Shown here: positions 1-64,000 of the stretch, one piece after another
Position numbering within the stretch: position 1 is the stretch's first letter
Layout of the letters: the number at the start of each line of letters is the position of its first letter
Assembly (NCBI GenBank): GCA_030680175.1
Contig: JAUXWO010000036.1
Span: 1 to 64,000 of the forward strand
Source: Vicinamibacterales bacterium
GTDB lineage: Bacteria > Acidobacteriota > Vicinamibacteria > Vicinamibacterales > UBA2999
DNA length: 64,000 bases
Direction: 5' to 3'
Notes under the pieces: generated by a model
Databases searched by the model: none
Seen by the model: only the letters and a program-made list of their open reading frames with translations
What the model was told of the DNA's origin: nothing
Position numbers and translations under genes: made by a program

Positions 1-1823
1 GCGGGTGGTGCGGGGGCGGGCGCACGCGGCGGCGCCGGGGCGGCAGCCGATGTCGCCGCGCTGCCGAGCGGCCCGACGGACAGGCCCGGAAAATAGAACC
101 CGAGAATGTCGGCGCCGGTCTCGCCTCTGGCGGCGCGGTAGCCCGCGCCGATCACGCAGAGGCCGACGCCGTGTCCGAACCCGCGGCCCGTGAACCGGTA
201 GCCGGCGGACGTGCGGCGCAGATCGAACTGCGTGCTGCGGAGGTGCTGCCAGCCGAGCACCCGCCCCACCGCCATGCGGAAGTCCTGGGCCGAGATCTCG
301 TTCGGCGAGAACCCCTCCGCCCGCAGCCGCGTGGCCCGCCCCGTCGCGTTCTGCTGCACCACGCGCAGTTCGCGCAGGCGGCTGCCGCGCAGGCCCGCCG
401 CGCGCAGCGCCCGTTCGAGGCCCGCGGCCGGGATGTCGCTCGTCCACGCCGGCTCCGACCGGCACGCATCGTCGTCTTCCGGCGGCGCGCCGTAGTCCTC
501 GGCGCCGGGCCACACCTCAGACGCGCGCTCCGGACGGCCGCCGCAGAGCGCCGAATAGAAGATCGACGCCGGCCGTCCCGCCGTGAGCAGCAGCTGCCCC
601 GCGGTGGCCAGCGCCGCGCGCCGGGTGACGGGCGTGGACGGACGCGTGACCTGACAGTGGGTCGTGTCGCAGAGATCGTGTCCCTCGCGCTGATGCCGGC
701 CGCGGTTGGCGAGCGCGAACGTGCGCGCGGCCACGGCGAGCGCCTGCTGCGCGGCATCGCCCGCCCGCGGCTGGCCCTCGCCGGCCACGACACGCGCGAC
801 GTACTCCTCCAGCGCCACCACCTGCACACGCACACGCCCGCGGGTCGTGACGCCCAGCCGGACAGTCGTGCCCGCGCTCGCCGCACGGAGCGCGACGTCG
901 GTCACGTTCTGTGGCGTCGCCGCCGGCGCGGCCGGCGGCGGTGCGGAGGGGCCAGGCGAGGCGGGACGAGGGGCGGCGCTCGGTGGTGGGGGTGGCGGGG
1001 CGGCGAGCAGGTCCGCGGCGATGCCCGCGGCATCAAGGCCCGCGGCGCCAGGCACGACGACCACGACGGCGCGAGTGGGCACAGCGGCCGGCGCGAGCGC
1101 CACGACCAGGCCCAGGTGGCCGCCGCCCGGCATCGGCGCGGTGCCGGTCTTGGCCAGCGCGCCACCCGCCGTGGACGCCAGCGCGGAGGCAGAGCCGTAC
1201 GTCGCGGCGCCCCGCAGGCCCTCGAGCAGCACCCGCCGGGTTTCCGCGCGCATCGAGACGCGTCCCTCGGGCTGCACGCCGGCGAGCCGCGCGAGCCCCG
1301 TCAGCAGGACGCGGGGCGAGACCCGCGGCCCCTCGAGGCCGACGAGGCCCGCGGCGAGCGGCGTCGCGGCGCCGAGCGCCGGCAGGCCCGCCGCGAGGCG
1401 CACGCTGTCCAGGACGCCGCGCGGCAGGCGCGGTGCGAGCGACACGAAGTAGTCGTTGCAGGAATGCGCGAGCGCCTCGGCCGGCGTCAGCGGGCGCTTC
1501 AGGTCGGGATGCGCGCAGACGTAGCGCCGGCCCTCGACCACGACGGTCCGGCGGCACAGGCGTGCCGTGCCCGGTTCGATCACGCCGCTCTCGAGCGCGG
1601 CGACCAGCGTCCACGCCTTCATCACCGATCCAGGCAGGACCGGGGCATCAAGGATGTCCCGCCGTGCCTCGAGATCGACGCGCCCGGAGGCGAGCGTCGT
1701 CACGAGCGCGGCAGCGCCCTCGGGCTGCCCGCGCCCGGCCGCCCCGGGCGCGGCCCACACCCCCGCCACCAGCAGCCAGAGCGTGGCGGCCGTGGCGATC
1801 CACGCCCGGTCGGCCGCCCTCAT
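1..1823 (-). CDS. Penicillin-binding transpeptidase fused to SpoIID/LytB domain (3' end outside window)
   Basis: Secreted or membrane-anchored cell-wall protein. Residues 8-25 form a hydrophobic signal or anchor segment. An N-terminal transpeptidase domain shows SxxK (GSVMK, S66-K69), SxN (SCN, 121-123) and KTGT near residue 227. A Pro-rich linker follows, then a SpoIID domain with the VALEEYVARVVAGE, AVAARTFAL, DTTHCQV, GRGFGHGVGLC and ADILGFYFPG signatures. Transpeptidases crosslink peptidoglycan; SpoIID proteins are lytic transglycosylases acting on denuded glycan, so one chain may cut and crosslink the wall. The frame stays open to base 1 in a Pro/Ala-rich tail. The ATG at 1823 lies 1 bp from a 111-bp palindromic repeat (1825-1935), leaving only GAGG abutting it as a ribosome site; a GTG at 1850 inside the repeat is an alternative start. 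Confidence 0.85.
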   Translation of the reverse strand, partial: MRAADRAWIATAATLWLLVAGVWAAPGAAGRGQPEGAAALVTTLASGRVDLEARRDILDAPVLPGSVMKAWTLVAALESGVIEPGTARLCRRTVVVEGRRYVCAHPDLKRPLTPAEALAHSCNDYFVSLAPRLPRGVLDSVRLAAGLPALGAATPLAAGLVGLEGPRVSPRVLLTGLARLAGVQPEGRVSMRAETRRVLLEGLRGAATYGSASALASTAGGALAKTGTAPMPGGGHLGLVVALAPAAVPTRAVVVVVPGAAGLDAAGIAADLLAAPPPPPPSAAPRPASPGPSAPPPAAPAATPQNVTDVALRAASAGTTVRLGVTTRGRVRVQVVALEEYVARVVAGEGQPRAGDAAQQALAVAARTFALANRGRHQREGHDLCDTTHCQVTRPSTPVTRRAALATAGQLLLTAGRPASIFYSALCGGRPERASEVWPGAEDYGAPPEDDDACRSEPAWTSDIPAAGLERALRAAGLRGSRLRELRVVQQNATGRATRLRAEGFSPNEISAQDFRMAVGRVLGWQHLRSTQFDLRRTSAGYRFTGRGFGHGVGLCVIGAGYRAARGETGADILGFYFPGLSVGPLGSAATSAAAPAPPRAPAPAPP

Positions 1824-1824
1824 C

Positions 1825-1935
1825 CTCGTGGAGTGTCTTCGACGATTCACTACCGGGCCGCCCGTTGGGCGGCCCTCAGTATCGCGTTCGCGCAGAGGGC
1901 CTGGTAGTACCACCTCAGTTGATACACGCCACTAG
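1825..1935. repeat. 111-bp palindromic element, copy 1
   Basis: Matches 4297-4407 over its whole length. Imperfect terminal inverted repeats (CTCGTGGAGTGT / ACACGCCACTAG) enclose ACTACC / GGTAGT and a strong inner hairpin (GGGCCGCCC, loop GTTG, GGCGGCCC). It lies between the SET gene, whose TAG stop is inside the right terminal repeat, and the start codon at 1823. It looks like a MITE- or REP-like mobile repeat or a shared leader element. Confidence 0.8.
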
Positions 1936-2384
1936 AGACGGTTCTTGCAGCCCGGGCGGCACCGGCAGGCGATGGTCTTGTCGCCTTCCGTGTTGTAGTC
2001 GTACGTCAGCTCCTCGCCCTTCTTGATGTTGCGGCCGGCACGGATCCAGATCGTCTTGTCCACGATCTGGCTGTACGCGTTCGGGGTGCAGGAGTGATTG
2101 ATGAACCGCGCGACGTTGCCGCCGACGTTGGCGTCGCGGCTCCAGGCCCGGTTGATGCGGAAGCACCAGATGCAGCCCTTGCGGAGGTACCGCGCCTCGC
2201 GCTTCTCGCTCTCCTTCTGGCGGATCAGCTCGCCGTCGTAGTCGATGATGTACTTGTTCTTGTTGATGTCTTCGGCGGCAAACACGCCCCAGCCATGGAG
2301 CTTCGACCGCCGACGGATGATCTTGGGGAGGTAAATCCGACGCGCCATTCTCCACACGGACCCCGGCGAACGCGGCTGCGTCAT
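1932..2384 (-). CDS. SET-domain protein lysine methyltransferase
   Basis: About 150 aa, essentially only a SET domain, which transfers methyl groups from S-adenosylmethionine to protein lysines. Visible motifs in order are HGWGVFA, the pseudoknot NHSCTPN, EELTYDYN, and a C-terminal CRCRPGC cysteine cluster like a post-SET zinc site. An internal ATG at 2348 (MARRIYLPK) preceded by GGAGA could be the true start, since the first 12 residues are not conserved SET sequence. The stop codon falls inside the right terminal repeat of the 1825-1935 element, so the element may have altered the C-terminus. Bacterial SET proteins are widespread; the target protein cannot be predicted. Confidence 0.88.
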   Translation of the reverse strand: MTQPRSPGSVWRMARRIYLPKIIRRRSKLHGWGVFAAEDINKNKYIIDYDGELIRQKESEKREARYLRKGCIWCFRINRAWSRDANVGGNVARFINHSCTPNAYSQIVDKTIWIRAGRNIKKGEELTYDYNTEGDKTIACRCRPGCKNRL

Positions 2385-2445
2385 GCAGCGGGCGGCCGGC
2401 GGCTTCGGGAAAGAGTGTAGCGGAGTTTGCGCGTCCGTGCGCGGG

Positions 2446-3165
2446 CTACGGCCGGGGGCCGTCGGACAGATCCACCATCATCGGCCCGTCCTTCACGTAC
2501 TGCGTGAGCTGGATCTCCTCCATCAGGCGGAGCTTCCGCGTCACGCGCGAGATGCGGTGCCCGGCCGACTGGATGGCCTGCATGGCCGACACCGTCACGG
2601 GATCCGAGGCCGCCGTCATCAGGACGGCCTCGGCCTGCCCCATGACCACCATCAGCGGGTTGTTGATCTCGTGGTTGAGCGCGATGGCCATCTGGCCGAC
2701 CAGCGCCATCCGCTCCTCACGCACCAGGTCGTGTTCGAGCTTCACCAGGGGCGAGATGTCCTCGATCGTGCAGATGGCGCCCGCGGCGCCGTCGTGCTGG
2801 ATGGGGAACACGCTGACCTCGTAGAAGCCGTCCGGGCGGTCCGGGGGCCACGGCAGCCGCGTCCGCGTGAGCGTGGTGGCGCGCTCGACGGCCACGCGGG
2901 CCTCGGCCCAGTCGGGCGCCGTCAGCAGCGGCACATGGCGGGCGACCGGCGCGCCAATCAAATCGAGCAGCGACGGCTCCACGCCCATCCGCCGGAAGAA
3001 CCCCTGCTGGCTCCGGTTGAAGAACGCGATGTGGAAGTCGGCATCCAGCACGATGACGCCGGTCTGCAGGCTGTTCAGCACCGACTCCATGTAGCGCCGC
3101 ATGACGGCGTTGAGATCCTCGATGGTGGGGTTCTCCATCGCATCCACGGAGAGGTCGGTCAGCAT
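2446..3165 (-). CDS. PAS-HisKA sensor protein lacking an ATPase domain
   Basis: 239 aa. Residues about 20-140 form a PAS fold (TGVIVLDADFHIAFFNRS; YEVSVFPIQ...CTIEDISPL). A HisKA dimerisation helix follows with H-box ALNHEINNPL, the phospho-acceptor being H165. The protein stops at residue 239 without any N, G1 or G2 box. The 60 bp before the next gene hold no HATPase domain, so it cannot autophosphorylate by itself. Its ATG overlaps the stop of the HDOD gene (TGATG), implying translational coupling; the frame stays open upstream but that part is only the shadow of the HDOD gene. Likely a partner or adaptor in a regulatory switch with the HDOD protein. Confidence 0.8.
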   Translation of the reverse strand: MLTDLSVDAMENPTIEDLNAVMRRYMESVLNSLQTGVIVLDADFHIAFFNRSQQGFFRRMGVEPSLLDLIGAPVARHVPLLTAPDWAEARVAVERATTLTRTRLPWPPDRPDGFYEVSVFPIQHDGAAGAICTIEDISPLVKLEHDLVREERMALVGQMAIALNHEINNPLMVVMGQAEAVLMTAASDPVTVSAMQAIQSAGHRISRVTRKLRLMEEIQLTQYVKDGPMMVDLSDGPRP

Positions 3166-3995
3166 CACGCCACCTCGTCGGCCATCTCCTGCTCGAGCTG
3201 CCGGCAGATCGGCGCCAGGTCGCTGATCTTGAGGTCGAGCAGGCGCCAGGCGTCGGGATGGATCGCGGGCATCACGCGGTCCCCGGGATTGCCGATCCCC
3301 TTGGCACGGCACAGGATGTCGGCCACGTGAATCACCGCCGTGCGGTCCGCGTACTCGCGGCTCGGGTGAAAGTTGTTGTGATAGGCGACCGGCGACAGGA
3401 GCCGCCCCGGCAACGACCACTTGCGCAGCAGCCACAGCCCCACGTCCGCGTGCGTGACCCCGAGCACTTCCTTCTCGGCCACATAGCGCAGGCAGTTGCG
3501 GTTCTGCACGATCTCGCGGATGCGGACGGCCTCGTCCGGGAAGTGCTCCGCGATCAGGACCTTGCCGATGTCGTGCAGCAGGCCGGCCACGGCGTACTCT
3601 TCCGGCTTGTCGGCCTCGAGCGCCTCGGCGATGAGCCGCGCCGCGCGCGCCGTGCCCAGCGAGTGCTCCCACAATCCGTTCAGCTCGCGGTGCGTCGTCG
3701 TGAACAGATCGAACACCGACGCGCTCACGACCAGCGAACGGACCACGTCGAAGCCGAGCAGGACCATGGCGTGCGTCACGGTGCTGATGGGCTTGCGCAG
3801 ACCGCAGAAGCCCGAGTTCACGAGCTTCAGCACCTTCGCCGACAGCACCTGATCCTTGGCGATCTCCCCGGCCACCTCGCCCGCCGATGCGTTCGCGTTG
3901 CCGAGCAGGGCCCCGACGCGCTCCACGGCGTGCGGCACCGTCGCCACGTTGGTGACCTGTTCGATCTTCGACCGGATGAGGCTGGCGTCAATCAC
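3165..3995 (-). CDS. HDOD-domain signalling protein
   Basis: 276 aa, almost entirely an HDOD domain (VPHAVERVGALL...; SAKVLKLVNSGFCGL near residues 50-65; LLGFDVVRSL). It keeps the HD-type motif LLHDIGK and downstream histidines, whereas many HDOD proteins have lost HD residues. HDOD proteins act in signal output such as chemotaxis, cyclic-di-GMP or stress pathways; catalysis is unproven for most. It overlaps the upstream small gene by 8 bp and the downstream PAS-HisKA gene by 1 bp, so the three are one coupled operon. Confidence 0.88.
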   Translation of the reverse strand: MIDASLIRSKIEQVTNVATVPHAVERVGALLGNANASAGEVAGEIAKDQVLSAKVLKLVNSGFCGLRKPISTVTHAMVLLGFDVVRSLVVSASVFDLFTTTHRELNGLWEHSLGTARAARLIAEALEADKPEEYAVAGLLHDIGKVLIAEHFPDEAVRIREIVQNRNCLRYVAEKEVLGVTHADVGLWLLRKWSLPGRLLSPVAYHNNFHPSREYADRTAVIHVADILCRAKGIGNPGDRVMPAIHPDAWRLLDLKISDLAPICRQLEQEMADEVA

Positions 3996-4290
3996 CGGCC
4001 ACCTCCACCCCCGCCTGGACCAGCATGAGCTGCCGGAGGGACATCATCAGGGGGTCGCCCTCGTGGCCGGCAAATCGCGCCTCCATCTCCGCCACCACCT
4101 CGGCCGGCGTGCGCGCGGGCCCGGCCTCACCCGCCAGAATCACCGCGGTCACCCCGAAGCCGTGCAGCCGCTCGATCAGCGAGGCCGTCAGCACCGTCCC
4201 GGCCTGCACCAGCGTCACCCCATTGCCGTTGGCGACGGGCCGGGCGATGCGCTGTCCGGGGCGTGCCTCACTGAGACTGATTCGGGGCAT
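3988..4290 (-). CDS. Small protein resembling the N-terminal domain of HD-GYP regulators
   Basis: 100 aa. The sequence (LSEARPGQRIARPV, NGVTLVQAGTVLT, SLIERLHGFGV) matches the beta-rich domain that often precedes HD-GYP or HDOD domains. Here it is a free-standing gene at the head of the HDOD / PAS-HisKA operon and overlaps the HDOD gene by 8 bp. The ATG at 4290 is the only possible start because an in-frame TAG (4297-4299) precedes it. It sits 6 bp from the 4297-4407 palindromic repeat and has no visible Shine-Dalgarno sequence, so the repeat supplies the leader or the mRNA is leaderless. Confidence 0.7.
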   Translation of the reverse strand: MPRISLSEARPGQRIARPVANGNGVTLVQAGTVLTASLIERLHGFGVTAVILAGEAGPARTPAEVVAEMEARFAGHEGDPLMMSLRQLMLVQAGVEVAGD

Positions 4291-4296
4291 GATCCA

Positions 4297-4407
4297 CTAG
4301 TGGAGTGTTGTTAACGATTTACTACCGGGCCGCCCGTTGGGCGGCCCGCGGAATCGCGGTTGAGCAAAGGCGCTGGTAGTACCACTTCAGTCGATACACT
4401 CCACTAG
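4297..4407. repeat. 111-bp palindromic element, copy 2
   Basis: Perfect 12-bp terminal inverted repeats (CTAGTGGAGTGT at 4297-4308, ACACTCCACTAG at 4396-4407), internal ACTACC / GGTAGT arms, and an inner hairpin GGGCCGCCC-GTTG-GGCGGCCC. Same length as copy 1 at 1825-1935 and also directly upstream of a minus-strand start codon. No coding capacity. Confidence 0.85.
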
Positions 4408-4634
4408 CCCGCTGTCCATCCCGGCCGTGCCGGCTCCACGCCAGCCGCCGGATGCACGTCGCCGCTCCGGCGCGTGCCCGGGGGGCCACGCGCGTCGCTC
4501 GGCCGGTACGTTCCTCTAATCGGCGCGCCGCCCGCCGGCATGAATTCGGTTGCACGCCCCACAGGCGACGGTGGTACAGTGCGCGCCAGCAGGCGCAGGG
4601 GGCGGCCCCGCGGCCCTGCCGAGGAGGTGAGCTG

Positions 4635-5810
4635 GTGAGACGGGTACTTGCGGCAACCGCAGCGGCCCTGGTGGCCATGACGATGACGATCGAGGGACAG
4701 GAGCGACGTGTGATTCCAGGCCCGATGCCCAACTTGCCGTTCAGCGCGGCCGTGCAGGCCGATGGCCTGATCTACGTGGCCGGCGCGCTGTCCCAGGACG
4801 GCGGCGACATCCGCGTCCAGACGCGCAAGGTCCTCGAGGACATGGACAAGACGCTCCGGGCGGCCGGATCGCGGCTCGCCAACGTCGCCTCGGTGAACGT
4901 CTACATCACGCGCGCCGAGGACTTCGCGGCGATGAACGAGGTGTACCGCACGTTCTGGACCGAGCACCCGCCGGTGCGCACCACCGTCGTCGCGGACCTG
5001 GTGATTCCGGGCGCGCTCATCGAGTTCTCGATGATCGCCATCCCCGATGGCGGGGAGCGCACGGTCATCCACCCGCCGAGCTGGGTGCCGTCGACCAACC
5101 CCTACAGCTACGGCATCAAGTCGGGCGACACGCTCTTCCTCGCCGGCCTGGTCTCGCGCAACGGGCGCGACAACTCGGTCGTCGAGGGCGACATGACCGC
5201 CCAGACGAAGACGGTGCTCGACAACGCCGGCGAGATCCTGAAGGCCGCAGGCATGTCCTACGACCACGTCGTGTCGTCGCGCGTGTACATCACCGACGGC
5301 ACGAAGTTCCAGGACATGAACGGCGTCTACCGGCAGTACTTCACCAAGGAGCCGCCCGCGCGCGCCACGGTGATCGCCGGCCTGATGGGCACGCAGTACC
5401 AGGTGGAGATCACGCTCACGGCGGTGAACCGGCCGAAGCGCGCCATCGTCACGCCGCAGGCCGACGGCAGCCCCGGCCGCCCGAGCCCGATCCTGAGCAG
5501 CGCCATCGAGGTGGGCAACCGCCTCTACCTGTCGGGCATGCTCGGCAACACCGCCGACAACAAGGGCGACATGGAGGCCCAGACGCGCGAGACGCTCGCC
5601 CGCATCGGGCGCACGCTGACCGCCGCCGGCTACGACTGGCACCACATCGTCGACGGCATCGTGTACATCACGGACGTGGCGCAGTTCGACGCCATGAACC
5701 GCGCGTACCGGTCGATCTTCGCGAAGGACTTCCCCGCGCGCGCCACCGTGCGCAGCGGCCTCGTCGCGGCGGACGGCCTCGTCGAGATCATGTTCGTCGC
5801 CGTGAAGTAG
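4635..5810 (+). CDS. Secreted protein with three tandem RidA (YjgF/YER057c/UK114) domains
   Basis: 391 aa from a GTG start chosen for GAGGAGG seven bases upstream (4621-4627). The N-terminus (RRVLAATAAALVAM) is a signal peptide, so it acts outside the cytoplasm. Three RidA domains follow at about residues 27-135, 145-265 and 280-391. Each carries the QT...L...AG core, a VYITD/VYITR strand, and the conserved arginine that contacts imine substrates (PPVRTTV, PPARATV, PARATV). RidA proteins are normally single-domain cytoplasmic enamine/imine deaminases forming trimers, so a one-chain pseudo-trimer is plausible. A possible promoter is TTGCAC (4550) with TACAGT (4575). Confidence 0.88.
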   Translation: MRRVLAATAAALVAMTMTIEGQERRVIPGPMPNLPFSAAVQADGLIYVAGALSQDGGDIRVQTRKVLEDMDKTLRAAGSRLANVASVNVYITRAEDFAAMNEVYRTFWTEHPPVRTTVVADLVIPGALIEFSMIAIPDGGERTVIHPPSWVPSTNPYSYGIKSGDTLFLAGLVSRNGRDNSVVEGDMTAQTKTVLDNAGEILKAAGMSYDHVVSSRVYITDGTKFQDMNGVYRQYFTKEPPARATVIAGLMGTQYQVEITLTAVNRPKRAIVTPQADGSPGRPSPILSSAIEVGNRLYLSGMLGNTADNKGDMEAQTRETLARIGRTLTAAGYDWHHIVDGIVYITDVAQFDAMNRAYRSIFAKDFPARATVRSGLVAADGLVEIMFVAVK

Positions 5811-5829
5811 GCGCCCGCGTCGCCCTCCG

Positions 5830-5858
5830 CCGGACCCGGCCCTGACGGCCGGGTCCGG
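5830..5858 (+). terminator. Hairpin terminator after the triple RidA gene
   Basis: A 12-bp perfect stem (CCGGACCCGGCC with GGCCGGGTCCGG) and 5-nt loop start 20 bp after the stop codon. There is no T-tract, so it may act mainly as a 3' end stabiliser or bidirectional hairpin towards the convergent gene ending at 5877. Confidence 0.6.
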
Positions 5859-5876
5859 CCGGGCATGCCCCCTCGG

Positions 5877-6221
5877 CTACCCCACCAGGACCCCGACCAC
5901 CGGCTCGGCGAGGAGGCCGGCCTGCGCAGCGGCGGCCGCGAAGCGGTCGCCACGGATCGCGGCGCCGAGTGTCGCAACGGCGCCGGTGGTAGCCTGCCGC
6001 TGGACCTCCGCCGATGCCGCGGCATCGGCCACCTGCGGTGGACGCTCCTCGCCGCTCGGCACTCCCTCTTGCCGTGCCTGCCTGGCGCGGACGTAGCCGC
6101 TCAACTCCACGACCGTGGCACCGCCGGCCGGCACGGCGCGCGTCTCGTGCGCCCGCGCCGGCGACCGGACCGGTCGCTCGAAGCGCCGGATGTTGCTTCC
6201 CTCGACAGACGTGATGGACAT
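5877..6221 (-). CDS. Hypothetical protein, faintly FlgM-like
   Basis: 114 aa from an ATG at 6221 with GGGGAG four to five bases upstream. The first half is basic and probably disordered (MSITSVEGSNIRRFERPVR). The C-terminal part (GAVATLGAAIRGDRFAAAAA) resembles the helix of anti-sigma-28 factors FlgM (KVAALKAAIxxGxY), and VVELSGYVRAR recalls the VxLS segment that precedes it. No flagellar gene is nearby. The resemblance is by eye only; codon use and the ribosome site support it being a gene, the function is unproven. Confidence 0.5.
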   Translation of the reverse strand: MSITSVEGSNIRRFERPVRSPARAHETRAVPAGGATVVELSGYVRARQARQEGVPSGEERPPQVADAAASAEVQRQATTGAVATLGAAIRGDRFAAAAAQAGLLAEPVVGVLVG

Positions 6222-6378
6222 GGACTCCCCCGTTCGCACACGGGCGCGGCTCGAGCGCCCTCCAAGCGCCAGGCCGCAGCCCGGCGTATCCGCATCATCG
6301 GCACGACTCCGGCGTCCATGAATCGCCGCCGGGTTCCGAAGGTGCCCCACCGTGTGCGGGCGCCCTCGATACCGGCCC

Positions 6379-6409
6379 TTGATTCAGGAATCGTTCCAGC
6401 CTGTACGGT
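6379..6409 (+). promoter_or_regulatory. Candidate MerR-type promoter
   Basis: TTGATT (6379-6384) and TACGGT (6404-6409) are separated by 19 bp, the overlong spacer typical of MerR-activated promoters. The spacer edge carries the palindrome GATTC-AG-GAATC. It would drive the secreted gene and the MerR gene downstream. Low information content, so tentative. Confidence 0.4.
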
Positions 6410-6457
6410 GGCACCATGGAGTCGATGGGGACTCCCCGATTCAAGGGCGAAGACACG

Positions 6458-6958
6458 ATGAGATACGAGATGCTTGTGGCGGCCGCTCTGGCCGCGCTGC
6501 TGGTGCCCGCGGCCATGGCTTCCGCGCAAAGCCACGGTGCACATCAGGAAATGAATGCCAGGGGGGCAGAGGCCATGGGCTTCGATCAGGAGAAGACCAC
6601 GCATCATTTCCGGCTGTATCCCGACGGCGGCGCCATCGAGGTCGTCGTCAGGGATGCTGCCGACGCGGCCAGTCTTGAGGCCATTCGCGCCCACCTGCCG
6701 CACATCGCACACAGCTTTGGCGAGGGCGATTTCGCACTCCCGCACTTCATCCATGCGACCGATGTCCCCGGCACGGTGGACCTCGCGCGGTTGCGGAGCC
6801 GCGTCACGTACCGCTACGAGGCCCAGGACCGCGGGGGGCGTGTGCGCATCGTCACGGCCGACGCCGAGGCGCTCGCGGCCCTTCATGCGTTTCTGCGATT
6901 CCAGATCCAGGATCACCGGACAGGCGACAGCCTCGAGGTGACCCGTCCACCAGCATGA
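6458..6958 (+). CDS. Secreted protein of a conserved uncharacterised family
   Basis: 166 aa from the ATG at 6458, chosen because it begins a clear signal peptide (VAAALAALLVPAAMASA). An in-frame ATG at 6416 would add 14 hydrophilic residues. The mature part starts with a His-containing stretch, then MGFDQEKTTHHFRLYPDGGA and ends LHAFLRFQIQDHRTGDS. I recognise this as a family often seen in Acidobacteriota and Proteobacteria and sometimes mislabelled in databases; no function is established. Clustered histidines (HGAHQ, TTHHF, HIAH) suggest metal binding. Its stop overlaps the MerR start (ATGA), so the regulator probably controls it. Confidence 0.72.
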   Translation: MRYEMLVAAALAALLVPAAMASAQSHGAHQEMNARGAEAMGFDQEKTTHHFRLYPDGGAIEVVVRDAADAASLEAIRAHLPHIAHSFGEGDFALPHFIHATDVPGTVDLARLRSRVTYRYEAQDRGGRVRIVTADAEALAALHAFLRFQIQDHRTGDSLEVTRPPA

Positions 6959-7419
6959 ACGCGCTGTCTCCGCAGGCGCTGGCGCACGCCACGGGCGTGA
7001 GCGTCGACACGCTGCGTCACTACGAGCGCAAGGGGGTCCTGCCGGTGCCGCCGCGCACGGCCGGCGGCTTCCGGCGGTACCCGCCGGAGGCCGTCGATCG
7101 CGTACGGCTTGTCCAGCGCGCGTTGACCATTGGCTTCTCGCTGGACGAGCTGGCACGCCTGCTCGCCGAGCGCGACCGGGGCGGCGCCCCCTGCCGTCGT
7201 GTGTTGAGTCTCCTGGAGACGCGGTTCGCCGAGTTCGATGCACGCGTGCGAACGCTGACCGCGTTACGCCGGGACCTGCGGCGGCTCATGCGCGACTGGC
7301 ACGGGCGGCTCGAGCACACACCGGCGGGCGCGCAGGCGAGGCTCCTGGATCTGCTGGCGGGCCGGCCCGCCGTCGAACACGCACGCGCCAGCCGCCGGCG
7401 GACGCCCCCCACGCGATAG
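6955..7419 (+). CDS. MerR-family transcriptional regulator
   Basis: 154 aa. The N-terminal winged helix-turn-helix has the MerR signature VDTLRHYERKGVL and GGFRRYPPEAVDRVRLV (residues 15-50), followed by GFSLDELARLL and a long coiled-coil helix. The effector region has a single cysteine (APCRRVL), unlike Hg sensors, which use three. It overlaps the upstream secreted protein gene by 4 bp. The TTGATT-N19-TACGGT promoter at 6379-6409 is the likely target. The effector is unknown, a metal being plausible from the context. Confidence 0.88.
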   Translation: MNALSPQALAHATGVSVDTLRHYERKGVLPVPPRTAGGFRRYPPEAVDRVRLVQRALTIGFSLDELARLLAERDRGGAPCRRVLSLLETRFAEFDARVRTLTALRRDLRRLMRDWHGRLEHTPAGAQARLLDLLAGRPAVEHARASRRRTPPTR

Positions 7420-7479
7420 TCGACGCGTCGCCCCGACAGCCGGGCGTGACGGGGCCCCGAAGGACCGCCGGCGCGAGCG

Positions 7480-7508
7480 GCGCCCCCCCGCGCGCCGTCG
7501 GGGGGCGG
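7480..7508. terminator. Bidirectional hairpin between convergent merR and dnaE2
   Basis: GCCCCCC (7482-7488) pairs with GGGGGGC (7500-7506) across an 11-nt loop in the 98-bp convergent gap. No T-tract, so its terminator role is tentative. Confidence 0.35.
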
Positions 7509-7517
7509 CCCCCTGTG

Positions 7518-10500
7518 TCAGTAGAAGTCGTGCGACTCCACGGCCGCGTCCGGCGAGAGGCCGGCAAGCCGTTCGACGTGCTCGGCCCTGATGGCCGTCA
7601 CGCCCTCCTGGTTCTGCAGCACGCCCTCGACGATCAGGAATGCGGACTCGATGATCGTCAGCCGGTCGCGCGTGTACACGTCCGGACGGACGATGATGTT
7701 GGCGATGCCGGTTTCGTCCTCGAGCGTGAGGAACACGAACCCCTTCGCGGTGCCCGGGCGCTGGCGCGTGATCACCATGCCCGCCGTCCGCACACGCCGG
7801 CCGGCCGTCACGCGCGGCAGATCGATCGCGCGCAGCACGGCGCGCATCGAGAGATCGTGCCGGCGCAGCGCCAGCGGGTGCGGGCCGATCGTCAGGCTCG
7901 TGCCCGCGTAGTCGGCCACCACGCGTTCGGTCGCGGTCATCGGCGCTAGCGGGGACGATGACCGCTCGCCGTCGGCTGTCAGCTTTCGGCTGTCAGCGAT
8001 CAGCTCACGGCGATCAGCTTTCGGCTTTCGGCGATCAGCGCTCGGCGCTCCGCTTGCAGTCGCGATGTCGCCGGAAGCCGAAAGCCGATCGCTGACAGCC
8101 TCTGAGTCGTCCGCCGCGAACAAGGCCCCTGACGGACGCACGCTCTTTTCGACTTGCCACAACGCGGCGCGGCGATCGTAGCCGAGCGAGTTGAGCGCGC
8201 CGATTCCGGCCAGCACCGTGATCTCGTCGCGCCGCACGCCCGTGCGACGGACGATCTCGTCGATCGATCCGAACCGCCGCGGCGGCGCGTCGAGCGTCCA
8301 CTCGTGCGCGCACTGATTGCAGAACGCCCGCCCCTCCGTCACCCGCTCGATGAGCGACGGATCGTCGCACCCGCACTTCGGGCACACCGGAGGGCCGCCG
8401 GCCTCATGGGGGACGGAGGACGGCGGACGATGGACGGCGCCCGCCTCCGCAGCCGCCGGCCGCTTCGGCGAGACAGCGGCGATCGCCCGCCCCATCTCTT
8501 CCCGCAGGCCGCTGACGTACCGCAGCCCGATCCGGATCGCGCCGTCGGGTGCGATGGTGCAGTCCCAGTCCGACGTCTGCACGTCGATCGGCAGGAACCG
8601 CACGCCGCGCCGCTGCGCGTCCTTCACGAGCGTGGCCGGATGATAGAAGCCCATCGGCTGGTTGTTGAGGAGCGCCGTGTAGAACGCCGCCGGGTAGTGC
8701 ACCTTCAGGTAGGCGCTGGCGTAGGCCAGCAGCGCGAAACTCGCGGCGTGCGACTCGGGGAACCCGTACAGCGCAAACGACGTGATCGACAGCACGATCC
8801 CGTCGGCGGCCGCGCCGGTGATGCCGTGCCGCGCCATCCCCTCGCGCAGCTGCCCTTCGAGCTGCTGCATGCGCTTCTCCGATCGCTTGAACCCCATCGC
8901 GCGCCGCAGCTCCTCGGCCTGTCCGCCCGTGAAGCCCGCCACCGTCATCGCCATCCGCAGGAGCTGCTCCTGGAAGAGCGGCACCCCCAGCGTGCGCTTC
9001 AGGATCGGCTCGAGCAGCGGATGCGCATACTCCACCGGCGCCCGTCCCGCGCGGCGTTCCAGGTACGGATGCACCATCTGCCCGACGATCGGCCCCGGTC
9101 TGATGAGCGCCACCTCCACGACGAGGTCGTAGAAGCACGTGGGCTTGAGGCGCGGCAGCGTCGCCATCTGCGCGCGCGACTCCACCTGGAACAGCCCGAT
9201 CGTGTCGGCCTCCTGCAGCAGGCGGTACACGGCGGGATCGTCCTGCGGCAGATGCGCCAACTCCACACGGGGAGTGGGGAGTGGGTCGTGGGGGGTGGGG
9301 GGTGGTGGAGTGGCGTCGGGATGGTCGAGCATGGAATGTCCCCCCCCCACTTCCCACGTCCCACTCCCCGCATTGACGAGCCGGATGGCGTCCTGCAGCA
9401 CGGCCATCATGCCGAGCCCCAGCAGGTCGACCTTGACGATGCCCATGTCGGCGCAGTCGTCCTTGTCCCACTGCACGACCACGCGGCCCGGCATGCTGGC
9501 GTTCTCGAGCGGCACGACCGACGACAGCGCGCCCTGGCAGATCACCATCCCGCCCGAATGCTGGCCGAGGTGGCGCGGCAGGTCCTGCATCTGCCGCCAG
9601 AGCGAGGCAAAGCGCGCCACGCGCGCGTCACCGGCGTCGAACCCCGCCGCTGCCAGATTGCGGGTGATCGTCTCATCCGGATCGACGAACTCGAACTGGT
9701 GCATCACCTTCGCCAGCCGGTCCACCTGCGCGGGATCCATCGCCAGCGCCTTGCCGACTTCGCGCGCCGCGCTCCGCCCGCGGTAGGTGATCACGTTGGC
9801 CGTCATCGCCGCGCCGTGTGCGCCGTACTTCCCGTAGACGTGCTGGATGACGCGCTCGCGCTGGTCGCCGCTCGGCAGATCCAGATCGATGTCCGGCCAC
9901 TCGCCGCGTTCCTCCGAGAGGAAGCGCTCGAAGAGCAGGTCCATGCCCACCGGATCCACCGCCGTGATGCCGAGGCTGTAGCACACGGCGCTGTTGGCGG
10001 CCGACCCGCGCCCCTGCACCAGGATGTCGTGCGCCCGGCAGAAGTTGACGATGTCCCAGACGATGAGGAAGTAGCCGGCGAGCTCGAGCCGCTCGATGAG
10101 ATCGAGTTCCCGCGCGATCTGCGCCCGCGCCCGGTCGTGGTACGGCCGGTACCGCTCGCGCGCGCCGATGTCGGCAATCTTCCGCAGGAACGACGCCTCG
10201 GTCTCGCCGTGCGGCGCCGGGTAACGCGGGAAGCGGTAGCCAAGGTCGCGCAGGGAGAAGGTGAGCGACTCGGCCAGTGCCTCGGTGGCCCGCACCGCCT
10301 CGGGGTGATCGGCGAAGAGCCGCGCCATCTGCGCCGGCGCCTTCAGGTACCGCTCCTGGTTGGCCTCGAGCCGCCGGCCGGCCGCCATGACCGACGTGTG
10401 GTGGCGAATGGACGTCAGCACGTCGGCGAGCGGCCGCTCCCCGGGCGTGGCGTAGCGCACGCCGCCGGTCGCCACAACCGGCACCCGGAACGCACTGGCC

Positions 10501-11216
10501 AGATCGCACAGCATCTCGTTGTCCGCGGCCTCGTCGCGGCGGAGATGGCGCGCGATCGCCACGTGGACCGAGGACCGGCCGAAGATCCCGACGAGCCGGT
10601 CGAGCAGGCCGCCCACGCCGAAGCGGTGCGCCTGGAGCAGCGGCCGTCCCGGCAGCGCCACGAGGCCGGCCGTGCCGATCTCCTCGAGATCGTCGAGCCC
10701 GAGCGCGCCCTCCCCCTTCGGCGCGCCGAGGTGCATCCGCGTCAGCAACTGGCAGAGATGGCGCCAGCCTTCAGGGGAAGAGACAAGGATGGGCAAGATC
10801 CATCTGGTGATGTGGTGATCTCGTGATGTGGTGATCTGATGTGGAGATGTAGAGATGTAGTGATCGATGTGTTGATCTGGGGATCTATCTCGTGATCTTT
10901 CCGATCTATCTCGTGATCTATCCGATCTATCTGGGGATCTTGGGGGGTGGCGGGTGCGGGCAGAGGGGGCAGAGGGGGCAGAGGGGGCAAAGGGGGCGTA
11001 GGCGGCGTGCGCCATGGTGAGTTCGGCGCCGAAGATTGGGCGGATCCCGGCGGCCTGCGCGGCCTTGTGGAAGCGCGGCGCGCCGGAGACGCTGTCGCGA
11101 TCGAGCAAGGCCAGCGCGGGATAGCCGAGCAGCGCCGCGCGCTCGATGAGCCGCTCGGGCGACGAGGCCGCGCGCAGGAACGAAAATGCCGACGAGGTAT
11201 GAAGTTCGAAATACAT
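7518..11216 (-). CDS. dnaE2: Error-prone DNA polymerase DnaE2, expanded by repeat-encoded insertions
   Basis: 1232 aa, against about 1050-1080 for typical DnaE2. C-family alpha-subunit polymerase for SOS translesion synthesis with ImuA and ImuB. It begins with the PHP domain (MYFELHTSSAFSFLRAAS), so I take the ATG at 11216 rather than the upstream in-frame ATG at 11258. The palm aspartates appear in EWPDIDLDLP near residue 442 and the conserved FQVESRAQMATLPRL is intact. An OB-fold region with GPHPLALRR follows; an internal CPKCG...CNQCAHEW cysteine set suggests a zinc finger. Repeat tracts encode extra low-complexity segments near residues 72-84 (SAPSAPSA), 91-138 (SDRSRDRS), 614-650 (PPPPTPHD) and 1040-1084 (ADRRKPKADRR). 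The reading frame survives all of them. Last gene of the imu cluster. Confidence 0.95.
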   Translation of the reverse strand: MYFELHTSSAFSFLRAASSPERLIERAALLGYPALALLDRDSVSGAPRFHKAAQAAGIRPIFGAELTMAHAAYAPFAPSAPSAPSARTRHPPRSPDRSDRSRDRSERSRDRSPDQHIDHYISTSPHQITTSRDHHITRWILPILVSSPEGWRHLCQLLTRMHLGAPKGEGALGLDDLEEIGTAGLVALPGRPLLQAHRFGVGGLLDRLVGIFGRSSVHVAIARHLRRDEAADNEMLCDLASAFRVPVVATGGVRYATPGERPLADVLTSIRHHTSVMAAGRRLEANQERYLKAPAQMARLFADHPEAVRATEALAESLTFSLRDLGYRFPRYPAPHGETEASFLRKIADIGARERYRPYHDRARAQIARELDLIERLELAGYFLIVWDIVNFCRAHDILVQGRGSAANSAVCYSLGITAVDPVGMDLLFERFLSEERGEWPDIDLDLPSGDQRERVIQHVYGKYGAHGAAMTANVITYRGRSAAREVGKALAMDPAQVDRLAKVMHQFEFVDPDETITRNLAAAGFDAGDARVARFASLWRQMQDLPRHLGQHSGGMVICQGALSSVVPLENASMPGRVVVQWDKDDCADMGIVKVDLLGLGMMAVLQDAIRLVNAGSGTWEVGGGHSMLDHPDATPPPPTPHDPLPTPRVELAHLPQDDPAVYRLLQEADTIGLFQVESRAQMATLPRLKPTCFYDLVVEVALIRPGPIVGQMVHPYLERRAGRAPVEYAHPLLEPILKRTLGVPLFQEQLLRMAMTVAGFTGGQAEELRRAMGFKRSEKRMQQLEGQLREGMARHGITGAAADGIVLSITSFALYGFPESHAASFALLAYASAYLKVHYPAAFYTALLNNQPMGFYHPATLVKDAQRRGVRFLPIDVQTSDWDCTIAPDGAIRIGLRYVSGLREEMGRAIAAVSPKRPAAAEAGAVHRPPSSVPHEAGGPPVCPKCGCDDPSLIERVTEGRAFCNQCAHEWTLDAPPRRFGSIDEIVRRTGVRRDEITVLAGIGALNSLGYDRRAALWQVEKSVRPSGALFAADDSEAVSDRLSASGDIATASGAPSADRRKPKADRRELIADSRKLTADGERSSSPLAPMTATERVVADYAGTSLTIGPHPLALRRHDLSMRAVLRAIDLPRVTAGRRVRTAGMVITRQRPGTAKGFVFLTLEDETGIANIIVRPDVYTRDRLTIIESAFLIVEGVLQNQEGVTAIRAEHVERLAGLSPDAAVESHDFY
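7965..8097. repeat. Degenerate 7-bp tandem repeat inside dnaE2
   Basis: About 19 units on the plus strand of the type GTCGGCT, ATCAGCT, TTCGGCT, GTCAGCG. It lies in the linker between the HhH region and the OB-fold of DnaE2 and is translated in frame. Related arrays occur at 12485-12694, 13048-13177 and 20965-21063. Confidence 0.85.
9267..9374. repeat. G-rich/C-rich short repeat tract inside dnaE2
   Basis: GGGGAGTGGGGAGTGGG-type units, then a run of about ten C and CCCACTCCCC units on the same strand, so the two halves are partly self-complementary. Encodes a Gly/Pro/His-rich insertion just before the AHLPQDDPAVY motif. The same CCCACTCC unit makes an intergenic array at 43739-43795. Confidence 0.75.
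10801..10942. repeat. GATCT-type tandem repeat inside dnaE2
   Basis: Degenerate 8-9 bp units around GTGATCT, including two near-identical GATCTATCTCGTGATCT stretches. Translated in frame as Ser/Asp/Arg-rich then His/Thr-rich sequence within the PHP-palm region. The same unit type forms an intergenic array at 41562-41702. Confidence 0.8.
10963..11000. repeat. 10-bp GCAGAGGGGG tandem repeat inside dnaE2
   Basis: Three to four copies of GCAGAGGGGG, the last varying to GCAAAGGGGG, translated as an Ala-Pro-Ser repeat in the N-terminal domain of DnaE2. Confidence 0.75.
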
Positions 11217-11394
11217 AAACAGCTCGCACCTGCGGCGCTCGTAACACACGACGCACACACACGACGATCACGACGATCACACAAGGCCACCAAGACGCAC
11301 ACGGGCGCACGAGTTCCGCGACGGGACCGCGGGTCCCGCTCCGGGCGTCCTCCTCGCGTGCGTATGTACGGGCGGGTCCAACGCGCACCGCCTG
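11217..11394. other. imuB-dnaE2 intergenic region with degenerate ACGA-rich repeat
   Basis: 178 bp without a gene. 11244-11305 holds CACACACGACGATCACGACG followed by AAGGCCACCAAGACGCACACG, a decayed relative of the ACGAAGGCCACGAAGAC arm of the palindromes at 15535 and 17340. No clear promoter for dnaE2 is visible; it may be read from the imuA promoter. Confidence 0.4.
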
Positions 11395-13044
11395 TCAGTC
11401 GATGACCCCGGCGATGAACCACTGCCCCACCGTCCGCTCGACGTGGATGCGGTACACCGTGCCATCGGCCAGCGCCACGTCCCATTCATCGCGGTCGTAC
11501 GGCTCGGCATGCCAGTCGCCGGAGGCGCGCCACGGGCCGGCCGCCTGCACGATGGCGCCGCCGGCCACGCCGTGCCGGTCGCTCATCACCCGCACGGGCC
11601 GCCCCTCGGCCACGCGCACGCGGATGGGCACGGGCAGGCGGAACCGCCGCAGGGCACTGGTCCCCTGCCCCGGCGCCCAGGGCCAGGTGGGAGCGTCGGA
11701 GCGCGGCCCCTCCGCGGGAACGGCGGCGCCCGGCCCACTGGCCACCGTGAACGCCCGCACCTCGAACGCTTCCGGCCGCCACGTGTCGACCAGCGCCGGC
11801 GTGCCCACGTGCCCGGCGCCCATGATCGCGGTGAGACGCGCGACGAGCGTGGCCACCTGCTCGGGCGGCGGCGCGGCGCGCACGAAGAGCGAGTCCTGCA
11901 CCACGCGTCCCGGCGCCGGTTCGAGCGCCACGGTCACGCGATCGATGGCGGCCTCCGGTGGATGCGATTCGAGATCGAGCAGCAGCAGCGTACGCAGCGC
12001 CTTGGACTCGCGCATCGGCGCCGGCAGCTGCAGGACGCGCGTGTGCGCCGTGCGCGAGACGAGGCCGAGCCGCACGGACAGCACGGCGGCGCCCCGCTGC
12101 TCGCGTTCGAGGCGCGCGGCCAACGGATCGAGCAACCGGCCCAGCACGAACGACAGCGGCTCGAGCCCGTCAATCGGCCACTCCAGTTCCAGCGTGGCCT
12201 CGTACGGCGGCTCGTCCACCCAGGGCACCAGCGGACGCGCATCCTCGCCCCGCGCCAGCCGCGCCCAGCGCGACCCGCGCGGCCCCAGCCGCGCCACGAG
12301 GTCGTCGGCCGGCAACGCCGCCAGCTGGCCGAGCGTCCGCAGGCCCCAGCGGTCGAGCACCGCGAGGGCGTCTTCAACGACGGCCTGATCGGCCGCGCGG
12401 GCGCGTCCGCCCGGGCCGGTGCGGCGCGGCGCACGCGTCTGCTGCGCCTGATGCGTGTCGCGCGGGTGCCGCCAGCCGGTGCTCGCCGTTCGCTCTTCGC
12501 GATTCGCTATTCGCCGTTCGCTATTCGCGATTCGCCACTCGCCATTCGCTCTTCGCCATTCGCCATTCGCGGTTCGCTCTTCGCCGAGAGCCGAGAGCTG
12601 AGAGCTGAGAGCCGTTCGCGGTTCGCCAGTCGCCGAGAGCTGATCGCCGATCGCCGAAAGCCGACCGCTGATAGCCGTTCGCGGTTCACCGTTCGCGGTG
12701 TCGAGCCGCAGGCGTTCGTATGCGGCGAGCACCTCGAGGGGAAGTGCGGCCAGCCACGCCGCCTCCTCCCCCGCCGGCACCACCGACAGCCCCGGCCGCC
12801 CCAGCGCCATCATCGAGGCCGTCGTCTGCGTCGCCGCCACGGCGACGTGCGCCTCGGGCACCGCCGCGCAGGCCGCGGCCGACAGATGCCGGCCCAGGGA
12901 CTGCGGCGCGCCGAAGATGCACGACAAGCCGCGCACGTCCAGCAGCACGAGCGCCCCCACGACTTCAAAGCGCGGGGTGAACGCCCGCGCCACCTCCACG
13001 AGGCAGGAGCGGGCAGGCATGCGTGTGTAAAGACAGGCGTACAT
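11395..13044 (-). CDS. imuB: ImuB, Y-family polymerase-like mutasome subunit, with 70-residue repeat insertion
   Basis: 549 aa. ImuB is a catalytically inactive DinB-like protein that bridges the beta clamp, ImuA and DnaE2 in SOS mutagenesis. The N-terminal palm-like part (MYACLYTRMPARSCLVEVAR...GALVLLDVRGL) and the helix-hairpin-helix part (LDRWGLRTLGQLAALPADDL) match the family. Between them residues about 117-187 are encoded by a 7-bp tandem repeat (12485-12694), read as low-complexity sequence such as ANGEWRRANGEWRIANSE. By my count the array is 30 units, 210 bp, preserving the frame. The C-terminal region (VRVMSDRHGVAGG, EWDVALADGTVYRI) is the usual ImuB tail. Second gene of the cluster. 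Confidence 0.92.
   Translation of the reverse strand: MYACLYTRMPARSCLVEVARAFTPRFEVVGALVLLDVRGLSCIFGAPQSLGRHLSAAACAAVPEAHVAVAATQTTASMMALGRPGLSVVPAGEEAAWLAALPLEVLAAYERLRLDTANGEPRTAISGRLSAIGDQLSATGEPRTALSSQLSALGEERTANGEWRRANGEWRIANSERRIANREERTASTGWRHPRDTHQAQQTRAPRRTGPGGRARAADQAVVEDALAVLDRWGLRTLGQLAALPADDLVARLGPRGSRWARLARGEDARPLVPWVDEPPYEATLELEWPIDGLEPLSFVLGRLLDPLAARLEREQRGAAVLSVRLGLVSRTAHTRVLQLPAPMRESKALRTLLLLDLESHPPEAAIDRVTVALEPAPGRVVQDSLFVRAAPPPEQVATLVARLTAIMGAGHVGTPALVDTWRPEAFEVRAFTVASGPGAAVPAEGPRSDAPTWPWAPGQGTSALRRFRLPVPIRVRVAEGRPVRVMSDRHGVAGGAIVQAAGPWRASGDWHAEPYDRDEWDVALADGTVYRIHVERTVGQWFIAGVID
12485..12694. repeat. 30-unit degenerate heptanucleotide array inside imuB
   Basis: Strict 7-bp periodicity: units are GC-Y-N-N-N-N, e.g. 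GCCGTTC, GCTATTC, GCGATTC, GCCATTC, GCCGAGA, GCTGATC. Homogenised sub-blocks exist (four GCYGAGA units in a row). 210 bp equals 70 codons, located exactly at a domain boundary of ImuB. Confidence 0.9.
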
Positions 13045-13047
13045 GAA

Positions 13048-13177
13048 ATCGGCTCTCGGCGATCAGCGATCGGCTGTCGGCTATCGGCTATCAGCGATCA
13101 GCTCTCGGCTCTCGGCTCTCGGCTCTCGGCTCTCGGCGAACAGCGAACAGCGAATGGCGAATCGCGAATCGCGAATT
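13048..13177. repeat. Heptanucleotide array between imuA and imuB
   Basis: About 18 units, including five CTCTCGG-type units in a row, then GAACAGC, GAATGGC and GAATCGC units. It fills the intergenic gap and supplies the imuA stop codon (TGA at 13177-13179). It begins 3 bp upstream of the imuB start codon, so the imuB ribosome-binding region is repeat sequence. Confidence 0.88.
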
Positions 13178-14064
13178 CAGTGCGTGCCAAGTGCCGTGAG
13201 TCGGAAGTGCCCCCCTGCCTCTCTTTGCCGTGGCGAGACGATGTGCGCGGCAAGGTCGAGGCCGGCGAAGCGGCGCGCGCGATCGTGTGTGCCGGCCCAC
13301 CGTGCGCCCACGGCCGGCCGCGGGGCGGCCTCGACGCCGGTCTCGGACGACACGGAGACGCGGGGGCCGTCCCCGCCCCCGTCAGAGGGCGGCGCGGTCC
13401 GGATCGACACGCCCCCGGCGCTGCGCGCCAGCGGCACCGGCCCGAGCAGCAGGCATGTGGTCTCGTGCTCGCTGATGATGCGCTGCAGGCGCAGCCAGGT
13501 CGTGGCGGGGATGCGGCGCAGGCCCGCCAGTGGCACGTCGGCCAGGTCGCACACGACCGCCGTGCAGATCCCCGACTGCAGCACGAGGGTCAGGGCCTTC
13601 AGCGCGCGGTCGACCGAGCGCTCGACCAGGGTGCCCGGTCCGGCCACCGCGCGGACGCCGGGCAGCCATGCCGGGTCCAGGGCGCCGGCCGTCTTCGTCA
13701 CCGGCTGGCCCCGCACCCAGAGCACGCGCGCGAGATCGATCCCGCAGGCCGCCGCGGAAACGGGGTCGAACCGGTCGAACGTATCGATGAGCGCGACGGT
13801 CTCCCCGCGCCGGGTCGCCGCCCCGAGCCAGGCCCACGCCAGGCTGGTACGGCCGGACGAGGCCGGGCCGGCAATCTCGGAGACCTGCCCGCGCGGCAAT
13901 CCCCCGCCGAGCCCTCGATCGATCGCTGGCGTGTCGAAGGCCACGCGCGCCAGATCCGCCGCCCGATCCGGGAAGGTCGAGGTGAGCGTCCGGTCGAGTT
14001 TGCGGTGGCGCAGCAGCTGTTCGAGGTGCGCGACGCGGCGTGCAGGAGCGGCCAGGGCAGACAT
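13177..14064 (-). CDS. imuA: ImuA, RecA-like mutasome accessory protein
   Basis: 295 aa. RecA-superfamily protein, first gene of the SOS mutasome cluster; ImuA inhibits or organises RecA and recruits ImuB. It has a conserved IDRGLGGGLPRGQVSEIAGP segment and a degenerate Walker A (GPASSGRTSL) near residue 67. The C-terminus is an Arg-rich tail whose last codons (RLTALGTH-stop) run into the heptanucleotide array. Promoter with overlapping inverted repeat lies just upstream (14089-14125). Confidence 0.88.
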   Translation of the reverse strand: MSALAAPARRVAHLEQLLRHRKLDRTLTSTFPDRAADLARVAFDTPAIDRGLGGGLPRGQVSEIAGPASSGRTSLAWAWLGAATRRGETVALIDTFDRFDPVSAAACGIDLARVLWVRGQPVTKTAGALDPAWLPGVRAVAGPGTLVERSVDRALKALTLVLQSGICTAVVCDLADVPLAGLRRIPATTWLRLQRIISEHETTCLLLGPVPLARSAGGVSIRTAPPSDGGGDGPRVSVSSETGVEAAPRPAVGARWAGTHDRARRFAGLDLAAHIVSPRQREAGGHFRLTALGTH

Positions 14065-14088
14065 GGAGCCTCCGATCAGTTTCGTGTA

Positions 14089-14125
14089 ACTTTCGCTATC
14101 ATAGTGAATAAAAAGCGAAAGTCAA
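14089..14125 (-). promoter_or_regulatory. imuA promoter with overlapping inverted-repeat operator
   Basis: On the minus strand TTGACT (14120-14125) and TATGAT (14098-14103) are spaced by 16 bp, a near-consensus sigma-70 promoter. A perfect 9-bp inverted repeat, ACTTTCGCT (14089-14097) and AGCGAAAGT (14114-14122), overlaps both boxes. The position is that of a repressor site; LexA is the expected repressor of imu operons, but the motif is not one of the standard LexA boxes. Confidence 0.7.
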
Positions 14126-14188
14126 GGGAGGCGGTTTCCTTTTTGAATTTTGCCTTTTGCCTTTTGCCTTTAAAGTGGTCTCTACGTT

Positions 14189-15526
14189 GTGAGTTCCCCG
14201 GATCACCCCTCGTCGCCTGTGACGGCGCCGGAGCCGGCCCAGGCGTCTTCGCCTCCTGCTGGCACGGCCACCGATCCTCCCTGTTCCGGCACGCCGAGGT
14301 CGCTCGGTGGGCAGGTGGTGTTTCGCCTGGCCGCGGCGCTCACCTACCGCGACTTCCGCCTGCTCTGGTTCGGCGCGCTCGGCTCGAGCATCGGCACCTG
14401 GATGCAGAAGGTCGCGCAGGCCTGGCTGATCGTCACGCTCACCGGATCGGCCTCGGCCTTCTTCCTCGGCCTCGATTCGTTCCTCGGCGAGCTGCCCATC
14501 CTGCTCTTCACGCTGATCGGCGGGGTCGTGGCCGACCGGCAGGATCGGCGGCAGCTGCTGCTGATGTCGCAGTGCGTGCAGATGGGGGCCGCCTTCATCC
14601 TGGCGGGGCTGGTCTATGCGGACGCGGTCCACATCGCGCTCATCCTGCTGCTGTCGTTCCTCACGGGGCTCGCACAGGCGTTCGGCGGCCCGGCGTACCA
14701 GTCGCTCATCCCGTCGCTCATCCACAAGGAGCACCTGCCGAACGCCGTCGCGCTCAACTCGATTCAGTTCAACCTCGCGCGCGTCATCGGGCCGCTCGCC
14801 GCGGGCGCGGCGCTCACCGCCTTCGGCATGGTGGCCTGCTTCGGGCTGAACGGGCTGTCGTTTCTCTTCGTGATGGGCGCGATCCTCGCGCTGCGCGTCA
14901 AGCACGTGCCGCCGGCCACGCGCCACCGCATGCTCGACGAGATGAAGGGCGGGCTGCGCTACGTGCGCGACGAGCCGATGCTCGTCTCGCTCACCGTGAT
15001 CGGCTTCATCGCGGCCTTCCTCGGCATCCCGCTCCTCACCTTCCTCCCCATCGTGGTGAAGGACGTGTTCCAGCAGGACGTCGGGCTCTACACGGTGATG
15101 ATGACGTATTCGGGCGCGGGTGCCGTGGCGGGCGCGCTCGGCGTGGCGTGGCTCGGCAAGTCGCGCCACATGGGACGCGTGCTGCTCGGCGTGCTGCTGG
15201 CCTTCGGCGTCACGCTGGTCGTCTTCTCGCTCACGCGCACGCTCTGGCTGAGCGAGCTGCTGCTCTTCCTGGCCGGCGCGCTCCTCGTCACGTCGTTCTC
15301 GCTGACGACGTCGCTCGTGCAGCTCATCGCGCCGAACGAGCTGCGCGGGCGCGTGATGAGCATCTACATGGTCGCGTTCCGCGGCGCGGCGCCGCTCGGC
15401 AATTTCATGAGCGGCAACCTCATCACCATCGCCTCGGCGCCGCTCGTCATCGGGCTGAACGGCGTCCTGCTGGTCGCGGCCACGCTCTACTTCATCCTCC
15501 GCGGCCACGGGATCAAGGAGATCTGA
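14189..15526 (+). CDS. MFS exporter, EntS/MFS_3 type
   Basis: 445 aa from a GTG start. About 12 membrane segments after a 45-residue Pro/Ala/Thr-rich cytoplasmic N-terminus. TYRDFRLLWFGALGSSIGTWMQKVAQAWL, split as YRDFRLLW and GSSIGTWMQ, is the start signature of the MFS_3 / transmembrane secretion effector family related to enterobactin exporter EntS. The loop motif GGVVADRQDRR (A-motif) and PNELRGRVMSIY in the second half are present. Substrate unknown. Preceded by a TTTTGCC repeat tract (14148-14170). It diverges from the imu cluster. Confidence 0.88.
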   Translation: MSSPDHPSSPVTAPEPAQASSPPAGTATDPPCSGTPRSLGGQVVFRLAAALTYRDFRLLWFGALGSSIGTWMQKVAQAWLIVTLTGSASAFFLGLDSFLGELPILLFTLIGGVVADRQDRRQLLLMSQCVQMGAAFILAGLVYADAVHIALILLLSFLTGLAQAFGGPAYQSLIPSLIHKEHLPNAVALNSIQFNLARVIGPLAAGAALTAFGMVACFGLNGLSFLFVMGAILALRVKHVPPATRHRMLDEMKGGLRYVRDEPMLVSLTVIGFIAAFLGIPLLTFLPIVVKDVFQQDVGLYTVMMTYSGAGAVAGALGVAWLGKSRHMGRVLLGVLLAFGVTLVVFSLTRTLWLSELLLFLAGALLVTSFSLTTSLVQLIAPNELRGRVMSIYMVAFRGAAPLGNFMSGNLITIASAPLVIGLNGVLLVAATLYFILRGHGIKEI

Positions 15527-15534
15527 CCGAGATC

Positions 15535-15732
15535 ACGTACAAACACGAAGGTCACGTCCGCCTCCGCGGCCGGAGGCCGCTACGGCGCGACCTCGCCGAA
15601 GCTCGCCTGAGACTGAGGCGAGCGGAGGCGGGAAGGCCACGAAGACATTCATGGGTGAGGCTGCGCGATAGCCGGCCCCCCTTGAAGACTTGTGTCCCCT
15701 TCGTGGCCTTCGTGTGCTTCGTGTTTGTACGT
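15535..15732. repeat. Palindromic ACGAAG element A with a nested insertion
   Basis: Begins ACGTACAAACACGAAG and ends CTTCGTGTTTGTACGT, so the ends are perfect inverted repeats of about 16 bp. The right arm continues GGCCTTCGTGTG. The left arm is interrupted at 15557-15632; removing that piece restores the AAGGCCACGAAGAC arm seen in element B (17340-17464). Fills the gap between the MFS and amidohydrolase genes. No open frame. Confidence 0.8.
15557..15632. repeat. Nested palindrome inside element A
   Basis: About 76 bp bounded by TCCGCCTCCGC and GCGGAGGCGGG with internal GGCCGGAGGCC and CGCCTGAG...GGCGAGC inverted segments. A GC-rich REP-like palindrome that appears to have entered the left arm of element A. 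Confidence 0.65.
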
Positions 15733-15773
15733 AACCGCTGAACCGCCGTGCGCCTGTTCCCGTCATACCAGAC

Positions 15774-17306
15774 GTGTTCCTCCGTTCCCTGCGGCGCGGC
15801 CTCATCGCACTCGCCATCCTCGTCTCGGCGGGCGCGGTGCTCTTCACGGCCGCAGTGTGGTGGCCGGAACCCACGCTCACACCGGCACGCACGACGACGC
15901 CCTTCGCGTTCGTGGATGTCACCATCGTTGATGTCGAGACCGGCCGACTGGTCCCGGCGCAGACCGCGATCGTCGATGCCGGCCGCCTCATGGCCGTGGG
16001 TGCGGCGGCCTCCGTGCGGGTGCCCTCCACCACCACGCGCATCGATGGGCGTGGCCGCTATCTCCTGCCCGCGCTGTGGGACATGCACACCCACGCCTAC
16101 GCGTTTGCGCCGCTCCTCGACCTGCCGCTCGCGATCGCCTACGGGGTGACGAACATCCGCGACATGCAGGGCTGCCCGCAGGCAGGCGATCCGTTCATCG
16201 CGTGCCCGGAGGACAAGCGCCGGTGGACGGACGAGGCGCTGGCCGGTGCGCGCGTGGGGCCGCGCATCGTGGCCTCGACGAGCTTCATGGCCAGTGGCCC
16301 CGGCATGCGCGAGCGGCTCGGGGATGTGCCGGCCTTCTTCGACACGGCCACCCCGGAAGACGCGCGCGCGTTCGTGCGGCACTTCGCGGGGCGCGTCGAG
16401 GCCATCAAGGTGTACGACCGGATCCCTCGCGACGCGTACCTCGCGCTGGCTGACGAGGCCCGGCGGCACGGCCTCGACGTGGTGGGCCATCGCCCCCACG
16501 CCGTCAGCGCCGTGGAGGCGGCCGCGCAGCAGAAGAGCCTCGAGCACGCGCGCTTCCTGCTCCACGAATCGTTCCCTGGCAGCGCCGCGCTTCGGGCCCA
16601 GGCCGGCACGCCGGCCTGGCGCGAGGACCGGCGCCGGCTGCTCGATCAGCACGACCCGGCGATGGCGACGGCGATCTTCGAGGCGATGGTGCGCGAGGGC
16701 ACCTGGTACGTGCCGACACACCTTACGCGGTGGGCGGATGCGTATGCGGACGAGACGGTCGTGCGTGAGGACCCGCGGCTGGGGTACCTGCACCCCCTGA
16801 TGCAGTGGGCATGGCGCGAGGACATCGACGCCACGCTGGCCCAGGATCCCTCGCCAGAGGCGCGCGCGACCTACCGCGAGTTCTACCGCAAAGGCCTCGA
16901 GCTGACCGGCGCCGCGCACCGTGCGGGCGTCCGCATCCTCGCGGGTACCGACTACATCGTGGCGGGGCCGGATCTGCACCGCGAACTGGAACAGCTCGTG
17001 CTGGCCGGCCTCACGCCCGCCGACGCGCTGCGGGCAGCGACGCTGTCGCCTGCCGAGTACTTCGGACTCGACACGCGGTTCGGCCGCGTCGCCGAGGGTT
17101 ACACGGCGGATCTCCTGCTGCTCGAGGCAAACCCGCTCGACGACATCCGGAATACGACACGCATTCAGTCGGTGGTCTTCGATGGCCACCTCCATGACCG
17201 CGCCGCACTCGACGCCATCGACGCCCACGTGCGCGGGCAGGCGCGGAGCTGGACGGTCGCGGCGAAGATCCTCTGGAGATTCGTCAGGTCCCCGGTAGAC
17301 TATTGA
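15774..17306 (+). CDS. Membrane-anchored metal-dependent amidohydrolase
   Basis: 510 aa. An N-terminal transmembrane anchor (residues about 10-28) places the enzyme outside the cytoplasmic membrane. The amidohydrolase fold shows PALWDMHTHAY (metal HxH), the KVYD strand with the bridging-lysine position, GHRPH, and the catalytic aspartate in ILAGTDY, then LTPADALRAAT and GYTADLLLLEANPL near the end. It belongs with imidazolonepropionase-like or prolidase-like hydrolases that are abundant and mostly uncharacterised in Acidobacteriota. The gene is flanked on both sides by copies of the same palindromic repeat. Confidence 0.87.
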   Translation: MFLRSLRRGLIALAILVSAGAVLFTAAVWWPEPTLTPARTTTPFAFVDVTIVDVETGRLVPAQTAIVDAGRLMAVGAAASVRVPSTTTRIDGRGRYLLPALWDMHTHAYAFAPLLDLPLAIAYGVTNIRDMQGCPQAGDPFIACPEDKRRWTDEALAGARVGPRIVASTSFMASGPGMRERLGDVPAFFDTATPEDARAFVRHFAGRVEAIKVYDRIPRDAYLALADEARRHGLDVVGHRPHAVSAVEAAAQQKSLEHARFLLHESFPGSAALRAQAGTPAWREDRRRLLDQHDPAMATAIFEAMVREGTWYVPTHLTRWADAYADETVVREDPRLGYLHPLMQWAWREDIDATLAQDPSPEARATYREFYRKGLELTGAAHRAGVRILAGTDYIVAGPDLHRELEQLVLAGLTPADALRAATLSPAEYFGLDTRFGRVAEGYTADLLLLEANPLDDIRNTTRIQSVVFDGHLHDRAALDAIDAHVRGQARSWTVAAKILWRFVRSPVDY

Positions 17307-17339
17307 CGCTGACGAGAGGCCTATCAAAGCGGTTAGAGC

Positions 17340-17464
17340 ACGTACAAACACGAAGCACACGAAGGCCACGAAGACGCATGAGTCTTGCTCGTGGATTCCC
17401 GTTCAGCGCGCGGCCTCCCCCATTGAATGCCTTCGTGGCCTTCGTGTGCTTCGTGTTTGTACGT
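17340..17464. repeat. Palindromic ACGAAG element B
   Basis: 125 bp with long inverted ends: ACGTACAAACACGAAGCACA continuing into CGAAGGCCACGAAG, mirrored by CTTCGTGGCCTTCGTGTGCT into TCGTGTTTGTACGT. The intact form of element A at 15535-15732. Lies between the amidohydrolase and hydrolase genes. Confidence 0.88.
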
Positions 17465-17504
17465 CTCTGATGAACTGTGTGCCCATGTTCCCCTGAGATC
17501 AGAC

Positions 17505-18458
17505 ATGCGCAGAGTGGCTCGCTGGATCGCGCTCGGGCTCGTCGCGGCAGGCGTCGGCGTCACGGCGCTGTACCTCCGCGACATGAACCGCGCGTACGCA
17601 CGGATCGGGGGCACGAGCACGGCCATCCCCTCGCCCTTCGGCGCCATCGAGTACGCCGAGGGCGGCGCGGGGCTGCCGGTCCTGGTGGTGCACGGCAGCG
17701 GCGGCGGCTTCGACCAGGGCACGCTGCTGGCCGGGGCCGTGCTCGGCGACGGCTTCCGCTGGATTGCGCCGTCGCGGTTCGGCTATCTGGGCTCGGCGCG
17801 TCCCGACGGCGCCACGTTCGACGATCAGGCGGATGCCTACGCGCACCTGCTCGACCACCTCGACCTCGATCGGGTGGCCGTCGTGGCCCTGTCGCACGGC
17901 GCGCCGTCGGCGCTGCTCTTCGCGGTGCGACACCCGGACCGGGTGGCCTCCCTCACCCTCATCTCCGCCGGCGTCGCCGCGTCCACCGCAGGCGATCAGG
18001 CAGCGGCCAACGAGAAGGGCGCGCGCCTCACCACCATCTTCCGCTACAACCCGTTGTACTGGGCCGTCACCAGGATGTTCCGGAGGCAGTTGGTGGACCT
18101 GATGGGTGCCGACGCGGCGGTGCTGGCCACGCTGACGCCCGGGCAGCGGACGCTCGTCGATCGCGTCATCGACGAGATGAACCCGGTGGCGCCGCGATCC
18201 GCGGGCGTCGCGCTCGACAACACGGCGGCGATGCCGAACGAGCGCATCGCGGCGATCGAGGCCCCGACGCTCGTGCTGCACGCCACAGACGACGGCCTGC
18301 AGCTCTTTCACAACGCGGAGTTCGCCGCGGCCACGATCCCCGAGGTTCAGCTCGTCCGCTTCGACCGGGGCGGCCACCTGCTGCTCGCGGTCGAACAGCC
18401 GCGCATCCGCGCGCTGACCGAACAGCACATCCGGACCTCCCTGCAGGCCTCCCCGTAG
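17505..18458 (+). CDS. Alpha/beta-hydrolase with N-terminal membrane anchor
   Basis: 317 aa from the ATG at 17505, chosen because it begins the hydrophobic anchor (ARWIALGLVAAGVGVTALYL); the frame is open upstream only through the repeat. The oxyanion loop HGSGGGFDQG, the nucleophile elbow ALSHGA (the usual first Gly is Ala), the acid in LHATDDGL and the His in DRGGHLL form a complete Ser-Asp-His triad. A lid region lies between residues about 165 and 245. Substrate unknown. Follows the amidohydrolase in the same direction but is separated by element B. Confidence 0.85.
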   Translation: MRRVARWIALGLVAAGVGVTALYLRDMNRAYARIGGTSTAIPSPFGAIEYAEGGAGLPVLVVHGSGGGFDQGTLLAGAVLGDGFRWIAPSRFGYLGSARPDGATFDDQADAYAHLLDHLDLDRVAVVALSHGAPSALLFAVRHPDRVASLTLISAGVAASTAGDQAAANEKGARLTTIFRYNPLYWAVTRMFRRQLVDLMGADAAVLATLTPGQRTLVDRVIDEMNPVAPRSAGVALDNTAAMPNERIAAIEAPTLVLHATDDGLQLFHNAEFAAATIPEVQLVRFDRGGHLLLAVEQPRIRALTEQHIRTSLQASP

Positions 18459-18533
18459 GGGCGCCTGCGTGAGCGGCGACGGTGGAGCGACGTCTCTGCG
18501 CACGTCGCGTGTATCCCATCATCAGGAGACCCC

Positions 18534-18920
18534 ATGGCGATTCGTATCGTACGACTGGGCAGCCCGCGCACCCGCGATGAAGGCCTGCGACTCGGCACCG
18601 TGCGGCGGCCGCCGCGCGGCGTGCCGAAGGCCGAGCATGCCTCGCGCGATTTCTATGACGTGTGGCTGCCGGATCTGGCGCCGTCGGAGGCGCTCGTCAA
18701 GGCGGCCATGCAGGCCGGCGACGACCGCGCCTGGCGGCAGTTCGAGACGCGCTACCTCGCGGAGTTGAAGCGGCCGGAGCCGTCCCGGCTCCTCGACCTG
18801 CTGACCGCGCTCTCGGCGCAGACGAACCTCGCCGTCGGGTGCTACTGCGAGGACGAGGCGCACTGCCACCGCTCGGTGCTGCGGCGGGTGCTGCAGGAGC
18901 GCGGCGCGGAGGTGCGCTAG
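18534..18920 (+). CDS. DUF488 family protein
   Basis: 128 aa with an AGGAG site five bases before the ATG. Shows the DUF488 hallmarks IRIVRLGSPR, DVWLPDLAPS, the FETRYLAEL helix and the C-terminal CYCEDEAHCHRS cluster, which looks able to bind a metal. The family is widespread with no settled function. Stand-alone gene between the hydrolase and the AbrB-VapC module. Confidence 0.88.
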   Translation: MAIRIVRLGSPRTRDEGLRLGTVRRPPRGVPKAEHASRDFYDVWLPDLAPSEALVKAAMQAGDDRAWRQFETRYLAELKRPEPSRLLDLLTALSAQTNLAVGCYCEDEAHCHRSVLRRVLQERGAEVR

Positions 18921-18995
18921 CTGGCGTTCCGCCCGGGTCAACGCGCGTGAAGGGCCCTCTCGGGTCCTACGCGCCCTCGCATCATTCCCGTCGTC

Positions 18996-19011
18996 ATTAC
19001 CGTGGTAATAT
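18996..19011 (+). promoter_or_regulatory. Operator and -10 box of the AbrB-VapC module
   Basis: Inverted repeat ATTACC-GT-GGTAAT (18996-19009) overlaps the -10 hexamer TAATAT (19006-19011). The antitoxin ATG is only 6 bp downstream of the hexamer, so transcription would start at or next to it and the mRNA would be leaderless. Autorepression by an antitoxin-toxin complex is the expected use of such a palindrome. Confidence 0.6.
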
Positions 19012-19017
19012 GGCGGC

Positions 19018-19278
19018 ATGGCCCTCGCACATTCGAAGCTGACTGCCCAGGGGCAGGTCTCGGTGCCGGCGAAGGTGCGTCAGCGCCTGGGCGTGGGACC
19101 CGGATCGGTCCTCGAATGGGACGAAGAAGGCGATCGGATCATCGTGCGCAAGGCCGGTCGCTATTCGTCCGAGGACATTCACCGGGCGCTGTTCCCGACG
19201 CCCCCGCGACGGCGCACGCTCGAGGAGATGAAGGCCGGCATCCGGCAGGCGGTGAAGAAGCGTCATGCGGGCCGTTGA
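19018..19278 (+). CDS. AbrB/SpoVT-type antitoxin
   Basis: 86 aa. Residues 5-48 are a swapped-hairpin AbrB DNA-binding domain (SKLTAQGQVSVPAKVRQRLG, GSVLEWDEEGDRIIVRK). The C-terminal tail (LEEMKAGIRQAVKKRHAGR) is the toxin-neutralising peptide typical of VapB or MazE-like partners of PIN toxins. Overlaps the toxin gene by 14 bp. Confidence 0.9.
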   Translation: MALAHSKLTAQGQVSVPAKVRQRLGVGPGSVLEWDEEGDRIIVRKAGRYSSEDIHRALFPTPPRRRTLEEMKAGIRQAVKKRHAGR

Positions 19279-19648
19279 TACCAACGTCCTGGTCCGGCTC
19301 CTCACACGGGACGATCCGAAACAGGTGGCCCTCGCGGAGGCCTTCGTGGCCCGCGGCGTGTGGGTGCCGTACCTGGCGCTGGCGGAGGCCACGTGGGTGC
19401 TGGAGTCGGTCTACGAGTGCGACGCCGCGGCCATCGCGACCGCGGTGGACATGCTGCTGAACCACGCCCAGGTGAGCGTCCAGGACGCGGAGGTGGTCGA
19501 GGCGGCGCTGGCGCAGTTTCGACAGCACCAGGGCGTCTGCTTCTCCGACTGCCTCATGGTGGAGGTCGCCCGCAAGGCGGGACACACGCCGCTCGGCACC
19601 TTCGACCGCGCGCTCGGCAAAGTCGACGGCGCTCATCGGCTGACGTGA
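19265..19648 (+). CDS. vapC: PIN-domain ribonuclease toxin (VapC type)
   Basis: 127 aa. PIN fold with the acidic residues of the Mg-dependent RNase site: MRAVDTNVLVRLL (D5), ALAEATWVLE, CFSDCLMVEVAR and TFDRALGK. Members of this family cleave tRNA or rRNA and arrest growth when freed from the antitoxin. Translationally coupled to the AbrB-type antitoxin by a 14-bp overlap. Confidence 0.9.
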   Translation: MRAVDTNVLVRLLTRDDPKQVALAEAFVARGVWVPYLALAEATWVLESVYECDAAAIATAVDMLLNHAQVSVQDAEVVEAALAQFRQHQGVCFSDCLMVEVARKAGHTPLGTFDRALGKVDGAHRLT

Positions 19649-19732
19649 AGCGGCCGGCTCACGGCTCCCGGCTTTGATTGCGCTGTCGAACGGCGACCAC
19701 CACGGTCAGGTGAGGGCGGCCGCATCAGGGGC

Positions 19733-20848
19733 TCAACCGGGTCCGCGCTTGCCCTTGGCGGGAGACGCCTGAGCCGCCGGCCTCAGACTGACGGTGTCGT
19801 GACCGTTGACGGTGCGCCCGTCAGCCGTCTCGCCCGTGAGCAGCAGCACGACGGAGGCCCCCCCGGGTGTGGCCGGATCGATCCCCAGGCTCGCGCGCCG
19901 GAAGTGCAGCACGAGATCCGCGTGGCCATCGCCGTTCACGTCCTCGACCTGCCCGGCGCGCTCGGGCGCCGCCTCGGTCCCGAGCGGCCCCAGCCTGATG
20001 GAGCTCGACAGCAGCGTCGTCACGTCGAAGGCGGGAGCGCCGAGCACCGCGACCGGAACGACCCCGTTGCCGTTCAGGTTCAGGGGGTTGATGTCGCTGC
20101 CGGGCATGACATCGATCGAGATGGCCATGGACGGCGGGACGCACCACTCGGGGTACGCCGACGAGAAATACGCCAGCATCCAGTAGGCGTTGACGACGAC
20201 CGTCCTGAACATGCGGCCCTCCGGGCCGGTGGGATCGACGATCACGCCGACGACGGTGCAGCCGGCGTTGACGGCGGCGAGCGGCCACCCGTCCTCCCAC
20301 GACGCCACCAGCGTCGCGGACGGGTTCACGGTCACGAGATCGCGAGAGGTTGAGGTCAGCAACCGGAACGTATCTCCCCACGCCATCGGATGCTCTTCGA
20401 AGACCTCGCCCACGCCGACCTCGGCGTCCGATGTGGCCCCGGTGGCGGCAAACGGCGAGTAGCTCGGGGAGAGGAGGCGCCCGCCGACCGGGGAGCCGGG
20501 GACGGACCACGCGAAGGTGGGCAGGACGACCTTCCCGCCGCCGTCGACGAAGTCCGCGAGCCGGTCGCCCCAGGCGTCCGGATCGTCGCTGCACCGAGCC
20601 AGGTGGAGCACGACAGCGTAGACGCGAAGCTCCTCGACCGAGGGCATCGGGCTGCCACACACCAGGATGTCCACTTCGACGTTGACACCCGAGGATGGCA
20701 GGTCGTCCTTCCACCGGTCCGCCTCGGACTGGGTCTCGACAAGCAGGAGGATGGGGTAGCGCACCTCGGTCGCCGCGCCCGCGCGCATCTGCAGTGGGGA
20801 CACGATGAGGCCGCAGAACAGCAGGCCGGTGAGCGCGTGGCGCATCAT
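19733..20848 (-). CDS. Secreted protein with C-terminal Asp-rich repeat domain
   Basis: About 371 aa from the ATG at 20848, chosen for AAGGAG six bases upstream; an in-frame ATG at 20881 is the alternative. Signal peptide LTGLLFCGLIVSPLQMRAGA. Residues about 25-225 look like a Rossmann-type amidotransferase-like fold (YPILLLVETQSEADRWKDDL; FVDGGGKVVLPTFAWS). The C-terminal part (IDVMPGSDINPLNLNGNGVV, PVAVLGAPAFDVTTL, VEDVNGDGHADLVLHF) is a known extracellular module with a Ca-binding DxNxDG loop. Function unknown. Confidence 0.75.
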   Translation of the reverse strand: MMRHALTGLLFCGLIVSPLQMRAGAATEVRYPILLLVETQSEADRWKDDLPSSGVNVEVDILVCGSPMPSVEELRVYAVVLHLARCSDDPDAWGDRLADFVDGGGKVVLPTFAWSVPGSPVGGRLLSPSYSPFAATGATSDAEVGVGEVFEEHPMAWGDTFRLLTSTSRDLVTVNPSATLVASWEDGWPLAAVNAGCTVVGVIVDPTGPEGRMFRTVVVNAYWMLAYFSSAYPEWCVPPSMAISIDVMPGSDINPLNLNGNGVVPVAVLGAPAFDVTTLLSSSIRLGPLGTEAAPERAGQVEDVNGDGHADLVLHFRRASLGIDPATPGGASVVLLLTGETADGRTVNGHDTVSLRPAAQASPAKGKRGPG

Positions 20849-21170
20849 GGGGCACTCCTTGCTGGGGGGCGCGAGTGGCAACGACGGCCGATCGCGCCGA
20901 GGCTAGCAGCCCTCGCGTGCCCTCGTCCACCACGTTCAACGGCTGAGGTGGCGCGGAACGCCGCGCTCAGCGATCGGCTGTCAGCTCTCGGCTCTCGGCT
21001 GTCGGCTGTCGGCTTTCGGCTTTCGGCTTTCGGCTTTCGGCTTTCGGCCCTCGGCTCTTGGCCGTGCCAGACGCGTCGTCACGCGCTGCGGACGGCGCGT
21101 CGGCAACCAAGTCGGTGGAAATCCAGCTCGCCTTCTGCCCAGATCCCGCTCCGGGATTCGGATGGCCTCT
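20849..21170. other. Intergenic region dominated by a heptanucleotide array
   Basis: 322 bp without a gene. 20849-20860 is the ribosome site of the minus-strand gene. The array occupies 20965-21063, followed by about 100 bp with no recognisable signal before the metallopeptidase stop at 21171. Confidence 0.6.
20965..21063. repeat. Heptanucleotide array, intergenic
   Basis: About 14 units such as GATCGGCT, GTCGGCT, CTCGGCT and five near-identical TTCGGCT units in a row. Same family as the arrays in dnaE2, imuB and between imuA and imuB. Confidence 0.88.
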
Positions 21171-22001
21171 CTAGGGATGATGGAGAATCTGGCAGGCAGC
21201 TACCGTCGCGGCCGTGGGTTGCAGCGTGCGGCGATACACCTCGAAGTCGTCATAGAAGACGCTGAGACTTCTTCCGAACGCCGAACTGAAGCTGCCCCAA
21301 CCAAGATAGTCACCGATGGATCGGAATCCTGGGATGTCCAGAAGATGGTGCCATGCTTGCCACGCAATCGCATACCGATTGTCAGGTGCCGAGAACATGC
21401 GCTCGAGCTCTTGAAGTGGTGGCTCATGCGACGTTCCATAGTTGTAGATCTGGCAGCTCTTTATGATATCGAAGGACACCAATCCGGTGTCGGCCACGAA
21501 TCTGTAGCCAGCGTATTCGGCACTTCCTTCCAGCAACCATCCGAATCCCGACCAGCCCGCCTGCTGTTGAAGGATGTGAAAGAGCTCGTGAGCGATCGTC
21601 TTGACGCGCAGAACCTTCCCTACGTTAGTCCAACCGAAAGGAGACAGTGTATAGATTGTGACCGTATTGTTGCCGGCTGTCCCCGAGGCATTTGGACCGA
21701 CCTCGAACCGTACATCGAACGTGATTGTTCCGCTCAATGTCTTGCCGAATTGTTCGTCGAAATACGCCTTTACGGCCGGGGCCGTCGCTTCGATGTCTGC
21801 CCTGTCTTCTGACGCCACGCCATCTTGATACTTGAAGACAAATGATGCAGCCGGTGGCTGTGGCGAGGATGAAGGCACAGCAGGCGGAGGTGTTGGAGCA
21901 GTAGGCCCCCCCGAGCAAGCGACGGCGCCCAATACGACGGCCGCAATGACGATGGCTATCGAGAGGACTGTCGCGTCGCGTCTTTGGATGCCGCGCGTCA
22001 T
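21171..22001 (-). CDS. Lipoprotein with HExxH metallopeptidase motif
   Basis: 276 aa from the ATG at 22001, with GGAG six bases upstream. Signal peptide ends in the lipobox LGAVAC, then a Thr/Pro linker. The catalytic part has HELFH (in KTIAHELFHILQQQ) followed by WLLEGSAEYAGYR, giving HExxH plus a downstream Glu as in gluzincins. It probably hydrolyses peptides at the outer or cytoplasmic membrane surface; the specific family is not recognised. Downstream of, and co-oriented with, another HExxH lipoprotein gene (47-bp gap). Confidence 0.78.
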   Translation of the reverse strand: MTRGIQRRDATVLSIAIVIAAVVLGAVACSGGPTAPTPPPAVPSSSPQPPAASFVFKYQDGVASEDRADIEATAPAVKAYFDEQFGKTLSGTITFDVRFEVGPNASGTAGNNTVTIYTLSPFGWTNVGKVLRVKTIAHELFHILQQQAGWSGFGWLLEGSAEYAGYRFVADTGLVSFDIIKSCQIYNYGTSHEPPLQELERMFSAPDNRYAIAWQAWHHLLDIPGFRSIGDYLGWGSFSSAFGRSLSVFYDDFEVYRRTLQPTAATVAACQILHHP

Positions 22002-22048
22002 CGTAGCTCCATTCTCCGCACCGCCGGCGCCTGCTCGATTAGATGCCC

Positions 22049-22942
22049 CTAATACGGCATCCACCTTCGCATCCACTCCGCCCGTTTGGGGGCAGCGTTC
22101 GTCAGCGCTGCTTGTCCCCGCAGAGAGTCGTTGCCGGGATTGTGCCAAAAGGCACAGGCCTCAGCATTGTCCTCTGTCGGGTTCGGATAGCCGGTACTCC
22201 AGGGCTCAGGTGAGTCGATCCACCCGAAGCTTGGTGCCGGCCCGCCGGGATTGGCGAGGCGCCACCCGGTGATCTCGACGAAGTGCTTTCCTTCGGGAGT
22301 CTCGGTTGTCCACCAGGGCACGAACTCCCCGTCGTGCTTCGGGTCATCCTTCCCCGACTCGAGGATGCCCCTGTGCTGCCAGGTGTGGCAGAGTTCATGG
22401 GCCAGCGCACCGAGTTTACCTGCGGCAGGAGATGGAGAACGGTAGTACACGGTGCGCTGTGCCGCCACGTAGTTGGACGGCTGATTGCTCAGCCATTCAA
22501 CCAAGCACACGCCGAAGTCCGAGAGTCCAAGCCGAACCATCATCGGTCCCAACTCCGCCGGCCACGGACTGCAGTTCCGCACCATGACGAAGTCGACCGT
22601 CATGGTGCTGCCACCTGCGGTCAGGTCTCTCTCCTGGGTCTGGTACCCTTCGCGCTCCGTCTTCACACGGAACGTATTCGACGCAGTGACTTCGAGCGCA
22701 TACTGGCCTCTGGCGTCGGTCACCGCCGTGCGCTCCTGTCCTGCCACTGAGACGATGACATCAGCTATCGGCGACCTCTCATTGAGCTGCGGCGACGGAT
22801 ACTCTGCGACCGTACCCCTAATCGAGACAGTGGCGGCCGGGCCGGCAGGCGGGCTCGCTGATGATGTCGGACCGGTCGGCGATCCCGTACCACACGCACC
22901 GGCTACGATTGCCAGTGCCGCAGCGATGATTAGGCGCAGCAC
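22049..22942 (-). CDS. Lipoprotein with carboxypeptidase-regulatory-like domain and HELCH motif
   Basis: 297 aa from a GTG at 22942 with GGGGAGG six bases upstream. Lipobox VAGAC near residue 18. Residues about 40-120 form a beta-sandwich of the carboxypeptidase-regulatory type (ISGT-like IRGTVAEYPS, VTDARGQYALEV). A C-terminal domain with ALAHELCHTWQHRG follows, a zinc-type HExxH. Unlike the neighbouring lipoprotein no EGxAEY motif follows, so it may be a zincin-like domain with a different third ligand. Function inferred only from the motif. Confidence 0.72.
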   Translation of the reverse strand: MLRLIIAAALAIVAGACGTGSPTGPTSSASPPAGPAATVSIRGTVAEYPSPQLNERSPIADVIVSVAGQERTAVTDARGQYALEVTASNTFRVKTEREGYQTQERDLTAGGSTMTVDFVMVRNCSPWPAELGPMMVRLGLSDFGVCLVEWLSNQPSNYVAAQRTVYYRSPSPAAGKLGALAHELCHTWQHRGILESGKDDPKHDGEFVPWWTTETPEGKHFVEITGWRLANPGGPAPSFGWIDSPEPWSTGYPNPTEDNAEACAFWHNPGNDSLRGQAALTNAAPKRAEWMRRWMPY

Positions 22943-23081
22943 GGTTGCCTCCCCCGTCTTGCTTGCGAGCAGTTCCGGCGACCACGGATGAATCCCGATC
23001 GCTTCCACCCACCCAATTACCCATCTGCTGCTGGCGCCATCAGACGGCGAGTCACGCCGTCTGACGGCATTGCACCTTGGT

Positions 23082-23681
23082 CTAGAAGCTCAATGCGCTA
23101 ATGACGCCACTGTTGACAATGGTGGTCTTCACCCTGATCACCAAGTGAACGTCGTTCACGCGCTCGACGCCTTCGCGCGGCAACAGAAGCCGATCTGTGG
23201 TGACTCGCACTTCCGTGATCAAGCTGTCATCTTCCAGAAGACAGTAGAACGGATCGTCGTCATCCTCCGGCGTGCCGGTGGTCTCTCGTTCGTGAGTGGG
23301 CAGCCGCAGGGCGTCGAACAACACCTTGATCCGGTTATCGATGTCACCTCCGCTGCCAATAAGGGAGCCCGGCTCGTCTCTCCGAAGAAACAATACGTCG
23401 AGAGAGCAGCCAACGCCGCTATTCCTCGTGATTAAGGGCACGAAGCGACGATCGCACCGATTGTAGACCTTTCCAACTCCTTGACGATACTGCGCTCCGG
23501 CAATGAGATGGACGTGATGAGTGCCAGCACCCTCGGCCACGCTCCTGAGCCGTGGATGCGCCTTCCACAGCTCCGCCAGTTGCCGGCCGAGCACGCGCCG
23601 GATCTCGTGCTTCTCCCTTCCGCGGGGCTTCCGCGGCGAGGCGGACGGGAGCAAGCCCTGGTAGACAAGCCTAAACTCCAT
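23082..23681 (-). CDS. RusA-like Holliday-junction resolvase fold protein
   Basis: 199 aa. D113-I-D115-N116-R-I-K119 reproduces the RusA catalytic spacing DxDNxxK, followed by FDAL and, after an acidic insertion (EDDDDPF), EDDSLI at 150-155 that would supply the third carboxylate. RusA cuts four-way DNA junctions as a dimer. The protein is longer than phage RusA (about 120 aa), with an extra N-terminal region containing HHVHLI. It lies just downstream of an MmeI-like restriction enzyme gene (105-bp gap), so it may be part of a defence or mobile locus. Confidence 0.62.
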   Translation of the reverse strand: MEFRLVYQGLLPSASPRKPRGREKHEIRRVLGRQLAELWKAHPRLRSVAEGAGTHHVHLIAGAQYRQGVGKVYNRCDRRFVPLITRNSGVGCSLDVLFLRRDEPGSLIGSGGDIDNRIKVLFDALRLPTHERETTGTPEDDDDPFYCLLEDDSLITEVRVTTDRLLLPREGVERVNDVHLVIRVKTTIVNSGVISALSF

Positions 23682-23786
23682 GTCGACGTATCCCTCTAAT
23701 AGCTCGGAGGACTATAGACACCAGACGTCAATCGCCTCCTCCTGTCTTGCTGTCTACACCACCAGCCCTGAGTAGTCCCTCACGTG

Positions 23787-26726
23787 CTAGTCGTCGTCCT
23801 CGCCCTCATGCGCCACGGGTCCGCCCGCGGCGGGGCGACCGAGGTTCAGCTCCAGAAGCTTTTCGAGCAGGGCCTCGGCAGACAGGTCTGGGCTCCAGCC
23901 GTAGGCGGCGAACACCGCCTCGTCGAGCACGCGGTGCGCCTGGTCGAGCCACGCCGGGCGTTCGTTGTACAGGTTGGTCAGCGTCCGCTTCCTGAGCTGC
24001 TTCTCGATCTCTTCATCCCGCGCCAGCAGCCGCACGTACTTCGCGGTGCCGATTCCCTCGGCGTTCGGGTGCTCGACCTGCCGCGCCCACGGGCCGTCCA
24101 CGCTGGCCGGGAACTCCAGGACGTCCTCGACCACCCACTCGGGCGGGTTCAGCCACCGCGTCCGCAGTGTATCGAGCTCGCGCGCCGCGTCCCCGATCGC
24201 CCGACGCTGCGCCTCGGTCGCGTCGGGGAACGGGAACGTCTCGAAGCAGGTGGTCGGCGTGTAGCGCGCGCCGCTCTCCCTTTCTCGGACCTGCGTGCCG
24301 CGCTCGAGAGCCCACAATCGGTGAATCTGTGACTGCAGCACTCCGAGATCCACATCCTCGGAAGCCGCGACCACGATGACCTGGGAGTCGGGCAGAACCG
24401 GGTGATGAACCCACACGAACAGCCGATGCTTGGCGACACGTGCCGTCGCAAGGAACCGCTTGCGCGAAGCGAGAGCGCGGCGCATTCCTGGTCGCGCCTC
24501 GACATGAATCCACCAAGCTTCACGGTATGCGGCGCGCCTGTTTGACTGCCGCCCGGCCTTGACGCTGTCAGAGAGATACTGGAATGGCTCCTGGAATTTG
24601 GCAGCCTCCGACATCTCCCTCGCTACGCCGAAGTCGATGATGAACATGTCACGCCGCCGCCTCGTAACGTCGAGACCGTTGATCCACGGCACGATGACGT
24701 CGGAGTTCGGACGTCCATGGGGATTCGGCGCCAGCAGCATCTCGCATGCGCGTTCCACCGGGATATCGAAGGCACCACCCTTTGTGTCTCCCATGAACGC
24801 TCTGTCGATGTTTGCCAAGAGCCGTCTCGACGACGTGACATCCGCCGCACCTGTCAGGTCCGGATTGATTCGCTCAACGGAGGCGCCATCGAGCGACCGC
24901 GACGAATCCGCGCCGCGATCGAAGCCGATCATCGACACATGAACCGCCGCACCGTCCAGGATCCACTCGCGGTCGCTCTCGGCGAAGAAGATGTCGCCGG
25001 TCTCCTTGATGCGATCCAATACGCGCCGATTCCTGCCCCCGCGGATCGCCTGCGTCGCCAGCAGCCCCGCACGCTCCGTGCGCCCGGCCCCGATCGCGGC
25101 TCTCGCCTTCTCGAACCAATAGCAGCAGAAGTCCGCCTCGGCGGGCACGCGGTCCCTGAAGACCGTGAAGAGCGCGTCCACGTAGTCGTCGCCAAGCTCC
25201 GTCCGCAGCTTCTTCCCGCCCAGGAACGGCGGGTTGCCGACGATGAAGTCGGCCTCGGGCCAGGCAGCTTCGAGCGGCTCGTCGGCCGCGAGGTTCAGCA
25301 GCGCGTCGCGGCACTCGATGTTGCTCATCGCCTGCAGCACCGGGTCGCCCCAGGTGCCGAGGCCGTTCACGCGGATCCACTGCAGGAAGCCGATCCACAC
25401 CACCATCTGCGCCAGGTTGCGCGCGTAGGGGTTGATCTCAATCCCGTAGAGCTGCCACGGCCCCACCTCGGGGAACGTCCCGGGGTAGCCGCGGTCCATC
25501 GCGAAGACGATGACCTCCTTCTCCAGATCCTTCAGCTTCTGAAGTGTCACGTAGAGGAAGTTGCCCGACCCGCACGCCGGGTCGAGCACCTTGACGCGCG
25601 CCAGCCGCTGCATGAAGCGGCGAATGAAGATCTGCCCCTCGTTCCGCGCCTTCGTGAGCTGCGCGCCAGAGGGCGCGTTCACGGGCCCGGCCGGCCGCAC
25701 CTTGCGCCCGGTCTCGAGCAGGGCGTCCACCGTCTCGCGCACATCGGCCCACTCGCGGCGCAGCGGCGCCATCACGACCGGATCGATCAACCGCTCGATG
25801 TCGTCGCGGCTCGTGTAGTGCGCGCCGAGCTGCGATCGCTTGTCCGGGTCGAGGCCGCGCTCGAACAGCGTGCCGAAGATCGACGCGTCCACCGCCGACC
25901 AGTCCAGCCGTGTGGCCTCCGCCAGGATGCGAATCTCGTCCGGCCAGAGCAGCAGCGCCTCGCCATCGGTGAAGAGGCTGCCGTTGAAGTGCGCAATCGT
26001 CTCTGCCCCGAAGTCGCCGCCGGTCGCCATCGTCTGGAACAGCTGCTGCATGCGGCTCTGGCACCGCTCGGGCTCCTTCAGCGAGCTCTCGACGACGCGG
26101 CGGAAGAGGTGCGGCGGCAGCAGGCCCACGTCCTCGGCGAAGAGGCAGAAGACGACGCGGTCGAGGAAGGTGGCCACGGCCTGCGGGTCCACCTTGCGCT
26201 CCCGCAGCCGCTGGGCGATGGTGGCGATGCGCGCCGCCGCGGTCTCGGTCACGACCTGGCTCGTCGTGCCGGGGCGCAGCTTGGCGGGCTCGAAGAACAC
26301 TGCCCGCAGGATCTCGAGCGACCGCTGGTCGCCGATCGACTCGGTGGAGATCTCGTACGCGACGGTCGGCGTATTGGTGAAGTTGGTGCGGACGATGATG
26401 CGGTCGAGATCGCAGACGACGAGGAGCGGCGGGTTCTCGAGGGCCTCGGCGTACAGCTTCAGTTGGGTGTACGCCGCGTCGAGGTCCTTGTGCCGCCCCT
26501 TGTACTCCCAGCCGAAGCCGCCCTTCTTCCAGACGTCGGCCCAGCCGTCGCCGCCGCCCAGCTTGGTGGCGCCCCGCTCGAAGGTGAAGGACTCGCCGGT
26601 GGGGTCGGCATCAGCCGGCGTGGGGTGGCCGACCAGGTCGCACAGGTCGAGGAAGTGCTGCTGCGAGGCCGAGCGCTCGGTGAGGTCCACCAGGCGCCAC
26701 TTGGCCCTGAAGTCTTGAGGCGTCAT
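23787..26726 (-). CDS. MmeI-like type IIL restriction-modification enzyme
   Basis: 979 aa. An N-terminal nuclease domain has D64-X9-E74-Y-K76, the D-X9-EXK arrangement of MmeI. A helical connector follows, then an N6-adenine methyltransferase with motif I DPACGSGNFLYV (residues about 381-392) and motif IV NPPF (498-501). The C-terminal TRD region recognises the sequence (TPTTCFETFPFPDA near 820). Such enzymes cut and methylate within one chain and need no separate methylase. All key residues are intact, so it is predicted active. It resembles DISARM-associated methylases too, but those lack the nuclease motif and DISARM partners are absent. Confidence 0.9.
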   Translation of the reverse strand: MTPQDFRAKWRLVDLTERSASQQHFLDLCDLVGHPTPADADPTGESFTFERGATKLGGGDGWADVWKKGGFGWEYKGRHKDLDAAYTQLKLYAEALENPPLLVVCDLDRIIVRTNFTNTPTVAYEISTESIGDQRSLEILRAVFFEPAKLRPGTTSQVVTETAAARIATIAQRLRERKVDPQAVATFLDRVVFCLFAEDVGLLPPHLFRRVVESSLKEPERCQSRMQQLFQTMATGGDFGAETIAHFNGSLFTDGEALLLWPDEIRILAEATRLDWSAVDASIFGTLFERGLDPDKRSQLGAHYTSRDDIERLIDPVVMAPLRREWADVRETVDALLETGRKVRPAGPVNAPSGAQLTKARNEGQIFIRRFMQRLARVKVLDPACGSGNFLYVTLQKLKDLEKEVIVFAMDRGYPGTFPEVGPWQLYGIEINPYARNLAQMVVWIGFLQWIRVNGLGTWGDPVLQAMSNIECRDALLNLAADEPLEAAWPEADFIVGNPPFLGGKKLRTELGDDYVDALFTVFRDRVPAEADFCCYWFEKARAAIGAGRTERAGLLATQAIRGGRNRRVLDRIKETGDIFFAESDREWILDGAAVHVSMIGFDRGADSSRSLDGASVERINPDLTGAADVTSSRRLLANIDRAFMGDTKGGAFDIPVERACEMLLAPNPHGRPNSDVIVPWINGLDVTRRRRDMFIIDFGVAREMSEAAKFQEPFQYLSDSVKAGRQSNRRAAYREAWWIHVEARPGMRRALASRKRFLATARVAKHRLFVWVHHPVLPDSQVIVVAASEDVDLGVLQSQIHRLWALERGTQVRERESGARYTPTTCFETFPFPDATEAQRRAIGDAARELDTLRTRWLNPPEWVVEDVLEFPASVDGPWARQVEHPNAEGIGTAKYVRLLARDEEIEKQLRKRTLTNLYNERPAWLDQAHRVLDEAVFAAYGWSPDLSAEALLEKLLELNLGRPAAGGPVAHEGEDDD

Positions 26727-26747
26727 CGCGCGCCAATGCTAGCAGCA

Positions 26748-27191
26748 TTACGCCCGGTTCCCGTCGTCGCCCTCCGCGCGTGCACGGAGGAGCGCGACGG
26801 CCTCCGCGGGCGCGAGCACCGGCAGCGTGGCCCCCGTGAAGCCGGCGGCGTCGCGCGTGACAAGGGCGTCGCAGGCGGCGGCGCGGGCGGCGGCGGCCGT
26901 CACCGCGTCCTCGAAGTCAGCCCAGCCCATCGCGAGCGCTTCCCGCAGCACGGCCGCGTCGACCGCCGCCGGCTCGAACACGGTCAGCAGTGCAGCACAC
27001 CCCGAGTGTGCCACCTCGCGATCCTGACTCTTCGACAGCAGGTAGTGGAGCGTCGTCACCGCGTGCGCGGACACCAGCCCTCGCGCCTCGCCCCGCTCGA
27101 TGGCGGCCCAGAGGCGCGCCGACTCCGCCACGTGCGGCTCACGGTCGAGCAGCACATCGAGGATGACGTTGAGGTCGACCAGGAGCGTCAT
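26748..27191 (-). CDS. PIN-domain toxin
   Basis: 147 aa. PIN ribonuclease fold: LLVDLNVILDVLL with the first Asp, SAHAVTTLHYLL, ADFEDAVTAAAA (acidic pair) and ALVTRDAAGF near the C-terminus. This subgroup is usually paired with DUF6364-type antitoxins, as here. Its start overlaps the antitoxin stop by 4 bp. It sits 21 bp upstream of the MmeI-like gene, in the same direction. Confidence 0.88.
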   Translation of the reverse strand: MTLLVDLNVILDVLLDREPHVAESARLWAAIERGEARGLVSAHAVTTLHYLLSKSQDREVAHSGCAALLTVFEPAAVDAAVLREALAMGWADFEDAVTAAAARAAACDALVTRDAAGFTGATLPVLAPAEAVALLRARAEGDDGNRA

Positions 27192-27421
27192 CCGAGGTGT
27201 TTGCGCTCGAGGTACGCGCGGTGGGCCTCGACGTCGGCATCGCGGAGCACGCCGCGAAGACGCGCCAGCACCGGGGGCGTCTCCTCCTCGGACGAGCGCC
27301 CGCGCGCGACAAGGTCGAGGAAGGTCTCGACGAGGGCCGACACCGACACGCCTCGACCCTCGGCGTACACCTTGGCCCGGCGAACGACCTCCGCATCGAC
27401 GCTCAGTGTCAGCTTCGGCAT
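27188..27421 (-). CDS. Antitoxin of the PIN pair (DUF6364-like)
   Basis: 77 aa from the ATG at 27421 (MPKLTLSVDAEVVRRAK), chosen because family members start at this point; an in-frame ATG at 27466 adds 15 unlikely residues. An N-terminal ribbon-helix-helix-like segment (LTLSVDAEVVRRAKVYAEGR, GVSVSALVETFLDLV) and an acidic C-terminus fit DNA-binding antitoxins. ATACGTAT (27421-27428) abuts the start and ACGTAT recurs at 27448-27453; CATAAT just upstream could be the -10, which would make the mRNA nearly leaderless. Confidence 0.8.
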   Translation of the reverse strand: MPKLTLSVDAEVVRRAKVYAEGRGVSVSALVETFLDLVARGRSSEEETPPVLARLRGVLRDADVEAHRAYLERKHLG

Positions 27422-27467
27422 ATACGTATTATGAGGCATGATTGGCACGTATGAATACCTCGACATT

Positions 27468-27497
27468 AGAACGAGCGTTCTGTAAGATCGTGCTTAC
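27468..27497. promoter_or_regulatory. Two tandem palindromes upstream of sulP
   Basis: AGAAC-GAGC-GTTCT (27468-27481) and GTAAG-ATCGTG-CTTAC (27482-27497) are adjacent perfect inverted repeats, ending 6 bp before the transporter ATG. The first has the GAAC-N4-GTTC spacing of Gram-positive LexA boxes. The regulator is not identified. Confidence 0.45.
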
Positions 27498-27503
27498 CTG
27501 CTG

Positions 27504-29198
27504 ATGATCGAACTCCCCGCGCAGTGGTGGCGTAAATGGGAACCCGCCCTCGTGCGGAGCCTGCGCACGTACACCCGGCAGGACCTCACCGCTGATCTCG
27601 TCGCCGGCGTCACCGTGGGCATCGTCGCCCTGCCCCTCGCGATGGCCTTCGGCATCGCCTCGGGCGTCACGCCGCAGGCCGGGATCTACACCGCGATTGT
27701 CGGCGGTCTCGTCGTGGCCCTGCTCGGCGGCTCGCGCGTCCAGGTCAGCGGCCCCACCGGCGCCTTCATCGTCATCGTCGCCGGCATCATCGCCACCCAC
27801 GGCCTCTCCGGGTTGCTCATGGTGACGATGATGGCGGGCGTGATCCTGCTGGGGCTCGGGCTGACCGGGCTCGGCGAGGCGGTGAAGTTCATCCCGCGAC
27901 CGGTCGTCATCGGCTTCACCAACGGCATTGCGCTGCTCATCGCCTCCACGCAGATCAAGGACTTCCTCGGGCTGCGGATGGACGAGGTGCCGAGCGAGTT
28001 CTTCGCACGCATGGAGGCGCTCGGCGCGCATCTCGCCACGGCGTCGCCAGCGGCCACGGCGCTGGCGGTCGTGTCGCTCGCGCTGATCCTGCTGACGCCG
28101 CGCTGGCTGCCGCGTGTACCGGGCGCGGTCGTGGCGCTCGTCGCGGGCACGGCGGCGGTGGCGCTGCTGGATCTGCGGATCGACACGATCGGATCGCGGT
28201 TCGGCGGCATCCCGTCGACGCTCCCCACGTTCGATGTCCCGGCGTTGCGCACGGACCTGATCCTGCCGCTGCTGCCCTCGGCGCTCACCGTCGCCCTGCT
28301 CGCGGCGGTCGAAAGCCTGCTCTCGGCGGTCGTCGCCGACGGCATGACCGGCGACCGTCACAACTCGAACGCGGAGCTCGTCGGCCAGGGGATGGCGAAC
28401 GTGATCGTGCCGATGGTCGGCGGCATCCCCGTGACGGGCGCCATCGCGCGGACGGCCACCAACATCCGGGCCGGCGGCCGGACGCCCGTGGCCAGCCTCG
28501 TCCACGCCGCGACCCTGCTGGCGATCGTCCTCGTCGCCGCGCCACTTGCCGCCGACATCCCGCTGGCCACGCTGGCTGCGGTGCTCGTCGTCGTGGCGTG
28601 GAACATGGGCGAGTGGCGCGAGATCGGCGGCATCCTGAAGCTCGACCTCGCCGACAAGACCGTGTGGGCGATCACGTTCGGGCTGACGGTGATGGCCGAC
28701 CTGACGATCGCGGTCGAGGTCGGCATGGCGCTGGCCGCGCTGCTCTACATCTACCGCGTGAGCGACACGACGAGCATCGAGCTGGTAACGCCGGAGTACA
28801 TCGAGCACGGCCGGGTGCACGTGCTGCAGGACAAGGAGGTGCCGCCGTACGTGGACATCCTCCGGATCCACGGCCCGTTCCTCTTCGGCACGGCCGACAA
28901 GCTCGAGGATGCCACGGCCGATCTCACCCGCTTCAAGCCCATCGTGGTGCTGCGGCTGCGCAACATGACGGCCATCGACGCGTCGGGGCTGCACGCGCTG
29001 GAGCGGCTGAGCGACCGCGTACGCGCGTCGGGTCGCACGCTCCTGCTGTGCGGCGTGCGGCACCAGCCCGCGCGGTTCCTGGCGCGGGCCGAGTTCATCG
29101 ATCACGTCGGCCCGGAGAACATCCAGCCGCACGTGCAGGCGGCGATCGCGCGGGCGCGGGAGATCGGCCCCGACGCGCCTCCAGGCACACGGGCCTGA
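27504..29198 (+). CDS. SulP/SLC26 anion transporter with STAS domain
   Basis: 564 aa inner-membrane protein. Residues about 28-425 carry the SulP transport core (TADLVAGVTVGIVALPLAMA, AGIYTAIVGGLVVALLGGS, QVSGPTGAF, GFTNGIALLI). A C-terminal STAS domain follows (PPYVDILRIHGPFLFGTADK...LRNMTAIDASGLHALE). SulP proteins carry sulfate, bicarbonate or other anions; substrate cannot be assigned, though Na/bicarbonate or sulfate are usual. Divergent from the PIN module. Confidence 0.92.
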   Translation: MIELPAQWWRKWEPALVRSLRTYTRQDLTADLVAGVTVGIVALPLAMAFGIASGVTPQAGIYTAIVGGLVVALLGGSRVQVSGPTGAFIVIVAGIIATHGLSGLLMVTMMAGVILLGLGLTGLGEAVKFIPRPVVIGFTNGIALLIASTQIKDFLGLRMDEVPSEFFARMEALGAHLATASPAATALAVVSLALILLTPRWLPRVPGAVVALVAGTAAVALLDLRIDTIGSRFGGIPSTLPTFDVPALRTDLILPLLPSALTVALLAAVESLLSAVVADGMTGDRHNSNAELVGQGMANVIVPMVGGIPVTGAIARTATNIRAGGRTPVASLVHAATLLAIVLVAAPLAADIPLATLAAVLVVVAWNMGEWREIGGILKLDLADKTVWAITFGLTVMADLTIAVEVGMALAALLYIYRVSDTTSIELVTPEYIEHGRVHVLQDKEVPPYVDILRIHGPFLFGTADKLEDATADLTRFKPIVVLRLRNMTAIDASGLHALERLSDRVRASGRTLLLCGVRHQPARFLARAEFIDHVGPENIQPHVQAAIARAREIGPDAPPGTRA

Positions 29199-29207
29199 CC
29201 CTCTGTG

Positions 29208-29262
29208 ATCACGGACAAACACGAAGGTCACGAAGGCCACGAAGACGACACGAAGTCTCCCT
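29208..29262. repeat. Solo arm of the ACGAAG palindrome
   Basis: GACAAACACGAAGGTCACGA continuing GGCCACGAAGACGACACGAAG, the left arm of elements A and B without a matching right arm. Lies in the 148-bp gap after sulP. Confidence 0.7.
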
Positions 29263-29346
29263 ATGGATGATCGTCACCAATCCGAGCCATCGCCGAGAGC
29301 GCCACGAGTGCGGGATCCCGCAGGAAGCGCCCTTCGACCGACGTGG

Positions 29347-31560
29347 TCACGCCTGGATGTCGATCCCCACGCCACCCTCGACGACCTCGCCGACGATGCA
29401 TGCCTCGGTGTAGCCGATCGCGTGGAGTTCGGCCACGAGCGCGGCCGCCTCGGCCGGCGCCACGCCAATCAGCAACCCGCCGCACGTCTGCGGATCGAAG
29501 AGGGCCTGGACGCGCGGATCGGCGAGGGGCACCCCCAGTGCCAGCGGCCCCGTCCGCTCCTGGTTCGCGGGGGCCAGCGTGCTGGCCACACCCGCGGCGA
29601 TGAGCTCGGCCACACCCGGCAACAGCGGGATGGACGACGCGGTGAGCCGTGCGGCCAGGCCGCTCGCCTCGAGCATCTCGCGCAGATGGCCGCCGAGGCC
29701 GAAGCCCGTGACGTCGGTCAGCCCCGACACGTCGAATCGGTCGAGACACTGCGCGGCGGGTCCGTTGCTCGCCAGCATCGACGCGGTCAGCGCCGTGAAC
29801 CACGATGCGCGACACGCCGCACGCATGTGCCCGGCCAGCAGGACGCCGGCGCCGAGCGGCTTGGTCAGCACCAGCGCATCGCCGGCGCGCAGCCGCCCCT
29901 TCGTCCGCGGCGGCTCCGTCGTCTGCGACCCGAGCAGCGTGAAGCCGACGGTGAGCTGCGGGCCCTCGATCGTGTGCCCGCCAACGAGCGTCGCGCCCAT
30001 CTGGCGCAGCTCGCGGAGGCTGCCGGCCAACAGCTGGAACAGGAGTTCCTCCTGCTGCCGCTCGGAGCCGACGGGCAACGTCACCATGGCGAGCGCGGCG
30101 AACGGGGTCGCGCCGATGGCGAACACGTCGCTGGCGGCGTTGAGCGCCGCCATCCGGCCAACCACGTAGGGGTCGTCGAAGGGCGCGGAGAAGAAGTCCA
30201 CCGTCACCGTCAGCGGCCGTCCCCCCGGCGGCACCACCACCGCCGCGTCATCCGCCGCGTCGAGCCCGACCCGCACGTGCTCGCTCGACGGGATCTCGAG
30301 CCGCGCCAGCGCACGCGAGAGCACCCCCGCGCCGACCTTGCCGCCGCACCCCATGCAGCGCATCGCCTCGGCGGATCCGCGGCCATCGGCGGGCGCGGCC
30401 ATCGCCATGGGCGCGTAGCCCTGGTACTTCGCCATGAACGGCGCGTCGATGGCATCCTTCAGCCGCCAGGCCCAGCGCCCCTCGAATGACAGGCCCTTCC
30501 ATTCCCCGATGGCGCGGCCATCGCCCGTGTTCAGGAGCTTCAGGAACCCGCGCTGCGGCACATAGCGCTGCAAGGGCCGCTCCGCGAGGAGGCGGGCGAC
30601 GTTCTCGCGCAGCACCGGCGCCTGGCGCACGGCATACACCCCCGCCTTCGGCAGCGGCACGCCGTCGATCGAACCCGTGTCGCCGACGACGAAGATCGGC
30701 GCACCGGTCGTCACCTGCAGTGTATCCGCGGTGCGAATGAAGCCACGGGCGTCGACTGGCAGTCCGAGCGCGGCCACGAGCGGCGGCGGCGCGGCGCCCG
30801 TCGCCCAGATGATCACATCCGCTTCGGTCTCAGGCGCGCTCCCGTCGTCGAGCGTGAGACGTCCGCCATCGACATGCACGACGCGACGGCCCGTGATGAC
30901 GCGGATACCGCGCCGCTCGGCCGCTCGCGCGACGCGCCGCGCCGTCCGCGCGAGGCTCCCCGGCACCAGCCGGTCGTCGCCCGTGATGAGCGTCACGTCA
31001 CACCGGCCCTCCGGGTCGACGAGCCGGACCCGCGCCTGCAGGCAGAGCGCCACTTCGATGCCGCCTGCGCCGCCGCCGACGACCACGACCTTCAGCCGCT
31101 CGCCCGTCGTGACCGCCGCGCGCGCGCGCATCTGCCCATCGAGCCGCGCCAGCATCGTCTGCATCGGCTTGATGGCGACGAGCCGCGAGGCATCGCCCAC
31201 GGTCACGCCGTCGAAGGCCGGAACGGAGCCGAGGCCGATCGACAGCACGTCGAACCCGATCGGCGCACGGTCAGCGAAGTCCAGCCGCCGCGCCTCGGGA
31301 TCCAGCCGCGTGACCTCGCCGACGATCAGGCGCGCGCCCGCCGCGGCGCACAGCCGCACGAGATCGATCTCCATGCGCTCCGGCGCGTACTGGCCGGACA
31401 GCACACCCGGCAGCATGCCCGAGTAGGTGACGACGGGGTGGTTGGAGACGCAGGTCAGGCGGACCTCCGGCAGCGGCTGCATCTTCCACATGCGCAGGAG
31501 GTGGGCGTTCGTGTGGCCGACGCCGAGCAGGACGAGGTCGCGACGCGGAAGAGGAGTCAT
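29347..31560 (-). CDS. selD: SelD selenophosphate synthetase fused to an FAD-NAD(P) oxidoreductase
   Basis: 737 aa. Residues 1-375 are a pyridine-nucleotide-disulfide/NDH-2-like domain (LVLLGVGHTNAHLLRMW; NAD site VVVVGGGAGGIEVAL; FVVGDTGS). Residues about 395-737 are SelD, which makes selenophosphate from selenide and ATP. The catalytic loop is MRCMGCGGKVG, with Cys and Lys at the E. coli C17 and K20 positions. Also visible are VTVDFFSAPFDDPYVVGRMA, LNAASDVFAIG, LVGGHTIEGPQ and DVTGFGLGGHL. This fusion is known in cyanobacteria and others; the flavin domain may supply reduced selenium. It supports selenocysteine or selenouridine use in this organism, see the UGA-containing gene at 43802-44845. 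selA and selB are not in the window. Confidence 0.93.
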   Translation of the reverse strand: MTPLPRRDLVLLGVGHTNAHLLRMWKMQPLPEVRLTCVSNHPVVTYSGMLPGVLSGQYAPERMEIDLVRLCAAAGARLIVGEVTRLDPEARRLDFADRAPIGFDVLSIGLGSVPAFDGVTVGDASRLVAIKPMQTMLARLDGQMRARAAVTTGERLKVVVVGGGAGGIEVALCLQARVRLVDPEGRCDVTLITGDDRLVPGSLARTARRVARAAERRGIRVITGRRVVHVDGGRLTLDDGSAPETEADVIIWATGAAPPPLVAALGLPVDARGFIRTADTLQVTTGAPIFVVGDTGSIDGVPLPKAGVYAVRQAPVLRENVARLLAERPLQRYVPQRGFLKLLNTGDGRAIGEWKGLSFEGRWAWRLKDAIDAPFMAKYQGYAPMAMAAPADGRGSAEAMRCMGCGGKVGAGVLSRALARLEIPSSEHVRVGLDAADDAAVVVPPGGRPLTVTVDFFSAPFDDPYVVGRMAALNAASDVFAIGATPFAALAMVTLPVGSERQQEELLFQLLAGSLRELRQMGATLVGGHTIEGPQLTVGFTLLGSQTTEPPRTKGRLRAGDALVLTKPLGAGVLLAGHMRAACRASWFTALTASMLASNGPAAQCLDRFDVSGLTDVTGFGLGGHLREMLEASGLAARLTASSIPLLPGVAELIAAGVASTLAPANQERTGPLALGVPLADPRVQALFDPQTCGGLLIGVAPAEAAALVAELHAIGYTEACIVGEVVEGGVGIDIQA

Positions 31561-31608
31561 CAGGCAGCACCCGGGCGCCGCACTCCGGCCGCGGCCCTGC
31601 CGCCGATC

Positions 31609-32349
31609 TTATGACGTTCTGATGTCCTCGTGCGTCGTGTCTTTCGGCCGGTGGTAGATCAGCTCCGACAGGAAGTTGCGCACGTAGAGGCGGAAGACGG
31701 CGGCCTTCCCCATCGCGGTGAACCGGCGCGCCGAGGTATGCAGCCAGCAGTCCTGGTAGAGGCCCACGCGCCCGATCTCGTAGAGCCGCCGGCCGATGTT
31801 CGTATCCTCGCCGTGGAACTCGATCGAGGTATCGAAGCCCCCGATCGCCTCGAGGGCATCGCGCCGTGCGGCGAAGTTGCCGCCGTAGAACACGGTGCCC
31901 AGCCGCAGCACGTACTTCGCCAGCCAGTCGGTGGCCGGCGCGAGCGTCAGATCGTACGAGCGCACCAGGACGCGCCCCAGCCAGTCCCAGTCGTAGTAGC
32001 GATACGGCCCCGAGAGCGCCACGAGCGCCGGGGTGCGAAGGAACCGCTGCTCGACGCGTGCCAGCCACTGGAGCGGGGCCCGGCAGTCGGCATCCAGATA
32101 GACGAGCAGGTCGCCGGTGGCCGACCGCCGTCCCGTCTCGCGCGCGACCACGAGGCCCTTCCGCGGCTCGTCCACCACACGCACACCGGGGACAGCGCGC
32201 GCGACGTCGCCCGTGGCGTCGTCGCTGGCGTTGTTGATGACGAGGATTTCGTCCGGCAGGCGCGTCTGCGCCAGGAGGGAATGGAGGCAGGCCGGCAGGT
32301 ACGCCGCCTCATTATGGGCGCAGACAATGACGCTGATCCTCAGCGTCAT
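31609..32349 (-). CDS. Family 2 glycosyltransferase
   Basis: 246 aa from the ATG at 32349 (MTLRISVIVCAHNE), where the GT-A fold begins; an ATG at 32400 would add 17 non-conserved residues. Nucleotide-sugar binding motif SVIVCAHNEAAYLPACL, the DxD-like YLDADC, and the acceptor/catalytic ED in EFHGEDTNIGRRL are present. There is no obvious transmembrane segment. Likely adds sugars to a lipid- or polysaccharide-linked acceptor. Ends 48 bp upstream of selD start, same strand, possibly co-transcribed. Confidence 0.87.
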   Translation of the reverse strand: MTLRISVIVCAHNEAAYLPACLHSLLAQTRLPDEILVINNASDDATGDVARAVPGVRVVDEPRKGLVVARETGRRSATGDLLVYLDADCRAPLQWLARVEQRFLRTPALVALSGPYRYYDWDWLGRVLVRSYDLTLAPATDWLAKYVLRLGTVFYGGNFAARRDALEAIGGFDTSIEFHGEDTNIGRRLYEIGRVGLYQDCWLHTSARRFTAMGKAAVFRLYVRNFLSELIYHRPKDTTHEDIRTS

Positions 32350-32565
32350 TGCCGCGCCCCCGTTGCGCGCTGCCGTGGTATGCCCACGCACATAGGCCAC
32401 AGCCTACGGGGGCGCCGCGACGACGAGGCGACAGGCCGGTGACGAACCGGTAAATACCGCGCGTCGGCCCCGTGCCTGGTAGGTGCGCCACGGCCCGTGG
32501 CGCCCAGGGCGCGTCAAGCGATGACAACCGCTCGCCCGGGCGAACGCCGCTTCCAGACGCCGCCC

Positions 32566-32928
32566 TTACCGCCGCTGTTCGAGACGCACCGTGATGGCTT
32601 CGTCCCCCGGCTTGTCATGGTCGACGCTGACCGCGACCGACTCGCCCTTTGTGATGCCGGCATCGGCGAGCGCCACGGTCACCTGGCCGCGGAAGACGCG
32701 GGTCGCATCAACGATGACGAACACGCGCTCGGACGGCTTCTTCGTCTTCGCGTCCACGATGGTGACGCGCAGTTCCCGGACTTCGCGGACGGCCCCACCG
32801 GGCTGCGCGTAGCGGCCGGTCTCCAGCGCGACGACGGTGCCCCGGTACGTCACTTCATGGGCCGACACGAACGGGGCGAGGGCGACAACGATGGCAGCCG
32901 CGATGACGCTGCTGATGATCTGCTTCAT
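32566..32928 (-). CDS. Small secreted protein at a metal-efflux locus
   Basis: 120 aa from the ATG at 32928 with GGAG upstream. Clear signal peptide (IISSVIAAAIVVALAPFVSA) cleaved before HEVTYRG. The mature part is a small beta-barrel-like domain (GTVVALETGRYA, RELRVTIVDAKTKKPSERVF, VDHDKPGDEAITVRL), reminiscent of OB-like periplasmic modules. No family recognised. It diverges from the His-rich / RND efflux genes across a 19-bp palindrome, which suggests joint metal-responsive control. Confidence 0.72.
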   Translation of the reverse strand: MKQIISSVIAAAIVVALAPFVSAHEVTYRGTVVALETGRYAQPGGAVREVRELRVTIVDAKTKKPSERVFVIVDATRVFRGQVTVALADAGITKGESVAVSVDHDKPGDEAITVRLEQRR

Positions 32929-33005
32929 AGTACATTCTCCACTGCCTGCCTGATGCACGTCGTGACCGACGTGCGGTGGCGATGGTCTATTGCCAGTCCC
33001 CGCCG

Positions 33006-33024
33006 TGTCAAGCCACGCTTGACA
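33006..33024. promoter_or_regulatory. 19-bp palindromic operator with divergent -35 boxes
   Basis: TGTCAAGC-CAC-GCTTGACA: perfect 8-bp arms. Each arm contains TTGACA reading outward, so one site carries both -35 hexamers of the two divergent transcripts (secreted protein leftward, efflux genes rightward). The -10 boxes are weak, as expected for an activated or derepressed metal-responsive promoter. Confidence 0.6.
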
Positions 33025-33056
33025 GACCGTCACGGAACAACGGACGATGCTCTCCT

Positions 33057-33506
33057 ATGTGGGCGCGTCTGTGCACCGGTCTGCTCGTCCTGGCGATGGT
33101 TGCCAGCGGGGCAACCGTGTCCGAGGCGCACCTCCACACGGCGAACGGCCATCGCGTCGCCGGCGACAGCGACCATGCCGGAGACCCGGCTCGACCGCTG
33201 TGGCATGCGCACGGGGCGCCGCACGCGCACGAACACGCGGCATCCACAGAGCATGCCGGCGACCACGACCGACAGGACGGCGAGGAAGACATCGTCTACG
33301 TCGGGGATCGCGTGGCCTCGCCCCGCGCAACACCCTACGGGGCGCCACCCATATTCGTCGCCGTCCTCGTGGCGACGAGTGCCGTCGACGTGCCGGTTCG
33401 GGCCCGGGCCGCGATCGTTCGCGCCCTGCCGCCGGTCCATGCCCCGCCACTGATGGCCCCCCGCGCGTCCCGCGCGCCGCCCGCCTCCGCCCGCCTGTTC
33501 GTCTGA
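33057..33506 (+). CDS. Secreted histidine-rich protein, putative metal-binding
   Basis: 149 aa from the ATG at 33057, which opens a signal peptide (LCTGLLVLAMVASGATVSEA). The mature N-terminus is loaded with His and Asp (AHLHTANGH, DSDHAGD, WHAHGAPHAHEHAASTEHAG, DHDRQDGEED), a typical Zn/Co/Ni/Cu-binding tract. A second hydrophobic stretch lies near residue 100 (IFVAVLVATSAV). Located directly upstream of the efflux outer-membrane protein, like the small His-rich proteins found at czc/cus loci. Family not recognised. Confidence 0.75.
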   Translation: MWARLCTGLLVLAMVASGATVSEAHLHTANGHRVAGDSDHAGDPARPLWHAHGAPHAHEHAASTEHAGDHDRQDGEEDIVYVGDRVASPRATPYGAPPIFVAVLVATSAVDVPVRARAAIVRALPPVHAPPLMAPRASRAPPASARLFV

Positions 33507-33567
33507 GCCGCCCGCCGGCTCGTTCTCCGTTTCCGTTTTTCGTTGTCTTTCGTGTTGAGGTGACGCC

Positions 33568-34815
33568 ATGCGTCTCGCGATCCGCTTCTGTGCGGGAGCG
33601 CTCCTGTCGTGCGCCGCCGTGTCGGCGTCGGCGCAGGTGGCCGGTCCCGTCGATCCGGTCTCCACGCTGACCGAAGAGCAGGTCATCGACCGGCTGCTGG
33701 CGCAGGACCCCGGGATCCGCGCACTTCGGACCCGTGTCGACGAGGTCGGTGCCGCGTCCGTCGATCGGACGCGATGGCCGAATCCCAGCGTCACGGTCAA
33801 CCGGGAAAGCGTGGCCGACACGTCGGACACCTTCTACCTCGGGCGTCAGGAACTGCCCCTGTCGGGACGGCTGGGGCTGCTTCGCGACGCGGGCCGCCTC
33901 GCTATCGAGAGCACGGAGGCTGACGTCCGCTTCGCGATCGCTCAGCGCATCTCGGACCTCCGCCACGCCTTTGCGACCCTCCTGCTGGCGCAGGAACAGG
34001 AGGGGGCGCTGCGGGAGGCGGTGGCCGAACTCGATCGACTCGTCGCGATGCTCCGCGCGCGCGAAGAGGCCGGGGACGGCTCCCCCTATGACCGCATGCG
34101 GGGCGCCCGTGCCCTTGCGGACCTGCAGGACGACCTCGCGTCGGCAGGCGTCGAGCGTACCCGTGCGCAAGGGGTCCTCGCCACGTACCTGGGCGCGGGC
34201 GCACGGCCCGACCGGCTGGTCGCGGCAGGGACGCTGCAGACGGATGCGCCGGTGCCCGCCGCCGAGGCGCTGATCGAACAGGCCCTGGCTGCACGCCTCG
34301 ATCACCGGGCGCGAGAGTTGACGTCCACGCAGTTCCAGACGGAACGGCGCGCCGCCGAGCGCCTGCGCGTGCCCGTACCGACGCTGAGCGCCGGACTCAA
34401 GCGGTCAGGCATGGATGGGGCGCGGCACACCGGCTTTCAAGTCTCGGTCGACCTCGGTGTGCCGCTGTTCAACCGTGGCCAATCCGCCGCCCTGCAGGCG
34501 CAGGCGCAGGCCGACCGGGCGCGGGCGGAGGCCGAGGCCCTGCGGGTCCAGATCGAAGCCGACGTCCGGACGGCGCACACCACCGTGACGTTGCGCCGCG
34601 CCCAGACCGAGGCGTATCGCCGGTCGGTGGCGGAGACGGCGGAGCCCCTCGTAGCCACCGCGCGCGTCGGGTACGAAGAAGGCGAACTCGGCATTCTCGA
34701 ACTGCTCGATGCGACGCGCCAGGCGGTGGACGCCCGTCTGCGTGCGCTGGAGGCCTCCGCGCTCGCGCGCCGGGCGGCCATCGAGCTCGACCGCGCCATC
34801 GGGAGAGAGAGGTAG
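33568..34815 (+). CDS. TolC-family outer-membrane factor of a metal RND pump (CzcC-like)
   Basis: 415 aa. Signal peptide LLSCAAVSASAQ, then two long coiled-coil repeats characteristic of TolC proteins (GRLGLLRDAGRLAIESTEAD; GYEEGELGILELLDATRQAV near the C-terminus). Forms the outer-membrane exit duct for the adaptor and pump that follow with 2-bp and 24-bp gaps. The family is shorter than E. coli TolC but usual for CzcC. Confidence 0.9.
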   Translation: MRLAIRFCAGALLSCAAVSASAQVAGPVDPVSTLTEEQVIDRLLAQDPGIRALRTRVDEVGAASVDRTRWPNPSVTVNRESVADTSDTFYLGRQELPLSGRLGLLRDAGRLAIESTEADVRFAIAQRISDLRHAFATLLLAQEQEGALREAVAELDRLVAMLRAREEAGDGSPYDRMRGARALADLQDDLASAGVERTRAQGVLATYLGAGARPDRLVAAGTLQTDAPVPAAEALIEQALAARLDHRARELTSTQFQTERRAAERLRVPVPTLSAGLKRSGMDGARHTGFQVSVDLGVPLFNRGQSAALQAQAQADRARAEAEALRVQIEADVRTAHTTVTLRRAQTEAYRRSVAETAEPLVATARVGYEEGELGILELLDATRQAVDARLRALEASALARRAAIELDRAIGRER

Positions 34816-34817
34816 TC

Positions 34818-36350
34818 ATGTCGGACAGAGTCGTCCTCATCCTCGGCGTCATCGCGTTGATCGGCGCGCTGGCCGCCTGCGGGTCCGCACCGCCGCCAGC
34901 ACCTGTGGTGGAAGAGCCCCCGGCGATCGCCGTCACGCTGTGGTCACCGCGCACCGAGCTCTTCGTGGAGTTCCCGCCGCTGGTGGCGGGCGCCGAGGCT
35001 CGCTTTGCCATTCATCTGACCGATCTCGAGGACTTCGCGCCGCTGCGGGAAGGCCGGGTCGTGGTCCGATTCGAGGGGGAGGCCATCACGCAGTTCGAGG
35101 TCGATGGCCCCTCGACGCCCGGCATCTTCGGCGTGGATGTGACCGTGCCGGCGGCACGGCGGTACCAGATGGCCATCGAAGTCCACGCCCCAGGCCTGAC
35201 CGACGAGCATCGGGTCGGGGCGGTCACGGTGTACCCCACCCTCGACGAGGCGGTGGCCGCGATCGAGGAGAGCGAAGAGGGCGCCACCGCGTTCCTCAAG
35301 GAGCAGCAGTGGACGCTCGAGTTCGCGACCATGCAGGTCGACGAGCGCGCCCGGCGCGAGGTGATCGTGGTGCCCGCCACCATCGAGCCTCGAACGGGCG
35401 GCAGCGCGGACGTGCGCGCCATGGCCGCGGGGCGCATCGCGCGCGGCGGCGATCGTGCCGTCGGGACGCGCGTCGGCCGCGGCGAGGCCCTCGCCGAGCT
35501 GGTCGTCCGCAACGAACGCGTCGGCGAAAGCCCCATTCTGCGACTGGAGCTCTCGAACGCCGAGGCCGAACTCCGCCTCGCTGAACAGACCCTGGCGCGC
35601 ACCGAGAGTCTGGCGACAGCCGGCGCCATCCCCGCGCGTCGCCTTGACGAGGCGCGCGTCGGCCGGGACACCGCGGCGGCCCGCGTGCAGATCGCGGAGG
35701 AGCACCTGCGGCACCTCGAACTCAGCCGAAGCGGCGAGGGGGCCGGGGAGGCCGGCGAGCGCGTGGTGCTGCGCGCCCCGATCGCGGGCGTGATCGCCGA
35801 ATCGTTCGCGACGGCCGGCGCCACCGTCGAGGCCGGAGAGATCCTCTACCGGATCGTGACCCTGGACCGTGTCCACGTCGTGGGGGCCGTGCCGGAACAG
35901 CAACTGTCGCGGGTGCAGGACGCCATGGAGGCGGAGATCGTCGTGCCGGGCCTCGACCCGCTTCGCACGAGCCGCCGCGTCTCCGTCGGGCGCGTGGTCG
36001 ACCGGCAGGCCCGGTCGGTGCCTGTCGTCTTCGTGCTCGACGATCCGCCGGCGGCGGTTGCGATTGGCCAAACCGTGTCGCTGCGGCTGATCGGCCCGGA
36101 CGCCGCCGGGGGCGTCACCATTCCCGCTAGCGCCGTCGTGGACGATGCGGGCCAGCCGATCGTGTTCGTGCAGACGGGCGGCGAGCGCTTCGAGCGGCGG
36201 CCGGTCCGCCTCGGCAGCGCACGTGAAGGCGGCTACGTGCAGATCGTCAGCGGCCTCGACGCTGGAGAACGGATCGTCTCGCGCGGCGCGCACCTCGTAC
36301 GACTCGCGGCCCTGTCGCCGCAGACCCCGGGACATGGCCATGTGCACTGA
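34818..36350 (+). CDS. Periplasmic adaptor (membrane-fusion) protein of the RND pump
   Basis: 510 aa lipoprotein (lipobox LAACGS near residue 18). An N-terminal Ig-like module (residues about 35-135: LFVEFPPLVAGAEARFAIHL, VVRFEGEAITQFEVDGP) precedes the conventional adaptor, which has a lipoyl/barrel-sandwich (VVLRAPIAGVIAESFATAGA) around a coiled-coil hairpin (ELRLAEQTLARTESL), and a beta-barrel. The extra module is shared by a subset of HME adaptors and may bind metal or stop premature loading. Links the outer-membrane factor to the pump. Confidence 0.88.
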   Translation: MSDRVVLILGVIALIGALAACGSAPPPAPVVEEPPAIAVTLWSPRTELFVEFPPLVAGAEARFAIHLTDLEDFAPLREGRVVVRFEGEAITQFEVDGPSTPGIFGVDVTVPAARRYQMAIEVHAPGLTDEHRVGAVTVYPTLDEAVAAIEESEEGATAFLKEQQWTLEFATMQVDERARREVIVVPATIEPRTGGSADVRAMAAGRIARGGDRAVGTRVGRGEALAELVVRNERVGESPILRLELSNAEAELRLAEQTLARTESLATAGAIPARRLDEARVGRDTAAARVQIAEEHLRHLELSRSGEGAGEAGERVVLRAPIAGVIAESFATAGATVEAGEILYRIVTLDRVHVVGAVPEQQLSRVQDAMEAEIVVPGLDPLRTSRRVSVGRVVDRQARSVPVVFVLDDPPAAVAIGQTVSLRLIGPDAAGGVTIPASAVVDDAGQPIVFVQTGGERFERRPVRLGSAREGGYVQIVSGLDAGERIVSRGAHLVRLAALSPQTPGHGHVH

Positions 36351-36374
36351 TCGAACTGTGGCGGAGCGTGCGTC

Positions 36375-39300
36375 GTGATTGATCGCATCATTGCGTGGTC
36401 GCTGGGCAACCGGCCCGTCGTGCTCGCCCTGAGCGTGATCTTCCTCATCGGGGGCAGTTGGGTCGCCGTGCGCATGCCCGTGGACGTGCTGCCGGATCTG
36501 ACCGCGCCCACCGTGACGATCCTCGTCGAGGGCCGCGGCATGGCGCCGACCGACATGGAAGCGCTCGTCACGTTCCCGATCGAGACGGCGCTCAACGGCG
36601 CGGCCGGCGTGCGCCGCGTCCGGTCCGCGACCGCCGTCGGGATCGCCGTCATCTGGGTCGAGTTCGAGTGGGGCGAGGACATCTACCGCGCCCGGCAAAC
36701 GGTCAGCGAGCGCGTCACGGCCGTCGCCGCCGACCTGCCGTCGGGCGTCGACCCGCCCGCCCTCGCGCCGGTGTCGTCGATCATGGGCGAGATCCTGTTC
36801 ATCGCGCTCCGCTCGGACCGTCACGACGACCTGGCGCTGCGCACCATTGCGGAAACCCAGGTGCGCCGGCGATTGCTTGCCGTGCCCGGCGTCTCCCAGG
36901 TCGTGGCGACCGGTGGGGGAGAACGGCAGTTCCAGGTGGTCGTCTCGCCCGACCACTTGATCGCGGCCGGCGTGTCACTGGCCGAGCTGGAAGCGGCCCT
37001 GCGCGGCGCCAGCCGCAACACCTCGGCCGGCTTCATGGTCGCCACCGGACAGGAGTATCTGATCCAGGGCATCGGCCAGATCCGGTCGCTGGCTGACATC
37101 GAAGCGACGGTCGTGACTGCCCGAGACACGCGGCCCATCTTCGTGCGCGACCTGGCCACCGTGCGCATCGGCGAGGCGCTCAGGCGCGGAGAAGGCTCGT
37201 ACAACGGCGAGCCGGCGATCATCCTCGGCATCCAGCGGCAGCCCGATGTGAACACGCTGCAGTTGACGCAGACCCTCGAACGCGCCTTCGACGACATCCA
37301 GGCGACGCTGCCGGAGGGCGTGCGGATCGAACGGGACGTCATGCGCCAGGCTGACTTCATCGAGGTGGCGCTCGCCAACCTGAACGCCGCGCTGCGCGAC
37401 GGCACGCTGCTGGTGGTGCTCGTCACTGTCGTCTTCCTGGCCAACCTGCGGGCGGCGGGCATCACGCTCGTCGCGATCCCGCTGTCGCTGCTGGCGGCCG
37501 TGATCGCCTTCCGGATGTTCGGCCTGACCATCAACAGCATGACCCTGGGCGGACTCGCCATCGCCATCGGCGCGCTCGTGGACGATGCGATCGTGGACGT
37601 GGAGAACATCCTCCGGCGGCTGCGTGAGAACGCCCGGACACCCGACGCGGATCGCCGGCCGCTCCTCGATGTGGTCTACACGGCCAGTTGCGAGATCCGC
37701 CGGTCGATCGTGTTCGCCACGCTGATCGTCATGCTGGTGTTCCTGCCCCTGTTCTTTCTCGCCGATGTCGAAGGGCGCCTGCTCCGTCCGCTCGGACTCG
37801 CGTACCTCATCGCGCTCTTCGCCTCACTCGTCGTCGCCCTCACGGTGACGCCTGTGTTGTCGTCGTACCTGCTTCCGCGCCTGCGGTCGGTTCGCGAGGC
37901 GACGGAGCCCGCGTTCGCGCAGTGGCTCAAGCGCCAGTACGGCCGGATCCTGCCCGCCACGCTCGATCACCGCTTTCTGGTGCTTGCGGGGGCTGGGGTA
38001 CTGCTGGTGCTGACGGCCGTCGCGCTGCCACGGATGGGGCGCGCCTTCCTCCCCGAGTTCAACGAGGGCGCGCTCGTCATCAGCGCCGTGACGCTGCCAG
38101 GCACGAGCCTCGAGGCGTCCGACCAGCTCGGGGCATCCCTCGAGCGGCTGCTGCGGGACGTGCCGGAGGTCGTGAGCACGGCCAGGCGCACGGGCCGGGC
38201 CGAACGGGACGAGCACGTGCAGGGTGTCGAGTCGGCCGAGATCGACGTGAAGCTGCAGGCCAGCGACCGGACCCGCGACGAGGTGCTCGCGCACGTACGC
38301 ACGAGGCTCTCGTTGCTGCCGGGCGTCAACGTCACACTCGGCCAGCCGATCTCCCACCGCATCGACCACATGCTCTCCGGGACACGCGCGAACGTGGCCA
38401 TCAAGATCTTCGGTGACGACCTCCACGAACTGCGGAGCATCGGGGAGCGCGTGCAGGCCGCGGTCGCGGACGTCACGGGGCTTGTCGACCTCTCCGTGGA
38501 GCAGCAGACCGACATCCCCACCGTGCGCGTGCAGTTCGATCGCGCCGCACTGGGACGGTTCGGCCTGCAGGCCGGGGTCGCGGCAGACGCGCTCGAGACC
38601 GCGCTGGTGGGGCGTGAGGTCGGCCAGATTCTGGACCAGCAGGTCGCCGTGCCCCTGGTGGTCCGCTACCCGGCGGCCGACGTGCCGGATCTCGACGCCA
38701 TCCGACAGACGCCGCTGCGCTCCGCCACGGGCGGCCGCGTGCCCGTGGAGGCGGTGGCCGAGGTCATCATCGACCGCAGTCCGAACTTCATCAGCCGAGA
38801 GAACGTGCAGCGCAAGATCACCGTGACGGGCAACGTCGCCGGTCGCGACCTCGGCAGCGTCGTCGGGGATGCCCGACGTGCCGTCGCCGATGGGGTGCCG
38901 CTGCCCCCGGGCTACCGCATCGAATTCAGCGGGCAGTTCGAGAGCAGCGAGCAGGCGTCCTCGCTGCTGTTCTGGCTCAGCCTGGGCGTCATTGTCGCCA
39001 TGTTCTTCATGCTGACGGCGGCCTTCCGATCGGCGCCGCTGGCCGGCCTGATCATGGTCAACCTTCCGCTCGCGCTCATCGGGGGCATCGCAGGCGTCTT
39101 CGTCTCGGGTGGCGTCCTTTCGGTCGCGTCAATCATCGGGCTCATCGCCCTTCTGGGCATCGCCGCGCGCAACGGCATCATGCTCGTGTCGCACATCGAA
39201 CATCTGCGGAACGACGAGGGCGTCACCGACCTGCGCGAGGCCGTGACGCGGGGCTCGATCGATCGCCTCGTGCCGATTCTGATGACCGCCCTGTCGACGG

Positions 39301-39491
39301 GGCTGGCGCTCGTGCCCGTCGCCCTCGGTGCGGGCGAGCCGGGGAGCGAGATTCAGGCGCCGATGGCCAGCGTCATCATCTTCGGACTGGCCTCGTCGAC
39401 GGTCCTGAACATGCTGGTCGTGCCGGCGTCGTATTACGCGTTGCACCACCGCGACGAGAGGCGGCGCACGGAAGCGATCGGCGCACGGTGA
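36375..39491 (+). CDS. Heavy-metal efflux RND pump (HME family, CzcA/CusA-like)
   Basis: 1038 aa from a GTG. Twelve membrane segments in two halves with large periplasmic loops. Hallmarks: NRPVVLALSVIFLIGGSWVA and MPVDVLPDLTAPTVTI at the N-terminus; the TM4 proton-relay motif LVDDAIVDVENILRRLRENA; RAFLPEFNEGALVI opening the second half; ARNGIMLVSHIEHLR near the end. The TM4 motif has DD and lacks both the canonical CzcA (DGAVV) and CusA (DAAIVMIE) forms, so the metal is not predictable. Exports metal cations by proton antiport. Confidence 0.9.
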   Translation: MIDRIIAWSLGNRPVVLALSVIFLIGGSWVAVRMPVDVLPDLTAPTVTILVEGRGMAPTDMEALVTFPIETALNGAAGVRRVRSATAVGIAVIWVEFEWGEDIYRARQTVSERVTAVAADLPSGVDPPALAPVSSIMGEILFIALRSDRHDDLALRTIAETQVRRRLLAVPGVSQVVATGGGERQFQVVVSPDHLIAAGVSLAELEAALRGASRNTSAGFMVATGQEYLIQGIGQIRSLADIEATVVTARDTRPIFVRDLATVRIGEALRRGEGSYNGEPAIILGIQRQPDVNTLQLTQTLERAFDDIQATLPEGVRIERDVMRQADFIEVALANLNAALRDGTLLVVLVTVVFLANLRAAGITLVAIPLSLLAAVIAFRMFGLTINSMTLGGLAIAIGALVDDAIVDVENILRRLRENARTPDADRRPLLDVVYTASCEIRRSIVFATLIVMLVFLPLFFLADVEGRLLRPLGLAYLIALFASLVVALTVTPVLSSYLLPRLRSVREATEPAFAQWLKRQYGRILPATLDHRFLVLAGAGVLLVLTAVALPRMGRAFLPEFNEGALVISAVTLPGTSLEASDQLGASLERLLRDVPEVVSTARRTGRAERDEHVQGVESAEIDVKLQASDRTRDEVLAHVRTRLSLLPGVNVTLGQPISHRIDHMLSGTRANVAIKIFGDDLHELRSIGERVQAAVADVTGLVDLSVEQQTDIPTVRVQFDRAALGRFGLQAGVAADALETALVGREVGQILDQQVAVPLVVRYPAADVPDLDAIRQTPLRSATGGRVPVEAVAEVIIDRSPNFISRENVQRKITVTGNVAGRDLGSVVGDARRAVADGVPLPPGYRIEFSGQFESSEQASSLLFWLSLGVIVAMFFMLTAAFRSAPLAGLIMVNLPLALIGGIAGVFVSGGVLSVASIIGLIALLGIAARNGIMLVSHIEHLRNDEGVTDLREAVTRGSIDRLVPILMTALSTGLALVPVALGAGEPGSEIQAPMASVIIFGLASSTVLNMLVVPASYYALHHRDERRRTEAIGAR

Positions 39492-39552
39492 GGCGGCCGA
39501 GGCCGGAACCGTGAAGTCAGGCTGGGCGTCGGCGGAAGCCGCGCGAACGCAC

Positions 39553-40137
39553 CTACCGGCCAGATCGCAGCCAGCGATCGAGCTCGGCGTCGAAGACCGG
39601 CATCAGATCGCTCTGGCCCAGGGCGTCCTCGAGCAGGCCCAGCGTCGTCCGGATCTGGTTGACGTCGAGCGCGGATCCGCGCTCCGACAGTACCCCCCGC
39701 ACATCCTCGATGTCCTTCTCACGCCCGGCGAGCACCTTCGTGACAATCAGGTCTTCAGGGCTGATGAAGGGGACGGCGGTGCCGGCGACGTCAATCGACA
39801 CGGCCCGCTCGAGAAACAGATCCTCGAGACCTGGCCCGGCCAGGACGAGATCGAGGGCCAGACCCGACGCCCGATGTTCGAGCGGGACGACGCGCGTCGT
39901 TCGGATGAAGGCCTCGGTCGCGTCGATGCGGAGGGAGAAGCCGCTCGTGTCGAGCGCGCGCACCAGCTGGTCGGTCGAGGCGCTGCACTTGACGGTCACG
40001 TCGACGTCCGTCGTCAGGCGTGGACGCCCCCACACGAGCGCCGCCTGCGCGCCGAAGACATACCACCCGGCGCCAAGGGCGTCCAGGGCGGCCGAGAGGT
40101 CCGAGAGGAGCTCAGCGGGGCCGGCAGGCGACGGCAC
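39553..40137 (-). CDS. Nucleotidyltransferase-fold protein (AbiEii/MNT-like)
   Basis: 194 aa. The pol-beta-type NTase core has GAQAALVWGRPRLTTDVDVT, the G(A)-x9-T-x-D-x-D pattern of minimal nucleotidyltransferases, then LDLVLAGPG and FISPEDLIVTKVLAGREKD with the distal acidic residues. Such proteins are toxins or antitoxins that transfer nucleotides to RNA or protein, or uncharacterised housekeeping proteins. Overlaps the partner gene by 26 bp, typical of a toxin-antitoxin module. Confidence 0.8.
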   Translation of the reverse strand: MPSPAGPAELLSDLSAALDALGAGWYVFGAQAALVWGRPRLTTDVDVTVKCSASTDQLVRALDTSGFSLRIDATEAFIRTTRVVPLEHRASGLALDLVLAGPGLEDLFLERAVSIDVAGTAVPFISPEDLIVTKVLAGREKDIEDVRGVLSERGSALDVNQIRTTLGLLEDALGQSDLMPVFDAELDRWLRSGR

Positions 40138-40363
40138 GCAAAGCCTCTCCGACGCGCTGATGGACCAGGAGATCGTCGAGGCGGTGCTGGCGCGAGGGCC
40201 AGCCTGGGCGGAGCGCCTGGGCGTGCGAGCGCATCACGTCCCCGATGCCCAGCACTTCAGCCGCAGAGCTGCGGGCCTTGAGCGTGTGCCAGAAGCGGGC
40301 CTTCGATGTCGCGACGGCGGACCAGTCTCGACGGACGAACTGCCGTAAGGTGTCGCGATCCAC
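40112..40363 (-). CDS. Small partner of the nucleotidyltransferase, putative antitoxin
   Basis: 83 aa, helical and basic, beginning MDRDTLRQFVRRDWSAVATS with KARFWHTLKARSSAAEVLGI. I recall similar short proteins immediately upstream of NTase genes, where they serve as cognate partners. No enzymatic motif is seen. The 26-bp overlap with the NTase gene implies coupled translation. Confidence 0.65.
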   Translation of the reverse strand: MDRDTLRQFVRRDWSAVATSKARFWHTLKARSSAAEVLGIGDVMRSHAQALRPGWPSRQHRLDDLLVHQRVGEALRAVACRPR

Positions 40364-40450
40364 GTGCCGATTCTACCATCCAGTGGCAGGCCACCCCGGG
40401 GTATCCCGTTCGATCGTCGGCCGTCATGGCGCCGCCGATCTACCACGGCA

Positions 40451-41530
40451 TCACCGCACCACACCCTCGCGGGCCGTGGGCGCCGGGAACCAGTGCTTCG
40501 TGCGCACGCAGACGGCGCAGACCGACAGCATCACCGGCACCTCGATGAGCACGCCCACGACGGTCGCCAGCGCCGCGCCCGACTCGGGACCGAAGAGCGC
40601 AATCGCCGTCGCCACGGCCAGCTCGAAGAAGTTGCTCGCGCCGATGAGCGCGCCAGGCGCGGCGACGGAGTACTCGACCCCGAACAGCCGCATCAGACCG
40701 TACGTCAGCGACGAGTTGAAGTAGACCTGAATCAGGATCGGCACGGCGATGAGCGCCACGTGCAGGGTCTTGCTCGTCAGGTTGTCGGCCTGGAAGGCGA
40801 AGATCAGGACGAGCGTGGCCAGCAGCGCCATCATGCTCACCGGCGCGAAGCGCGGCAGCAGCTCCTGTTCGAACCACACTTCGCCCCTTGACCGAATCAG
40901 CCACGTCCGGAGCAGCAACCCGGCCGTCAGCGGCACGACGATGAAGACGAGCACGGAGTAGAGGAGCACCTCGAACGGCACCTCGAGCGAGGAGGCGCCC
41001 GCGACCAGGTAGCGGACGATCGGCGCGAACAGCACGAGCATGATCAGGTCGTTCACCGAGACCTGGACGAGCGTGTAGGCGGGGTCGCCGTCGGAGAGGT
41101 AGCTCCACACGAACACCATCGCCGTACACGGCGCCGCCGCGAGGATGATGAGGCCCGCGATGTACTGGTCGGCATCGTCCGGTCCGATCCACGGGCTGAA
41201 CACGATGCGGAAGAAGAACCACGCGATGAGCGCCATCGAGAACGGCTTCACCAGCCAGTTCACGAACATCGTGACGAAGAGCCCCCGCGGGCGGCGGCCC
41301 ACGTTGCGGATCGCCCCGAAGTCGACCTTCATCATCATCGGCGTGATCATCAGCCAGATGAGGATGGCGATCGGCACGTTGATCTGGCTGCCCTCGCCGA
41401 ACTCCATCCCGCGCAGGCCGGCCATGAACCCAGGCGCCGTCTTGCCGATGACGACACCGAGCACCATGCACAACCCGACCCAGAGACTCAGGTACCGTTC
41501 GAAGACACTTAGGCGCTTTGGCTCAGACAT
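40451..41530 (-). CDS. acr3: Acr3 arsenite efflux permease
   Basis: 359 aa with ten predicted membrane segments. Acr3 hallmarks: ILIWLMITPMMMKVDFGAI, VNWLVKPFSMALIAW, the essential cysteine in AAPCTAMVFVWSYL, VNDLIMLVLFAPIVR and ASNFFELAVATAIALFG. Extrudes As(III) (and Sb(III) in some) by proton exchange. Last gene of the ars operon; a 180-bp spacer with GATCT-type repeats separates it from arsR. Confidence 0.93.
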   Translation of the reverse strand: MSEPKRLSVFERYLSLWVGLCMVLGVVIGKTAPGFMAGLRGMEFGEGSQINVPIAILIWLMITPMMMKVDFGAIRNVGRRPRGLFVTMFVNWLVKPFSMALIAWFFFRIVFSPWIGPDDADQYIAGLIILAAAPCTAMVFVWSYLSDGDPAYTLVQVSVNDLIMLVLFAPIVRYLVAGASSLEVPFEVLLYSVLVFIVVPLTAGLLLRTWLIRSRGEVWFEQELLPRFAPVSMMALLATLVLIFAFQADNLTSKTLHVALIAVPILIQVYFNSSLTYGLMRLFGVEYSVAAPGALIGASNFFELAVATAIALFGPESGAALATVVGVLIEVPVMLSVCAVCVRTKHWFPAPTAREGVVR

Positions 41531-41561
41531 AAATACTTGGATGGATGGAGGCCAAAGATGA

Positions 41562-41702
41562 CATCTTGCGATCTCGTGATGTGGTGACGTGGTGATCGGA
41601 TGCTTGAGGTTCCGATGTTCCTGGCTTGCGCTGGCAATGTATCGGCTGATCTGCTGATCTGGTGATCTGTGATCTGTGATCTGTGATCTGACGATCTGCG
41701 GC
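41562..41702. repeat. GATCT-type degenerate repeats upstream of acr3
   Basis: GATCTCGTGATGTGGTGACG, then a cleaner array of CTGATCTG and GTGATCT units (four consecutive TGATCTG near 41657-41690). The same unit family as the tract inside dnaE2 at 10801-10942. It fills the arsR-acr3 spacer. Confidence 0.8.
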
Positions 41703-41710
41703 CCGCGTCA

Positions 41711-42055
41711 TCACACGGCGTCCAGCAGCCCCTTGAACCGTCTGAGGGCCTCGGGAACGATGCAGTAGCCCACGCGGGGGCCACCCCTGGACTGCACGAG
41801 GCCGGCCGCCCGGAGGATCCGCAGGTGCTCGGACACCGTGGACTGCGCCAGCGGCAGTTCGTCCACGATCTGGCAGCATTGGCGGGCGTCCTTGCGCGCG
41901 AGCATGCGGAGGATCTGCACCCGCACCGGGTGCGCGATGGCCTTCGCGAAGGCGGCCAGTTGCTCGTCGGCCTCCGGGCCTGACGGCAGCAGCACGCCGG
42001 GACGGCCCTCCTCGGGCAGGCAGCAGGAATCCTGAAGGGTCTTCTGCTTACTCAT
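41711..42055 (-). CDS. arsR: ArsR-family arsenic-responsive repressor
   Basis: 114 aa winged-helix repressor (HPVRVQILRMLAR, LPLAQSTVSEHLRILRAAGL, GYCIVPEAL). Cysteine pairs at C11-C12 near the N-terminus and C60-C61 before the recognition helix are reminiscent of the Corynebacterium ArsR As(III) site (C15, C16, C55), not the E. coli CVC-x2-C site. Releases DNA on As(III) binding. It probably acts at the 43679-43703 palindrome in front of the operon. Six bp after the thioredoxin-like gene. Confidence 0.92.
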   Translation of the reverse strand: MSKQKTLQDSCCLPEEGRPGVLLPSGPEADEQLAAFAKAIAHPVRVQILRMLARKDARQCCQIVDELPLAQSTVSEHLRILRAAGLVQSRGGPRVGYCIVPEALRRFKGLLDAV

Positions 42056-42061
42056 GTCTTG

Positions 42062-42295
42062 TTACGCCAGCAGCGCCTTGATGGCGTCGACCGTCGGTAC
42101 CCGCCCCGACACCTTGACCTCGCCGTCCACGACGAGCGCGGGCGTGACCATCACGCCGGAAGCGACGATCGCGTCGAGGTCCGTGACCTTCTCCACCCGG
42201 TACTCGAGTCCGAGCGCCTTCGCCGCTTCCTCGGCGCGTTCCGTCAGCAGGTGGCACTTCGAGCAGCCCATCCCGAGAATCTGCAGCGTCTTCAT
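42062..42295 (-). CDS. Small thioredoxin-fold protein (MTH895/TM0996 type)
   Basis: 77 aa from the ATG at 42295, with GGAGGAG six bases upstream. The redox motif is CSKC (GMGCSKCHLL) at the N-terminal end of the first helix, followed by VMVTPALVVDGEVKVSGRVP, which includes the cis-Pro loop. These mini-thioredoxins accompany COG0701 permeases in arsenic and metal operons and may pass or reduce metalloid substrates. Part of the ars operon. Confidence 0.88.
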   Translation of the reverse strand: MKTLQILGMGCSKCHLLTERAEEAAKALGLEYRVEKVTDLDAIVASGVMVTPALVVDGEVKVSGRVPTVDAIKALLA

Positions 42296-42320
42296 GGGTA
42301 TCTCCTCCACGGTCATGCGA

Positions 42321-43619
<1,299 letters not shown>

Positions 43620-43678
43620 GGCCAGTCCCTCCTGCCTGTCTGACGAGGGAGGACCGGGGTGCGCAGCGCACCGCCTTA

Positions 43679-43703
43679 TATCGTCAATCGTCGATTAACG
43701 ATA
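43679..43703. promoter_or_regulatory. ArsR-type operator of the ars operon
   Basis: TATCGTCAATCG, central T, CGATTAACGATA: 12-bp arms with one mismatch. Located 60-84 bp upstream of the permease start and overlapping a minus-strand -10-like TATAAG (43675-43680). Size, AT-rich ends and position fit an ArsR dimer site. Confidence 0.75.
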
Positions 43704-43738
43704 CTGCCGGGTGCAGCCAATGTCAACGCGCGAATACG

Positions 43739-43795
43739 CGCCCACTCCCCACTCCCCACTCCCCACTCCCCACTACCCACTACCCACTACTACCC
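43739..43795. repeat. CCCCACT tandem repeat
   Basis: About six units of the 8-bp type CCCCACTC changing to CCCACTA. Lies between the ars operon and the stop codon of the UGA-containing redox gene. Related tract inside dnaE2 at 9267-9374. Confidence 0.85.
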
Positions 43796-43801
43796 AGCCG
43801 C

Positions 43802-44845
43802 TCACCGCACAAGCGGCCGGACGTCGAGGGTCCAGGAGAGGGGGACGCGCGTCGGCATGTAGCACACCTCGTCGTCGCACGCCTGGTACTGCAGGCGTCC
43901 GGTGAGCGTCACCGTCTTGAGGGCGGCGAGTTGCTTCTGGGCGGCGGGGGTGGCCGCGATCGTCACGTCCTGCACCAGCCGGAACGGCTTGATGTACACC
44001 TCGACCCGCTCGTCGAGCGGCTTGAAGTGGTAGATCTCCGACGGCGGATACGTCACCGGGTGCGCCGTCAGCCACGGCTGCGGATCGAACTCAATCGACA
44101 CGACCTGGTAGGTGTGCTTCCCCGGCGCGTAGACGTGCATCCCGGCGCCCGGCGTCACCTCGAAGACGATCGAGAACCGGCTGCCCGGCGCGATCACCTC
44201 GTCGGTGGCCCCCGCCGTCACGCTGAGGTGCGGCGTGGACCGCGTCACCGCCGGCCCGCTCCCGACGCTCGCGCTCGTGCGCGCCAGGATGCTCGCCACG
44301 GTGTTGCGCTCCTGGTACGCGGCCTCGAAGAAGCGCGACTTCACGCGCCCGTCGCGCCCGAGGATGAAGGTGCCGGGATGCGGAATGCCGTACGCACGGC
44401 TGTCGGCGGCGACGGTGGCGTTCAGCAGCCCGTACCGCTTGATGATGGCGGACCCCGGGTCCGCGATCAGCGGATAGGTGATGCCCCGCTCCTTCGTGAA
44501 GCGCTGCAGCACCTCCGGCGCGTCATACGTGATGACCGCGAGGCCGAGCCCCTGGGCTTCGAGTTCCTTGTGACGGCGTTGCAGCTCCACGAGCTGCGTC
44601 TTGCAGTACGGTCACCAGTCGGCGGAGCGGTTGAAGACGAGCATCAACCCCTCGCGTCCCATGAGCGACTGCAGCGTCTGCGTGCGGCCGCGTTGATCGG
44701 TCCCACTGAAGTCAGGCACCCGCGCGCCGACCTGCGGCCCGATCTTCTCCACGTCCACGGGCGTCTGCCGGGCCAGCGCGGGCCCACCGCCGGGGCCGAG
44801 GGCCCAGAGCAGCAGGCCCATGATCCACCCAGTGCGCATTCTCAT
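43802..44845 (-). CDS. Selenoprotein: peroxiredoxin-like protein with U-x-x-C motif and DsbD-N-like domain
   Basis: Read as one gene through an in-frame TGA (44614-44612): 77 residues, U78, then 269 residues, 347 aa in all. The signal peptide is GLLLWALGPGGGPALA. An AhpC/TSA-type redoxin domain follows (GARVPDFSGTDQRGRTQTLQ, LMLVFNRSADW), then U-P-Y-C-KTQLVELQ, where relatives have C-P-Y-C. Both sides of the TGA match the same fold without gap or overlap. The redoxin part continues ITYDAPEVLQRF, GTFILGRDGRV. The C-terminal domain (residues about 225-345) resembles the N-terminal domain of DsbD with CDDEVCYMPT. A hairpin at 44581-44597 fits a bacterial SECIS. Probably a periplasmic peroxidase or disulfide reductase. 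The alternative is a nonsense mutation or sequencing error. Confidence 0.85.
44581..44597 (-). promoter_or_regulatory. Candidate bSECIS hairpin
   Basis: GCAGCTC-GTG-GAGCTGC: a perfect 7-bp stem with a GTG loop, starting 14 nt after the UGA codon so that the loop begins 21 nt downstream. It fits the known bacterial SECIS pattern of an apical loop 16-37 nt after UGA with G in one of the first two loop positions. Confidence 0.75.
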
Positions 44846-45013
44846 CGTGATGGCTTACCTCTGGACGCTTGCTACGACATGGGACGCTCGGGCGTTACAT
44901 CTGGCCGCACCGTCGAGCTGGCGCGCTGGCCGCGTAACCACGAGGGGCGTCCGCAGCGTAGCACGAGGTGGCCGTCGAAATAGTTCGGCCGCCCATCTGT
45001 CCTGGAGTCCTAC

Positions 45014-45577
45014 ATGCATCTTCTCCCCTTGACCGCCGCCACCGCCCCCGATGCCTCGAAGCCCATCCTCGAGGGCGCTGCGCGCGCGTTCGGGTTCGTT
45101 CCAAACCTGCTCGGCAACATGGCGCACGCTCCCGCGCTCCTGCAGGCGTACACGGCGGTATCGGCCGCGTTCGATACCACGTCACTCACCGCTGCCGAAC
45201 GGCAGGTCGTCCTGCTCGCGACCAGCGTTCGCAACCAGTGCACGTACTGCGTGGCCGCGCACACCGTGATCGCCGGGATGCAGCAGGTGCCAGGGGATGT
45301 CGTCGAGGCGCTGCGTCGCAGCCAGCCGCTGGCCGACCCGCGGCTGCAGGCGCTCCGACAGTTCGTCGAAGAGATCGTCGAGTCCCGCGGCTGGCCATCG
45401 GTGGCCACCGAGACGGCCTTCTTCGAGGCCGGCTACACCCAGGCGCAGGCCCTCGAGGTCCTCGTCGGCGTGGGGCAGAAGACGCTGTCGAACTACATGA
45501 ACCACATCGCGGGGACGCCGCTCGACAACGCCTTTGCCGATGCCGCATGGTCCCGGGAGGCTACCCCCGCGGACTGA
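45014..45577 (+). CDS. AhpD-like carboxymuconolactone decarboxylase family protein
   Basis: 187 aa. Helical CMD fold with the AhpD redox motif C-x-x-C (NQCTYCVAAHTVIA), including the downstream histidine, and GFVPNLLGNMAHAP near the N-terminus. Members act as alkylhydroperoxidase-type disulfide reductases. Divergent from the UGA-containing peroxiredoxin-like gene (168 bp between starts), a pairing reminiscent of AhpC-AhpD. The motif here has two Cys codons, no UGA. Confidence 0.88.
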   Translation: MHLLPLTAATAPDASKPILEGAARAFGFVPNLLGNMAHAPALLQAYTAVSAAFDTTSLTAAERQVVLLATSVRNQCTYCVAAHTVIAGMQQVPGDVVEALRRSQPLADPRLQALRQFVEEIVESRGWPSVATETAFFEAGYTQAQALEVLVGVGQKTLSNYMNHIAGTPLDNAFADAAWSREATPAD

Positions 45578-45658
45578 TGTGCTTCGGGGCCGGCGGGCGA
45601 GCGACCCGCCGGCCGCCTCCTGGCCGTCCTCGGCACACGGCGGTATACTCAGGCCGCA

Positions 45659-46561
45659 GTGTCGGGACGCGCCTTCCTCCCCGCCCTCGCTGCCGGCGTC
45701 GCCGGCCTCGGCGTCGTGCTGACCGCGGCGCAGCCGGCGAGCACGCCGGATCTCACCGAGACCCTGCAGCGCGCCGGTGACCGCGTGCAGTACTACTTCG
45801 CGCGCGCGCAGAGCCTCGTCTGCACCGAGACCGTGGCGCTGCAGCCCCTGAGCCTGGGCTTCTCCCCGAACGGACGCCCGCGCACGGTCGAGTCGGAGCT
45901 TCGCCTCTCGTGGGATCCCGAGGCCGAGACGGACACGCCCCTCGAAGCGTCCACGGTGCGCCACGTCGTCAAGGTCAACGGCCACCCGCCGCGCGACGAC
46001 GACTTCAACAGCTGCACGACCCCCGAGCAGCAGGCGACCGAGACCCAGCCGCTGTCGATGCTGCTGCCGCAGCGCCGCGACGAATACGAGTTCAGGCTGT
46101 CGGGACGTGCGCGCGAGGACGGGCGGGCGGCGCTGCTCGTCGACTACCGGATGAAGGCGCGCCCAACGGTGGAGGTCGCCCTGGTCGACGGCAAGGACGA
46201 CTGCATCAGCTACGACATCCAGGGCGGCATGCGCGGACGGCTCTGGATCGACGCCGAGAGCTACGAGGTCCTCCGGCTCGATCGCGGCCTGGCGGGCCAG
46301 GTGGACTTCCGCCTGCCGTGGCGCGCCGCGCGCCATGCGCCCGAGCGCGCCCTCTGGACGGTCGAGCGGCTGGACACGTCGATCCGCTTCAAGGCCGTGC
46401 GCTTCAGCGACCCTGACGAGACGCTGATCCTCCCCGTCTCGTCGCTCGGCCTGCAGGTCACCCGCGGCGCGGGCACGCCGCGTCTCCGCACGACGACGCA
46501 CTACACGGACTACCGCCGCTTCCTGACGGCGGGCCGCGTGGTCCCGCCGGCGTCTGAGTGA
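45659..46561 (+). CDS. Secreted hypothetical protein
   Basis: 300 aa from a GTG. Signal peptide (LPALAAGVAGLGVVLTAAQPA). The mature part begins YYFARAQSLVCTETV, followed by beta-rich sequence: ESELRLSWDPEAE, EYEFRLSGRAREDGRAALLV, GRLWIDAESYEVLRLDRGL. It looks like an outer-membrane-associated LolA/LppX-like beta scaffold or its relatives, common among Acidobacteriota secreted proteins. No catalytic motif and no recognised family; two cysteine-containing loops may form a disulfide. Confidence 0.68.
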   Translation: MSGRAFLPALAAGVAGLGVVLTAAQPASTPDLTETLQRAGDRVQYYFARAQSLVCTETVALQPLSLGFSPNGRPRTVESELRLSWDPEAETDTPLEASTVRHVVKVNGHPPRDDDFNSCTTPEQQATETQPLSMLLPQRRDEYEFRLSGRAREDGRAALLVDYRMKARPTVEVALVDGKDDCISYDIQGGMRGRLWIDAESYEVLRLDRGLAGQVDFRLPWRAARHAPERALWTVERLDTSIRFKAVRFSDPDETLILPVSSLGLQVTRGAGTPRLRTTTHYTDYRRFLTAGRVVPPASE

Positions 46562-46786
46562 CGGATCCGGCGCCGCCGGCCCGCCGCTCCCGGACCCGCG
46601 GGCCACCCCGTCCCGCCCCGCCGTCACGACCGTGGCGCCGCATCGATTGATCGAGGACGCGCATGGCCTGCAACAGTCGGCGCCCACCCGGGACAGTGCG
46701 CCGGAGCGGCGCCGTCTGCGACGATCTGGTACGGTGCGTGTGGCACGGCGGCGGACGCGTTCGCGTCGCTGCCCGAATGAGGACCC
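46562..46786. other. Gap before the FAD reductase gene
   Basis: 225 bp, very GC-rich. I see no repeat, convincing promoter or RNA gene; a short frame inside it is not credible as a gene. Confidence 0.4.
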
Positions 46787-48328
46787 ATGAACGACGAGGA
46801 CCGCGGCCACGCCGCCGCGCTGCCGCAGGCGCTGCCGCTCGATGATCACAACCGGCGCTGGCTGGCGCACACGCACCCGGCCGGCTGGACGAACCCCACC
46901 CCGCAGGGGCGCTACAACCTCGTCGTGGTCGGGGCCGGCACCGCCGGGCTGGTGACGGCCGCCGGGGCCGCAGGCCTCGGGGCCAGGGTCGCCCTCATCG
47001 AGCGCGACCTGCTGGGCGGCGACTGTCTCAACGTCGGCTGTGTGCCGTCGAAGGCGCTGATCCGCTCGGCGCGTGCCGCCGCCGACGTCCGTGACGCGGC
47101 CCGGTTCGGGGTGCGGGTGCCGCCGGGCGTGGAGGTCGACTTTCCGGCCGTCATGGCACGAATGCGGCGCCTCCGCGCCGGTATCAGCCCGCACGACTCG
47201 GCCGCCCGCTTCCGCGATCTCGGCATCGACGTGTTTCTCGGGTCCGCGCGCTTCACCAGTCCGCACACGGTCGAGGTCGGCGGGCAGACGCTCCGCTACA
47301 CCCGCGCGTGCATCGCCACGGGCGCGCGCGCCAGTGCCCCCTCGATTCCCGGCCTCAGCGACGTCGCGTACCTGACCAACGAGACGGTCTTCAGCCTCAC
47401 GGCGCTGCCGCGCCGGCTGGCGGTCATCGGCGCCGGCCCGATCGGCTGCGAACTTGCGCAGGCGTTCGCCCGCTTCGGCAGCGAGGTCTTCCTGGTGGAA
47501 GCCCAGCACGGGGTCTTGCCGGCGGAAGATCCCGGGGCCGCCGCCCTGGTGAAACAGGCGCTCGAACGCGACGGCGTCCGCGTCCTGTGCTGCGGCCAGA
47601 ACCTGCAGATCCGCGGGACCGCCGGCGGGCCCCAGCTGAGCGTGGACAGTCACGCGGGGCACTACGACGTGACCGTGGATCAGATTCTGGTGGGCACCGG
47701 CCGGACGCCGAACGTCGACGGCCTCGGCCTCGAGGCGGCGGGCGTGGCCTTCGACCGGCATGGCGTCACCGTCAACGACTTCCTCCAGACGAGCCAGACG
47801 CACATCTACGCCGCCGGTGACGTCTGCTCCCGGTTCAAGTTCACGCACGCCGCCGACGCCATGGCACGCATCGTCATTCAGAACGCGCTCTTCTTCGGGC
47901 GCAAGCGGACCAGTGCGCTGATCATGCCGTGGTGCACGTACACGGATCCTGAAGTGGCGCACGTGGGGCTGTACCCGAAGGACGCCGAGGCACAAGGCCT
48001 GGCCATCGACACCTACACTATCGAGCATGCGAAGGGCGATCGGGCGATGCTCGATGGCGAGAGCGAGGGCTTTCTCAAGGTGCACACGCGGAAGGGGAAG
48101 GATGCGATCGTCGGCGCGACGATCGTCGCGCGCCATGCGGGCGACTTGATCAGCGAGATCGGTGTGGCGATGACCGCGGGTGCGGGCCTGGCGTCCCTCG
48201 CCGCCACAATCCACCCATATCCCACGCAGGCCGAGATCATCAAGAAGGCGGGCGACGCGTACAGCCGCACGCGCCTGACGCCCCGCGTCAAGCGGCTGTT
48301 CGAACAGATCCTCCGCTGGCGCCGCTGA
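46787..48328 (+). CDS. FAD-dependent pyridine nucleotide-disulfide reductase (mercuric-reductase-like)
   Basis: 513 aa. FAD site VVVGAGTAGLVTAAGAAGLG, the redox-active disulfide GGDCLNVGCVPSKALI, NAD(P) site RLAVIGAGPIGCELAQAFAR, second FAD motif IYAAGDVC, and the dimer-interface HPYPTQAE near the C-terminus. Related to MerA and dihydrolipoamide dehydrogenase, but it lacks the N-terminal HMA domain and the C-terminal vicinal cysteines of true mercuric reductases, so Hg(II) reduction is doubtful. It has an unusual 40-residue N-terminal extension. Substrate unknown. Confidence 0.88.
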   Translation: MNDEDRGHAAALPQALPLDDHNRRWLAHTHPAGWTNPTPQGRYNLVVVGAGTAGLVTAAGAAGLGARVALIERDLLGGDCLNVGCVPSKALIRSARAAADVRDAARFGVRVPPGVEVDFPAVMARMRRLRAGISPHDSAARFRDLGIDVFLGSARFTSPHTVEVGGQTLRYTRACIATGARASAPSIPGLSDVAYLTNETVFSLTALPRRLAVIGAGPIGCELAQAFARFGSEVFLVEAQHGVLPAEDPGAAALVKQALERDGVRVLCCGQNLQIRGTAGGPQLSVDSHAGHYDVTVDQILVGTGRTPNVDGLGLEAAGVAFDRHGVTVNDFLQTSQTHIYAAGDVCSRFKFTHAADAMARIVIQNALFFGRKRTSALIMPWCTYTDPEVAHVGLYPKDAEAQGLAIDTYTIEHAKGDRAMLDGESEGFLKVHTRKGKDAIVGATIVARHAGDLISEIGVAMTAGAGLASLAATIHPYPTQAEIIKKAGDAYSRTRLTPRVKRLFEQILRWRR

Positions 48329-48511
48329 GCCGGGGCACCCGAATCGGGCATTGTTGATTCGCGTGTAGCGCTTCCCGGACTTCTCGGACTGTACACGGTC
48401 GGTGTGCGGCCCTCTGCGCCACGACGCCCTCGCGGCCCGGCACGTTCACCGGGTGGGTCGGGGCCTCTCGTCGCAGCGTACCCTCGACCAGGAACAGCAA
48501 GGTAGCCCACT

Positions 48512-50596
48512 GTGACATCCACGGCCGCCCCCCTCGCCCCCCTGGCCATCAACACCATCCGCACCCTGGCGATCGACGCCGTCCAGGCCGCCAACTCCGG
48601 ACACCCCGGCACGGCGATGGCCATGGCGCCGGTCGTCTACACGCTCTGGCAGCAGGTCCTGCGTTTCGATCCGGACGACCCCATCTGGCCCAACCGCGAC
48701 CGGTTCGTGCTCTCGATCGGCCACGCATCGACGCTACTCTACTCGCTGCTCCACCTGACCGGCGTCAAGGCCGTCAATGCCGAGTACGAGCGGCTCGGGG
48801 CGCCCTCCGTGACGCTGGACGACCTCAAGGCGTTCCGACAGCTCGAGAGCCGGTGCCCGGGCCACCCGGAGTACCGCTGGACCTCCGGCGTCGAGACGAC
48901 GACCGGCCCGCTCGGACAGGGCGTGGCCACCAGCGTCGGCATGGCCATGGCCAGCCGGTGGATGGCGGCCCACTTCAACCGGCCCGGCTTCGACCTGTTC
49001 GGCTACGACGTGTATGCCCTCGCCGGCGACGGCTGCATGATGGAGGGCGTCTCGAGCGAGGCGGCCTCACTCGCCGGCCACCTGAAGCTCGACAATCTCT
49101 GCTGGATCTACGACAGCAACCGCATCACCATCGAAGGCTCCACCGCACTGGCGTTCACCGAGGATGTCGGGGCGCGCTTTGCCGCCTACGGCTGGCAGGT
49201 CGTGCGCGTGGAGGATGCCAACGATCTGGAGCAGCTGGCCGCGGCGTTCGGCGCGTTCAAAGCGTGCGGGGACCGGCCCACCCTCATCATCGTGGACAGC
49301 CACATCGGGTACGGGTCGCCGCACAAGCAGGACACGGCCGCCGCGCACGGGGAGCCGCTTGGCGAGGACGAGATCCGTCTGGTGAAGCGGTACTACGGCT
49401 GGCCTGAGGACGCGCGGTTCCTGGTGCCGGAGGGGGTGCGTGAGCACTTCGCCGGAGGGTTCGGCGCGCGCGGGCGCGCGTTGCGCCAGGCGTGGATGTC
49501 GCGCTTCGAGGCGTACCGCGGCGAGCACCCCGCCCTGGCCGACGCGCTGTACCGGATGCAGCACCGCGAACTCCCGGAGGGCTGGGATGCCGACCTGCCG
49601 GTGTTCCCGGCGGGCCCCAAGGGCGTGTCCGGTCGCGATGCCTCGGCAACGGTCCTCAATGCGATCGCGCCGCGTGTGCCCTGGCTCGTCGGCGGCTCGG
49701 CGGATCTGACACCGTCGACCAAGACCAGGCTCACCGGGCCCGAGGCGGGCGACATCGCCGCCGGCGCGTGGCACGGCCGCAACGTGCACTTCGGCGTGCG
49801 CGAGCACGCCATGGGCGCCATCCTCAACGGCCTGTCGCTGTCGAAGCTGCGGCCATTCGGCTCGGGGTTTCTGATCTTCAGCGACTACGCCCGTCCGGCG
49901 ATCCGTCTCGGCGCGCTCATGGAGATCCCCGTCATCCACATCTTCACGCACGATTCGATCGGGGTCGGTGAAGACGGACCGACCCACCAGCCGGTCGAAC
50001 AGCTCGCCGCGCTGCGCTCGACACCGGGCCTCATCACGCTGCGCCCGGCCGACGCGAACGAGGTCGCGGAAGCCTGGCGCGTCATCATGGCGCTGCGCCA
50101 CGTGCCGGTGGCCCTGATCCTCAGCCGCCAGAACCTGCCCACCATCGACCGCCAGCGGTTTGCGCCCGCCTCGGGACTCGCGCGTGGCGGTTACGTGCTG
50201 GCGGACACCCCCGACGGCCGGCCCGAGGTCCTGATCCTCGCCACCGGCAGCGAAGTCGCGCTCGCCCTCGACGCCTTCGAGCAGCTCGCGCGCGAGGGGG
50301 TGGCTGCCCGCGTCGTCAGCCTGCCCTCGTGGGAGCTCTTCGAGCAGCAGCCCGCCGCCTATCGCGACGCGGTGCTGCCGCGGCGCGTGACCGCCCGCGT
50401 GGCCATCGAGCAGGCCTCGACCTTCGGCTGGGAGCGGTACACCGGCCGCGACGGCGCCGTCGTGGGCATGCGGACGTTCGGCGCCTCGGCGCCGCTCAAG
50501 GCGCTGCAGACGAAGTTCGGCTTCACCGCTGAACACGTGATGCAGACCGTTCGGGACACGCTGGCCCACGCACGCCGCCCGAAGACGCTCCCATGA
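48512..50596 (+). CDS. tkt: Transketolase
   Basis: 694 aa from a GTG. ThDP enzyme of the non-oxidative pentose phosphate pathway. [20 protein letters not shown] opens the protein; the ThDP-binding [20 protein letters not shown], the [14 protein letters not shown] loop, GREHAM-like [14 protein letters not shown] and [16 protein letters not shown] are all intact. First of three sugar-phosphate genes in a row (tkt, gnd, zwf), so a carbohydrate oxidation operon or cluster is likely. Confidence 0.95.
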
Positions 50597-50711
50597 GCGC
50601 GCCGGGGACGCGCGACGGGCCGTGCCGGCCGACCGGCGGAGCCTCGCACTCGGCGGACATCACGACGGCATGCGCGACCAGGCGGCGGACTCCCGCCCGC
50701 GGAGAACCACG

Positions 50712-51695
50712 ATGCAGATTGGCATGATCGGACTCGGCCGCATGGGCGGCAACATGGCGCGGCGATTGATGCGCGGCGGCCATGCGGTGGTGGTACACGA
50801 TCGGGATCCGGAGGCCATTGCCGCCCTGGCCGCTGACGGTGCCACAGGCGCGGCGTCCCTCGACGACTTCGTGCGGGCCCTCCAGCCGCCGCGGGCCGCG
50901 TGGCTCATGGTGCCAGCGGGCGACCCGACCGACGGCCTGGTCCGGGATCTCGCGGAGCGCTTCGAGCACGGGGACACAATCATCGACGGCGGCAACTCCC
51001 ACTACACGGACGACGTGCGGCGCGCCCTGGCACTGCGGGCACGGGGAGTGCACTACGTGGATGCCGGCACGAGCGGCGGCGTGTGGGGCCTCGCGCGCGG
51101 CTACTCGCTCATGATCGGCGGTCCGCCCGAGGCGGTGGCCCGCCTGGAACCGATCTTCCAGACGCTCGCACCGGGCGACGACGGGCTGCCGCCCACCGCC
51201 GGGCGCACGGGCGGCACCGCCGACCGGGGCTACCTGCACTGCGGGCCGGCCGGGGCCGGACACTTCGTCAAGATGGTGCACAACGGCATCGAGTACGGCC
51301 TCATGCAGGCCTATGCGGAAGGGTTCGATCTGCTGCGTCACGCCGGCACGTTGCAACAGCCGCCCGGCTTCGAGTACGCCTTCGACCTGCCGGACGTGGC
51401 GGAGGTGTGGCGCCACGGCAGCGTGGTGGGGTCGTGGCTGCTCGATCTGACGGCCGAGGCGCTGGCCGAGAACCCCGACCTCTCGAACTACTCGGGCGTC
51501 GTGCAGGACTCGGGTGAGGGACGCTGGACGATCGAGACAGCCATGGACGAAGCCGTGCCCGTCCACGTGCTCGCCGCCGCGCTGTTCGCGCGGTTCCGAT
51601 CCCGGCAACAGCAGACGTTCGCCGACCAGGTGCTGTCGGCGATGCGCTTCAAGTTCGGCGGCCACGTCGAACCCGGCAAGGAGTCGAAGGCGTGA
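50712..51695 (+). CDS. gnd: 6-phosphogluconate dehydrogenase (decarboxylating)
   Basis: 327 aa from the ATG at 50712, which has GGAG seven bases upstream; an in-frame ATG at 50622 lies in front. The short type (about 300-330 aa) rather than the 470-aa E. coli type. NAD(P) site [19 protein letters not shown], substrate motif [21 protein letters not shown], catalytic-Lys helix [20 protein letters not shown]. Makes ribulose-5-phosphate and CO2 from 6-phosphogluconate; the short type is often NAD-linked. Its stop overlaps the zwf start (GTGA). Confidence 0.93.
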
Positions 51696-53233
51696 GCGGA
51701 CACCGCCGATCCCCGCAGCCCGCCATTGCGCTGCCCACGCCGCGCACGGCCGACCCGGCGACGCTCGTCATCTTCGGCGCCACCGGCGACCTGGCGAAGC
51801 GGAAGCTGCTGCCGGCGCTCTACCATCTGGCCGTGCGCCACGCGCTTCCGGACGCGTTCACGGTGGTCGCGGTCGGCCGGACGCCGATGACCGACGAGGC
51901 GTACCGCGACAAGGTCAGCGCCGACCTCGACCGGTTTGCGGAGGGACCGCGCGACGAGGCGCGGTGGGCGTGGTTCGCCCGCCGCCTGCACTACGTCTGC
52001 GCGCCGCTCGAGGACGCCGAGAGCGCCCGCGCACTGGCCACACGCCTGGAGGCGATCGACGCGGGCCACGCCGGCCCGGTGGGCCGGGTGTACTACTTCG
52101 CCACGCCGCCGAGCGCGATGGCCGGCATCGTCCAGCGGCTCGGGAGCGAAGGCCTGCTGGTGGACACCGCGGAGCGGCCGCGCCGGGTGATCGTCGAGAA
52201 GCCCTTCGGCTACGACCTCGCGTCGGCCCGCACGCTCAACCACGAGCTGGGGCAGGTCCTCGCGGAACGCCAGATCTACCGCATCGATCACTACCTCGGC
52301 AAGGAGACCGTGCAGAACCTGATGGCGTTCCGCTTCGCCAACGGCATCTTCGAGCCGATCTGGAACCGGCGGTACGTCGATCATGTGCAGATCACGGTCG
52401 CGGAAACCGTGGGGGTCGAGGGCCGCGGCGGGTACTACGACGAGGCCGGCGCGCTCCGCGACATGGTGCAGAACCACCTGTTCCAGTTACTGGCGCTCAC
52501 CGCGATGGAGCCGCCCATCTCGTTCCGCGCCGACGACGTGCGCGATGAGCGCGTGCGCGTGCTTCACGCGATTCACCTGTGCACGCCCGACGAGGTGCGC
52601 CAGAGCGTTGTCCGCGGCCAGTACACCGCGGGCGCGAGTCACAACACCGCCGTGCCGGGGTACCGCGAGGAGCCGAAGGTGCCGCCTGCATCCACCACCG
52701 AGACGTTCGTCGCCTTGAAGCTGATGATCGAGAACTGGCGATGGGCCGAGGTGCCGTTCTACCTCCGGACGGGCAAACGCCTGCCGGCGCGTGTGTCGGA
52801 GATCGCGGTGCAGTTCAGGCGCGCGCCGCTGAAGCTGTTCAAGGGCGCCCAGGCCGGCACGCTCGACCCGAATCTCCTCGTCGTGCGGATTCAGCCAGAC
52901 GAGGGGATTTCGCTGCGCTTCCAGGCCAAGATTCCCGGCGCGCCGGTGCGCCTCGGCAATGTGGACATGGCGTTCAATTACACGGACTACTTCGCGGCCG
53001 CGCCGGCGAATGGGTACGAGACGCTGCTGTACGACTGCATGAACGGCGACCCCACGCTCTTCCACCGCGCCGACATGGTGGAGGCCGGCTGGGACGTCGT
53101 CGCGCCGATTCTCGAGGTCGTCGCGGCATCGCCGGACGCCCTGCTGCACGAGTATCCGGCCGGCCGTTGGGGCCCGGCCGAGGCCGACGCTCTGATCGCG
53201 CGCGACGGCCGGGCGTGGAGGAACAGCGAGTAG
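51692..53233 (+). CDS. zwf: Glucose-6-phosphate 1-dehydrogenase
   Basis: 513 aa from a GTG (AAGGAG eight bases upstream), overlapping gnd by 4 bp. NADP motif [21 protein letters not shown], substrate motif [20 protein letters not shown] with the catalytic His-containing IDHYLGKE, and the C-terminal [19 protein letters not shown]. First step of the oxidative pentose phosphate pathway, so gnd and zwf make pathway neighbours in reverse order. Converges with the debranching gene, 6 bp apart. Confidence 0.95.
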
Positions 53234-53239
53234 TCGCGG

Positions 53240-55246
53240 TCACCCGCCACGTGCGCCGCGCCCGAGGCGGGTCCAGGCCCGCAGCGTCTCGGCCACCGAC
53301 CAGGCCTGCGCGATGCACCCGCGCGGATGGTGGGGCGGCGCCGCGTCGAAGATCTCGCCGAGTGAGCCCACACCGTACTCCGGCAGGTGCTCCACGAGCG
53401 GCTCGAGGAACGCCCGCGCCGCGGCCGCATCTCCGTAGGCGCGGAAGTGCGCCAGCGCGAACGGGCCGGCGAGCCACGCCCACACCGTGCCCTGGTGGTA
53501 CGCCCCGTCGCGCGACCGCGGATCGCCCCCATAGGTGGGCCGATAGTCCGCGTGGGACGGCGCCAGGCTCCTGAGGCCGCGCGGCGTGACGAGCGCCGAC
53601 GCGCACGCGTCCACCACCGCCCGGCGCCGCCCTGGGGCCAGTGGGCTGAGCGGGAGGGACACCGCGAAGATCTGATTCGGACGCAGGCTCGCATCGTCGC
53701 CGTCGGGGCCGTCGAGCACGTCGCAGAGATGCCCCAGGTCCTCGCGCCAGAAGCGCCGGAAGCTCGTGCGCACCTGTCTGGCGCGCGCGCGCCACGCGAC
53801 GGGGTTCGCGCCCGCCAGCGGCGCCAGCCTGGCGAGCGTCGCGAGCGTGCTGTACCACAGCACGTTGACCTCCACCGGCTTGCCGATCCTGTGCGTCACC
53901 ACCCAGTCGTCCACCTTGGCGTCCATCCACGTGAGCTGCACGCCGGGCTCACCAGCGCGCAGCAGACCGTCCCCCGCGTCAACGACGATGCCGAAGCGCG
54001 TACCGCGGTCGTGATGATCGACGATCTGCTCCAGCGTGGGCCAGAGCGCCTGCACGAGCGCGCCGTCGCCCGTCGCCTCGACGTACAACCGCACCGCCTC
54101 GACGAACCAGAGCGTCGCGTCCACCGTGTTGTACTCGGGCGCCGTGCCGGCCTCCGGGAACCGGTTCGGGATCATGCCGCGATCGACGACGCGGGCGTAG
54201 GTCGTGAGCACCTCGCGCGCCGTCTCCGCCCGGCCGGTCTCCAGCAGGAGCCCCGGCAGCGCGATCATCGTGTCGCGTCCCCAGTCGGCGAACCAGTGGT
54301 AGCCGGCGATCACCGACGTGCCCGGCGCGCCGTCGACGTCGCGCCGCACGACGAACTGATCGGCGGCCAGCGCCAGTCGCCGGCCCACCGGGTCGCGGCG
54401 CCGGCCGTGCCGGCGGGCATACGCGGACAGCACCGCCTTTTCCTGCGCCGCCACCCGGCGCCGCACGCCCACGGCGTCGGTCTCGCCGGATTCGGCAGAG
54501 AGCACGAGGACGACCTCGGCGCCGGGTGCGATCACAGCGGTGGCCGTCGCCACGTGCAGCGCGTCGTCCAGCCAGTCCAGGCCCCGTTCGCGCTCGCAGG
54601 CGAGAGCGAAGTCGCCGTACCAGACGTGCGCCGGCGCGAACGTCAGGCCCAGGCCGCTCAGGCGCAGCGCCCGGGCGCCCTCGAACGCCGTCACACGGAC
54701 TTCCCCGTCATCGGCGGTCACGGCCATCTGCCATCCGCCATGGCGGGTCGTCGCGTGGTAATCGCGGTAGGCCGCCAGCACTGTGAGATCGAGGTGGACC
54801 GGTGTGGGCCCGCTCACCAGTCGATAGACGACGACCGTCGTGTTGGCGTCTCGCGCCATGACGATGCGCTTCTCCAGACGGTGAGGGCCGATGGCGAAGT
54901 CCCAGACGGGCGTACGGCCATCGAGGCGGAACGAGTCGAGGTGCTCGTACCCCCGTGGCGCCACGGTGCCGTCGTGCCATCGCGCCGCGCCGAGCGCCCA
55001 CGACGCCCCGTCCACCTGGACGCGCTCGTGGACGTCGGCCGCCATGACGGTCCGGCCGGCGGGAGGATCCAGCGCCGCGACGAGCAGGCCGTGGTAGCGG
55101 CGGGTGCGCACGCCGGCCACGGTGCCGGAGGCGTAGCCGCCGATCCCGTTGGTGACAAGCCACTCGCGCGTCTCGGCGCGCGCCAGGTCGCCGCACGTGT
55201 CGCGATCGACGCGGATCGGGAGCACCGCCGAGGGCGCGGAACTCAT
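53240..55246 (-). CDS. Glycogen debranching enzyme (amylo-alpha-1,6-glucosidase, GDE_N/GDE_C)
   Basis: 668 aa. An N-terminal beta-sandwich domain (REWLVTNGIGGYASGTVAGV, RTRRYHGLLVAAL) precedes a GH133-type alpha/alpha barrel (HWFADWGRDTMIALPGLLLE; GMIPNRFPEAGTAPEYNTVD, which includes catalytic acid candidates; YHQGTVWAWLAGPFALAHF). Removes alpha-1,6 branches from glycogen-like glucans. Coupled to the upstream epimerase gene by ATGA overlap. Confidence 0.92.
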   Translation of the reverse strand: MSSAPSAVLPIRVDRDTCGDLARAETREWLVTNGIGGYASGTVAGVRTRRYHGLLVAALDPPAGRTVMAADVHERVQVDGASWALGAARWHDGTVAPRGYEHLDSFRLDGRTPVWDFAIGPHRLEKRIVMARDANTTVVVYRLVSGPTPVHLDLTVLAAYRDYHATTRHGGWQMAVTADDGEVRVTAFEGARALRLSGLGLTFAPAHVWYGDFALACERERGLDWLDDALHVATATAVIAPGAEVVLVLSAESGETDAVGVRRRVAAQEKAVLSAYARRHGRRRDPVGRRLALAADQFVVRRDVDGAPGTSVIAGYHWFADWGRDTMIALPGLLLETGRAETAREVLTTYARVVDRGMIPNRFPEAGTAPEYNTVDATLWFVEAVRLYVEATGDGALVQALWPTLEQIVDHHDRGTRFGIVVDAGDGLLRAGEPGVQLTWMDAKVDDWVVTHRIGKPVEVNVLWYSTLATLARLAPLAGANPVAWRARARQVRTSFRRFWREDLGHLCDVLDGPDGDDASLRPNQIFAVSLPLSPLAPGRRRAVVDACASALVTPRGLRSLAPSHADYRPTYGGDPRSRDGAYHQGTVWAWLAGPFALAHFRAYGDAAAARAFLEPLVEHLPEYGVGSLGEIFDAAPPHHPRGCIAQAWSVAETLRAWTRLGRGARGG

Positions 55247-56040
55247 CGCAGCCTCACCAGGTCGCAGGCCGCGAACACCGGTGGCACCACAAGCCCCAGC
55301 GGTGCACGGGCGTAGAGGGCGGGCGGCACCCCGATGTCGGCGAGATAGAGTTCGCCCACGTACCGGCGTGCCGTGTCGACGCTCAGGCCGCGCTTCGGCA
55401 ACGCCAGCGTCATGGTGGCGGCCGCCTCGATGACCGGATCACCCGGCATGCCGGTCGTCGCGTCGAGGCCGGAGGGGATGTCGAGCGCGAGGATGGGCGC
55501 CGCCGCCGCCGCGGCCCAGGCGATCAGCCGGGCCGCCTCGCCGCCGGGCGCGCCGTGCAGGCGGTAGCCGATGACGCCGTCGATGATGAGATCGGGACGG
55601 GCGAGCCGCCCGAGGTCTGCCGCGCGTACGACCGGCAGGTCGAGTCGCCGGGCGATGCCCAGCTGGAGACGCGACGCCGGCACGAACGCCTCATCGTCGG
55701 CGGTGACGGCGATGGAGACGTCAGCCCCCCACCCGGCGAGCCGGCGCGCGGCCACGAGGGCGCCGCCGCCATTGCCGCCCTTGCCCGCGAGGACGACGAC
55801 GGGCCGGCCGCGCGCGTCGCCCGCGAGGAAGCGCGCGCGCGCCAGATGCGCGAGATGGCGACCGGCGTGCTCCATCATCTGCACGAGGACGATCCCATAG
55901 TCCTCGAACATGGCCCGGTCCACTTCGGCCATCTGCGCCGCGTCGACGGACGGCACGGCGGCAGGCTCGACGGGGGACCACAGGGGAATCGCGCTCAGTG
56001 CGGTCCCGGCAGGATTCAACGGCCGGACCCCGGTCGTCAT
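55243..56040 (-). CDS. nnrE: NAD(P)H-hydrate epimerase domain protein (YjeF_N)
   Basis: 265 aa from the ATG at 56040, which overlaps the stop of the upstream glycosidase (ATGA). YjeF_N signature: VLVQMMEHAGRHLAHLARAR, VVVLAGKGGNGGGALVAARR, LIIDGVIGYRLHGAPGGEAA, LALDIPSGLDATTGMPG. It interconverts R and S NAD(P)HX so a dehydratase can repair it. The dehydratase (YjeF_C) half is absent and no separate one is in the window. Its insertion between two glucan hydrolase genes in a coupled operon is odd. Confidence 0.85.
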   Translation of the reverse strand: MTTGVRPLNPAGTALSAIPLWSPVEPAAVPSVDAAQMAEVDRAMFEDYGIVLVQMMEHAGRHLAHLARARFLAGDARGRPVVVLAGKGGNGGGALVAARRLAGWGADVSIAVTADDEAFVPASRLQLGIARRLDLPVVRAADLGRLARPDLIIDGVIGYRLHGAPGGEAARLIAWAAAAAAPILALDIPSGLDATTGMPGDPVIEAAATMTLALPKRGLSVDTARRYVGELYLADIGVPPALYARAPLGLVVPPVFAACDLVRLR

Positions 56041-58688
56041 GCGCCCCCCCGTGGTACCGACTCGGCCAGCAGCGACGCCACCAGGCCCGTCCACCCGGTC
56101 TGATGCGAGGCCCCCGCCCCGCGTCCGGTGTCGCCGTGGAAGTACTCGTGGAACAGCACGTGGTCGCGAAAGTGGGGATCGGATCGAAGCTTGTCGTGAT
56201 CCCCGAGGCTCGGGCGGTGACCATCGGCGCCGGGCAGGAACAGGTTGCAGAGCCGGCGTGAGAGGTCCCCGGCGATCTGGTCGAGCGTGAGGAACGTCCC
56301 GGATCCGGTCGGGCTCTCCACCCGGAACTCGTCACCGTAGTAGGCGTGAAACTTTCGCAACGACTCGATGAGCAGGTAGTTCATGGGCATCCAGATCGGT
56401 CCGCGCCAGTTGGAGTTGCCACCGAACAGGCCGCTGTCGGACTCGCCGGGCTGGTAGGAGACGGTGTGCACGGCGCCGTCGAGTTCGAGCCGGTAAGGAT
56501 GATCGCGATGGTGTTTCGACAGCGAGCGAACACCGAACGCGGACAGGAACTCGGCTTCGTCGAGCATCCGGCGAAGCAGCCGCTTCATGCGGTGGCCGCG
56601 CAGCAGCGACAGCAGCTGCAGGCTGCCCTGGCCCGGGACCTCCCACCGCGACACGAGCCCGGCCAGATCGGGGCGGTTCTCGAGAAACCACAGCATGCGG
56701 CTGTGAAACCGCGGCAGTCGTTCGAGCATGGCCGGGGTCAGCGTCTCGACGGCACAGAGCGGCATCAGGCCCACGAGCGACCGGACGCGCAGCGGGATGG
56801 ACTCGCACCGGCCGCGTGCGTGGCTGTCGCAGTGCAGTACGTCGTAGAAGAATCCGTCCTCCTCGTCCCACAGGTCGAGGCCTTCGCCGCCGATATTGGT
56901 CATCGCGCCCGCGATGTAGAGGAAGTGCTCGAAGAACTTGCTGGCGACCTCTTCGTAGACGGGCCGGTGCAGCGCCAGTTCGAGCGCGATGCGCAACAGA
57001 TTGAGCGCGTACATCGCCATCCACGCGGTGCCGTCGCTCTGTTCGATGTGGGCGTCCACGGGCAGCGGCGCGCTGCGATCGAACACCCCGATGTTGTCGA
57101 GGCCGAGGAACCCGCCCTGGAAGAGGTTGTGCCCGTGCGCGTCCTTCCGGTTCACCCACCACGTGAAGTTCAGGAGCAGCTTGTGCAGGATGCGCTCGAG
57201 GAAGTCGAGATCTCCGGCATCGCCCCGGCGTGCGCGATCGATCTCGAACACGCGCCACGCCGCCCAGGCGTGCACGGGCGGGTTGACATCCCCCAGCGCC
57301 CACTCATAGGCGGGCAGCTGCCCGTTCGGGTGCATGTACCACTCGCGGGTGAGGAGCAGGAGCTGCCGCTTGGCGAAGTGCGGATCGACCAGCGCGTAGG
57401 GGACGCAGTGGAACGCGAGATCCCACGCGGCGTACCACGGGTACTCCCACGCGTCGGGCATGGAGATGACGTTGGCGTTATTCAGGTGGCGCCACTCGTG
57501 GTTGCGGCCCGACTTCCGCTCAGGCGGCGGCACGGGCTGCGCGGGATCACCATCCAGCCACTGCGGCACGTCGTAGTAGTAGTACTGCTGGCTCCAGATC
57601 ATCCCGGCCAGCGCCTGGCGCTGCACGTGACGCTCGTCCACGGAGAGAGGCGCGGGGTGTACGGTCTCGTAGAAGGCATCGGCCTCGGCGCGGCGGGTCT
57701 CGAGCAGGGCGGCGCTCCCGCCGAACGGATCGGCCAACGCCGCTGGCGCCAACCGGATCAGGAACTCCGCCTCACCTCCCGCGGGGATGGTGCGCCGCCA
57801 GATGATCCCGACCTTGGTGCCCCGCCGCGCCGGGTTCACCGCCTCGCGGCGGCCGTGCACGATGAAGTCGTGCAGGCCATCCTTGAAGTATCCGGGCGCC
57901 CCGTGCCCGAACAGCCGGGGCAGGTTCGTGTCGTTCTCACAGAATGCCAGCTCGTCCGGCTGATCCGCATGCAGGACGTAGGACCCGAGCGAGGGATGCG
58001 TCAGCGTGACGCGGTCCTTGCCCACCGCCTCGGCCGAGGGCCGCTCGGGCCACCGGCCCCAGGCCCACGTGTTGCGAAACCACGCCTGCGGCATCACCAC
58101 GATCGGGGCGTCGTCCGGCCCGCGGTTCACGACGCGGACCCGCATCACGAGATCGTCGGGTCCGTGCTTCGCGTACTCGACGAAGATGTCGAAGTAGCGG
58201 TCCTCGTCGAGGACACCGGTGTCGATCAGCTCGAATTCAGGATCGGTCTTGCCGCGCGCGCGCGAGGCCGCGGCGAGCTCGGCATAGGGAAAGGCCGCCT
58301 GGGGGTACTTGTAGAGCATCCGCAGCCAGGCGTGCGAGGGCACCGCGTCGAGGTAGTAGTAGATCTCCTTGACGTCCTCGCCGTGATTGCCTTCGGGGCC
58401 GGTGAGGCCGAACAGCCGTTCCTTCAGGATGGGATCGTGCGTGTTCCAGACGGCCAGGCTCAGACACAGGCGCTGTTGGTGATCGCAGAGGCCGGCCAAT
58501 CCGTCCTCGCCCCAGCGGTAGGCGCGGCTGCGCGCCATGTCGTGCGGGAAGCTCGCCCACGCCTCCCCGTGCGCGCTGTAGTCCTCACGGACCGTGCCCC
58601 AGGCGCGCTCACTCAGGTAGGGCCCCCAGCGCCGCCAATGGCGGGTGCGCTCCCGGTCTTCCTCCAGACGAACATCCTCAACACTCAT
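56037..58688 (-). CDS. GH63-like glucosidase (MGH1-type glycoside hydrolase)
   Basis: 883 aa. An N-terminal beta-sandwich (RAYRWGEDGLAGLCDHQQRL, VEYAKHGPDDLVMRVRVVNR) is followed by an (alpha/alpha)6 barrel (YPWYAAWDLAFHCVPYALVD; NPPVHAWAAWRVFEIDR; GGNSNWRGPIWMPMNYLLIE). The barrel aspartates and glutamates in AWDLAFH and FHEYFHGDTG are in family-typical places. Related proteins act on mannosylglycerate, glucosylglycerate or alpha-glucosyl linkages; the substrate is not certain. First gene of a three-gene coupled operon. Confidence 0.88.
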   Translation of the reverse strand: MSVEDVRLEEDRERTRHWRRWGPYLSERAWGTVREDYSAHGEAWASFPHDMARSRAYRWGEDGLAGLCDHQQRLCLSLAVWNTHDPILKERLFGLTGPEGNHGEDVKEIYYYLDAVPSHAWLRMLYKYPQAAFPYAELAAASRARGKTDPEFELIDTGVLDEDRYFDIFVEYAKHGPDDLVMRVRVVNRGPDDAPIVVMPQAWFRNTWAWGRWPERPSAEAVGKDRVTLTHPSLGSYVLHADQPDELAFCENDTNLPRLFGHGAPGYFKDGLHDFIVHGRREAVNPARRGTKVGIIWRRTIPAGGEAEFLIRLAPAALADPFGGSAALLETRRAEADAFYETVHPAPLSVDERHVQRQALAGMIWSQQYYYYDVPQWLDGDPAQPVPPPERKSGRNHEWRHLNNANVISMPDAWEYPWYAAWDLAFHCVPYALVDPHFAKRQLLLLTREWYMHPNGQLPAYEWALGDVNPPVHAWAAWRVFEIDRARRGDAGDLDFLERILHKLLLNFTWWVNRKDAHGHNLFQGGFLGLDNIGVFDRSAPLPVDAHIEQSDGTAWMAMYALNLLRIALELALHRPVYEEVASKFFEHFLYIAGAMTNIGGEGLDLWDEEDGFFYDVLHCDSHARGRCESIPLRVRSLVGLMPLCAVETLTPAMLERLPRFHSRMLWFLENRPDLAGLVSRWEVPGQGSLQLLSLLRGHRMKRLLRRMLDEAEFLSAFGVRSLSKHHRDHPYRLELDGAVHTVSYQPGESDSGLFGGNSNWRGPIWMPMNYLLIESLRKFHAYYGDEFRVESPTGSGTFLTLDQIAGDLSRRLCNLFLPGADGHRPSLGDHDKLRSDPHFRDHVLFHEYFHGDTGRGAGASHQTGWTGLVASLLAESVPRGGA

Positions 58689-58769
58689 GCGGGGGTCCCT
58701 GCGGCTTTCGATGGGGATGCGGCCCGAACAGCGGCCGGCTCGCGCGGTGCTGTCGACGGCAACACGGGC

Positions 58770-58994
58770 TCACGCCTGCCCGCCGCTGACGTAGCGGCCA
58801 TCGGCCCGACGAACGATCGCCCCGGCGGAGACGAGTTCCGCCAACACGCGCTCGCAGTCCGCCTGTGGAATGCCGAACAGGCGCGCGGCCTGCGCTGATG
58901 TCAGGCGCAGCCCGGGCATCTCCCGGAACTGACTGTCGATCTGGCGCTTCGCCGCGGACGCGTCGTCGATCACCGTCGTCACTCCGGGCGGCAT
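58770..58994 (-). CDS. Small winged-helix protein
   Basis: 74 aa. LTSAQAARLFGIPQADCERVLAEL is a helix-turn-helix, followed by the wing VSAGAIVRRADGRYVSG. It has the look of a truncated regulator or of small HTH proteins that accompany membrane sensors. Overlaps the upstream membrane-protein gene by 16 bp, so the pair is coupled. No family assigned. Confidence 0.72.
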   Translation of the reverse strand: MPPGVTTVIDDASAAKRQIDSQFREMPGLRLTSAQAARLFGIPQADCERVLAELVSAGAIVRRADGRYVSGGQA

Positions 58995-59503
58995 CGTCCG
59001 CCTCCACGGCAGCCGTAGACGTAGCCGAGCGTGCCGCCGTAAGCCAGGTGCGCCGCGAGACTGCCCAGGGCCGCGCCCAGGCCGAGCCGGAGCGAAAGAA
59101 AGCCGGGCGTGACCAGGCTGCCGTCACGTACGAGATAGGCGATCCACCCGAGCAGCGGCACCGCGACGGCCTGGGCGAGCAGCCACAGGGCGACCCCGAA
59201 TAGCAGGCCGCTGGTCCCAGGTCCGAAGGCCAGCCGCGGCTCCACCCACTCGACATACACCCAGGCGAACGCGAGCCCGACGACGAGATGGACACCGAGG
59301 CCGATCACCGCCGCGCTGAGCGCGTCGCCCACGAACAAACGCGCCGCGTAGATCGGGAGGTCGACCTGCGGCAACCCCACCGCAGGAAACACATACATGA
59401 TGGTGGTGATGGCCAGCGTGGCCAGGAATCCGCTGGACCAGGTCAGCGCGACATCAGGTGTCAGCGTGCCGGGCCGGGTCAGGAGAGACTCATTCTGATG
59501 CAT
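58979..59503 (-). CDS. Small integral membrane protein
   Basis: 174 aa from the ATG at 59503 with GGAGG seven bases upstream. Four hydrophobic segments (LATLAITTIMYVFPAVG; ALSAAVIGLGVHLVVGLAFAW; GLLFGVALWLLAQAVAVPLL; LGAALGSLAAHLAYGG). The last helix pair is Gly/Ala-rich and ends GYVYGCRGG. It resembles DUF6789-type proteins of unknown role. Coupled to the wHTH gene that follows. Confidence 0.75.
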   Translation of the reverse strand: MHQNESLLTRPGTLTPDVALTWSSGFLATLAITTIMYVFPAVGLPQVDLPIYAARLFVGDALSAAVIGLGVHLVVGLAFAWVYVEWVEPRLAFGPGTSGLLFGVALWLLAQAVAVPLLGWIAYLVRDGSLVTPGFLSLRLGLGAALGSLAAHLAYGGTLGYVYGCRGGGRCRPE

Positions 59504-59819
59504 TGGCGACCTCCGTCTGTTCCGTAGTCGCAACACCGGCCCAGGCATTACGTACGAGGCACGCGGCGAGGGAGACGGGGCGTGGCGAGGCCGGACAAAA
59601 AGCACCGGATGCTGGCGCATCCGGTGCACCGGAGGATGGAATGAACGCGTGCGCTGACGGGCTCCACCGAGCGTGTGGCGCCTCGACACGACAGGCACCA
59701 TCATCGTAAGCGTCTGCCGGAGAGTGCGCTGGAATCGCGCGACCGGTTACAGCGACCGCACGTCGATGCCCGTGGAGGTCCGTCGGCCCCTTGCGGGGCG
59801 AGTGCCTCCCGGGCGGCGC
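59504..59819. other. 316-bp gap with a terminator only
   Basis: Apart from the ribosome site at its left edge and the terminator at 59597-59627 I see no gene, repeat or operator here. Confidence 0.6.
59597..59627 (-). terminator. Rho-independent terminator
   Basis: On the minus strand an 11-bp stem (GCACCGGATGC / GCATCCGGTGC) with a 4-nt loop is followed by TTTTT. It would end transcription coming from the DUF3179 gene, whose stop is about 190 bp upstream on that strand. Confidence 0.85.
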
Positions 59820-61346
59820 TCACCGTTGCATGAGCAGTGTGTCGGGATACTGCGCGTGCCAGCCGAACCAGAACGCGCGCTGTGCCGGTACGCGAGGGAG
59901 CCGCGCCGACGGATCGTCGGCCGCGATGAGTGCCTCTTCCGTGACCTGCCACCGGCGCCCCGCGCTGTCGGCGATGGTGCGGCCATCGTGCGCCTTCGAC
60001 GGGAACGCCACCTCGTGGCCGCCGAGCAGGTAGACACGGTTAGCCCCCTGCCGGGTCGTCACCGCGACCAGGCGGCGGCCCTGCACCTCGAAGTGGTACA
60101 CCGGCTGTCGCTTCAGGAACTCGGCTTCGATGGCCACCGCCTGCGCCTCCCCTCCGGCGGCCGGCCGGATCCGCATCGTCAGCACTTCGTCCTTGTTCTT
60201 CAGCCGACGGTCGTCACCGGGTACCGAGAACATCAGGCGGTCCGAGTTGAAGTAGTCGCGGTAGGCCGCACCTTCGCGGTAGTCGCGATCGAAACCCGTC
60301 TCGATCGACAGCACGGTCGTGGCCGGGTGCAGGGCCTTCCACTCGCCCCACGTCGTCGTGACGACGGGATGCGAGACGAGCTGGAGGCCGCTGCCCGCAA
60401 GCGGCCCGACCACGGGACGCCCGTCAATCGACGACCAGAGGCTGAACGTCTGCTGGTCGAACATGAGCTTGTTCGATCGGTACAGCAGGCCGCTCGTGCC
60501 GAAGATGTAGTGCTGGGCTCCCAGGCGGCTCTCGTAGGGGATCACCGTGCCACAGAGTGTGCAGTAGACGACGGTCAGGTCGACACCGCCCACCCGATCG
60601 ATAGCCATCTCGTGCCACCCCAGAATCCGCCTGGGGTAGGCGCGTGCCTCGCCGTTGACCGCAATCCCGAACACGATGTGGTTGTCGCGCAGATAGCGCG
60701 CCTCGCCGGCGGCCACGACCGCGGGGTTGTAGAGGGGGGGAATGCCGTTGACGCCGACGCCGCCGGTGTCGATCTCGTCGAGGCGGATCTCCGCCTTGAC
60801 GCCCGCCGGGAAGAACGCGCGCATCCGCGGATCGATCTGCGAGTAGACATGGGCCTTGAAGGCGGCGTACTCCGGATGCGGTTCGTAGGGCAGCGTCCAC
60901 ATCCACATCCGCCAGCCATGGAGCGCCTCATCGAAGCGCTGGCCCGTCTGCCGCTCGAGGAAGCGGACGAGCCGCGCGCGCGCGAGCGATTCGGGCAGCA
61001 CGCGCCGCCCCGCGGCCGGGAAGTCGCCCGCCCCACGGCCCGCGCCGGTGCTGAACTCCCCGTCTGCTTCGCCTGCCCCGCCGGTAGGACCGGCGCCCAT
61101 GTCGAACGCGTCCGCTCTGGGGCGCCCCGCCGGGCGCATCAGACGGGCGAGATCGATGATCATCGGCGTGTAGCTGTCGCGCCACTGGGACGCGAGCGCC
61201 TCGAGCGCCTTCGACGCGAGCGCCTCATCCGTCGAGGCGGCCTCGAAGAACAGCTGGAGTGGCGGCACGGCCGGCGCCTGCATCGCCCGCACTCCGCCGG
61301 CGATCGTGAGCAGCCCAACGACAACGCCGACGGCGAGCCGTGTCAT
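59820..61346 (-). CDS. DUF3179 domain protein, secreted
   Basis: 508 aa. Signal peptide (MTRLAVGVVVGLLTIAGGVRA). The DUF3179 core spans about residues 185-500: GIPPLYNPAVVAAGEARYLR, GEARAYPRRILGWHEMAIDR, VVYCTLCGTVIPYESR (C-x-x-C-G), FGTSGLLYRSNKLMFDQQT, LWSSIDGRPVVGPLAGSG. The paired Cys suggest a redox or metal site; the function of the family is not known. The 150-residue N-terminal part (TPMIIDLARLMR) is additional. Confidence 0.88.
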   Translation of the reverse strand: MTRLAVGVVVGLLTIAGGVRAMQAPAVPPLQLFFEAASTDEALASKALEALASQWRDSYTPMIIDLARLMRPAGRPRADAFDMGAGPTGGAGEADGEFSTGAGRGAGDFPAAGRRVLPESLARARLVRFLERQTGQRFDEALHGWRMWMWTLPYEPHPEYAAFKAHVYSQIDPRMRAFFPAGVKAEIRLDEIDTGGVGVNGIPPLYNPAVVAAGEARYLRDNHIVFGIAVNGEARAYPRRILGWHEMAIDRVGGVDLTVVYCTLCGTVIPYESRLGAQHYIFGTSGLLYRSNKLMFDQQTFSLWSSIDGRPVVGPLAGSGLQLVSHPVVTTTWGEWKALHPATTVLSIETGFDRDYREGAAYRDYFNSDRLMFSVPGDDRRLKNKDEVLTMRIRPAAGGEAQAVAIEAEFLKRQPVYHFEVQGRRLVAVTTRQGANRVYLLGGHEVAFPSKAHDGRTIADSAGRRWQVTEEALIAADDPSARLPRVPAQRAFWFGWHAQYPDTLLMQR

Positions 61347-61565
61347 GATTACCTCCTACGGTGCTGACCTCAGGCGCGTTACCCAGCTCATCCGGGCAGA
61401 CGGTCTGGTGTTCAGCGGACTCCCGATGCGAGCCCTCGTCACCCTTCCGTGGTTTCGACCGGGAGGCACACCCGGCCACTCGTCGAGAAGAGTCCGGCCG
61501 TCGGACCGGCCGTTACGCCGAGGGGATCGCCGGCCGCCAGAGCCGGCCAGTCCCCCCTCCCGCCG

Positions 61566-63113
61566 CTACCGGATGTGCCGCAGAGAGAGCGTCTCGTCCT
61601 CCACGATCGCACCCGCGGGTCCCCGCGGCCCGTCGAGCACGATCTGACGCGAAAGGCCGGCCCGCCACGCGTCGCCGGCCAGACATGCCAGTGCGAGGGC
61701 GAGCGCCACCAGGGCCCCCCTGAATGCCGGCGCTCGCGGGGCCACGACCGCAAGCACGCGTGCCGCTCCGAGGCCCTGCAGCACCCAGAAGACGGGCATG
61801 TACGCGAGGCCCAGCCGCACGTATCCGTAGAAGAGCAGGGTCGAGGCGGCCAGCGTCACCACCGGCACGCCGAGCAGGAGCAGCGCCGTCTGCCGACGCC
61901 GCACCTGGAAGACGCCCAGTGCCAGCAGCGCCACGTGCACGGGAATCAATCCCCGCCCGGCCGGATCAAGCACGTCGACACGCCGGCGCACACCCTCGAC
62001 GCCGGCGCCCAGGTTGTCCACGCCGTAGCCATGGGCGAGGAACCCTGCCGTCATCGCCGCCTTCCGCCACCATAGCGCGGCCGCGTCCGCCGGATGCGTG
62101 ACCAGCCATTCGAGGCCGGCGCGGTAGCCGCTCACGTACAGCCCGTACGCCGCGGGGCAGTCGAGATCCAGCAGGCCGCGCTCGAGCATCTCGTCGTCGC
62201 AGGCGTCGAGCCACGGATGGTCGCGATTCGGTTCGCCATCGGCGCGCTCGTGGTTGGCCATCGCGAAGTTGAACGCCCCGTACGAGGTCACCGGCGCCAA
62301 CCGCGGAAGCGGACCTGGAAACGGGAGCGGATGCGCCTCGTTAAAGGCCGTGAGGCTCCGCCAGTGCCACACGGTCGTCGGCGTCAAGACGAGCGCGGTC
62401 GTCACCACGAAGGCGAGGATTTCCCGGCGACCGGCCCCGCGCCACCATGCCAGGCAGACCAGGAGCACGGCGCCCAGCAGGAACTCCGCCCGCACGAGAC
62501 AGGCCAGACCGGCCAGCCCTCCGGTCGCGGCCGCCCAGCCAGGCTTCGTCCAGCCTCCCTCGCCGGCTTCCGCCGGGCGCGTCCTGCCGTTGTCCATCCA
62601 TCGCAGGCCGAGCAGCAGGACGAACGCGATCGCGCACCCGTAGAGCGCTTCCGAGTTCGGCGTGGCGCTGATGACCAGATGTCCGAAATGAAACGTGCCG
62701 AGCACGCCAACGGCCGAGGCCGCGCCGAGGCCACCGAGGCGCGCGGCCACCACGGTCGACGCACCCACGGTGACGGCGCCGAGGAAGGCCGTGAGCGTCT
62801 TCGCGGCGAGAGGGCCATCGGTCGACAGCACCGCCAGGAGCAGAGGCCATCCAGGCGGATGAAAGGGGATCCCGTTGTCGAAGACACGCCCATCGGCGAG
62901 GGCGCGCGCGAACGCCTGAAACGCCACGGCATCGCCGCGATAGAAGACGCTGGCCACCGCTTCCACTTCGTGCCAGGCCCGCGGAAACCACCAGCGCTCG
63001 ACCCAGGCCGCCAGCGTCGCCAGTCCGGCGACGAGCACCACTGGCAGCCAGGGTGACGAAGCCCCGGAGGCGGGCCGCGTCGTCCTGGCGGCCCCCGCAC
63101 CGTCGGCGCCCAC
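61566..63113 (-). CDS. PMT/GT39-like integral membrane glycosyltransferase
   Basis: 515 aa from the GTG at 63113 with GGAAGG eight bases upstream; an ATG at 63239 is also in frame but would overlap the nucleoside hydrolase by 101 bp. About ten membrane segments. The first periplasmic loop has WHEVEAVASVFYRGDAVAF and FHPPGWPLLLAVL, the acidic loop arrangement of Arnt/PMT-type enzymes that use lipid-linked sugars. A second loop (DHPWLDACDDEMLERGLLDL) holds an acidic cluster. Acceptor unknown. Confidence 0.78.
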   Translation of the reverse strand: MGADGAGAARTTRPASGASSPWLPVVLVAGLATLAAWVERWWFPRAWHEVEAVASVFYRGDAVAFQAFARALADGRVFDNGIPFHPPGWPLLLAVLSTDGPLAAKTLTAFLGAVTVGASTVVAARLGGLGAASAVGVLGTFHFGHLVISATPNSEALYGCAIAFVLLLGLRWMDNGRTRPAEAGEGGWTKPGWAAATGGLAGLACLVRAEFLLGAVLLVCLAWWRGAGRREILAFVVTTALVLTPTTVWHWRSLTAFNEAHPLPFPGPLPRLAPVTSYGAFNFAMANHERADGEPNRDHPWLDACDDEMLERGLLDLDCPAAYGLYVSGYRAGLEWLVTHPADAAALWWRKAAMTAGFLAHGYGVDNLGAGVEGVRRRVDVLDPAGRGLIPVHVALLALGVFQVRRRQTALLLLGVPVVTLAASTLLFYGYVRLGLAYMPVFWVLQGLGAARVLAVVAPRAPAFRGALVALALALACLAGDAWRAGLSRQIVLDGPRGPAGAIVEDETLSLRHIR

Positions 63114-63138
63114 GAACGCAGCCTTCCGGCGGCGCCGG

Positions 63139-64000
63139 CTACCGACCGGGCGCGAGGCCACGCACCGCCCCGATGAGGTGGTCCTTGAATTCGGGAGCGA
63201 CCTCGAAGCAGTACCGCACTCGCCGCTCGGAGCCCACATCGGGCGCGACGGTCAGGTAGGGCTTCTCCACCGGGGTCGTCCCCTGCATCCTCGCTTCAGT
63301 GCCGTCGTCGGGTCCGAGGACAATCGCCGCCGGCAGCATCTCGCAGGTGACGAACTGCGGAGTGGCCACCGCCGCCACCGCAAGCGTATCGAACGGGTTG
63401 AACCCGTCCACGGCAAAGACGTCACGCCACACCTGGAGCCATGCGCGCGCCGGCCCGGCCAGCCACTGTGCGGCGAGGCCACCCGTCGCGAGGCGGTCGA
63501 GGTCCGCCCCGGTCAGCCACACCTGCGACGAAATCTCGAACGGCGTCAGCGTCAACGGCACCTCGGCGTCGAGGAGCACACGGAATGCTTCGGGGTCGAG
63601 TTCGAAGTTGAGATCGCGATGGGCCGCCGGGTTCGTGGTCCCGGTGGTGAACCGCTGCCCCGGCCGACGACCCGCCACCGCCACGATCTCCCGAATGCGA
63701 GACGTGAGGGCGGGATGCCTCATCACCACGGTCGCCACATTGGTCGCGGGCCCCAGCACGAGGATCGTGAGCGACTCCTCGCGCAGGTGCTCGGCAAGGG
63801 CTCGCGAGGCCTCGGTTTCCACGCCAAGCATCCCGGCTGACGACGCCCCCGGGAACACGTGTACACCAGCCGGCCCCAGGAGGCGCACGAGGTCCGCCGC
63901 GATCCGCCCGGTGTCGCTGAGTGGCGCGTTGCCGAAGACCGCCGATACCCCACGCACGGTCAGGTGGGACGCGGCAAACGCCTGGGCGAGTGCCAGCGCG
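63139..64000 (-). CDS. Inosine-uridine-type nucleoside hydrolase (5' end outside window)
   Basis: At least 286 aa, open to base 64000. The visible N-terminus ALALAQAFAASHLTVRGVSAVFGNA is the segment that follows the calcium-binding DxDxGxDD motif, which lies beyond the window. ILVLGPATNVATVV, FTTGTTNPAAHRDLNFELDP and DGFNPFDTLAVAAV (His/Asp region) match ribonucleoside hydrolases. Cleaves the N-glycosidic bond of nucleosides. The frame contains a GTG at 63957 that is not the real start. Confidence 0.85.
   Translation of the reverse strand, partial: ALALAQAFAASHLTVRGVSAVFGNAPLSDTGRIAADLVRLLGPAGVHVFPGASSAGMLGVETEASRALAEHLREESLTILVLGPATNVATVVMRHPALTSRIREIVAVAGRRPGQRFTTGTTNPAAHRDLNFELDPEAFRVLLDAEVPLTLTPFEISSQVWLTGADLDRLATGGLAAQWLAGPARAWLQVWRDVFAVDGFNPFDTLAVAAVATPQFVTCEMLPAAIVLGPDDGTEARMQGTTPVEKPYLTVAPDVGSERRVRYCFEVAPEFKDHLIGAVRGLAPGR

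Follow-up and report, generated by a model that had tools for sequence, protein, structure and literature searches.

Does a TGA within a redoxin gene of an Acidobacteriota bacterium end translation or encode selenocysteine (Sec), and, in the latter case, what kind of enzyme would result? The question is raised by a single gene, here called selenoredoxin, in a stretch of 64,000 nucleotides that was analysed as a whole and is referred to as the window. The positions needed at the outset are the following.

43802..44845, minus strand: selenoredoxin gene with its stop codon, coding for 347 residues if the TGA at codon 78 is taken as Sec
44612..44614, minus strand: in-frame TGA, Sec78, residue 1 of the UxxC motif and the codon column read in relatives
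44603..44605, minus strand: Cys81 codon, residue 2 of the UxxC motif, aligned with C50 of the Aeropyrum pernix peroxiredoxin (Prx)

The gene starts with an ATG at 44845 and closes with another TGA at 43804-43802, and a listing of open reading frames under translation table 11 splits it at the internal TGA. The two open frames abutting at 44614-44612 had been taken for parts of one peroxiredoxin-like domain; indeed, when Cys was put in the place of Sec, a single AhpC-TSA match in Pfam (residues 39-170, 2.9e-27) extended from one frame into the other, unbroken across residue 78. The TGA occupies the first CxxC position in the motif SADW-U-PYC. The raw pattern of TGA, open frames and Cys proves little in itself, because a mechanical scan of the window found 22 cases of a TGA that lies between open frames and has a Cys at a distance of three codons on one side or the other (the selenoredoxin site counted), and because the folding energy of the window's hairpin sequence alone was no better than that of its shuffles (z -0.19). 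It is the homology spanning the TGA, together with the comparative data described below, that raises the site far above chance.

At the Sec78 column, we read 100 gene copies drawn from the order and phylum of the host: 85 have TGA, 15 have Cys (TGC/TGT), and none has another codon. The original prediction had placed the TGA at the first Cys of a redox motif and proposed looking for Cys in homologues, and Cys is indeed the sole alternative to TGA among these copies. They comprise 71 copies from the order (63 TGA, 4 TGC, and 4 TGT), a further 20 from the order (17 TGA and 3 TGC), and nine more distant ones from the phylum with five TGA and four Cys, so that TGA copies are also found outside the host's order. 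The 100 copies are the stronger matches fetched rather than every match. From the order, 162 genomes were searched with the protein, 101 of them contained matches at 1e-30 or better, and the weaker matches of this search are not among the copies read. A TGA copy was read in at least 68 of the 162, including genome G013, in which a TGA copy and a Cys copy occur together and which is classed as a TGA genome. In a collection of named genomes, in which the nearest relatives are Acidobacteria MAGs, 52 of 53 loci cover the site, with Cys in 49 and TGA in three, the latter apparently representing genomes already in the 100-copy count. Twenty short copies (L047-L066), mainly from Proteobacteria, have Cys at the site, and a C-terminal CxxxxC motif was not detected in them. 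A tree of 90 proteins, which omits these short copies, L068, L070-L075, duplicates, and proteins shorter than 270 residues, needs at least five changes between Sec and Cys, three of which are forced by well-supported branches. In this tree, an acidobacterial-type Cys redoxin on a MAG contig labelled Bifidobacterium breve (L044) groups with Acidobacteria, and that bin is probably mislabelled or contaminated.

Insertion of Sec requires dedicated machinery, and selA, selB, and selC had been proposed as a check. The host genome (4.98 Mb in 143 contigs, with a listed completeness of 100%) has all of them, namely selA (517 bits), selB (294 bits, or 321 with a second piece), and, for selC, one tRNA-Sec of 64.8 bits, for which the ARAGORN call is SeC(tca), together with SelD (273 bits), the sole match above the selD cut-off. 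The window itself contains an open reading frame with a SelD domain.

29347..31560, minus strand: fusion of a pyridine nucleotide-disulfide oxidoreductase with SelD, containing a CMGC motif, SelD domain at 29449-30366

A selD had been claimed 13 kb away, and this 737-residue protein is encoded at a distance of 12.2-13.4 kb. It scores 271 bits against the selD family, above the cut-off, and 461.6 bits against TIGR04369 ("fusion_not_SelD"), under the cut-off of 700. Judged from these scores, the fusion is likely to be SelD-active and thus the selenophosphate source; the activity is likely rather than certain because TIGR04369 also scores, if below its cut-off. Fusions of Ndh and SelD with a CxxC motif have been described by Zhang and Gladyshev in 2008 (PMC2398784).

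Across the order (78 genomes in total), selA and/or tRNA-Sec was found in 65 of the 68 genomes that carry a TGA copy and in 2 of the 10 that carry only Cys copies; for selA alone, the figures are 60 of 68 and 2 of 10, and both selA and tRNA-Sec were found in 54 of the 68. The Fisher p value of 3e-7 treats the genomes as unrelated, and when relatedness is taken into account the association does not reach significance, because there are only two to three phylogenetically independent contrasts. The TGA genomes with no match to selA or tRNA-Sec are G005, G131, and G141 (90, 85, and 74% complete, respectively), and the Cys-only genomes with selA are G099 and G106. Beyond the order, where only selA was searched for, it was found in three of five TGA genomes and two of four Cys genomes; G468, which is 97% complete, has a TGA copy and yet gave no selA match. 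tRNA-Sec was counted here at 56 bits or more, Rfam's own cut-off being 47, and this limit was tested with ARAGORN after the first count, on 15 matches: the three above 56 bits were all called tRNA-SeC, and the 12 of approximately 50-52 bits, from 12 genomes, were tRNA-Ser(tga) in 11 cases and an uncalled match at a contig edge in the other. The Rfam cut-off would not separate the two groups, since the Cys-only genomes G014, G093, G098, and G105 have a weaker match, that of G105 being outside the ARAGORN-tested set.

A second TGA-bearing redoxin paralogue is present on the same contig, about 36 kb away (C94:80452-81492, the longer interval C94:80440-81621 being L106:2441-3622, minus strand). 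In G109, G094, and G110 (loci L143, L144, and L145), a paralogue lies directly beside selC and selA, with the tRNA-Sec gene between the paralogue and selA; in G112, a paralogue adjoins selA, and selC is several kb off. The paralogue on the host contig is also about 1.2 kb from a gene for the mercuric transport protein MerT (L106:4809-5204, plus strand).

A hairpin of the bacterial SECIS type had been predicted just downstream of the TGA.

44581..44597, minus strand: bacterial SECIS hairpin with a 7-bp stem and a GUG loop, 14 nt after the UGA, pairing conserved

The sequence is GCAGCTC-GTG-GAGCTGC, and its loop begins 21 nt after the TGA; a stem-loop thus follows the UGA at a short distance and has a G in its small apical loop, as a bacterial SECIS element should. 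The predicted stem, loop, and spacing were all confirmed, and the pairing was found to be conserved in relatives; the stability of the single sequence, which is like that of its shuffles, gave the prediction no support. A scan of the window with Rfam returned nothing above the gathering scores, and our assignment is independent of Rfam. Among distinct 40-nt stretches, the 58 with TGA form seven pairs in 44 and six in 14, versus seven pairs in one, six in five, and five or fewer in 48 of the 54 with Cys. An earlier count gave seven pairs in 56 and six in five of 61 distinct TGA rows, versus seven in none and six in five of 46 Cys rows; that count omits duplicates, L070-L075, and rows whose context is shorter than 120 nt (L133 alone), and the recount includes L070-L074. 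Six pairs alone therefore do not separate the TGA and Cys groups, given that one Cys copy has seven and five have six.

Among the TGA sequences, four of the seven pairs are invariant, and both sides have changed at the other three (G-C to C-G in four sequences, G-C to A-U in three, and C-G to G-C in one, these being counts of sequences and not of independent events). When the partner was shifted by 1-3 nt, pairing fell from 97% to 12-48% (53 sequences). The codons within the hairpin are, furthermore, nearly frozen: Leu85 is CTC at a frequency of 0.93 and Leu88 is CTG at 1.00, versus a mean of 0.55 in four other conserved Leu columns. The hairpin codons are also more constant than other conserved Val columns, although two Gln columns outside the hairpin come close to this constancy. 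The only Cys copy to form the complete 7-bp hairpin (L155, TGC) belongs to genome G093, which has no selA match and a weak tRNA match that is a tRNA-Ser, and this hairpin is apparently the relic of a recent change from Sec to Cys. We also noticed a more distant Sec-redoxin subfamily (L147-L152, 31-33% identity) with the motif SAVWUPYC and the same hairpin minus the closing pair.

The TGA in this redox-enzyme gene of an Acidobacteriota host is, therefore, very probably read as Sec. The original interpretation as a selenoprotein is supported, and neither of the two refuting tests that were run went against it.

What such a protein would do is to be sought in its domains.

44768..44845, minus strand: probable export signal, residues 1 to about 26, with the hydrophobic stretch GWIMGLLLWALG, boundary set by eye
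44267..44740, minus strand: peroxiredoxin-like (thioredoxin-fold) domain, residues 36-193, from Pfam, the structural model, and matches to AhpE, Bcp, and ResA
43805..44257, minus strand: DsbD-alpha/ScsB-like domain, residues 197-347, from Pfam DsbD_N, the structural model, and fold matches
43862..43879, minus strand: Cys323 and Cys328 (CDDEVC), a candidate relay pair, conserved in aligned proteins

The N-terminal region has a hydropathy of 1.7 over 12 residues, from which selenoredoxin is probably exported. In an AlphaFold model with Cys for Sec (mean pLDDT 93.4), the N-terminal domain resembles peroxiredoxins of the Bcp/AhpE kind, as with 5epf (Z 19.3, rmsd 2.6, 151 residues aligned). In the alignment with A. 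pernix Prx, of which the matched entries include C50S variants, C81 falls on C50, the peroxidatic Cys, and U78 falls on Thr47. The classical peroxiredoxin motif is PxxxT/SxxC; when PADFTPVC of 5xbs is set against SADWUPYC, Ser74 stands in the place of Pro and U78 in that of Thr, and Cys alone is kept. The Pro and Thr/Ser of the classical motif are thus lacking in selenoredoxin, and a peroxidase mechanism of the classical kind is hence not assured. Given the positions of C81 and U78, the motif is of the UxxC thiol-oxidoreductase type and not TxxU. Sec is at the first UxxC position of a PF00578 domain, and the Cys81 column is Cys in all 43 aligned proteins. No NCBIfam family was above its cut-off for selenoredoxin; the SelL-related redox protein family NF040769 gave 57.3 bits against a curated cut-off of 120.

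The same alignment opens a reading in which selenoredoxin is a selenoprotein whose UxxC domain is a thiol-disulfide reductase like TlpA, ResA, or CcmG, acting on apocytochrome or protein disulfides and not as a peroxidase. The UxxC motif is as in thioredoxin-like reductases, ResA chains match the domain both by profile and by fold, and U78 takes the Prx Thr position instead of that of the peroxidatic Cys; the best matches by fold and Pfam are, on the other hand, peroxiredoxins (AhpE, Bcp, and AhpC-TSA). We regard this reductase as a serious possibility, if one somewhat short of even.

A DsbD-N-like domain at the C terminus had also been foreseen, and it is borne out by a Pfam DsbD_N match above the cut-off (residues 220-332, 2.3e-7) and by the fold. 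Modelled alone (pLDDT 95.6), this domain matches ScsB 6c29 with a Z of 12.7 (rmsd 2.4, 123 residues aligned) and DsbD-alpha crystal structures with a Z of 10.7-11.9 (rmsd 2.4-3.0, 103-110 residues aligned), while one solution structure scores 9.8 and unrelated domains 9.0 and less. The C323-x4-C328 pair is found in all 38 aligned proteins having the domain; five further proteins are without the domain. Selenoredoxin thus shares with the N-terminal domain of DsbD and ScsB the fold, the Pfam family DsbD_N, and a Cys pair, but here the domain comes after a redoxin domain on the same polypeptide. A DsbD_TM membrane domain was not detected in this chain by Pfam, so that it is not a whole DsbD or ScsB; one DsbD_TM protein of the size of CcdA is encoded in the genome as a separate chain.

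Taken together, we consider it probable that selenoredoxin is a selenoprotein with Sec78 inserted by means of SelB and the hairpin, that it is exported, and that its Prx-like UxxC module is recharged by its DsbD-alpha/ScsB-like module. SelB bound to the hairpin just past the UGA would deliver Sec-tRNA, so that residue 78 would become Sec and translation would continue to residue 347. In the Prx-like domain, U78 would attack a peroxide or a disulfide, and C81 would resolve the product to a selenenyl sulfide. The C323-C328 pair would most likely take electrons from the inner membrane, for which the CcdA-sized DsbD_TM protein is a candidate conduit, and would then re-reduce the Prx-like module. 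The likely role is accordingly that of a putative reductase of peroxides or disulfides in the envelope, which would be recharged by the relay domain of the same protein; the specific idea of a self-recharging selenoenzyme, in which the C323-C328 pair hands electrons to the U78-C81 selenenyl sulfide within one chain, is put forward tentatively. A precedent is the envelope peroxide pathway ScsB-TlpA-PprX of Caulobacter (Cho et al. 2012, as cited in PMC5403849), where an electron relay of the envelope likewise has a peroxiredoxin-type protein as its last member; it shows that relays of this kind can feed a peroxiredoxin. The Caulobacter components are separate proteins, whereas selenoredoxin joins a relay-like domain to a Sec-bearing redoxin.

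No function can be drawn from the arsenic-type operon just downstream (40451-43619, minus strand), which encodes an ACR3 efflux pump, an ArsR regulator, a Thioredoxin_3 protein, and an ArsP_1 permease, because it was not found beside the relatives examined. When seven neighbour proteins were searched by tblastn against loci L023-L146, ArsP adjoined only the window's own copy, a weak negative as many flanks are 1.5 kb or none; a functional link to the operon was dropped on this ground. The same search found genes for MerA-like oxidoreductases or CMD near Cys homologues in four loci.

Other readings of the TGA itself fare less well. UGA without Sec-tRNA terminates translation, and the codon might then be a selenium-controlled switch, with a 77-residue fragment alone being made when selenium is absent and regulation being what matters. 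Termination of this kind is, however, expected for any selenoprotein, and the fragment would stop just before the active-site pair and lack most of the domain, with nothing to suggest a function of its own; we therefore consider a switch improbable. Even less credible is decoding of UGA as Trp, Gly, or Cys, whether through suppression or through an altered genetic code: the identity of the inserted residue does not follow from a read-through frame by itself, but the Sec machinery is complete, homologues offer Cys as the sole alternative, and TGA is an ordinary stop in 12 of the 17 gene-like open reading frames checked in the window, including the end of selenoredoxin itself. That the TGA is a sequencing error or the stop of a pseudogene, as might occur in relatives that are mostly metagenome-assembled genomes, was ruled out as exceedingly unlikely, because dozens of separate genomes have this TGA in the identical column and the protein is conserved after it.

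With Sec at position 78 as our preferred reading, selenoredoxin is not new as a type, since UxxC redoxin selenoproteins are already in print. A "redoxin family protein" (PF08534) is listed as a UxxC selenoprotein in Table 1 of PMC13188914 (2026) and appears also in PMC9312934. By its table rows, which give the accessions HEU0032618.1 and MBA3499694.1 and mention no DsbD-alpha fusion, it shares with selenoredoxin the redoxin domain, a single Sec, and UxxC, and the two quite possibly belong to the same family. PMC5029168, one of two sources cited for the redoxin row, does not mention redoxin or Acidobacteria in its main text. UxxC Prx-like/redoxin selenoproteins were reported in the Sargasso and GOS surveys of 2005 and 2008 (PMC1088965 and PMC2398784), where Prx-like 1 and 3 have pfam00578/pfam08534 with UxxC and Prx-like 3 is fused to a Cys-bearing domain; this domain (Unknown_3) is, however, described there with three conserved Cys and a CxxC, in place of the CxxxxC in the DsbD-alpha-like domain of selenoredoxin. 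TsoB (NF045694, PMC13188914) is also a selenoprotein, described as like a rhodanese/DsbD fusion, but differs by its table row in having a UxxxxU motif, two Sec residues, and a rhodanese domain. A table row of PMC12013277 gives three known selenoprotein genes for a genome of an acidobacterium. In our literature search, with subscription papers mostly outside its coverage, no paper was found on a fusion of a Sec-redoxin with DsbD-alpha or devoted to acidobacterial selenoproteins. The fusion with DsbD-alpha is the unusual part and may be a new variant.

In conclusion, a widespread and conserved selenoprotein is documented in an acidobacterial order, and its Sec and Cys orthologues, among them a Cys copy in which the hairpin persists, form a clean set for studying the loss of Sec. 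The protein joins Sec chemistry to a domain of the envelope-relay type in a fusion that can be tested. If the tentative self-recharging mechanism is true, one polypeptide would do the work that is shared in Caulobacter by the relay of ScsB, TlpA, and a periplasmic peroxiredoxin, and a family of self-recharging selenoenzymes, linked to selA and selC in some genomes, would be common in this one order of Acidobacteriota.
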